This document shows positions 1 through 31,437 of a stretch of 31,437 nucleotides of DNA, piece after piece. The translations under genes were made by a program, and so were the position numbers. Below the pieces are notes generated by a model that was not told where the DNA came from, ran no database searches, and saw only the letters and a list, made by a program, of their open reading frames with translations. This stretch comes from Nitrospirota bacterium (GTDB lineage Bacteria > JACPQY01). The stretch's first letter is position 1; each line of letters starts with the position of its first letter. The DNA lies in the NCBI GenBank assembly GCA_016190245.1, contig JACPQY010000012.1, positions 1 through 31,437 on the forward strand, written 5' to 3'.

Positions 1-160
1 CCGGTCGGAGCCGTCAACCCCGAAAGACCCGACGCAGGAGGCGGAGGGTTCACCGCGCCGGATGCGCGGTGCGTCCAGGATGGGACAGGAGGTCATCCGA
101 TCTCCCCAAAACCCATGTACTCAAACTGCAGAGGAACCATACTTAATAGGAGGTGTTTTC

Positions 161-3100
161 ATGACCCACTATGCAGTTCCGCCAAGTACAATTCGATTCC
201 TGACAAGAGGCCGACCGCTCCGATGGGCGGCCGTCACGGTTGCGATTCTCGCGCTGGATGCGCCGCGATCACACGCTTTTCAGGCCCCTGCGCCATCGCC
301 TGGGAAGGTTCATCCAGCCGGTGCGAGCGATTCCTCATCGGGATCCGTGCCGGTCTTGGTTCTGGATTCGCAGGATTTCGGACGGAGCACGGTCTTTCGA
401 TTCGGCCCGTCAGAGGTGCTTGTCGGCGCCTCGGTGGACCGCGAGGAGCTACGCCGGCTGGTCTTCTCCTATCTGGGCCGTCATGGGCTTGGTGGCCCCA
501 CGGCTCTGAAGGAAGTCTACTTCCACGCCAGACCCGCACTCAACGGGCAACATCGCCTCCTCTATCTCCAGTTCGCCCAGACCGTCGAGGATCTTCTGAT
601 CGAGGGGGCTCGGGTTCACATGACACTCATCGAGGCGGATGGACGATTCACCGTGGCTTCCAGCCGTTCGAAACTCTACGAAAACGTGGAGCTTGCGCCG
701 CCGACGACGTTGAGCGACGACGCGTTGCAATCCAAGGCGGCCGAGGTTCTCGGGTTGTCCGGGAACAGGGCCGCACATCGCAGCATGGAACGGTTTGTGG
801 CCGAGGTGGAGGGAAGGCTTCGACGCGTGAGGGAGTACGTCTTCGAGCCCGCCCTCGACTCGGCTTTGGTGGATGAGGACACGGGGGAGGCGTGGAGACT
901 AAACCGTCGTCTCGAAGTTCCGGGGGTCATCACCCATGCGTCCGATTTGCGTCGGCCCGGTGTATTCGGAACCGTACAAGGGCTCGGCATCCTGTTTGAC
1001 CCCCTCAGCCCGGTGCTGGCGACGATGCTCATGGCGCATCAGCCGGTCACCGCCCAATCCCCCAGCGGTCCCCTCAACAGCGTGACCAACCTCCTCGGCC
1101 AGTTCGGGTTTCCCGGCATCCTGGTCCCCGTTCCCCTTTCCGCCACGCTGGGTGGGACCTATTCCGTACTCATTGATCCGACCACGCCGGTGCTGTCGGC
1201 CGGCCAGGTCGGTGTCCCGGGCGTGGAAAACAGCCTCTTCTTCAATGATGCAAACCCGATCGAACAGACCACAGCCCAGGTGACGGCCTACTACCACACG
1301 ACCCTCGTGCACGACTGGATCCAGAACCGGATGCCGGTGCCGCTCCCCGGTCTGGATATCCCGATCGCCACGCACGTCAACGATACGGCGGGGCCGGTCA
1401 CCGCCTGCAACGCCTACTATCAGCAGAGTGACAAATCGCTTCATTTCGTCTCCTCGGTGAACTACGGGATCTACCAGTGTGTGAACTCGGCGTTCGACAC
1501 GGTGGTGTCTCACGAGTACGGACACTTCGCGGATCATGTCGCGGGGGGGATTGTTGACAAGGGGGTCAGTGAAGGCTTCGGCGACATCATGGCGGTCTTC
1601 GCAAGCGGGCAACCCCTCACCGGCGAGAACTTCTTTGGTCCCGGGAGCTTCATTCGAACGGCTGATAACGACTACGCGTATCCCTGGGATGGTATGGACG
1701 AGGTCCACAACCTGGGCCAGTCGTGGGCGGGTTTTGCGTGGCACGCACGGGACGGTTTCATGGGTAAGTACGGTCCTCTACTCGGAGCGGCTGCAGCGGA
1801 TGCATTGTTCGTCCCGCTTCTCAACGCCAATTCCATCAACATCCCAACCGCGGTCTGGGATGCGATCATCGCGGACGACGACAATCAAACGCTTGCCGAC
1901 TTGACACCCAATTTCCCGGAGCTGGAAGCGGCTGCCCGGCGGCACAACCTCTCACCATTTCGGGACGGATCCGTCGCGCTCATCACCGGGCCCAAGGGTT
2001 CCAACTTCACCAGCAGCCAGACGTCGAGCGTCACCGTGACGGGGGTGGCCGATACGGCGCCCCTGGCCGCGCTGGGGCTCCAGTTCCGGGACTACCAGCT
2101 CTTCGTGGGGTCCGGCATCAATCCCGCCGACTATACTCCGCTCGGGCCACCGGTGACCTCGCCGGTCTCCACCGCGGGAACACTCGGAACCTGGAACCTC
2201 GCCGGTCTTCCCACGGGAACCCACATGCTCCAGGTTCGCGTCACGGCGACGAACGGAATGGAGTTTCAGGGGTTGGCGTGGAACGGTGTCGAGGCGAAGC
2301 CGTTCGTTCAGGTCTCACCCAACCAGCCCGGAGGCTACTACGCCTCGTCGATGGCTGGAGACGGCCAGCGGATCGTCTGGACCGGCATGTCCGACAATCA
2401 GATCCACACGTGTATCCATGACCCGTCCGTTGGAGCTTGTGTGAACGAGCAGGTGCTCACATCGGGCCAGGGTCAGCCCAAGCAGAATCCCCGGGTTTCG
2501 GGGAACCTGATTGTCTGGGAGGAGGGGCCGTCTGTGCCCTACGGCGGTCCGCACGACATCTACGCCTACCATCTGGGAACAGGTCAGCTCTATCCGATCG
2601 CTACGGATCCCTCGGCGGACGAAGCGGAGCCGGACGTGTCCGGTCATGCCATCGTGTGGGCCGATGTGATCTTTTCGACAGGTCCTGGGGGCAGCCCACT
2701 CATCTCGGCCACCGTCCTGACCTGCAACCTCAATCCCGGCACGGGGTCGTGCCCCCCTCAGATCGTTGCGACTTCCTCAGCGACGCAGTTCATTCTTCCT
2801 CCTGCCCGAATCTCGCAAAACCTGGTTTCTTGGGGTTCGTACAGCGGCCCCAGTCGTGCGCTGCATGTTCACAACCTGAGCACCCAGACCACCTTCACGA
2901 TCACAGCGCCGGCCGCCGTACCGTTTCTGAGATCCCTTTCCGGCAAAACCGTCCTGTGGCAGGACTACCGCGCCAATCACGTTCAGCCGCTCGGCCCGTG
3001 GCCGTTTGGTCACCCCTTCGCACAGGCCGACCTTTACGGCTGCGTCTATGACCCGGCCTCAGGCACCTGCCCGGAGGTCCCGATCGTGGTGCACCCTGCG

Positions 3101-3367
3101 GACCAGTCACGGGCGAGCCTGACCGGGAATCTTCTGGCGTGGATAGACGGGCGCAACGTCTCGGGATTCTCCTCGACTTGGTTCGGTGTCTATCCGAACA
3201 ATCCGGATGTGTACACGTGCACGCTTCATCCCGCCACGCTTGATTGCGGTCCGCAGCAGGTGACCGCCCACCCCGGCAGCGTGGGGGAGGTGGCCAGCAC
3301 GGGCAAGAATATCGTGTGGCAAGACCTTCGGGCCGGCGGGCCGTTCTTCTATCTTGAGGCGCCGTGA
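161..3367 (+). CDS. Secreted zinc metallopeptidase (thermolysin/fungalysin-like) with beta-propeller-like C-terminus
   Basis: Predicted exported protease of about 1068 residues. The ATG at 161 is preferred over the in-frame ATG at 62 because AGGAGGT lies six bases upstream (148-154) and the protein then opens with a signal peptide (basic start, hydrophobic stretch WAAVTVAILAL, cleavage near SHA-FQ). The zinc site is HEYGH at about residues 451-455, with the likely third ligand in GVSEGFGD (Glu about 471), the gluzincin arrangement of M4/M36 peptidases. The spacing from the second His to the Glu is shorter than in thermolysin. A roughly 300-residue region before the site should be the propeptide. 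After it come a beta-sandwich-like segment and, from about residue 740, at least five repeats ending in VW-D-R type strands (IVWEE, IVWAD, VLWQDYRA, AWIDGR, IVWQDLRA), typical of TolB-like propellers. The fold class is fairly certain; substrate and M4/M36 assignment are not. Confidence 0.8.
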   Translation: MTHYAVPPSTIRFLTRGRPLRWAAVTVAILALDAPRSHAFQAPAPSPGKVHPAGASDSSSGSVPVLVLDSQDFGRSTVFRFGPSEVLVGASVDREELRRLVFSYLGRHGLGGPTALKEVYFHARPALNGQHRLLYLQFAQTVEDLLIEGARVHMTLIEADGRFTVASSRSKLYENVELAPPTTLSDDALQSKAAEVLGLSGNRAAHRSMERFVAEVEGRLRRVREYVFEPALDSALVDEDTGEAWRLNRRLEVPGVITHASDLRRPGVFGTVQGLGILFDPLSPVLATMLMAHQPVTAQSPSGPLNSVTNLLGQFGFPGILVPVPLSATLGGTYSVLIDPTTPVLSAGQVGVPGVENSLFFNDANPIEQTTAQVTAYYHTTLVHDWIQNRMPVPLPGLDIPIATHVNDTAGPVTACNAYYQQSDKSLHFVSSVNYGIYQCVNSAFDTVVSHEYGHFADHVAGGIVDKGVSEGFGDIMAVFASGQPLTGENFFGPGSFIRTADNDYAYPWDGMDEVHNLGQSWAGFAWHARDGFMGKYGPLLGAAAADALFVPLLNANSINIPTAVWDAIIADDDNQTLADLTPNFPELEAAARRHNLSPFRDGSVALITGPKGSNFTSSQTSSVTVTGVADTAPLAALGLQFRDYQLFVGSGINPADYTPLGPPVTSPVSTAGTLGTWNLAGLPTGTHMLQVRVTATNGMEFQGLAWNGVEAKPFVQVSPNQPGGYYASSMAGDGQRIVWTGMSDNQIHTCIHDPSVGACVNEQVLTSGQGQPKQNPRVSGNLIVWEEGPSVPYGGPHDIYAYHLGTGQLYPIATDPSADEAEPDVSGHAIVWADVIFSTGPGGSPLISATVLTCNLNPGTGSCPPQIVATSSATQFILPPARISQNLVSWGSYSGPSRALHVHNLSTQTTFTITAPAAVPFLRSLSGKTVLWQDYRANHVQPLGPWPFGHPFAQADLYGCVYDPASGTCPEVPIVVHPADQSRASLTGNLLAWIDGRNVSGFSSTWFGVYPNNPDVYTCTLHPATLDCGPQQVTAHPGSVGEVASTGKNIVWQDLRAGGPFFYLEAP

Positions 3368-3383
3368 GGCGGTGGAGCAGGTT

Positions 3384-3406
3384 CCGGGGCGTCATGTCGC
3401 CCCCGG
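3384..3406. terminator. Hairpin between convergent genes, possible terminator
   Basis: CCGGGGCG (3384-3391) can pair with CGCCCCCGG (3398-3406) around a 6-nt loop with one bulged C. It lies between the convergent protease and kinase-like genes. No T-run follows on either strand, so a terminator role is only a suggestion. Confidence 0.25.
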
Positions 3407-3460
3407 AGGCCCCGCCCGGTCGAACGGACTGCGAGTAGGCCCGGATCGAGGGGCGGCAAT

Positions 3461-4846
3461 CTACTGATCCGCGCGCCCGGTGGTGGTTCCAGGTTGCCGC
3501 AGCGCGACGGTGCGTAGGCGGAGGACGAACGCGGGCTTGGATCCAGAGCGGACATCGAGCTCAAGACGACCGCCGTGGAGCTCGGCGATTCGGCGCGCGA
3601 TGGAAAGGCCGAGGCCCGCGTGGCCGGGCTTGGTGGTGAAGAGCGGGTCGAAGGCGCGGCTCGCCGCTTCCTCCGTGAGGGGGGGGCCGGTATCCGAGAT
3701 CGAAATTTCCACACCGTCGTCCGCTCCGGGACGAGTCTCGATTCTCACGACACCGGTGTCGTTCCCGATGGATTCTCCGGCGTTCGCGAGCAGGTGTGCC
3801 AGCGCCTCGGAGAGCGACTCAGGATCGGCCCAGACCTCCAGGGCGGGGAGCGGGTGAATCGTCTCGACGGACAGTGTCGCCGCGGAGCTGTTTCTCAGTA
3901 TCTCCACGGCCGGGCCGATGAGATCTCGAAGGTTTGCGGGGCGCAGATTCACCTTTCTCGGGCGGGCGAAGCGAAGGTACTCGACGACGAGCCGATCGAG
4001 TCGGTCCACTTCCGCCCGGATGTTCCGGGTCGCGGCCGCGCGGGTCTCAGGTGCGGTGTTGCCGGCGGCCTCGGATGCCGAGTTGCGTATCGTGGCGAGG
4101 GAACCGGTGAGGCGGCCGGCGATGCCGGCGGAAAGTTGCCCGAGGGCGGCCCAGCGATCCTGCTCGGCTTGGCCCAGTTCGGTTTCCCGCCGATGAAGCC
4201 TCTCGGCCAAGATACCGGTGCCGTAGGCGGTGGTGACGACCACACCCAGGAAGTACACGGGGAGTCCTATGAAGTAGCCGGGATGCCGATAGGTGCCGGG
4301 GTCACTCCCATCGGCAAAGACCGGGATGTGGGGTTGAAGCTCCAGATATTCAAGGAGGGCCTCAACGGCCAGCAATCCGGAGCATGCCAGGCTGGCCTGG
4401 AGGCTCCTGCGAAAGCTGAGGAAGCTGGCGATGGCCGGGATGGAGGCGCCCGCCAGGAGAGGGAGGATGGGGCTGGAGACGCCGCCGGTCAGCACGCACA
4501 GCGCCGCGCCGCCCAAGATGGCGAGAGGCACGGTGATAGCCGGACCGAGTCGGTATGCCCGCCCCGCCTCGTAAAGCAGGATCATGAGGGCGGACATCAC
4601 GAACAACGCAGAGAGAATGGCCACGACATAGGGCCAGGCGTGACGTCCGATCAGGCCGACGCGTTGCATGACCAGACACGCGGCGGCCCAGCTGAGGAGC
4701 AGGAGCATGGCGTAGCGCCCTCCCCAGCGTATCCTCTCCTCGTAGAGGCGAACGGCCAGCAGCGGGGCTTGGGGGCGGCCTACGGCAGTGTCAGAACCCA
4801 AGTCCCGCTGAGAACCGTATGCCCGTGCCTTCGCGCGAGGCGGCAA
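3461..4846 (-). CDS. Histidine-kinase-like membrane protein lacking the phospho-acceptor His
   Basis: 461-residue NtrB/PilS-like sensor kinase homologue. Residues about 43-215 form six hydrophobic segments (a membrane sensor), followed by a short linker, a dimerisation helix and a GHKL ATPase domain. The ATPase boxes are largely present: N-box HLLANAGES (Asn about 355), DTGPP as G1 (Asp about 385, second Gly lost), an F-box FDPLFTT and GLGLSIA as G2. The H-box reads GQLSAGIAGRLTGSL where the family has GxLAAGIAHExNNPL, so the acceptor His is Gly (residue 244, codon GGC at 4115-4117). Conventional autophosphorylation should be impossible. It could be a pseudokinase, a partner-dependent kinase or a decaying gene, though the open frame argues against simple decay. 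The ATG at 4846 overlaps the end of the upstream barrel gene by 56 bases; a later start is possible. No response regulator gene is adjacent. Confidence 0.8.
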   Translation of the reverse strand: MPPRAKARAYGSQRDLGSDTAVGRPQAPLLAVRLYEERIRWGGRYAMLLLLSWAAACLVMQRVGLIGRHAWPYVVAILSALFVMSALMILLYEAGRAYRLGPAITVPLAILGGAALCVLTGGVSSPILPLLAGASIPAIASFLSFRRSLQASLACSGLLAVEALLEYLELQPHIPVFADGSDPGTYRHPGYFIGLPVYFLGVVVTTAYGTGILAERLHRRETELGQAEQDRWAALGQLSAGIAGRLTGSLATIRNSASEAAGNTAPETRAAATRNIRAEVDRLDRLVVEYLRFARPRKVNLRPANLRDLIGPAVEILRNSSAATLSVETIHPLPALEVWADPESLSEALAHLLANAGESIGNDTGVVRIETRPGADDGVEISISDTGPPLTEEAASRAFDPLFTTKPGHAGLGLSIARRIAELHGGRLELDVRSGSKPAFVLRLRTVALRQPGTTTGRADQ

Positions 4847-6037
4847 GCTGCGCCTCCGCCGCCTGCCAGGCGAGTTCGAGCGTCAGCCCCATCCCGCGAT
4901 GGATCGCAATGGTCGCGCCGCTACGCACCTCGTAGCCGAACGCAAAAGTTGACGTGTTGCCGGTGAGTCCCGCATCGAAGAGGGAGGCATTGGTCAGGTT
5001 CTGGAACTCCACCGCCGGCCCCACACCCACGAAGGGCTGCGTCTTGGAACCTGTCCGGAAGGGGTACGTGAGGAGGACGCTGACGGGGATGAGCGTCATG
5101 CTGCCCGACTGCGGCTGTTCCTTCGCACGCTGGATCTGGGCATCGGCGGAGAAGAGTCCGATCGAGCCCATGACGACCCAGGGCTCGTGCCACGAATATC
5201 CTGCCTGGAGGGTGAGCCCGAGCATCTGGCCGAAGGTTTGCCCCGTTTTCCCGAAGGGCGTGAGGATCGACCCGAGCGCGGCCAGGTGCAGCCTCTCGCT
5301 CGCGGGCCTCGGGGGGGGGATCGGTCTGGAGGGGACGATTGCCTTGGCGGGGCGTGGGACGGCCTTGAAGAGCGGTGGCTCTTCGTAGGCGGCCGGCTGG
5401 CCGTGCACCTTCAGCCACCCCGGCTGGAAACCGTCGTTTCGGAGCGACTCGTCCAAGGTGAAGCCCATGAGTACGACCACCGACCCGAGTTGAGGTAGCG
5501 CCCGGGACTCGAGCCGCTCGAGGCGGCTCAAGAGGTCGGCCCAAGCCACCACGTCAGGCCCGCCCCGAGGGAGGTTCCTCCACGAGGCGTCCCGCTCGGC
5601 CTTCGGCGCGGGCGCGGATCGCCGGGGGGGGGGGCTCGCTTCGGGATGGGGGCCCGGACGCGCTCGGCGGCAGGCGCGGGCCCGGGGTGGTAGTCCGTAG
5701 CGAGGTAGAGCACCGCCTCGAAGTCCGTGTCCCAGTCGAACGGGCGGACCGGGATCGCCTCGCCGAGCCACTTGCGGAGAAAATGGGCCACCTCGCCCTC
5801 CGGCTCCTGCGCGTAGATCGTGGTCCGATCCGTGCGGACCTTCAGCCGCACCGCGTGGTAGCGCACCTGATGGCTGCTGAGAATCCGTTGGACCGCGAGC
5901 GAATCGGTCAGAGGGACATCCTTGGAAACGAAGAGCGCGATGGAAGGGCGATCCCCTGCGGGTTCCTCGGCCCAGACGGGCGCGACCGTCAAGACCGAAG
6001 CCGCAAGAGCGGCGAAGGCCGGGCGGGTCAAGCCCAT
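4791..6037 (-). pseudogene. Exported protein with outer-membrane beta-barrel domain, split by a frameshift in a poly-C tract
   Basis: Two overlapping minus-strand reading frames look like one gene. The first (from ATG 6037) has a signal peptide (MGLTRPAFAALAASVLTVAPVWA) and a small alpha/beta region faintly like a LytR_C domain. The second (to stop 4791) has no signal peptide. It continues with a linker, a segment ending GWLKV, a Pro-rich stretch and a C-terminal barrel with alternating strands and a terminal aromatic (SAGLGF). They meet at a run of eleven C (5624-5634 as G on the plus strand). Adding one C, or removing two, joins them; the joined 12-C form is 415 residues. The downstream half keeps coding character, so the break is recent, switchable or a sequence error. 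Function unknown; the gene overlaps the kinase-like gene, so the two may be co-expressed. Confidence 0.7.
5624..5634 (-). repeat. Homopolymer tract C11 (coding strand) at the frameshift point
   Basis: Eleven consecutive G on the plus strand, read as C11 in the barrel gene. In frame 1 it encodes Ala-Pro-Pro-Pro then Gly-Asp-Pro. With one more C it runs into Arg-Arg-Ser-Ala-Pro of the downstream frame. Tracts of this length are typical slipped-strand sites. Confidence 0.8.
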
Positions 6038-6045
6038 AACGCGGG

Positions 6046-6051
6046 ATTATA
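6046..6051 (-). promoter_or_regulatory. -10 element of the barrel gene, leaderless spacing
   Basis: A perfect TATAAT on the minus strand ends 8 nt before the ATG at 6037, so transcription should start at or next to the start codon. No convincing -35 is seen at 16-18 bp. Confidence 0.4.
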
Positions 6052-6131
6052 CCTCATACCGTCACTCGGCGTCGGACAAAAACTCGGTGCCATGTGAGTT
6101 ATACTGCGCGGGGCATGGTTGTGGCGATGGC

Positions 6132-6437
6132 ATGGGCACGGTGAGAAAATTGGCCGCCTTAGCTGTGGCTCTCGTCGCTGTGCTGGGCGCGGTCGTCCCG
6201 CCAAGCCACGCTGAGGAGCAAGATTCGGCCTACCCCAGGCAGGTCAGCCCCAACATCAGCTTGATCGGCGAGGGCTCGTTCCCGTTCGCTCGAGACGCTG
6301 ACGGACATTCCCTCTTTTCTCTACATCCTCGACGTTGCGCCAGCGGAGTAGGTTCTGTTGGAGCCCTGAGCCAGGTGTGGATGAGCCCACCGCTCTTCAC
6401 CCCCGTTCGACCCCCGACCCGCGCCAACTCCCCGTAG
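6132..6437 (+). pseudogene. Truncated secreted or outer-membrane protein gene (signal peptide plus N-terminal fragment)
   Basis: 101-codon frame divergent from the barrel gene. It starts with a clear signal peptide (MGTVRKLAALAVALVAVLGA, cleavage near SHA-EE). A short segment reading PNISLIGEG follows, reminiscent of the mature N-terminus of some outer-membrane proteins. After about 55 residues the sequence becomes Pro/Arg-rich and stops, unlike a folded barrel. I read it as the 5' remnant of a longer gene. A genuine small secreted protein cannot be excluded. A TATACT at 6100-6105 could be its -10. The following 188 bases up to dapF hold no gene that I can see. Confidence 0.4.
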
Positions 6438-6587
6438 CCAGTCAATCTCGCGTGTCTTCGCATTCGTTGTCAAGTATCTATGTCAACAGAGAACACTTGC
6501 CCATGACATTTGTAGCTGTCGGCATTTGCCCTGGGATCCTGGATGGTGAAGGGGCCCGCATCCCCTCTGCTTGCCTCGGAGCCCGGC

Positions 6588-6614
6588 TTGCAATTTGGGG
6601 ACCGGGGCGATAAT
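6588..6614 (+). promoter_or_regulatory. Possible promoter of the dap cluster
   Basis: TTGCAA (6588-6593) and GATAAT (6609-6614) are separated by 15 bp, shorter than ideal. The -10 ends 11 nt before the dapF ATG and no Shine-Dalgarno sequence is visible, so the leader would be only a few nucleotides. Confidence 0.35.
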
Positions 6615-6625
6615 CCTATCCGATC

Positions 6626-7450
6626 ATGGCGGAGTTGGAATTCGTCAAGATGCAGGGCACGGGGAACGATTTTGTGTTCCTCGACGCGCGCCGGAAACGC
6701 CTATCGAACCCCTCGCTCGTGGCCGGCAGGCTCTGCGATCGGCGGTTCGGAATCGGCGCTGACCAGATGCTCCTCCTCGAGGCCTCGAGGCAGGCCGATT
6801 TCAGGATGCGGATTTTCAACCCCGACGGGAGCGAAGTGGAGCAATGTGGGAATGGTGTTCGCTGTCTGGCCCGCTATGTCTGGGAGCGCGGGCTCTCGCG
6901 GAAACCAACCCTGAGCATCCTGACGGGGGGGGGGATCGTGAAAACCCGCCGTGTGGGGCGGGAAGTGGAAGTGGACATGGGAGAGCCGGTCTTGGAAGGG
7001 GAGAAGATCCCCGTGGCCGCGTCCGGCCGGATCGTGAACCGGCCTTTGGAGGTGGACGGTCGCGAATTCTCGATCACTGCGGTGTCCATGGGGAACCCGC
7101 ACTGCGTGATTTTCAGACGCCTGAACGGTGAGGATCCCGTCGAGCGCTACGGATCGAAGATCGAGCATCACCCCTTCTTCCCGAAGCGGACGAACGTGGA
7201 GTTTGTGAACGTGGTGGGCCCCGCCCGAATCCGCGTGGACGTGTGGGAACGTGGCACCGGGCGGACGCTCTCGTGCGGGACCGGGGCCTGCGCCTCGGTT
7301 GTGGCCGGGGTGCTTCTCGACAAGATCGGCCGGAACTGCGAAGTCATCCTGCCGGGCGGTCGCCTCCATGTGCGATGGGACCCGCGCACCAACCACGTTC
7401 TCATGCGGGGGCCGGCCGAGGAAGTTTTCACGGGCCGCGTTAGATTGTAG
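6626..7450 (+). CDS. dapF: Diaminopimelate epimerase
   Basis: Interconverts LL- and meso-diaminopimelate in the cytoplasm, the last step before meso-DAP is used for peptidoglycan and lysine. At 274 residues it has the family length. It opens with the typical KMQGTGNDF strand and carries both catalytic cysteines in their motifs: EQCGNG (Cys 74) and SCGTGAC (Cys 217), with Glu 208 in WERGTGRT. It is the first gene of a dapF-dapA-dapB-dapL cluster and its stop lies within 11 bases of the dapA start. A run of ten G (6925-6934) encodes Thr-Gly-Gly-Gly in the reading frame, so the gene tolerates a long homopolymer where a slip would inactivate it. Identification is very secure. Confidence 0.97.
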   Translation: MAELEFVKMQGTGNDFVFLDARRKRLSNPSLVAGRLCDRRFGIGADQMLLLEASRQADFRMRIFNPDGSEVEQCGNGVRCLARYVWERGLSRKPTLSILTGGGIVKTRRVGREVEVDMGEPVLEGEKIPVAASGRIVNRPLEVDGREFSITAVSMGNPHCVIFRRLNGEDPVERYGSKIEHHPFFPKRTNVEFVNVVGPARIRVDVWERGTGRTLSCGTGACASVVAGVLLDKIGRNCEVILPGGRLHVRWDPRTNHVLMRGPAEEVFTGRVRL

Positions 7451-7461
7451 GGAGGATGGTC

Positions 7462-8382
7462 GTGACAAAAGATGTTCGCCAACCGCCGCCGATCAAGGGC
7501 GCCATCAGCGCGCTGGTCACCCCGTTTCGCAACGGAAAGGTGGATCGAAAAGCCCTCAGGTTGATCGTGGACTGCCAGATCAGGCAGGGAGTGGACGGTT
7601 TCGTGGCGTGCGGAACCACGGGGGAGTGTTCCACGCTTTCTCACGAGGAGCATGAAGAGGTCATCGCCGCAACGCTCGAGTTGGCCGCCGGCCGCGTGCC
7701 CGTCATCGCCGGAACGGGTTCGAACTCGACGCAGGAGGCGATCCGGCTGACGAAGTTCGCGGAGAAGGCGAAAGCGGACGCGGCGCTCGTTGTGGCGCCC
7801 TACTACAACAAGCCGACTCAGGAGGGCATGGTGCAGCATTTCACGGCCCTCTCCGAGGCCGTGAGCCTTCCGCTGATTATCTACAACATCCCCGGCCGCA
7901 CGGCTGTGAACATGCTCCCGGAGACCGTGGCCAGACTGGCGACGCTCAAGAACATCATCGGTGTGAAGGAGGCTTCCGGCAGCCTCAAGCAGGCGTCGGA
8001 CATCCTGGCCGCGTGCGGAGAGGATTTCATGCTCCTCTCGGGCGAGGATCCGCTCAACTTCCCGCTGTTTTGTCTTGGCGCGGTCGGTACCATTTCAGTG
8101 CTGAGCAATCTCGTGCCGAGTGAGGTCTCCGAGATGTGCCGGAACGTCCACACGGGCGATCTCGAGACGGCTCGGCACGCCCACTACCGTCTCGCGCCGC
8201 TGTGCGATGCCCTGTTCGCCGAGACGAATCCGATCGGGGTGAAGGCGGCGCTCAGCCTGATGGGATTCATCCGCAACGAGTTGCGGCTTCCTCTCATTCC
8301 CATGTCTGCGCCTCGACGGGAACGGCTGCGGCGTGTGATGACGGACCTCGGCATCTTGAAGCGCCCGGGAGTCAGAGCTTGA
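7462..8382 (+). CDS. dapA: 4-hydroxy-tetrahydrodipicolinate synthase
   Basis: Condenses pyruvate with aspartate semialdehyde, the committed step of the DAP/lysine pathway. The TIM-barrel protein has the pyruvate-binding GTTGE motif, the active-site Tyr in YNIPGRT and the Schiff-base Lys in GVKEASG; the Tyr-Lys spacing of 28 residues equals that of the E. coli enzyme. An ATG at 7456 is also in frame, but the ribosome binding site GGAGG (7451-7455) touches it. The GTG at 7462 has a normal 6-nt spacer and is preferred, giving about 306 residues. The stop codon lies inside a small palindromic repeat that extends to the dapB start, so the last residues may derive from that insertion. Confidence 0.97.
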   Translation: MTKDVRQPPPIKGAISALVTPFRNGKVDRKALRLIVDCQIRQGVDGFVACGTTGECSTLSHEEHEEVIAATLELAAGRVPVIAGTGSNSTQEAIRLTKFAEKAKADAALVVAPYYNKPTQEGMVQHFTALSEAVSLPLIIYNIPGRTAVNMLPETVARLATLKNIIGVKEASGSLKQASDILAACGEDFMLLSGEDPLNFPLFCLGAVGTISVLSNLVPSEVSEMCRNVHTGDLETARHAHYRLAPLCDALFAETNPIGVKAALSLMGFIRNELRLPLIPMSAPRRERLRRVMTDLGILKRPGVRA

Positions 8383-8447
8383 CTCTGGACTTCCAGGCTG
8401 CGGCCTCCCCGGCCGCCGACGCGGAGTCAAAAGTCAAGATCTGACCC
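8369..8447. repeat. Small palindromic element with terminal inverted repeats at the dapA-dapB junction
   Basis: GTCAGAGCTTGACT (8371-8384) and AGTCAAGATCTGAC (8432-8445) are inverted repeats matching at 13 of 14 positions. Between them is a perfect hairpin GCGGCC-TCCCC-GGCCGC (8400-8416). The left end alone forms GAGTCA-GAGCT-TGACTC (8369-8385) across the dapA stop codon, and the right end stops directly before the dapB GTG. This is the layout of a REP/MITE-type element of about 75-80 bp. Confidence 0.6.
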
Positions 8448-9278
8448 GTGCCTGTTCGGATTGTCGTCTGCGGGGCCGCCGGGAAAATGGGACGGCGGAT
8501 CGTGGCCCTCGCGCTGGCCGAACCGAAACGCTTCGCGCTGGCGGGTGCGGTAGAGCGGGCCGGGGAGCCGGACCTGGGGAAAGACGCCGGACGACTCGCT
8601 GGAGGGGCGGACGCGGGTGTGCCGGTGACGGATGACTTGGGTGCCGCGCTCTCTTACTGTGACGTCGTCATTGATTTCAGCCTGCCGATGGCCGCGGTGG
8701 CACATGCGCAGGCCTGCCGTCGGGCGAAGAAGGCCGTCGTGATCGGGACAACAGGACTGGACGCCCGGCAGGAGACCGCGCTGCGGGGTTTCGCCAAGAC
8801 GATCCCCCTTCTCCTCTCACCCAACATGAGCGCCGGGGTGAATCTCGTCTTCGATCTCGCCGCCCGCGCGGCGGCCATGCTTCCGGGATATGATGCCGAG
8901 ATCGTCGAGATCCACCACCGGCAGAAGGTGGATGCGCCCAGCGGCACGGCTCTCCGGCTCGGGGAGGTGGTGGCCGGGGCGCGCGGGTCGCGCCTCGACC
9001 GCGCCGGCCGTTTCGAGCGCAAGGGGACGATCGGTCCGCGCCGATCGGATGAGATCGGCATCCAGACGCTCAGGGGAGGCGATGTCGTGGGGGACCACAC
9101 GCTTGTGCTGGCTGGACCGGGCGAGCGCATCGAGATCACACACCGCGCCCACTCGCGCGACGTCTTCGCGCACGGGGCGCTGCGCGCGGCCGAGTGGCTC
9201 GCCGGCCGGAAACCGGGTTGGTACGGGATGGCGGATGTGCTGGGGCTCAAAACGGCAAGCGGGAGTCGGCAGTCGTGA
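8448..9278 (+). CDS. dapB: 4-hydroxy-tetrahydrodipicolinate reductase
   Basis: NAD(P)H-dependent reductase that follows DapA. The N-terminal Rossmann motif is GAAGKMG. The substrate region reads EIHHRQKVDAPSGTA, with the catalytic His 156/157 and Lys 160 and the SGTA dipicolinate-binding loop; 276 residues is the usual length. The GTG at 8448 has no visible ribosome binding site and follows immediately after the palindromic element, so its original upstream context has probably been replaced. The stop codon overlaps the preferred dapL start in a GTGA tetranucleotide, which points to translational coupling. Confidence 0.96.
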   Translation: MPVRIVVCGAAGKMGRRIVALALAEPKRFALAGAVERAGEPDLGKDAGRLAGGADAGVPVTDDLGAALSYCDVVIDFSLPMAAVAHAQACRRAKKAVVIGTTGLDARQETALRGFAKTIPLLLSPNMSAGVNLVFDLAARAAAMLPGYDAEIVEIHHRQKVDAPSGTALRLGEVVAGARGSRLDRAGRFERKGTIGPRRSDEIGIQTLRGGDVVGDHTLVLAGPGERIEITHRAHSRDVFAHGALRAAEWLAGRKPGWYGMADVLGLKTASGSRQS

Positions 9279-10525
9279 GGCGCTTGAGCGGAAGACATGC
9301 TAAGGCCGGCTCTGAGAAGCCCCGCCCCGCCGGCTCGCGGCTCGCGGCTCGCGGCTCGCGCCCGAACATCTCCCGTCGCGTGCTCGACCTTCCCCCCTAC
9401 CTCTTCGCCGACCTCGATCGACTGAAGCAGGCCGCCATCCAGAAAGGCGTGGACGTGATCAGCCTGGGTATCGGCGACCCCGACCTCCCCACACCCGCTC
9501 CGGTGGTGGAGGCGCTCGCGCGCGCGGCTCGGAAGCCGGAGAACCACCGCTATCCGTCCTATGAGGGGCTCCTCTCGTTTCGAACGGCCGCCGCCAAGTG
9601 GTGTGGAAGACGATTCGGCATCGCCGTCAATTCCGAAACCGAGGTGGTCTCGCTCATCGGCTCCAAGGAGGGGATCGCGCACGCCCCGCTGGCCTTCTTG
9701 AACCCGGGCGACGCGGCCCTCGTGCCGGACCCCGGTTATCCCGTGTACCGCACGTCCGTCCTTTTCGCGGGAGGGCGCCCCGTCACGCTTCCCCTGCTCG
9801 AAAAGAACGGCTTCAAGCCGGATCTCGGATCGCTTTCGAGGAAGCTCCCGGCCCGTTGCCGGATGATGTTCGTGAATTATCCGAACAACCCAACAGGTGC
9901 CGGGGCGACGCTCGACTTCTTTCAGGAGTTGGCCGATTTCGCCCGGCGGCGCGGGATCATTGTCTGCCACGACGCGGCCTACACGGAGGTTCACTTCGGT
10001 GAGGATTCTCAACACCCGCCCAGTTTCCTGCAGGCCGAAGGGGCGGGCGAGATCGGGATCGAGTTCCATTCGCTCTCAAAGACCTGCAACATGACCGGGT
10101 GGCGGATCGGGTTCGCCATCGGCAACCGCGACTTGGTGGGCGCGCTCGGGAAAATCAAGACGAACATCGATTCGGGTGTCTTCCAGGCCATTCAAGAGGC
10201 GGGCATCGCCGCGTTCCAGATCGCTGGCGAGCACGTGCGGATGATGTCCGGCATCTACGCGGAGCGTCTCGCCGTCGTGCAGGACGGCCTTCGGTCCGCG
10301 GGGATCGAGTTCTGCCGGACCGATGGTACATTCTACGTCTGGGCCAAGGTGCCCAAGGGCCACACCTCGATGGAGTTCGCGAAGAAGGTGCTCGACCGGA
10401 CCGGGGTCGTCGTCACCCCCGGCCACGGCTTCGGCCAATTCGGCGAGGGTTACTTCCGCATCACGATCACGCAGGACGTTGCCCGTCTCCAGGAGGCGAT
10501 GAGTCGGTTGAAGGCGTTGAGGTGA
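9275..10525 (+). CDS. dapL: LL-diaminopimelate aminotransferase
   Basis: Class I/II PLP aminotransferase that converts tetrahydrodipicolinate directly to LL-DAP, bypassing the acylated intermediates of DapD/C/E. It shows the DapL-type opening DLPPYLFADLDRLK, ISLGIGDPDLPTP, NYPNNPTGA, the HDAAYTEVHF strand and the PLP Lys in SLSKTCNMTGW (Lys 269 from GTG 9275). Position after dapB supports DapL over a generic aspartate aminotransferase. The GTG at 9275 overlaps the dapB stop (GTGA), but it puts a basic 35-residue extension containing a 7-bp tandem repeat before the conserved domain. A GTG at 9380 would give the family-typical start and about 381 residues, without a good ribosome binding site. 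The overlong ATG start at 9194, inside dapB, is unlikely. Confidence 0.9.
   Translation: MRRLSGRHAKAGSEKPRPAGSRLAARGSRPNISRRVLDLPPYLFADLDRLKQAAIQKGVDVISLGIGDPDLPTPAPVVEALARAARKPENHRYPSYEGLLSFRTAAAKWCGRRFGIAVNSETEVVSLIGSKEGIAHAPLAFLNPGDAALVPDPGYPVYRTSVLFAGGRPVTLPLLEKNGFKPDLGSLSRKLPARCRMMFVNYPNNPTGAGATLDFFQELADFARRRGIIVCHDAAYTEVHFGEDSQHPPSFLQAEGAGEIGIEFHSLSKTCNMTGWRIGFAIGNRDLVGALGKIKTNIDSGVFQAIQEAGIAAFQIAGEHVRMMSGIYAERLAVVQDGLRSAGIEFCRTDGTFYVWAKVPKGHTSMEFAKKVLDRTGVVVTPGHGFGQFGEGYFRITITQDVARLQEAMSRLKALR
9331..9358 (+). repeat. Heptanucleotide tandem repeat, four copies of CGGCTCG
   Basis: Four perfect head-to-tail copies of CGGCTCG plus two further bases. Seven is not a multiple of three, so copy-number change would shift the reading frame of any dapL start upstream of it (such as GTG 9275) but not of the GTG at 9380. 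Confidence 0.85.
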
Positions 10526-10586
10526 GCCGGGCTCTTCAACGGCCCCACCCTTCGAGGACGCAGCCGACGGGTTGTAGGATTCTCCC

Positions 10587-10889
10587 GTGGACCCGCTGAT
10601 TCGGATCAAGCGGCTCGCGATCGCTCGCAAACTGCAGTTCACGGACAAGGCCGAGACCGAGCGCCTTCGGGATGGCCTGTCGGTCGAGGACGTTGTAGAA
10701 TCTTTGGTAAATGCCTCGGCCATCACGAAGACCCTTGGCTCGCGGGCGCCCGGGCGTTCGGAGGATCGGCTCTACGTCATCGAAAGCCCCAATTTCTCGG
10801 GCCTCTGGATCTACACCAAGGGCACCATCAGGAAGGTAGGGGAGACGGAAGTTTTCTATGTCCTCGTCTCGTCGAAGCGATCGCGGTAG
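10587..10889 (+). CDS. Probable toxin of a two-gene toxin-antitoxin module (DUF4258/MqsR-like)
   Basis: Small basic protein of 100 residues with a GTG start. The helical N-terminus and the motif run ITKTLGSRAPG, YVIESPNFSGLWIYTKG and FYVLVSSK resemble the small RelE-fold, DUF4258-like proteins encoded next to YgiT-type zinc-finger partners; I place it from memory of that family. The downstream gene starts inside it (32-base overlap), as is usual in such pairs. A TAGGAT at 10575-10580 ends six bases before the GTG, suggesting an almost leaderless message. If it is an mRNA interferase it would act in the cytoplasm. Activity is inferred, not shown. Confidence 0.65.
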   Translation: MDPLIRIKRLAIARKLQFTDKAETERLRDGLSVEDVVESLVNASAITKTLGSRAPGRSEDRLYVIESPNFSGLWIYTKGTIRKVGETEVFYVLVSSKRSR

Positions 10890-11100
10890 TGCCGGGGCAG
10901 TTCGCTGCCCGCTTTGCGGGGCTCGTTCCCTCGAGCGCCGGAACGGGCGGGTGAAGCTGCAAGTGCGCGGCGAAACATTTGTCTTGGATGATGTGTCCTA
11001 CGAACGCTGCGCCCGCTGCCGACGAAAGCTTTTCGATTATTCCACCAGTCAGAGGATGGATGCGGTAGTCCTTGGCAAGACGAAGTCGGTCGCGGCGTAG
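10858..11100 (+). CDS. YgiT-type zinc-finger protein, probable antitoxin
   Basis: 80-residue protein with two Cys pairs, CPLC (17 and 20) and CARC (51 and 54), separated by a short beta-rich stretch. This is the layout of the N-terminal zinc domain of MqsA and of the YgiT-type partners of small toxins. The C-terminal DNA-binding HTH of full-length MqsA is absent, so autoregulation would need another factor. The ATG at 10858 overlaps the upstream gene by 32 bases, implying coupled translation. I see no in-frame alternative start that would remove the overlap. Confidence 0.65.
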   Translation: MSSSRRSDRGSAGAVRCPLCGARSLERRNGRVKLQVRGETFVLDDVSYERCARCRRKLFDYSTSQRMDAVVLGKTKSVAA

Positions 11101-11519
11101 GTCCTGGGAACGCCAGTTCGGGAACGAGACCCTGAAAGCGTCGTGTTTGCCCTCGCGGCTTCGGCGGGCTGTCGAGCGGGCCTTCGTGGAGTATCAGCGA
11201 AAGGCGTGTGACTTTCGTGTCCCCTGCTCGGGCCTGACATTCATGGATCCTGCGGAGGGGCTAGACTCTCCCGGTGGGCATGACATCTGGACACTGCATG
11301 CGTCGGCCCGAATCTACTGTCGCAGGTCCTGCGTCGAGGCTACTGGTTCATCAACCGCTCCTGAGACGCAGCCGCAGGAAGCAGCCCCATGAGGCTTTGG
11401 CCTGACCAAGCAATGATCCTTGCGTCCGAACCCGTGCGGTCGCCGGCTGAGGGCCAATTCTGACGGGCGGGGGATCGGCGGCGAAGGGAAACGGGCGGGC
11501 ACGGCCCCGGGACCGCGCA
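11101..11519. other. Intergenic stretch without a recognisable gene
   Basis: 419 bases between the toxin-antitoxin-like pair and the cytochrome gene. Open frames here (for example 11072-11392 plus) are Arg/Ser-rich without recognisable motifs. A TAGACT at 11262-11267 could be a -10 element. I see no RNA gene, terminator or repeat. Confidence 0.5.
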
Positions 11520-13544
11520 GTGTCCGCGGCCTACCTCTTCCTCCTCTCGATCCTCTTGGTCACGGGAGTCCTCGTCCTGGTGGCCCTTCCGGGGTCTCTC
11601 GCGCAAACCCGCCGCGTCGAGATCCATACGATCCTCGGACATCTGGCCTTCCTGCCGGCGATCGCCCTCACGTTTGCCCATCTGAAACGTTTCTTCTCTG
11701 CGCGATGGGCCGCCGCGGCGTCGGCATGCTTCGTCCTCTACGTCTGGTTCTCGCTCACGCCCACCCCCAGCATGCTCGCGATCCTGGCCGCCGTGGCGAT
11801 CAGTGTGGCGGTCTGCGTCGGCCTCGTGCGACGCGGCGCGCCGCCGGATCGTCCCTTCCACGCCACGGGGGCCGTGCTCCTCATCTTCGCGTTCGCCGCC
11901 TTCTGCTCGGGCCTCTTCCCCACGCTGGGAGGTGGGCACATCCGCTTCAGCAAGTTCTATCGCACGGTCCACGGGCCGCTCGGGCTGTCCCTCTTCCCTC
12001 TGCTGTTCCTTCACTTGGCTCCTTCGTGGGCCGCGGTTCGCCGCCTGACCGATCGTCGACCGCTGGGTTCCCTTGCCGCCTTGCTCGCGGCCTCCACCGT
12101 GATTCTCGTGTCGGCCTTTGCGGTCCCCCATCCATCGGAACCAACGGGGTTGCGAGCCCAGCCGAGGGTGTTCCCAACGCATACACTGGCCGAGGGGCGG
12201 GGCCTCGAGTTCCGAACGATGGAGGGCGATCCCCTCGGGGGCTCGGCCGAGTGCGGGGCCTGCCATCAAACCGTCTTTCGACAGTGGGCGCAGTCGCTCC
12301 ACGCCAATGCAGGGAAGAACCTCGGCTTCATGAAAGCCCTGGAAGACGCGGCCGCACAGCGCGGACCCGAGAAGGCGCGCGAATGCGCGGCGTGCCACGA
12401 CCCCGCCGCGGCGTTCCTGCCGGATCCTCGGGAGATTGTGGATCGGGGGCGGGCCGCGCGGCGGGACGGCGTCTCGTGCCGCGGCTGCCACCTCATCGTG
12501 GACATGGATGAGAAGGGGAACGGGATGTACGCGGTTTCGCAAGGCTCGCGCGGCCATCTGGCGGTGGCCGAGGAGAACCGGCTGATCCGAGGCGCCGCCC
12601 GACCCCATGTGGAGGAGTTCTCGCGACCTCTCCTCAAGCAGGGCCGGTATTGCGCGGCCTGCCATCGCTCGGAGAGGAAAACGGGTCTCGTCCCCCTCGA
12701 CCACTACACCTCGTGGAAGGAATCCGCCTACGCGGACCGGCTCACGTGCCAGAACTGCCACATGGCCCGGATCGAGGCCGACGACTACGCCTATTCATGG
12801 ATGGACCACCGCTTCTTCGGGATCGCCCGCGATCTGCCCGATTTGGTTCCGGAAGATGATCCGGAAAGGCGGACTCTCCTCTCGGAGTTTTCAGCCGCAA
12901 CCATGCAATGGTTGGACGGCGCCCTCGATCCCGTCCGATTCCACCAGGCGTATTTCGACGAGACGTTCAAGGCCTTCCGCGTGTACTATCCCCTCGGCCG
13001 CCTTTGGCGGGCGCGCGAGGTGATCCTGGGAGGCACCCACCTCCCGATGGAGATCGAGAGCCGCCGTGGCGCGGACGCCCGCGATCTTACGCTGGTCGTG
13101 CGGACCCGAAACCGCAGCGTGGGGCACGATTTCCCCGGGGGGCCGAGCGACAACCTGAACCGGATCTGGCTGGACGTTTCCGTCACGGATCACCGGGGCA
13201 CGGAGGTGTATCGCACTTCGGGAGAGAGCGAATCGGCCCACCGCCTGGAACGAGGACTCGCCCGCGACGCCGAGGGCCACCTCATCGAGCGTCACGAAAC
13301 GTTCCTTACCGCCTCCATCACGGACAGCCGGGCGATCCCGCCCGAGGGTTCCGCGACCGACTCCTTCGAGATCAACGTGCCGGACGGCGCGACCTGGCCC
13401 CTCACCGTCCAAGCGGCCTGGCGATACAAGCGCTACAACGACGACTTCTGGCGCTACGTCACCGGCGACCCGATGGCCGTCTTCCCCTCGTTCGTGATCA
13501 GCGAACGCTGGCAGGAGCTGGCGTCGCCGGCGGCGTCGCAGTGA
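11520..13544 (+). CDS. Membrane-anchored pentaheme cytochrome c
   Basis: 674-residue protein. The N-terminal 200 residues hold about six hydrophobic helices with scattered His (36, 41, 54, 114, 140, 151, 165), which could anchor it and might bind heme b. A periplasmic domain follows with five CxxCH sites: CGACH (245), CAACH (289), CRGCH (320), CAACH (378) and CQNCH (410). The arrangement resembles the cytochrome c554 family of multiheme proteins. A C-terminal beta-sandwich-like region (about 500-660) lacks hemes. Such proteins usually pass electrons between the quinone pool and periplasmic or extracellular acceptors; the actual partner is unknown. The GTG at 11520 begins directly with the first helix, but no good ribosome binding site is seen. 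The next gene is in the same frame 60 bases downstream. Confidence 0.88.
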   Translation: MSAAYLFLLSILLVTGVLVLVALPGSLAQTRRVEIHTILGHLAFLPAIALTFAHLKRFFSARWAAAASACFVLYVWFSLTPTPSMLAILAAVAISVAVCVGLVRRGAPPDRPFHATGAVLLIFAFAAFCSGLFPTLGGGHIRFSKFYRTVHGPLGLSLFPLLFLHLAPSWAAVRRLTDRRPLGSLAALLAASTVILVSAFAVPHPSEPTGLRAQPRVFPTHTLAEGRGLEFRTMEGDPLGGSAECGACHQTVFRQWAQSLHANAGKNLGFMKALEDAAAQRGPEKARECAACHDPAAAFLPDPREIVDRGRAARRDGVSCRGCHLIVDMDEKGNGMYAVSQGSRGHLAVAEENRLIRGAARPHVEEFSRPLLKQGRYCAACHRSERKTGLVPLDHYTSWKESAYADRLTCQNCHMARIEADDYAYSWMDHRFFGIARDLPDLVPEDDPERRTLLSEFSAATMQWLDGALDPVRFHQAYFDETFKAFRVYYPLGRLWRAREVILGGTHLPMEIESRRGADARDLTLVVRTRNRSVGHDFPGGPSDNLNRIWLDVSVTDHRGTEVYRTSGESESAHRLERGLARDAEGHLIERHETFLTASITDSRAIPPEGSATDSFEINVPDGATWPLTVQAAWRYKRYNDDFWRYVTGDPMAVFPSFVISERWQELASPAASQ

Positions 13545-13604
13545 CGACCGGGACTCTCCGTCGAGCGCGAGGACCGGTGGCGGGGCGCTAGTTGGTGGTA
13601 TCCT

Positions 13605-16178
13605 GTGGGAGACTTGGAACGGCTTGGACATCCTAGGACCGCTGAGGGCGAGTTCCTCGAGCCGGGCGAACCGCTCAGGGGGATTCCAACGGAAGCCGCG
13701 GGGTCCTGGGACTTCACAAGCGACAGCGGGAGCTTCAGCCACTTCTTCAAAGGCTGGATGGGTCTGATCCATTGGCCCGTCGAGCCCTACGTCACGGCCT
13801 GGATTCCCGCGCTCCAGCCATCCTTCGGGCTGGCACGCTGGGCGTTCCCGCTCAACAGCATGACGTTCCAGCCCGGGGCCCTCGCCATGTCGTTTCAGCT
13901 CGCCGACCTGCGCTTGAGGTTCAACATCCCCGTGGACACCTACCTCATCAGCGGTTTCCTCGACTGGGTGAACATCGACGAGAACGGGAACGAAGTGGAC
14001 ATTGACGTCGGGTCCGGGGAGACCGTGTTCGATGACCAGGGCCGGCTCAGCTACCTGCACGATTTCGATGTGGAGTCGAAAACGCACAAGGTGGTCGCCC
14101 ACGGAGTTCCTGAGGAGGAGCTCGAGGCAAAGGACCTGCGCGAGACCCAGGTGTACGTGTACAAGAGGATGCCCGACGGGTCGCTTGCTCTCCTGGCCGA
14201 TACGGTCCAGGTGCGGACGGAGTACACGCGCGACATGCAGGAAGGGGGGAGCGTCCATGACGCGCGTTTCCAGGCCAAGATCCACGGCAAGCGGGCCAAT
14301 CGCTCGAGCGCGGGGGGTTTTCGGTACGGGCCGAGCGAGATCCAAGTCTATCCCGGGGACAAGTTGCTGGCCGTGGCCGTGGACCGAGCCGGAGGATACG
14401 TCGGGATGCAGGAGGTCACCGCTCCGTCCCGAGCGGAGACCGGCTTCCTCGACATCCCCTTCTTCATGAAGATGTACCCCCCGGATATCGAGGTCGAGGT
14501 CGAGCGCGAGTACAAGCTGTTCGGCATCTCGGAGGGGCAGAAAGCCACCTCGCTCATCGGCTTCGAGGGGGCGGCCCTCCAGAGCGACGAGCAGATCCGC
14601 CTCAGGACAAAATGGATGTACAACGATTGCTCGGGCGATCCCCCACAGGCCCTGCCGAGGGACATTCCCCCAATGTCCGTGCGCTACGCGGAGATCAACC
14701 AAGGCGGCAACGGTTCCAAGCTGGGCACGGACGACGTGAAGCCGGGCCACCACACTCTGAATCTCAAACTCCCTCGAACCGCCGAGGGGTTCCCCACGCA
14801 CCACCTGTACCTCCACGTTGACCCCAGAGGCGAGAATCCCACGTTTGCCACTCGGACGTCTCCTTCCGGGCCTTGCGCAGAGGGTTTGGGCCGGCCGTGC
14901 AAGTCGGCCCAGGTGACGCCCGTGGTCCTGAAACGGTACACGGTCGAACAGGTGGGGGACCATGGGCTCGCTCCCGCCACCATCCCGATTCAGACGCCCA
15001 ATACCTGCCAGCCTCTCGAAAAGGACGTTGTGGAGGTCGAGACGGTCCGGGAGCGGGAGCCGGTTCGGTACACCCCGGAGGAGGTGGGCGACCACGGGAC
15101 CGATCCCAAGATCATCGACGGCAAGTTCGTGCTGAACGTGGAGAAGCACGAGGAGACGAGGGTGGATGAGTTCGGCAACCTCTTCGTCGTGACCGTCGTG
15201 GATGCCTACATCCTGGAGGAGCTCAAGGAGGAGAAGGCGAAGGCCTACATCGTCAAGGAGCGGATCAAGGCCCCCGAGATGCAGTACTCCATCTTCGGGT
15301 TCGACGTGAAGCACCTGTGCCTGGAGGCGGACGCCGCGACGCAGCAGGCCTTGAACTGCGAGGAAGAGGAGGGGAGGCGCGAGGACATCTGGCCCGAGGG
15401 GAGCGATGAGAAGAAGGACACCATCGCGAGCATCAACTTCTCCTTGTATGACTTCGCCTCGGCCGTCATGGATTTCAAGGATCCCGGTCAGGTGGCCCTC
15501 GAGGACATCGAGCGGACGTTCGTTTTCGAGACGAGCGACGGGCAGCAGCACACGATCCGGGTGGTCCAGGGGACGGTGATCGTGGATGGCGGGGAGGGCA
15601 AGCCGGAGATCGTGGACGGGATCGTGGTGTTTGGGCTCGAGAACATGATCGGGACGGGCGAGAAGGTCAACCCGACCGATTTCCAGTTCTTCCGACTGCT
15701 CTTGCAAGGTGACGAGGGGAACGTGTTGTGGGAGTTTGACTTGCCGGAGCTGAGCGGCAGATCCGTGGCGCTTGAGCCGACCGTGGAAGGACACTCGGAT
15801 TGGCTCGAGGCGTCGGGGCTGACGTTGATTCGGGTGGAGATCGATGGCGAGCTCTATCCGGAAAGTGATCTGGATCTGCGGTCCGAAACGAATGCGGACA
15901 CAAGAGCCCGCATCGTAGGCAGGGAGGACATTGACGGGGAGGAGTTCTACCGCGTCGAAGCCGAGAAGGACGATGCCGAATTGCGCTGGGGCCGAATGAT
16001 CGTGGATCTGAGGAATGTGGGGCGCTATGCGAAGCCTGGGAGCCGGATTGTCATCTCAGCCTACGATGTCACCGGATCGGGGACTTCCGCGGCCGAGCGG
16101 ATCGGGGACCTTACAATTCAGATTCAAAATATCCGAACGCAGGTTCTCATCGGATCTTTCTCAGGGATCTCGAAATAG
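13605..16178 (+). CDS. Unrecognised 857-residue beta-rich acidic protein
   Basis: I do not recognise the family. The sequence is acidic and rich in predicted beta strands, with Asp/Asn/Gly turns (VNIDENGNE) and many Glu, Asp and Val, like a multidomain surface or periplasmic protein, yet it has no signal peptide or membrane segment from this start. One motif appears twice, RYTVEQVGDHG and RYTPEEVGDHG (encoded near 14935-14965 and 15066-15100), about 45 residues apart. It lies 60 bases after the cytochrome gene in the same frame, with TGA (13542-13544) between them. The GTG at 13605 is the first start after that stop; ATG 13758, preceded by AAAGG, is an alternative. It may have lost its 5' end or be exported by an unusual route. 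A clear terminator follows. Confidence 0.65.
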   Translation: MGDLERLGHPRTAEGEFLEPGEPLRGIPTEAAGSWDFTSDSGSFSHFFKGWMGLIHWPVEPYVTAWIPALQPSFGLARWAFPLNSMTFQPGALAMSFQLADLRLRFNIPVDTYLISGFLDWVNIDENGNEVDIDVGSGETVFDDQGRLSYLHDFDVESKTHKVVAHGVPEEELEAKDLRETQVYVYKRMPDGSLALLADTVQVRTEYTRDMQEGGSVHDARFQAKIHGKRANRSSAGGFRYGPSEIQVYPGDKLLAVAVDRAGGYVGMQEVTAPSRAETGFLDIPFFMKMYPPDIEVEVEREYKLFGISEGQKATSLIGFEGAALQSDEQIRLRTKWMYNDCSGDPPQALPRDIPPMSVRYAEINQGGNGSKLGTDDVKPGHHTLNLKLPRTAEGFPTHHLYLHVDPRGENPTFATRTSPSGPCAEGLGRPCKSAQVTPVVLKRYTVEQVGDHGLAPATIPIQTPNTCQPLEKDVVEVETVREREPVRYTPEEVGDHGTDPKIIDGKFVLNVEKHEETRVDEFGNLFVVTVVDAYILEELKEEKAKAYIVKERIKAPEMQYSIFGFDVKHLCLEADAATQQALNCEEEEGRREDIWPEGSDEKKDTIASINFSLYDFASAVMDFKDPGQVALEDIERTFVFETSDGQQHTIRVVQGTVIVDGGEGKPEIVDGIVVFGLENMIGTGEKVNPTDFQFFRLLLQGDEGNVLWEFDLPELSGRSVALEPTVEGHSDWLEASGLTLIRVEIDGELYPESDLDLRSETNADTRARIVGREDIDGEEFYRVEAEKDDAELRWGRMIVDLRNVGRYAKPGSRIVISAYDVTGSGTSAAERIGDLTIQIQNIRTQVLIGSFSGISK

Positions 16179-16187
16179 CGCCTCCAC

Positions 16188-16208
16188 AGGGCCAAGGATG
16201 GCCCTTTT
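16188..16208 (+). terminator. Intrinsic terminator after the 857-residue gene
   Basis: AGGGCC (16188-16193) pairs perfectly with GGCCCT (16200-16205) around the loop AAGGAT, followed by a T-run ending at 16208. It is 10 bases past the stop codon and lies between convergent genes. Confidence 0.7.
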
Positions 16209-16211
16209 GAC

Positions 16212-17633
16212 CTACTTATCGAACATGTGGACCGTACCGTCCTTTCCATCCAAGTAGTAGACTTTCTTCGCGTCAGTCCACAGCAGGATGGGCCGCGCCG
16301 AGGGAATAGAAGCAATCAGCTTTGCATTATTCTTACCGTCAGTTTTCGCAAGAACATAACCGGCAACCCAGTACGATTCCCCGTCAAATGCCAGCTTCAC
16401 AATACCTACTCCAACTGCCCCGTCAGGTACGGAGGATACTGCCGGGCCCTTGCCCGTCGCCGCGACACTCTTCTCCAATGTTACGGGAGCGGGGGCATAG
16501 GACTTCCCCACCTCTTGTGGGGCCCCGCCGTCTGATGACACCTTCATTATTGAATAGTCGCCAGAGGCGAAATAGGCTGAACCCGACCGAGCCGCAAGTC
16601 CATCGCATGCGTTGGTAGCTATTCCCGTCGCAATGGTTGTCGCCGTCCCGGCCGAAGAGGTAAATGCGAATGCAAATATTTCCCCCGTTGATTCCGAGGA
16701 GCCCGGCGACGGATCCACACAACCGAATACCGAGGAACCACCCGCAACTGTCCTGTCCAGGTCTCTGGGGAGATCCGCCACAGCTTGGATCGTTCCGTCA
16801 TCCGTACTCGCTTTTGCGAGTACTCTCTTGGTGGTGCCAGTGCGGTCGTCAGTGTCCATCTCGAAATACAGCTTGCCCTCCGAAGCTGATAGCGTTTTGT
16901 ACCCGAACTTGAATGTGCCTCCCGAGGAAATCAACACCTGAACGTCCCCCCCGGCAATTGGAACTCTGAAAAGGCTCGTTGTGCTGCCGTCAACGGGCTC
17001 GACCCAGTATACGTTCTTACCGTCTGTCGCGATTCCGTGAATCTGCTTACGGCCTGTAACAAGGTTCGAAACTGCGCCGCCTCCGAGCGGTACCTTTCTG
17101 ATTGTGCCCGAAGGCTGGCTTCCGCCATCAACCGCATAGACATTGAGGCCATCCGTAGTTGCCATGGATGTCTCAATTTGGGCCGACACCGTCGGGGAGG
17201 AAACGGTGCTGAATTTTGCTGAGGAGCCTCCCGCAGCATTTCCGTTCGGCAAGCGCCCGAAGATTGACGCCGTAATACTGCTGTCAAAAGGAAGTGTCGA
17301 CGTAACCCTTACCTTGATCAGCTTCGGATTCGACTTGTCCACTGTCGCCCCGTAGCCCAAAGCACCGCCTGGCGACAGATACACCTCCGTCCCCTCTTTC
17401 CTTCCATCGCCTCTTGGATATTTTGCGTCCAGTTCTGCTGGCAGGAAGAGCGCCCCCTCAACTGACTGATCAAAAGTTACCATGATAGTGGCATCGGTTG
17501 GCACGTTCACCGCGCCATTGGCGGGTTCTGTGCTAACGATTCTAGGAAACGATCCGCTGCCGTCCTCACCGCCACACGTTGAGAAGACGGCGAATAGCCC
17601 TACCACAATCGCGCGGCCCCACGTTCTTTTCAT
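16212..17633 (-). CDS. Probable lipoprotein with Ig-like domain and beta-propeller
   Basis: 473-residue exported protein. A short signal peptide ends in FSTCGG, a weak lipobox (Cys 20). Residues about 30-145 resemble a bacterial Ig-like domain (STEPANGAVNVPTDATIMVTFD is the classic SbsA-type opening). The rest is a run of repeats with strands such as NVYWVEP, KLYFEMD, SYWVAGY and KVYYLDG, as in six-bladed propellers. Such proteins are common outer-membrane lipoproteins of unknown role. The gene has a strong ribosome binding site (AGGAGG, 6-nt spacer) and a consensus promoter covered by a palindrome next to the divergent regulator gene. Its base composition and that of the upstream region are visibly lower in G+C than the flanks, which suggests transfer. 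Confidence 0.75.
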   Translation of the reverse strand: MKRTWGRAIVVGLFAVFSTCGGEDGSGSFPRIVSTEPANGAVNVPTDATIMVTFDQSVEGALFLPAELDAKYPRGDGRKEGTEVYLSPGGALGYGATVDKSNPKLIKVRVTSTLPFDSSITASIFGRLPNGNAAGGSSAKFSTVSSPTVSAQIETSMATTDGLNVYAVDGGSQPSGTIRKVPLGGGAVSNLVTGRKQIHGIATDGKNVYWVEPVDGSTTSLFRVPIAGGDVQVLISSGGTFKFGYKTLSASEGKLYFEMDTDDRTGTTKRVLAKASTDDGTIQAVADLPRDLDRTVAGGSSVFGCVDPSPGSSESTGEIFAFAFTSSAGTATTIATGIATNACDGLAARSGSAYFASGDYSIMKVSSDGGAPQEVGKSYAPAPVTLEKSVAATGKGPAVSSVPDGAVGVGIVKLAFDGESYWVAGYVLAKTDGKNNAKLIASIPSARPILLWTDAKKVYYLDGKDGTVHMFDK

Positions 17634-17698
17634 TGGCTACCTCCTACCTGGATCGAACACCGACCGTGCGAAATCTGGCATCTGATCCCATAAGAGGC

Positions 17699-17729
17699 CC
17701 TTATATTACACTATAAGGCAATATGTCAA
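17699..17729 (-). promoter_or_regulatory. Promoter of the lipoprotein gene overlapped by a 20-bp palindrome (probable operator)
   Basis: On the minus strand a perfect -35 TTGACA (17729-17724) and a -10 TATAAG (17705-17700) are 18 bp apart. The palindrome CCTTATA-N6-TATAAGG (17699-17718) covers the -10 and most of the spacer, so a bound dimer would block the promoter. The Cro/CI-type regulator encoded divergently at 17787 is the obvious candidate. Confidence 0.65.
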
Positions 17730-17751
17730 GAGAACCTTGGCATTTACGCTA

Positions 17752-17779
17752 TTGTGGCCTTCCCTGCTTAGGCTATTTT
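17752..17779 (+). promoter_or_regulatory. Possible promoter of the HTH regulator gene
   Basis: TTGTGG (17752-17757) and TATTTT (17774-17779) are 16 bp apart. The -10 ends 7 nt before the ATG at 17787 and no Shine-Dalgarno sequence is present, implying a leaderless mRNA. Confidence 0.4.
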
Positions 17780-17786
17780 CTGTGCT

Positions 17787-18128
17787 ATGCGAAAAGGTGG
17801 CACGTTCATACATGAAGTTGGGAAGCGGATACGGGAGATTCGGAAACAGCGGAAATTGAGCCAGGAAAGATTGGCCGAACTCGCGGGTATTCACCCCACG
17901 CACATGAATCGGATCGAGGCAGGGCGGATCAACACGACGGCCACGGTCCTACAAGGTCTTGCCAGATCTCTTGGAATTTCGGTGGCGGAATTGGTGGATG
18001 TGGGCGCTCAGGCGGACGCCATGGAAGACGAGAAGTTGCAGAGTTTCGCTCGAAGAATCCGGCAATTGAAACCTGAACGGAAGAAGATCGTTCTTGATGT
18101 CCTGGACGTACTGGTCCGGGGCGGATAG
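17787..18128 (+). CDS. Cro/CI-type helix-turn-helix regulator
   Basis: 113-residue protein with one HTH_3 domain at about residues 8-65 (VGKRIREIRKQRKLSQERLA, then GIHPTHMNRIEAGRINTTATVLQGLARSLGIS split over helices 3-5). A short helical tail follows that could dimerise. Size and layout resemble the controller proteins of restriction-modification systems and small SinR/XRE regulators, but no restriction genes are nearby. It is divergent from the lipoprotein gene, and the palindrome in the shared 153-bp gap is its likely site, so it probably represses that gene and perhaps itself. The stop lies 19 bases before the left end of the transposase element. The DNA-binding class is secure; the target is inferred. 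Confidence 0.85.
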   Translation: MRKGGTFIHEVGKRIREIRKQRKLSQERLAELAGIHPTHMNRIEAGRINTTATVLQGLARSLGISVAELVDVGAQADAMEDEKLQSFARRIRQLKPERKKIVLDVLDVLVRGG

Positions 18129-18147
18129 CCCCGGACTTTTCCACACC

Positions 18148-18190
18148 CCGCGGTTCGCGGTTCTGGGGACGTTGCCAGGTAAAGCAGGAT
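18148..18190 (+). repeat. Left end of the REP element (hairpin plus inverted repeat)
   Basis: Hairpin 18148-18160 with a 5-bp stem, linker TTCT, then the 26-base repeat at 18165-18190, which matches the complement of 19219-19244 at 25 of 26 positions. Confidence 0.8.
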
Positions 18191-18206
18191 ATGGTAGAGG
18201 GCTGGA

Positions 18207-19190
18207 ATGCCGCGTGGCCCCAGACTTGATGTACCCGGTGCGCTGCATCACGTTATGGCCCGGGGCATTGAGCGAAGGCAGGTCTTTCGGGACGATGTGG
18301 ATCGAGACGACTTCCTCAGCCGCCTTGGGAGCCTGGCCGGGGAGAAAGCGTGGGTCGTCTACGCCTGGGCGCTTTTGCCCAATCACTTTCACCTTCTGGT
18401 CCGGACGGCGCGCCAGCCGCTGCCCCGGTGCATGCGCCGACTGATGACGGGCTACGCGGGGTTCTTCAATCGGCGGCACGGTCGGTCCGGTCACGTCTTC
18501 CAGAATCGGTACAAGTCGGTGGTGGTGGAGGAGGAGTCGTATTTCTTGGAGTTGGTCAGATATCTGCACCTCAATCCGGTTCGGGCTGGCGTGGTTGGGG
18601 GTCTCGATGAACTGGATCGATACGCCTATGCCGGGCACAGCGCGTTGATAGGACACGTGGAGCGGGATTGGCAGGAAACAGAGGCGGTCTTAGAGCGGTA
18701 TGGCAGGACATTGGTGAGGGCGAGGAGGGCGTACCGGCGATTTCTGCAGGAGGGGATGGCGAGGGGTCGTCGGAGTGACTTGGTTGGCGGGGGATTGGTC
18801 CGCAGCGCGGGAGGATGGGCGGCGGTGAGAGAGTTGAGGCGCGGGCGGGAGGCCTACCTGGGGGACGAGCGAGTGCTGGGATCCAGCCGATATGTGGAGA
18901 GGCTTCTGAAGGAAATGGAGGGTCGTGAGGCCGCCAAGATGAGTCGGGGGAGGAGCGCGCCTGCGTTCGAGGAGTTGGCTGCGAAGATGGCCAAGGAGTG
19001 GGGAGTGAGCGTCGGGGCGTTGACGGGAGGAGGCCGAGCTCGCAGGGTTTCACAGGCCCGGGCTGCATTGGCGCATGCTTGGGTGGAGGAATTCGGTCGG
19101 AGCGGGGTGGAACTGGCGAGGCGAATGGGCGTCAAACCCCAGTCGGTCTACGAGGCGATCGAGAGGGCTCGCAGTCGTGCGGGGGGGTGA
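18207..19190 (+). CDS. REP-associated tyrosine transposase (TnpA_REP, Y1/HUH family) with DnaA-like C-terminal helices
   Basis: 327-residue single-strand DNA endonuclease/transposase of the RAYT group. The opening MPRGPRLDVPGALHHVMARG is typical, the metal-binding HUH motif is LLPNHFHLLV (His 60 and 62), and the likely nucleophile is Tyr 83 in TGYAGFFNRRHG, followed by GHVFQNRYKS and YLHLNPVRAG. The C-terminal part (about 240-325) is Arg/Ala-rich and ends in a helix-turn-helix resembling the DnaA C-terminal domain (ELARRMGVKPQSVYEAIERA), as in many environmental RAYTs. Start ATG 18207 has GAGGG upstream. The frame is intact and both element ends are present, so it may be active. RAYTs are generally domesticated single-copy genes that mobilise REP sequences. 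Confidence 0.93.
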   Translation: MPRGPRLDVPGALHHVMARGIERRQVFRDDVDRDDFLSRLGSLAGEKAWVVYAWALLPNHFHLLVRTARQPLPRCMRRLMTGYAGFFNRRHGRSGHVFQNRYKSVVVEEESYFLELVRYLHLNPVRAGVVGGLDELDRYAYAGHSALIGHVERDWQETEAVLERYGRTLVRARRAYRRFLQEGMARGRRSDLVGGGLVRSAGGWAAVRELRRGREAYLGDERVLGSSRYVERLLKEMEGREAAKMSRGRSAPAFEELAAKMAKEWGVSVGALTGGGRARRVSQARAALAHAWVEEFGRSGVELARRMGVKPQSVYEAIERARSRAGG

Positions 19191-19218
19191 AGGAGCGGCC
19201 GGTGGAGGGCGATTCCTA

Positions 19219-19260
19219 ATCCTGCTTTTCCTGGCAACGTCCCCTCTTCCGCTGAAGCGG
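19219..19260 (-). repeat. Right end of the REP element (inverted repeat plus hairpin)
   Basis: The 26-base repeat at 19219-19244 is inverted relative to 18165-18190 with one mismatch. After a TCTT linker comes a short hairpin, CCGCT-GA-AGCGG, at 19249-19260. Confidence 0.8.
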
Positions 19261-19261
19261 G

Positions 19262-20608
19262 TTATGGGCGGGAACGGCCCGTGCAGGGTGCAACGCGGTA
19301 GGCCCGCCAGCGGCACTCGAAGGTGAGGATGTCGTGGAAGCTCCGCGTGTCCGGCGCGTCGATTGCCGCCAACGTTTCAAACGCACCCTCGGGAGATGCC
19401 ATGAGTCGCAGGAAGAAACGCGCCAGCAGTTGTCCATCGGTGTGCGGTGAACGCCCGGATGAAATCATCTGGTGGTCAATGAGGCGGCTGGCGGGGTGGA
19501 GAAGGATCTTGAGGCCGCTTTCCCGGAGGCGGAGGGAGGCGTCGTAGTCTGACCACCAGTGGAAGTAGGTGGGATCGTAGCCGCCGATCCGCTTGAAGAC
19601 TTCGCGCCGCAGGAAGGGGAACGTGGCCCCCTCGATGGCGACGGGGACGCGAGGGAGATCCGTGGCCTCCGGCCGGCGGCCCGAGAGGGCAGGAGAATAG
19701 GCGTGCTGATTGACGACGGCACGAAAGTGGCTCGCATAGGGGATGCAGCCTCCGAGGTGCTGGAGGGTGCCGTCGGATCGGAGGAGCAGCGGCTCGACGG
19801 CGCCGGCGTATCGTTTGGTGGTGAGGGCGTCGGCCACCGGCGCGTCCCAGCCGGGCATCGCCTCGAGGTCGTCCGCGAGGATGCCGATGATCGCGCCCCG
19901 CGAACGGTTGGCAAGGAAGTTGTAGGCGCGCACGGTGGAGATCGGGCGCGCGGCGTTCGCCACGCCAAGCTCGGCGCTGCGCGGCCGGCGTTCGCTGAGC
20001 CAGGCCGGTGTGCCGTCCGTGCAAGCGTTTTCGAGCACGAGGGCCTCGAAGGGGAGTGAGGAGCAGGCCGAGAGGCTGTCGAGGAGGCGCGTGAGGCCTG
20101 GGAGGCGGTTCAGTGTTGGAACGAGGAGTGATAGCACGGGGCTCGGGCCGGAGTTCGGCGGGTGCCACGTGACGTCCGGCTCGCCGGCGTCGGGGTGCGA
20201 GTGGAGGCGTGCAAGCAACTCTTCGGGTGAGCCGTTCTCCCCGCCTGCCGCGAGGGACAGCCAAGCGTCGCATAGAAGCGCCGCATCGTCTTCCGGCCGT
20301 TTGCCCCTCACCCCGGCGACGCATTGGCCCAGTCGTACCCGGGGTTCTTCGGGCAAGAGCCCGCTCTGGCCCAGCGCCGTGAGATTCAGGAGCGAGGCGC
20401 GCGCGGATGCGGCATCATGCCCGTCCGCATCATCTCCGGTGAGAGCCCCCGCCAGGCTTTCCAGAAGATCATGCCATCGCTGGGCGACCGTCGCCGCCCG
20501 TTTGGCCTCGTTCCATGCCTCTAGGAAACGTGGGCACCCGGCGAGCCGGCCCGGATCATCAAGGTGGAGCGCCGCCAGGGCGCTCGCGTACTCGTCGAGG
20601 AGTTCCAT
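19262..20608 (-). CDS. GT-A family 2-like glycosyltransferase
   Basis: 448-residue protein. The catalytic domain starts near residue 157 with SLLVPTLNRLPGL and continues with ENACTDGT, the nucleotide-sugar/metal site ILADDLEAMPGW (Asp 246-247) and the acceptor segment FKRIGGYDPTYFHWWSDYDASLRLRESG. The N-terminal 155 residues are Ala/Leu-rich and helical, with no motif I recognise. No membrane segment is seen, so it should act at the cytoplasmic face, adding a sugar to a cell-surface polymer or a protein. AGGAGG lies only one base before the ATG at 20608, which is unusually close. The stop is next to the right end of the REP element, so the last residues may be insertion-derived. Donor and acceptor are unknown. 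Confidence 0.85.
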   Translation of the reverse strand: MELLDEYASALAALHLDDPGRLAGCPRFLEAWNEAKRAATVAQRWHDLLESLAGALTGDDADGHDAASARASLLNLTALGQSGLLPEEPRVRLGQCVAGVRGKRPEDDAALLCDAWLSLAAGGENGSPEELLARLHSHPDAGEPDVTWHPPNSGPSPVLSLLVPTLNRLPGLTRLLDSLSACSSLPFEALVLENACTDGTPAWLSERRPRSAELGVANAARPISTVRAYNFLANRSRGAIIGILADDLEAMPGWDAPVADALTTKRYAGAVEPLLLRSDGTLQHLGGCIPYASHFRAVVNQHAYSPALSGRRPEATDLPRVPVAIEGATFPFLRREVFKRIGGYDPTYFHWWSDYDASLRLRESGLKILLHPASRLIDHQMISSGRSPHTDGQLLARFFLRLMASPEGAFETLAAIDAPDTRSFHDILTFECRWRAYRVAPCTGRSRP

Positions 20609-20698
20609 GCCTCCTACTTTGGCAGGCCGAGGAGAGGGGTCAAGTCGCCGGTGACCTCCGTTTCATTCGGGTCCGGTGGTATCCTCACCTACGCCCCC

Positions 20699-21187
20699 AT
20701 GCTCGCGACGGCTTTCGTGGGACTCGGATCCAACCTTGGGGACCGGCATGCCCTTGTCCGCCGCGCGCTGGAGGAGATCGATCGGCTGCCGCTCACGCGC
20801 ATGGTTCGCGTTTCGCGTCTCTACGAAACCGAGCCCGTTGAGGCCGAGGGGGGCACGTTCCTCAACGGCGTCGCGCAGGTCCTGTGCGGTCTCTCACCGC
20901 ACGACCTGCTGGACCGTCTGCTCGGGATCGAGCGGCTCTTGGGACGGGAAAGGGACGCCGTCTCGGACTGCGAGCGAGCCACCTCCGGCGGGCCGAAGCA
21001 CGCGGCTCGCACAATGGATCTGGACTTGCTCTGGTACGCGGGGCTCATTGTGCGATCGCCGGACCTCATCCTTCCCCACCCGAGAATTCACCTGCGACGA
21101 TTCGTGCTCGAACCGCTGATCGAAATCGCCCCGGATCTGCGAGAGCCAGGGTCGGGAAGACCATACCGCGCCTACCTCTATCGATAG
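20699..21187 (+). CDS. folK: 2-amino-4-hydroxy-6-hydroxymethyldihydropteridine pyrophosphokinase
   Basis: Transfers pyrophosphate from ATP to hydroxymethyl-dihydropterin in folate synthesis. From ATG 20699 the protein has 162 residues, the normal HPPK length, with FVGLGSNLGDR, SRLYETEPV, FLNGVAQ, the Asp motif in RTMDLDLLWY and LPHPRIHLRRFVLEPLIEIAP. The longer in-frame start at 20564 is rejected because it overlaps the divergent glycosyltransferase gene and adds an unconserved leader. A TATCCT at 20680-20685 may be the -10; no Shine-Dalgarno sequence is evident. No other folate gene is nearby. Confidence 0.95.
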   Translation: MLATAFVGLGSNLGDRHALVRRALEEIDRLPLTRMVRVSRLYETEPVEAEGGTFLNGVAQVLCGLSPHDLLDRLLGIERLLGRERDAVSDCERATSGGPKHAARTMDLDLLWYAGLIVRSPDLILPHPRIHLRRFVLEPLIEIAPDLREPGSGRPYRAYLYR

Positions 21188-21198
21188 ACGATCCGCAC

Positions 21199-21234
21199 AA
21201 AAAAACGCCGCCCCCGGATGGCCCGGGGGCGGCG
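21199..21234 (-). terminator. Strong intrinsic terminator of the minus-strand RNA gene
   Basis: A perfect 12-bp GC stem (21206-21217 with 21223-21234) with a 5-base loop is followed on the minus strand by seven T (21205-21199). It faces away from folK and ends the transcript started at about 21478. Confidence 0.9.
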
Positions 21235-21478
21235 GCCTGCTGACCAGGCGAAACTAAGGGGCGGGGCCTCCTGCAGGACGGAGGGCTGAGAATCCTGAGC
21301 AGGAGGGAGGGGCAGCCCCACCCCGTGGTACTAGGGAGTGTGGATTTTTTCGATCAGGTGGCCGGAGGCGAAGGAAACGGACCGAGATAGCGCCACGCCG
21401 CACACTGGGGCGGAGCAACCGGTGGTCCGTCCTTGTACCCCCACTCTGATCCCCTTATCCCCCATCACTAACTCTTGT
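21199..21478 (-). ncRNA. Highly structured small RNA of about 280 nt, family not recognised (possibly 6S-like)
   Basis: Non-coding unit between tatC and folK with its own consensus promoter and terminator. The 5' part folds into a long interrupted hairpin: GATCAG (21451-21446) with CTGATC (21357-21352), GTGG with CCAC inside that, and AAGGACGGACC (21434-21424) with GGTCCGT-TT-CCTT (21383-21371). Outer pairs GGAT/ATCC and AGTG/CACT extend it. The 3' part forms a second hairpin: GGGGTGGGGC (21324-21315) with GCCCCGCCCC (21267-21258, one G-U), then CTCCTGC (21305-21299) with GCAGGAG (21274-21268). A rod-like RNA with internal loops recalls 6S RNA, and CUCGGUCCGU also occurs in E. coli 6S as I remember it, but 280 nt is long for 6S. 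Conserved signatures of RNase P RNA, tmRNA and the SRP GNRA domain are not seen. No start codon with a ribosome binding site opens a credible frame. Confidence 0.75.
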
Positions 21479-21483
21479 GTGCC

Positions 21484-21511
21484 ATTATAGCGGAAACTGA
21501 TTTTTTGTCAA
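21484..21511 (-). promoter_or_regulatory. Consensus sigma70-type promoter of the small RNA, with AT-rich upstream region
   Basis: Perfect TTGACA (21511-21506) and perfect TATAAT (21489-21484), 16 bp apart. The region upstream on the minus strand is very AT-rich for this genome (15 of 60 bases are G or C at 21501-21560), like an UP element. Expected start is about 21478-21476. It is the strongest promoter in the window. Confidence 0.88.
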
Positions 21512-21591
21512 GTCTAGTGAGATATCATGAAGTATTTTGTAAAATAATGCGTATTTTCAATCCCTTGCATACAACATATGGGCGCAACCTA

Positions 21592-22344
21592 CTACCTATT
21601 GTGTTTTCTTGCAAGCACCTTGCTTGCGAGAATGCCGATTTCGTAGAGCAACAGGACAGGGGCCGCAAGCACGATCATGCTCACTGCATCCGGCGGTGTG
21701 AGAATGGCGGCGATGATGAGAATGATCACGATGGCGTAGCTGCGGTTCTTGGAGAAGGTGGCAGGGTTCACGATGCCGAGGCGCGAGAGGAGGACCATCA
21801 CGAGCGGAAGCTGGAACATGAATCCGAAAATCAGCAGGAACCAGGCGATGAACGTCAGGTACTCGCCCATTCTCGGCGCAGGCATGAGGCTGGCTCCGCC
21901 GAACGAAAGGAAGAAGCGCAGAACCAGCGGGAGGGCGACGAGGTATCCAAACGCGATGCCCGCGAACAGCAGGAACAGGCACGTGCCCACGAGCCCGAGA
22001 ACGATCTTTCGCTCGCGCTGGTACAGGCCCGGAGCAACGAAGGCCCAGAACTGCCAGAACACGACGGGGCTTGCGATCAGCGCGCCGGCCGCGATGGACA
22101 TCCACATGTAGGTCTCAAAGGCCTCGCCCACGCCCGTGAAGATGATCCCGACGTTCGCCGCGGGGAGGGCCGCCCGCAGGGGTTGAGCCAGGAACTCGAA
22201 GATCTCTTTCGAAAGCGGGAACGCGATCGCCATCCCGACAAACAGGGCCACGAGGGAGATGATAAGGCGGCGACGGAGTTCGTCGAGGTGGTCGAGGAAC
22301 GACATCGTGCCTTCGCCCCCGCGCCGGAAGCCGAAAAGGGACAC
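21592..22344 (-). CDS. tatC: Sec-independent protein translocase TatC
   Basis: Core membrane receptor of the twin-arginine pathway, which exports folded and cofactor-loaded proteins. The 250-residue protein has six hydrophobic helices and the family signatures: cytoplasmic N-terminal FLDHLDELRRRL, the first periplasmic loop with GVGEAFETYMWM, and WQFWAFVAPGLYQRERK. It is the last gene of the minus-strand run, 244 bases after tatA/B. That gap holds an inverted-repeat element and no gene. No terminator is obvious before the small-RNA promoter, so its message may read into the RNA gene. Confidence 0.97.
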   Translation of the reverse strand: MSLFGFRRGGEGTMSFLDHLDELRRRLIISLVALFVGMAIAFPLSKEIFEFLAQPLRAALPAANVGIIFTGVGEAFETYMWMSIAAGALIASPVVFWQFWAFVAPGLYQRERKIVLGLVGTCLFLLFAGIAFGYLVALPLVLRFFLSFGGASLMPAPRMGEYLTFIAWFLLIFGFMFQLPLVMVLLSRLGIVNPATFSKNRSYAIVIILIIAAILTPPDAVSMIVLAAPVLLLYEIGILASKVLARKHNR

Positions 22345-22426
22345 CGTCTACTCCGCTAGAGTTGGGTCCGCACCGGTGGCGCGGGCGTGGGTGCTATTGA
22401 CGCGGGGAAGAACCATGGAGCCGTGA

Positions 22427-22509
22427 GATTGCTTCGCCGCCCGCTTCGCCTTCGGCTCGCAATGACGCCGTTTGTTGTCATTGCGAGGAGGCTTGGCGAC
22501 GAAGCCATC
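22427..22509. repeat. Inverted-repeat element between tatA/B and tatC
   Basis: Perfect 11-bp arms CTCGCAATGAC (22456-22466) and GTCATTGCGAG (22477-22487) surround a 10-base loop. Outer arms GATTGCTTCG (22427-22436) and CGAAGCCATC (22500-22509) match at 9 of 10. The CATTGCGAGGAG...GAAGC theme is a dispersed repeat I know from many bacterial genomes. It would form a strong hairpin in the tat message. Confidence 0.75.
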
Positions 22510-22588
22510 CCGGGCAGGAACGATTCCATTGCTCTCCTACACCCCGGTGAGGATGGACGCATTCACGGCACAAGGGCTCGGATCCGTT

Positions 22589-22867
22589 TCAGGTTTTTGG
22601 CGGCTCCGGGGCGGGCGGAGGCGGAGGTGAAGGGGCAGCGGATGCAGGGGCGGTGGGCACAGGCGGGGGGGGGGGAGGAAGGACGGGCTTCTTGCCCTCC
22701 GACTCGATGTTGCTCATGATCGTGGCCCGCGCATCGTCCGCCGCGTTGCGGACGTCCCGCATTACGCCGCCGACTTTCTTCAGGACCTCCGGCAGTCGCT
22801 TCGGACCGAAGATGAGCAGCACCACCACCGCGATGATCAGAAGTTCGGAGAAGCCGATGCCGAACAC
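22589..22867 (-). CDS. tatA: Tat translocase TatA/TatB-type subunit with poly-proline tail
   Basis: Single-span membrane protein that partners TatC. The 92-residue sequence starts MFGIGFSELLIIAVVVLLIFG, then the hinge PKRLPEVLKKVG and an amphipathic helix to about residue 55. FGPKRLPEV is intermediate between TatA and TatB, so the split is uncertain. Only one such gene is present here; it may serve both roles or have a partner elsewhere. The tail is almost pure Pro/Ala and contains a run of eleven C on the coding strand (22665-22675 as G), where slippage would change only the disordered end. Confidence 0.93.
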   Translation of the reverse strand: MFGIGFSELLIIAVVVLLIFGPKRLPEVLKKVGGVMRDVRNAADDARATIMSNIESEGKKPVLPPPPPPVPTAPASAAPSPPPPPAPEPPKT

Positions 22868-22920
22868 GGCAGTGCCCTACTCTTGCTGAGATGGAGGAAC
22901 GGTGGCCCGAGACCGGCGCA

Positions 22921-23229
22921 TCACGATCGCGCGGCCGAGGGTCCGGCCAGCACGATCAGCACTTGGTTGTGCAGCACCTCGAGGAGGCCGCCCGCGATGT
23001 CGAAGGAGCGTGCGCCGGTTCCGCCGCCCTCTCCGGGGGAGCCAGGAGCCTGTTGCGTACCCGCGCCCTCGAGGACCACCTTCCCGGGCCTAAGCGCGGC
23101 CACGAAGGCGATGTGGCCCGGCAGGATCGTGACCTCTCCATTGTGCGCGGGAGCGCGGACGCTCTTCACGCTACCCTCGAACAGGCGGCCATCCGCGGAC
23201 GTCGCGCGGCAGGTGAGTGTGTCGGCCAT
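22921..23229 (-). CDS. Orphan F1 ATP synthase epsilon-like protein (beta-sandwich domain only)
   Basis: 102-residue protein with the hallmarks of the AtpC N-terminal domain: start LTCRATSADGRLFEGSVKSV, then APAHNGEVTILPGHIAFVAAL, a Pro/Gly-rich insertion, and GGLLEVLHNQVLIVL. The C-terminal helical hairpin used by epsilon to regulate the synthase is missing; the protein stops after AGPSAARS. No other ATP synthase gene is in the window. It starts two bases after the ruvA stop codon, so it belongs to the yebC-ruvC-ruvA-tat transcript. It may be the genome's only epsilon subunit displaced from the atp operon, or a paralogue; the sequence alone does not decide. Confidence 0.75.
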   Translation of the reverse strand: MADTLTCRATSADGRLFEGSVKSVRAPAHNGEVTILPGHIAFVAALRPGKVVLEGAGTQQAPGSPGEGGGTGARSFDIAGGLLEVLHNQVLIVLAGPSAARS

Positions 23230-23231
23230 CT

Positions 23232-23822
23232 TCAGCGCTTATACAGGTAGTTCAGGGCCTCTTTCAACAGGTGTTCAACCGCGGCGCCGGGGTTTCGGCG
23301 AAGAACCTCCGCCACGGCGCGGTCGGCATCCTCGGCCTTATACCCCAAATTCCTCAGGGCTGAAAGCAGGTCGTCCCTTTCCGTCGTCTGCGCGGGGGCC
23401 GCGGGAACGGGGGCGCCCACCGGTGCGACCTTGTCCTTGAGATCCACGAGCAACCGCTCGACCTTCTTCGGCCCGATCCCGGGCACGCGCCTCAGAGTTG
23501 CCTCGTCGCGCTCTGCGATGGCTCGCCGCAGGTCGGCCGGCCCGAGCACGGAAAGGATGTTCATCGCGATCTTGGGGCCGATCTCGTGCGCGCCAAGCAG
23601 CAGGCGGAAGAGCGTCACCTCTTCGTGATCCCCGAAACCGAAGAGCTGGATCGCGTCCTCCCGCACGTGGGTGTGGATGTGGAGGCGCACCAGTTGCCCC
23701 GTGGCCGGAAGGCGCGAGTAAGTCGAGAAGGGAACCGTCACCTCGTATCCCACACCACCGACCTCCACGATCACCCGCTCGGGCGTCTTGTGGATGAGCT
23801 GGCCTTGGAGAAAGCCGATCAT
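23232..23822 (-). CDS. ruvA: Holliday junction branch migration protein RuvA
   Basis: DNA-binding subunit of the RuvAB motor, forming tetramers on Holliday junctions. At 196 residues it has the usual three domains: an OB fold (1-65, MIGFLQGQL opening), tandem helix-hairpin-helix motifs (EIGPKIAMNILS about 80-91, VPGIGPKKVERLLVDLKDK about 113-131) and, after a flexible linker, the RuvB-contacting domain III (about 148-196). Its ATG overlaps the ruvC stop as ATGA, so translation is coupled. RuvB is not in the window. Confidence 0.97.
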   Translation of the reverse strand: MIGFLQGQLIHKTPERVIVEVGGVGYEVTVPFSTYSRLPATGQLVRLHIHTHVREDAIQLFGFGDHEEVTLFRLLLGAHEIGPKIAMNILSVLGPADLRRAIAERDEATLRRVPGIGPKKVERLLVDLKDKVAPVGAPVPAAPAQTTERDDLLSALRNLGYKAEDADRAVAEVLRRNPGAAVEHLLKEALNYLYKR

Positions 23823-24304
23823 CTGGACTGCGAGGCCTCGCGCCGGGGGTGCGTGTGCAGGTGGCAGATCGCGACGGCAAGCGCGTCTGCCTCGTCCGGC
23901 CGGGGTGTGTCCACGAGGGAGAGGATGCGTTGAACCATGAACTGGACCTGCGTCTTCTCGGCGAGACCATAGCCGACCACGGCCTTCTTGATCGCGAGCG
24001 CAGAGTACTCGAAGACCGGGAGGTCGTGCCGGGCGGCGAGCAGGAGGACGACCCCTTTGGCGTACGCGAGTTTGATCATGCTCTGGAGCCCCTTGGCTAC
24101 GAAGAGGGCCTCGAGGGCCATGCCTTGGGGGCGGTGGATTCGGACCTTCCGATCCAGCGTGTCGTAGATCGCCGCGAGCCGTTCGGGGAAGCCGCCCCGC
24201 GTCGGCACGCGCACCTCGCCGAACTCCACGGGGATGAGCTTCTGGCCGTTCGATCGCAGGAAGGCAAATCCGGTGGTACGGCTGCCGGGGTCCACGCCCA
24301 GCAC
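23819..24304 (-). CDS. ruvC: Crossover junction endodeoxyribonuclease RuvC
   Basis: Dimeric RNase H-fold resolvase that cuts Holliday junctions. From GTG 24304 (LGVDPGSRTTGFAF) the protein has 161 residues and its four acidic residues fall at Asp 5, Glu 65 (MALEALF), Asp 137 and Asp 140 (PDEADALA), nearly the E. coli numbering. The ATG at 24433 would add 43 unconserved residues read out of frame through the end of yebC, so it is rejected. No clear ribosome binding site precedes the GTG; coupling to yebC, which ends 46 bases upstream, is plausible. Confidence 0.95.
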   Translation of the reverse strand: MLGVDPGSRTTGFAFLRSNGQKLIPVEFGEVRVPTRGGFPERLAAIYDTLDRKVRIHRPQGMALEALFVAKGLQSMIKLAYAKGVVLLLAARHDLPVFEYSALAIKKAVVGYGLAEKTQVQFMVQRILSLVDTPRPDEADALAVAICHLHTHPRREASQSR

Positions 24305-24350
24305 GGGCGGATCCGAAGTCGAAGCGGTGCGAATGGCCCTGGTGAACTGA

Positions 24351-25103
24351 TCAGGCCGCTGCGGCCCTCTCCAGGACCTCGTCCGGGATGTCGAAATTCC
24401 CGTAGACGTTTTGGACGTCGTCGTGCTCTTCAAGAGTACTGAGAAACTTCACGAATTTTTCCGCTTCGTCGCCTGCCAGCGCCACCGTGTTCTTGGGAAT
24501 CATCGCGATCTGCTGTGTGGTGGGCTTGAGACCCTTCCCCTCGAAGAGCTTCCGCAGCTTCTCAAACTCGGTCGGTGGCGCCAGCACGGTCACATCGGTG
24601 CCTTCCTCTTTCACATCGTCTGCCCCGGCATCCAGGGCCATCTCCAACAGGGCATCCGGATCCACCGCGCTGCGGTCGAACGTAAACACCGCCTTCTTGT
24701 CGAACACCCAAGAAACGCATCCCGACTCGCCCAGGTTGCCTCCGAGCTTGGCGAACATGTTGCGCAAGTCGGCCACGGCCCGCTTTCGGTTGTCCGTCAC
24801 CACCTCTACCATCACCGCCACGCCGCCCGGTCCGTAGCCTTCGAAGACGGCCTCTTCCAAGGTCAGTCCTTCCTCTCCGCCCGTGGCCTTCTTGATCGCC
24901 CGATCGATGTTGTCGTTGGGCATGTTGGCCTCGCGGGCCCTCGTAATGGCGAGCCGCAGGGACGCGTTCATCTCTGGATCCGGGTTGCCGTTGCGCGCCG
25001 CCACCATGATCTCGCGAATCAGCTTGGTGTAAAGCTTGCCCTTGGCGGCATCCGCCTTCCCTTTCTTGTGTTTGACCTTGCTCCACTTGTTATGGCCGGA
25101 CAT
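24351..25103 (-). CDS. yebC: YebC/PmpR family protein (TACO1-like)
   Basis: 250-residue member of the conserved YebC family. It has the diagnostic start MSGHNKWSKVKHKKG, then ARNGNPDPEMNASLRLAI, NMPNDNIDRAIKKATG, and FEGYGPGGVAVMVEVVTDNRKR split over the central domain. Members have been described as DNA-binding regulators and more recently as factors that relieve ribosome stalling at proline-rich stretches. The Pro-rich TatA/B tail and barrel-gene linker in this window would be natural clients if that holds here. It is the first gene of the minus-strand operon and has its own consensus promoter and a GAGAGG ribosome binding site. Confidence 0.97.
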   Translation of the reverse strand: MSGHNKWSKVKHKKGKADAAKGKLYTKLIREIMVAARNGNPDPEMNASLRLAITRAREANMPNDNIDRAIKKATGGEEGLTLEEAVFEGYGPGGVAVMVEVVTDNRKRAVADLRNMFAKLGGNLGESGCVSWVFDKKAVFTFDRSAVDPDALLEMALDAGADDVKEEGTDVTVLAPPTEFEKLRKLFEGKGLKPTTQQIAMIPKNTVALAGDEAEKFVKFLSTLEEHDDVQNVYGNFDIPDEVLERAAAA

Positions 25104-25123
25104 ACAAATACCTCTCAGTCCCC

Positions 25124-25152
25124 TTAATAGCCCGCGCCCCCGCCGCTGTCAA
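25124..25152 (-). promoter_or_regulatory. Promoter of the yebC-ruv-tat operon
   Basis: TTGACA (25152-25147) and TATTAA (25129-25124) on the minus strand are separated by 17 bp. The expected start is about 25117, leaving a leader of some 13 nt that includes the ribosome binding site. Confidence 0.75.
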
Positions 25153-25197
25153 TCCGGGTGCGCGATCGAGGGAAAACATGACGCGACTCGATGCAAG

Positions 25198-25226
25198 TTG
25201 AAATCGGTCTCTCATTCCGCTAGCGT
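25198..25226 (+). promoter_or_regulatory. Promoter of the dehalogenase-like gene, leaderless spacing
   Basis: TTGAAA (25198-25203), 17 bp, TAGCGT (25221-25226), then 8 nt to the ATG at 25235. No Shine-Dalgarno sequence is present, so the mRNA probably begins at the start codon. Confidence 0.55.
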
Positions 25227-25234
25227 CACACCCC

Positions 25235-26137
25235 ATGACTACCTCACACGACTCGACCTTCCAGCCGGTCCTGCCCTTTCAGGTTCCGCGGGATCTGTAC
25301 CCGTTTCAGGACCGGTTCTACAGCGTCAGAGGCATGCGCATCCACTACGTGGATGAAGGAGCCGGTCAGATCATCCTCTTCCTTCACGGCAATCCGACGT
25401 GGAGCTTCGTGTACCGGGACGTGATCAAGGGTCTGCGAAGCAACCGCTACCGCTGCATCGCACCGGACTATCCCGGCTTCGGGATGTCGGCCAAGCCGAA
25501 GATGAAGGACTACGGTTACACCCCGGCCGATCATGCCGCCGTGATCGAGGGATGGATCTCGGCGCTCAAGTTCCGGGACATCACGCTGTTCGTGCAGGAC
25601 TGGGGCGGGCCGATCGGGTTCACGGTGGCCTCGCACCATCCCGAATGGTTCAAGCGTCTGATCATCGCCAACACATGGGCTTGGCCGGTGAACGGCGATC
25701 CTCATTTCGAGCGGTTCTCCAAGTTCGTGGGTGGCCCGCTCGGCGGTCTGCTCATCCGCTATCTCAACATCTTTGTGGACCGGCTCCTCCCGGCTGGGAC
25801 GGCGCGGAAGGAAGAGCGGCTGACGCCCCCCGTGATGGCTGCCTATCGCGCGCCCTTCCAGAAACGCGGTGACCGCGAGCCCATGCACGTCTTCCCGCGC
25901 GAGATCCTGAGGGCGACGGAGTTCCTAAAGCAGGCGGAAGCGGGGCTGGCCAAGTTGCGCAAGAAGCCCACGCTCATCCTTTGGGGCGAGAAGGACATCG
26001 CCTTTCGGAAGTCGGAATTCGAGCGGTGGAGGACCCATTTCCCGGAGGCGCGCGTGCAGGCCTTCCCGAATGCCGGCCATTTCATCCAGGAGGATGCGCC
26101 GGACGAAGTGGCTGCGGCAATCCGGAACTGGATGTGA
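25235..26137 (+). CDS. Haloalkane-dehalogenase-like alpha/beta hydrolase
   Basis: 300-residue alpha/beta hydrolase. The oxyanion and halide-binding motif HGNPTWSFVYR (Asn 53), the nucleophile elbow VQDWGGPIG (Asp 122 followed by Trp 123), the acid in LWGEKDIAF (Asp 254) and the base His 282 in NAGHFIQED form the triad and halide-stabilising pair of haloalkane dehalogenases. The cap region contains NTWAWP, also typical. An Asp nucleophile argues against esterase activity and for C-halogen hydrolysis, although many family members have no known physiological substrate. It is divergent from yebC and followed by a repeat element. It has no signal peptide, so it is cytoplasmic. Confidence 0.85.
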   Translation: MTTSHDSTFQPVLPFQVPRDLYPFQDRFYSVRGMRIHYVDEGAGQIILFLHGNPTWSFVYRDVIKGLRSNRYRCIAPDYPGFGMSAKPKMKDYGYTPADHAAVIEGWISALKFRDITLFVQDWGGPIGFTVASHHPEWFKRLIIANTWAWPVNGDPHFERFSKFVGGPLGGLLIRYLNIFVDRLLPAGTARKEERLTPPVMAAYRAPFQKRGDREPMHVFPREILRATEFLKQAEAGLAKLRKKPTLILWGEKDIAFRKSEFERWRTHFPEARVQAFPNAGHFIQEDAPDEVAAAIRNWM

Positions 26138-26194
26138 CACGGCGCCAGAGGCGCTGATCGGGGCTCCTGGGGGAATGGACGCCTGGCGCAAGAG

Positions 26195-26347
26195 CCGCAG
26201 GCTCAAAGCCCCTTGCCAGTGAGGGCATGGGGCCATGCAATGCCATATGGCCTTCGCCTACCTCGGATTCCCGTCCGCGGTAGCCGCGGGCTTCCCGCCT
26301 GTCCAGTCCGCCACGGCGGACGGACTTCGGCGGGCAGGCAGCCCGCG
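26195..26347 (+). repeat. Palindromic repeat element, copy 1
   Basis: About 150 bp after the hydrolase gene. It holds CCGCAGGCTCAAAGCC (26195-26210), then GGTAGCCGCGGGCTT (26279-26293) leading into a nested cruciform: CGCGGGCT (26285-26292) with AGCCCGCG (26340-26347), CCCGCC with GGCGGG, and GTCCGCC-AC-GGCGGAC (26306-26321). The same blocks recur inverted at 28801-28920. Confidence 0.75.
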
Positions 26348-26364
26348 ACGCTCCGCCGGCCGCT

Positions 26365-26880
26365 TCAGTGGATGCTCGCTTCCTCGCCCACGAGGAAGCT
26401 GTCCAGGTCGCAGGTCTTGTCGCCGACTTTCACCTGAATGCCCTCGCCGACCTGCACCTGCTCAACGCCCAGATCGTGCTCGTTGAGGTGATTGAGGATG
26501 TCCACCGCCGCGGCCAGGTACACCGTCTCGTTGCAGATCCGGCAGTGGAAGTAGCCCCTGTGCTGGGCCTTTTCGAGTTTGCCGTCGAGAGCCTCAGCGA
26601 TCACCTCAGACCAGATGCGGAGGGCCTGGCGGTAGTGCATGGACCTGCGCTCGATGGTTGCGCGGCCCGTTTTCCAGTCCACCACCAGGGTCGTCTGAGC
26701 AGCGCCGTGGATGATGGTGATGGCGATTCGGTTGTCCGAGCGCTCGGCCACCTCGAAGAAGAAGTCAATCTCCTCGTCCTCGCCCTGCCGATCGCGGCAC
26801 CAATTGATGATCTCCACCACCTGCCATCGGTACAGGCGAGGGCGAGGCCCTGGTCGAAGGGTTTGTAACTGCACGCGCAC
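26365..26880 (-). CDS. Unrecognised cytoplasmic protein with a possible Cys2-His2 zinc site
   Basis: 171 residues, family unknown to me. The first two thirds look like an alpha/beta domain (VVEIINWCRDRQGEDEE, then strands DNRIAITII and QTTLVVDWKTG). Residues about 110-140 contain HCRIC and, 20 residues later, HLNEH, a spacing that could bind zinc in the manner of a C2H2 finger. A short acidic beta segment ends the protein. The GTG at 26880 has GGGAG about 5 nt upstream, which supports it. It stands alone, divergent from the metal-efflux operon, which makes a metal-related role possible but unproven. Confidence 0.65.
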   Translation of the reverse strand: MRVQLQTLRPGPRPRLYRWQVVEIINWCRDRQGEDEEIDFFFEVAERSDNRIAITIIHGAAQTTLVVDWKTGRATIERRSMHYRQALRIWSEVIAEALDGKLEKAQHRGYFHCRICNETVYLAAAVDILNHLNEHDLGVEQVQVGEGIQVKVGDKTCDLDSFLVGEEASIH

Positions 26881-26962
26881 ACACTCCCTATCCTACGTAT
26901 TCGGAATCCCTCCGGATTTCATGAGAGGGGATCGTCCCGCAAAGCTTGGCCGATCCACACAC

Positions 26963-26991
26963 TTGCGCAGTTCTGGCGGCTGTGTTACCAT
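26963..26991 (+). promoter_or_regulatory. Promoter of the metal-efflux operon, leaderless spacing
   Basis: TTGCGC (26963-26968), 17 bp, TACCAT (26986-26991), then 8 nt to the ATG at 27000, the same layout as the dehalogenase-like gene. I do not see a dyad for a CueR- or CusR-type regulator. Confidence 0.5.
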
Positions 26992-26999
26992 GCGCAGTT

Positions 27000-27350
27000 A
27001 TGGGGCATTTGCAGCGACGGGTTCTGCTTCTGCTCGGAGGAGGGTTGCTCCTGGCCATGCCGTGCATGTGGCCGGTGCGGGCGGAGGCGGACAACCATTG
27101 CGCTTCGAAGAAAGAGGCGAGGTCGGTCGATGCCTGTTGCTCCGGGGATTGCTGCCTCGTGTCCGCCGACCAGTCCACCCAGCCGGCCGCCCGCGCGGCC
27201 GAGCAAGTCGCTGTGGCCGGGCCCGCTTGGATTGTTGCGCGGGCCGACGCCGGTGCGCTCGGCGAGTTTGAGTCCGCCTCGTATGCCTCGATGCCTCGGG
27301 CGCGCGATCCCGCGCAGTCCCGGGCCTTCTTGCAGACCTACCTGATCTAG
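27000..27350 (+). CDS. Small secreted Cys-rich protein heading the Cus operon
   Basis: 116-residue protein with a signal peptide (hydrophobic LLLLGGGLLLAM, cleavage near VRA-EA). The mature N-terminus carries HC and two vicinal Cys pairs, CCSGDCC (Cys 46, 47, 51, 52), a plausible soft-metal site. The remainder is Ala-rich and unstructured-looking. I do not recognise a named family. Its position at the head of a cusCBA-type operon suggests a periplasmic metal-binding or sensing role, inferred from context only. ATG 27000 is preferred over the in-frame ATG at 26946 because the shorter form begins directly with the signal peptide and sits 8 nt after a -10 element. Confidence 0.75.
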   Translation: MGHLQRRVLLLLGGGLLLAMPCMWPVRAEADNHCASKKEARSVDACCSGDCCLVSADQSTQPAARAAEQVAVAGPAWIVARADAGALGEFESASYASMPRARDPAQSRAFLQTYLI

Positions 27351-27465
27351 CCCCTGTCCACGCCGCCCTCGGGCGGGCTCTCTGCAGCTTCGGTCCCCTG
27401 TTCACGGTCTACTTCGGGCCGCGGACAGGATGCGATGAACTCATGAGCGTGGATAGAGGTGCTTC

Positions 27466-28761
27466 ATGAACGACAGTCGGAAGGGTGCGATTCTCACCGC
27501 TCTGGCGGGATGGCTGCTGCTGTTTCAAACGGCGTCCTCGGCGGCGGACATGCCATCGAGGGCGAAGGACCCGCCGGCCTCGGCCGCCGTCCTGCGTTTC
27601 GACGACGTCCTGAAGGAAGCGCGGGAGAGCAATCCCAGGATCTTGTCGGCATTGAAGATGGCGGAGGCGGCGCGCGAGCGCATTCCACAGGCCGGGGCGT
27701 TGGATGATCCCACGGTGTCCGTGCGGAACGAGCCGGGAAACGAGCAGATGTTCGGCGTGCAACAGATGATTCCTTACCCTTCCAAGCTGGCGGCACGAGG
27801 CGCCGCGGCAGGGGCCGAGGCAACCTCCGCCGATGCGAGGAGGGACCGGATGGTCCTGGAGGTCCTCGTGGACGTCAAGCACGCTTTCCACCATCTGTTC
27901 CACTGGCACAGGAAGATCGAGATCAACATCGAGAACCAGGAGATTCTCCAGCGGCTGGTGCGGGTCGCCGAGTCCCGCTACCTGATCGGGAAGGCCGGGC
28001 AGGAGGACGTGCTCAAGGCGCAGGTGGAGGCGGGGAAGCTCGCCAACGAGCTCGTCATGTTGAACCGAATGAAGGCAGAGGAGGAGGCGGATCTGATCCG
28101 TCTGCTGAATCGCCCTACGACCGGACCGCTTCCTCCGCCCGAGGTTCTGCACGTTCCGGAGGCGGTGGGCCTGCGGGAAGAGGATCTGATTGCCCTCGCG
28201 GAGGAGGTGCGCCAGGAGACTCACGCGCAGGCTGCGAGGGTGCGCGCCGGGGAAGAGGAGGCGAGACTGGCCCGCCTTGAGTACGCGCCGGATTTCATGG
28301 TGGGCGCCGAGTGGGGCCGGATGGACGGCTCATTCGGACCGGCCGGCGAGCGCTGGGGGGCGATGCTGGGGGTGAGCGTGCCCCTGTGGTTTGCGCAGAA
28401 GCAGAGGCACGCCGTGCAGGAGGCGGACGCGATGCTCGAGGCCACGCGCGCCGATCTTCGAGACATCCGGAATCGGGTGCGCTTCGAAGTGAGAGAGGCA
28501 TTCCTGAGAGTTACGGCCTCAAAAGCTCAACTCGACATCTTCAACACGGGTCTCCTGCCGCAGGCCGAGCAGGACCTGCGTATCGCCACGGCGGCCTATG
28601 AGGCGGGCAAAGTGGATTTCCTGAGGCTCCTGGAATCGCAGCGAGCGCTCCGGGAGATCAAGATCGCGTACTACGACGCGTTGCTCGACTACTACATGAG
28701 CCTGGGCGATCTCGAATTGGCCGTGGGCAAAGAGCTGCCCGTCCATTTCGGGAAACACTAG
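27466..28761 (+). CDS. cusC: Outer-membrane efflux protein, TolC/CusC family
   Basis: Outer-membrane channel of a tripartite metal exporter. The 431-residue protein has a signal peptide (ILTALAGWLLLFQTASSAA) and the two internally similar halves of the TolC fold: LRFDDVLKEARESNPRILSALKMAE opens the first half and a coiled coil with AESRYLIGKAGQEDVLKAQVE ends it. In the second, FMVGAEWGRMDG and GVSVPLWF lead to AAYEAGKVDFLRLLESQRAL. No lipobox Cys is visible, unlike E. coli CusC. AGAGGTG precedes the ATG at 27466. The cusB-like gene starts 11 bases after the stop, so the operon is compact. The symbol is used by synteny; czcC-type naming would also be possible. Confidence 0.9.
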   Translation: MNDSRKGAILTALAGWLLLFQTASSAADMPSRAKDPPASAAVLRFDDVLKEARESNPRILSALKMAEAARERIPQAGALDDPTVSVRNEPGNEQMFGVQQMIPYPSKLAARGAAAGAEATSADARRDRMVLEVLVDVKHAFHHLFHWHRKIEINIENQEILQRLVRVAESRYLIGKAGQEDVLKAQVEAGKLANELVMLNRMKAEEEADLIRLLNRPTTGPLPPPEVLHVPEAVGLREEDLIALAEEVRQETHAQAARVRAGEEEARLARLEYAPDFMVGAEWGRMDGSFGPAGERWGAMLGVSVPLWFAQKQRHAVQEADAMLEATRADLRDIRNRVRFEVREAFLRVTASKAQLDIFNTGLLPQAEQDLRIATAAYEAGKVDFLRLLESQRALREIKIAYYDALLDYYMSLGDLELAVGKELPVHFGKH

Positions 28762-28772
28762 AGGGAGGAGCC

Positions 28773-30026
28773 ATGAAACTGAGAGCCTCGAACGTCATGA
28801 CGCGGGCTGTCGCGCCAAAAGGCGGATCCGCCCAGAGGCGGAAAGCCCGCGGCTACCAAGAACATGAATCTCTGGTAGGCGCACCCGTGGAACGGGGCAC
28901 AGCAGGCTTTGAGCCTGCGGGGGGACTACGCCGACGGCTCACTCTGCCCAGCGCTCTAAGAGCCACTGTGCTTCCGCCGCTTCTTGCAGCACTATTTCTC
29001 TCCGGTCCATCCGGCTGCCGGGGCAAGGAGGCGCCCGCGCCCGCGGCCACCCACGAGCACGAGGGCCACGAGGCGGGAGCCAAGGCTGCTCTCTACCAGT
29101 GCCCGATGCACCCCTCGTACACGTCCGACAAACCGGGCGAGTGCCCCATCTGCGGCATGAAGCTCGTGCCCGTGGGCGAGTCCGAGCCGGAGGGGGAGAC
29201 CTCCTCGAACGTCCCCGGCCGCGTCACGGTGCGGATCTCGCCGGAACGGCAGCAGATCATCGGTGTGAAAACCGACGTCGCCGAGGTCAGGCCGCTCAAG
29301 AAAACCGTGCGGGCCGTGGGGAACGTCGCCTACGATCCCGAGCTGTACCAGGCGGAGAAGGAATACATCGAAAGCCTGAGCAGCCGGGACAAGACCGGAG
29401 GCGCTCCCGGCACTGTCGGTCTCGTGGAATCCTCCTCGATTCGCTTGAGACAGCTCGGCTTGAATGACGCGATGATCGCGGATCTCGCTCGTTCGAGAAA
29501 ACCTTCCCTGAACCTGCTGCTCCCGGAGGACACGATGTGGGTTTACGCGCAGGTCTACGAATACGAAATCAACTGGATCAGGGTGGGCCAGTCGATTTCC
29601 ACCACGTCGCTGGCGTTCCCCGGCGAGGTTTTCCGGGGAATTTTGAAGGCCATCGATCCCGTCGTGAATCCGGAGACGCGAACGGTGCGCATCCGGGCCG
29701 AGGTCAAGAACCCCGGTCGGAAACTCAAGCCGAACACCTTCGTCAACGTGGAAATCGAGACCGCGCTGGGAAAAGGGCTGACGATTCCCCGCGATGCTGT
29801 TATCGACAGCGGCGATCGCAAGATCGTGTTCGTGAATCTCGGCGAAGGGAAACTCCAACCGCGGGAGATCCGCACGGGCATCGAACTGGCGGACCACGTG
29901 CAGGTTCTGGAGGGGCTGGCGAAAGGAGACAAAGTCGTCACCTCGGCCAACTTCCTGATTGATTCGGAATCCTCGCTCAAGGCCGCGGTCAAGCAGATGG
30001 GCGGCCATACGGGTCACGGTCAATAA
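28773..30026 (+). CDS. cusB: Metal efflux periplasmic adaptor, CusB family, with a repeat insertion near its N-terminus
   Basis: 417-residue membrane-fusion protein that links the inner-membrane pump to the outer-membrane channel. The lipoprotein signal core is at about residues 66-82 (VLPPLLAALFLSGPSGC, Cys 82), followed by a His-rich linker (HEHEGHEAG) and a heavy-metal-binding domain YQCPMHPSYTSDKPGECPIC. Then comes the adaptor body (VTVRISPERQQIIGVKTD, a short helical hairpin, barrel and membrane-proximal parts). The start at 28773 has a strong GGAGGAG site. Codons 10 to about 50 are made of a palindromic repeat also found at 26195-26347, in frame, so the signal peptide has an abnormally long basic N-region. 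A GTG at 28968 would give a normal short signal but has no ribosome binding site. Confidence 0.92.
   Translation: MKLRASNVMTRAVAPKGGSAQRRKARGYQEHESLVGAPVERGTAGFEPAGGLRRRLTLPSALRATVLPPLLAALFLSGPSGCRGKEAPAPAATHEHEGHEAGAKAALYQCPMHPSYTSDKPGECPICGMKLVPVGESEPEGETSSNVPGRVTVRISPERQQIIGVKTDVAEVRPLKKTVRAVGNVAYDPELYQAEKEYIESLSSRDKTGGAPGTVGLVESSSIRLRQLGLNDAMIADLARSRKPSLNLLLPEDTMWVYAQVYEYEINWIRVGQSISTTSLAFPGEVFRGILKAIDPVVNPETRTVRIRAEVKNPGRKLKPNTFVNVEIETALGKGLTIPRDAVIDSGDRKIVFVNLGEGKLQPREIRTGIELADHVQVLEGLAKGDKVVTSANFLIDSESSLKAAVKQMGGHTGHGQ
28801..28920 (-). repeat. Palindromic repeat element, copy 2, inside the cusB coding sequence
   Basis: Inverted relative to copy 1. CGCGGGCT (28801-28808) pairs with AGCCCGCG (28844-28851) around the palindrome GGCGGATCCGCC (28821-28832). 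AAGCCCGCGGCTACC (28843-28857) is the exact complement of 26279-26293, and GGCTTTGAGCCTGCGG (28905-28920) of 26195-26210. The 120 bp equal 40 codons with no stop, so the frame is kept. Confidence 0.75.
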
Positions 30027-30040
30027 CGGGTATCACGACC

Positions 30041-31437
30041 ATGATCGAAAAGCTGATCGAAGCCTGCGCCAAGAACCGATTCATGACGCTTCTCGTCATC
30101 CTGAGCATCGCCGTGTTCGGAGTGTGGTGCATCAAAAACATTCCGCTGGACGCGATTCCGGATCTATCGGACACGCAGGTCATCGTCTACTCCCGATGGG
30201 ACCGCAGCCCGGACATCATGGAGGACCAGGTGACCTATCCCATCATCTCGGCCATGCTCGGCGCCCCGAAGGTCAAGGCCATCCGGGGCTTCTCCGATTT
30301 CGGCTACTCCTACGTGTATATGATTTTCGAGGACGGCACCGACATCTACTGGGCGCGGAGCCGCACGCTGGAATACCTGAGCAAGGTCACACCCCGGCTG
30401 CCGGAAGGCGTCAGAGTGGAGCTTGGCCCCGATGCCACCGGCGTCGGCTGGGTTTTTCAGTACGCGCTGGTGGACACCTCCGGCCGGCAGAGTCTTGCCG
30501 ATCTCCGGAGCTTTCAGGACTGGACGCTCCGCTACTATCTCCAGGGAGTGCCGGGCGTGGCGGAAGTGGCGCCGATCGGCGGATTTGTGCGCCAGTACCA
30601 GGTGAACCTCGATCCCAACGCGCTCCTCTCGTACAAGATCCCCATCGAGAAGGTGATGGAGGCCATCCGCAACGGCAACAACGACGAGGGCGGGCGGCTC
30701 CTCGAATTCAGCGGAAGGGAATACATGGTGAGGGGCAGAGGCTACGCCCGGAGCACGGCGGATATCGAGAAGATTGTCGTGGGCGTCAGCCCCCAATCCG
30801 GGACGCCGATTCTCGTGAAGAATCTTGGGAGCGTGGTGCTGGGGCCGGATATCCGGCGCGGCCTGGCCGATTTGAACGGCGAGGGGGACGTCGTGGGCGG
30901 AATCGTGATCATGCGCCACGGCGAGAACGCGCTCAAAGTCATCGACCGGGTCAAGAAGAAGCTCAAGGACATCGAGCCTACGCTTCCGGAGGGCGTCAAG
31001 CTGGTGACGACGTATGACCGCTCGGACCTCATCCTCCGCAGCATCGAAACGCTCAAAGATACGCTGGTGGAAGAAATGGTCGTCGTCAGCCTGGTCATTC
31101 TTGTCTTCCTCTGGCACATCCCTTCGGCCATCATCCCGATCTTCACGTTGCCCATCGCGGTGCTCTTCGCGTTTATTCCGATGTATTTCATGGGCCTCTC
31201 CAGCAACATCATGTCCCTCGGCGGCATTGCGGTGGCGATTGGCGCCCTCGTGGACGCCGCGGTGGTCGTGGTGGAGAACGCCCACAAGAAGTTGGAGCGA
31301 TGGATGCGGGAGGGAAGGCAGGGAGACTACCGAACCGTCCTCATCGGCGCCATCCAGGAGGTCGGGCGTCCCTCCTTTTATTCCCTCATGGTCATCGCCG
31401 TGGCGTTCATCCCCGTTTTTACGTTGGAGGCGCAGGA
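30041..31437 (+). CDS. cusA: CusA-type heavy-metal RND efflux pump (partial, runs off the window)
   Basis: First 465 codons of an inner-membrane proton-driven pump of the HME-RND family, for Cu(I)/Ag(I) by similarity. It starts MIEKLIEACAKNRFMTLLVI and contains VDAIPDLSDTQV-like PLDAIPDLSDTQVIV, FSDFGYSYVYMIFEDGTD, the strongly CusA-like LGPDATGVGWVFQYALVD, and the TM4 proton-relay region IAVAIGALVDAAVVVVENAH with its conserved Asp. These match CusA better than CzcA, which exports divalent ions. The ATG at 30041 is 14 bases after the cusB stop; no strong ribosome binding site is seen, so coupling is likely. The methionine-lined metal site lies beyond the window. Confidence 0.95.
   Translation, partial: MIEKLIEACAKNRFMTLLVILSIAVFGVWCIKNIPLDAIPDLSDTQVIVYSRWDRSPDIMEDQVTYPIISAMLGAPKVKAIRGFSDFGYSYVYMIFEDGTDIYWARSRTLEYLSKVTPRLPEGVRVELGPDATGVGWVFQYALVDTSGRQSLADLRSFQDWTLRYYLQGVPGVAEVAPIGGFVRQYQVNLDPNALLSYKIPIEKVMEAIRNGNNDEGGRLLEFSGREYMVRGRGYARSTADIEKIVVGVSPQSGTPILVKNLGSVVLGPDIRRGLADLNGEGDVVGGIVIMRHGENALKVIDRVKKKLKDIEPTLPEGVKLVTTYDRSDLILRSIETLKDTLVEEMVVVSLVILVFLWHIPSAIIPIFTLPIAVLFAFIPMYFMGLSSNIMSLGGIAVAIGALVDAAVVVVENAHKKLERWMREGRQGDYRTVLIGAIQEVGRPSFYSLMVIAVAFIPVFTLEAQ

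Follow-up and report, generated by a model that had tools for sequence, protein, structure and literature searches.

A candidate regulatory RNA with an invariant 86-nt 3′ module between tatC and folK in a poorly sampled candidate phylum

In the B11/6C RNAs, the C-rich loop of a terminator hairpin binds G tracts at ribosome-binding sites (PMC12395582), and going by the title of a 6C paper cited in PMC12395582, C-rich loops in mycobacteria pair without chaperones. RNAIII also uses C-rich loops against G tracts at ribosome-binding sites (PMC2837412), and Yfr1 carries an ultraconserved unpaired ACUCCUCACAC ahead of a terminator hairpin (PMC2190773). 6S RNA canonically has a closing stem, a central bulge and an apical arm (PMC8414754).

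Here, we analysed a window of 31,437 nucleotides, the whole stretch of contig JACPQY010000012.1 (Nitrospirota bacterium), and found an RNA gene on the minus strand of 21199-21511, which reads TTGACA, 16 nt, TATAAT, the transcript region, a GC hairpin and seven T residues. Upstream, also on the minus strand, is tatC (Pfam TatC), which stops 80 bases before the -35 hexamer, while the folK frame (HPPK, Pfam) is convergent with the RNA gene and stops 11 bases short of the T tract. Nothing that the RNA could regulate in cis lies downstream, and therefore the gene between tatC and folK is a real and independent transcription unit. Its sigma-70 promoter is a 12/12 match to the consensus (0.2 promoter-like sites are expected in shuffled sequence), which bears out the perfect hexamers described in the earlier note; the AT-rich block that the note placed upstream is plain in the sequence. 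The GC terminator is likewise present, as a stem of 13 pairs (21206-21234; the note gave 12 bp) followed by T7. The predicted transcript is about 280 nt long on the minus strand, with a start predicted near 21477 from the position of the -10 hexamer.

The comparison rests on one relative in the phylum, a genome of the same family and another genus (G001, 97% complete; the window's own genome, G000, has 3.29 Mb and is 85% complete). The RNA gene is present in this relative in the same place, in the same order tatC - RNA - folK, with a 12/12 promoter of the same spacer at the same position. All 86 nt of the 3′ module are identical between the two genomes, and identity drops to about 25-60% just outside it; the promoter and the first transcript bases, at ~70-80% identity, are the exception to the diverged flanks. 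As yardsticks between the same two genomes, TatC is 61% and FolK 54% identical, SRP RNA is 84% identical, and tmRNA is 74% identical, its longest unbroken match being 29 nt. When all identical runs of at least 45 nt were listed between 1.49 Mb of the window's genome (including the window) and 1.17 Mb of the relative, twelve were obtained. The module is the longest (86 nt), the eight runs ranked second to ninth (53-79 nt) are tRNA genes, and the last three, of 45-47 nt, include a repeat family and a coding region; identical stretches of at least 50 nt in the compared portions are tRNA genes and this RNA only. Within the portions searched, each genome holds one copy of the module. Its paired stems are no more variable than its loops: between the two sequences, 44 paired bases are unchanged and compensatory changes are absent. 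Because the module is the longest identical run and otherwise only tRNA genes reach such lengths, the RNA is probably an important regulator of an undescribed family; with its single copy number, the same facts make chance, neutral descent or a mobile fragment poor explanations. Judged from the sequences, the chief property of this RNA is the tRNA-like invariance of its 86-nt 3′ module, which shows only when a second genome is compared.

A covariance model of the module, searched against 386 genomes of many families, found the window's genome and its relative only, with the 384 others negative, and the module was not found in viral contigs, plasmids or phages. An exact 20-mer of the loop region occurs in 0 of ~85,000 species genomes, a set that may lack the records closest to the window. 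The TatC proteins of named genomes are at most 43% identical, so there is no close named relative, and the module is missing from the flanking sequence of the tatC genes nearest to it among named genomes. The RNA appears restricted to a candidate phylum that is poorly sampled.

These data also bear on the alternative that the module is a young mobile fragment, whose identity reflects recent transfer or gene conversion. Exchange between the two lineages is probably real: a 2.4 kb metal-efflux locus at window 29055-31437 (a CusB/HlyD-like gene and the sequence after it) is 91% identical to the relative, where most of the window is ~70% identical, and is probably a recent transfer between the two lineages. 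That exchange, however, spans kilobases and not exactly 86 nt in a diverged syntenic locus, and the RNA gene is syntenic with a conserved promoter, yet its sequence has diverged on both sides of exactly 86 nt. Unlike the dispersed repeats of the window's genome, the module moreover occurs once per genome, and it is absent from plasmids, phages and the other 384 genomes, so that we regard a mobile origin as very improbable. As for the repeats themselves, dispersed hairpin-forming elements are common to both genomes (window 26196-26242 and 28843-28899; L237:12185-12354), and a single repeat query matched 26 times in 1.49 Mb of the window's genome and 7 times in 1.17 Mb of the relative. An IS200-like (Y1) transposase gene at window 18165-19244, with 26-nt inverted repeats on either side that are 96% complementary, is possibly linked to them. 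Elsewhere in the window, open frames of 1101 and 857 aa at 62-3367 and 13605-16178 (+) have no Pfam match.

The whole stretch folds better than shuffled sequence (z -2.8). The earlier note had described two self-complementary domains, of which one stands: the 86-nt module folds better than shuffles (z -2.5), but the 5′ domain does no better than chance either in the window (z +0.5) or in the relative (z -0.4). The predicted helix of the module consists of 10 + 7 + 5 pairs, namely GGGGUGGGGC/GCCCCGCCCC, then CUCCUGC/GCAGGAG, then AGGAU/GUCCU, and is interrupted by a 9-nt bulge UGCCCCUCC after the first ten pairs and by a 2-nt bulge before AGGAU/GUCCU (Table 1). Both the bulge UGCCCCUCC and the loop UCUCAGCCCUCC are predicted to be unpaired in the two genomes, so the module is predicted to share the mark of the 6C/B11-like class, a stable hairpin close to the 3′ end whose C-rich loop is left unpaired. 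An alternative pairing of GGGGUGGGGC with the bulge CCCCUCCC is ~11 kcal/mol weaker in the complete module and is predicted to be favoured until the 3′ arm is made. In the relative, the 3′ arm directly abuts UGUUUUCUUUUU, so that the module itself has the appearance of the terminator hairpin in that genome; in the window, no U tract follows the module and a separate terminator lies downstream instead.

Table 1. Features of the RNA gene and its surroundings in window coordinates.
Feature	Position	Strand	Basis
AT-rich block, UP-element-like, from the tatC stop to -35	21512..21590	-	sequence; equivalent in G001 also AT-rich
-35 hexamer TTGACA	21506..21511	-	part of 12/12 promoter; identical in G001
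-10 hexamer TATAAT, spacer 16, conserved context CCGCTATAATG	21484..21489	-	promoter scan; comparison with G001
Variable 5′ half of transcript; folding not beyond chance	21343..21483	-	alignment, shuffles
Short conserved element GAGUUAG in the 5′ half	21468-21474	-	alignment with G001
Possible 44-codon ORF (MGDKGIRVGVQ...EKIHTP), UAG within the conserved module; unproven	21331..21465	-	
Invariant 3′ module, 86 nt, identical in G001	21257..21342	-	comparison with G001
18-nt leader of the module, CACACUCCCUAGUACCAC	21325..21342	-	unpaired when the module is folded alone; paired in part in predicted full-length folds
5′ arm GGGGUGGGGC	21315..21324	-	predicted; pairs 21258-21267 (stable form) or alternatively the bulge CCCCUCCC
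9-nt C-rich bulge UGCCCCUCC, candidate pairing segment	21306..21314	-	predicted fold
12-nt apical loop UCUCAGCCCUCC, candidate pairing segment	21280..21291	-	predicted fold
3′ arm GCCCCGCCCC	21258..21267	-	predicted fold; alignment
Separate terminator hairpin and T7; window genome only	21199..21234	-	terminator scan

The 5′ half, for which the comparison consists of two strongly diverged sequences, raises the question of whether the transcript is translated. The statement of the earlier note that it holds no credible reading frame was too strong: the window has an unproven frame of 44 codons ending at the UAG of the leader, and the relative has one of 34 codons that shares this stop and whose start, GTG, aligns with that of the window. 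A transcript with a dual function, or one for a small protein, on the model of RNAIII or SgrS, would encode a peptide of 34-44 aa in its 5′ half, with the module as 3′ UTR or regulatory domain. The aligned RTG start and the common UAG within the module point in this direction, as does an AGGAG placed 7 nt before the start in the relative; frames of at least 30 codons in both sequences arise in 0.5% of shuffled 5′ halves (a frame chosen after looking). On the other hand, the Shine-Dalgarno sequence of the window copy is poor, the two peptides are barely alike, the mismatches are spread evenly over codon positions (13, 11 and 13 over 63 nt) with no bias, and the alignment of the starts may reflect simple homology. 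We consider a coding role quite unlikely.

Searched with all Rfam families, as the earlier note advised with 6S included, the window gave no match at gathering score, and at E up to 10 it gave chance-level matches only, mostly to hairpin-terminator parts of unrelated RNAs. The RNA is not RNase P RNA, tmRNA or SRP RNA, in agreement with the earlier reading; we rejected these identities on finding all three elsewhere in both genomes, RNase P RNA below the cut-off but clear. The RNase P RNA of these genomes (L033 in G001, L034 in G000) reaches 85 and 57 bits where the cut-off is 100, at 543 and 423 nt, and is divergent or enlarged in their phylum. 6C RNA was set aside because no sequence or structure match appeared among all Rfam families, and Yfr1 because its motif ACUCCUCACAC is absent (the RNA here has CACACUCCCUAGUACC), again with no Rfam match.

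The nearest idea of the earlier note, a divergent or enlarged 6S RNA, fits the strong promoter, and RF00013 found no 6S RNA in the window's own genome (85% complete), whether at the RNA locus or elsewhere. Bacteria usually have one 6S gene per genome, though some have two. The relative carries this RNA as well as a genuine 6S RNA at C4:13463-13645 (57.4 bits, cut-off 46.4), and because of that separate gene the 6S reading is refuted. In line with this, the 6S plan of a closing stem formed by the 5′ and 3′ ends, a large central bulge and an apical stem is absent from the predicted folds of both genomes, and the module is a self-contained hairpin at the 3′ end. The probability left to a 6S identity is negligible.

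We tentatively favour a regulatory small RNA with its own transcription unit, which is probably abundant and belongs to an undescribed family, and assign this reading a probability of about 0.4. Synteny in a second genus, the conserved promoter and the invariant module uphold the view of the earlier note that this is an independent, strongly promoted and structured small RNA, possibly of a new family. The module would expose three C/U-rich unpaired segments, CACACUCCCUAGUACC in the leader, the bulge UGCCCCUCC and the loop UCUCAGCCCUCC, which may pair without Hfq with the G-rich ribosome-binding sites of several mRNAs and thereby block their translation or promote their decay. The GC-rich hairpin would stabilise the RNA and, in the relative, may also terminate its transcription. 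If the targets are many and simultaneous, as we propose, the segments would be unable to change, and mutually exclusive pairings of the GGGGUGGGGC arm may account for part of the invariance of the stems. The 16S RNA of the relative ends in CACCUCCUUU, which implies GGAGG-like ribosome-binding sites, and the C/U-rich open segments of the module resemble this anti-Shine-Dalgarno end. Hfq (PF17209) was not detected in the window's genome (85% complete) or in the relative (97% complete), on which ground an Hfq-dependent small RNA was rejected. Given the lack of detectable Hfq, the C/U-rich open segments and the known RNAs of this type, we favour chaperone-independent regulation of many mRNAs. A CsrA sponge was also considered and rejected, as the GGA motifs of the module sit in paired stems.

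Pairing with targets was assessed over 546 orthologous start regions, which represent a quarter to under half of each genome with rough start calls. For the bulge, 65 pairs were jointly strong against 46 +/- 13 for shuffled segments, and 5 of 60 shuffles did as well, so the surplus is not significant; over the same start regions, the loop and the leader (the latter with fewer pairs than shuffles) showed no excess, and no long complement of the leader beyond chance was found in either genome. With partial genomes and rough starts the target test is a weak one, and the mechanism therefore stays inferred. Among the best conserved candidate targets, orthologous gene starts at L128:7658 (window's genome) and L218:18570, minus strand (relative), carry GUGGGAGGGGC and GUGGAGGGG before the start codon, which are complementary to the bulge, over 9 nt in GUGGGAGGGGC and more weakly in the orthologue of the relative, and not significant alone.

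The main rival to antisense regulation is a structural, protein-binding RNA, in which a protein or a large complex would recognise the entire module as a fixed three-dimensional element. The candidate partners are the ribosome, RNA polymerase and a so far unknown RNA-binding protein, and the constraint would then be tRNA-like and not antisense-like. Antisense pairing alone does not predict stems as invariant as loops, since an antisense RNA would be expected to keep its seeds fixed and let its stems drift through compensatory changes. The 44 unchanged paired bases would be better accounted for by a protein or the ribosome binding the whole element, or by alternative pairings in which the stem strands take part. 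The equal invariance of stems and loops over 86 nt, matched only by tRNA genes in the portions compared, the lack of enriched complementarity to mRNAs in the start regions and the strong, constitutive-looking promoter all agree with a protein-bound RNA, but the open segments are markedly C-rich, like those of known pairing RNAs, there is no match to a known protein-binding RNA family, and no protein partner is known or linked. We hold a protein-bound role to be a real possibility, if a doubtful one. A more specific form, a housekeeping-type structured RNA of one candidate phylum that serves the core machinery (ribosome or RNA polymerase) as a fixed scaffold or as a ligand, and not as antisense, appears unlikely; if true, it would be a new functional class of bacterial non-coding RNA with tRNA-like constraint over 86 nt.

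The RNA is better conserved than SRP RNA, tmRNA and the neighbouring proteins, yet it has no match among the described families, and each of the 86 bases, those of the stems included, appears to be under some constraint. Once that constraint is explained, the RNA would emerge either as a central regulator in an uncultured phylum or as a new RNA partner of core machinery, and as its sequence is short, the RNA is directly testable.

Set beside the known systems, the RNA is like 6S RNA (RF00013) in its promoter of the abundant-RNA type and a length of ~200-280 nt, and unlike it in architecture and in the presence of a true 6S RNA elsewhere in the relative. It shares with RNAIII of Staphylococcus aureus the C-rich hairpin loops and a 3′ domain that is the most conserved part (PMC2837412). 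RNAIII differs in its many hairpins and its agr control, and the two have no sequence relation. At 514 nt, RNAIII also carries a short ORF, and the possible upstream ORF here is similar. In contrast to the RNA described here, in which 86 nt are invariant including the helices, the Yfr1 RNAs are 54-69 nt long, with an 11-nt invariant motif between two hairpins and variable helices, and the present RNA has no Rfam match; both nevertheless have a CU/CA-rich ultraconserved unpaired stretch (ACUCCUCACAC; here CACACUCCCUAGUACC) before a GC-rich terminator hairpin, in a conserved gene neighbourhood (PMC2190773). From 6C/B11 of mycobacteria and other actinobacteria, the RNA is separated by phylum and by the lack of a sequence or Rfam match, and it has one asymmetric hairpin with a bulge and a loop where B11 has stem-loops with C6 and C9 loops. 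Like 6C/B11, however, it belongs to a GC-rich host, is strongly conserved in sequence, carries a C-rich loop in or beside a terminator hairpin and, as we infer here, may pair independently of chaperones (PMC12395582).
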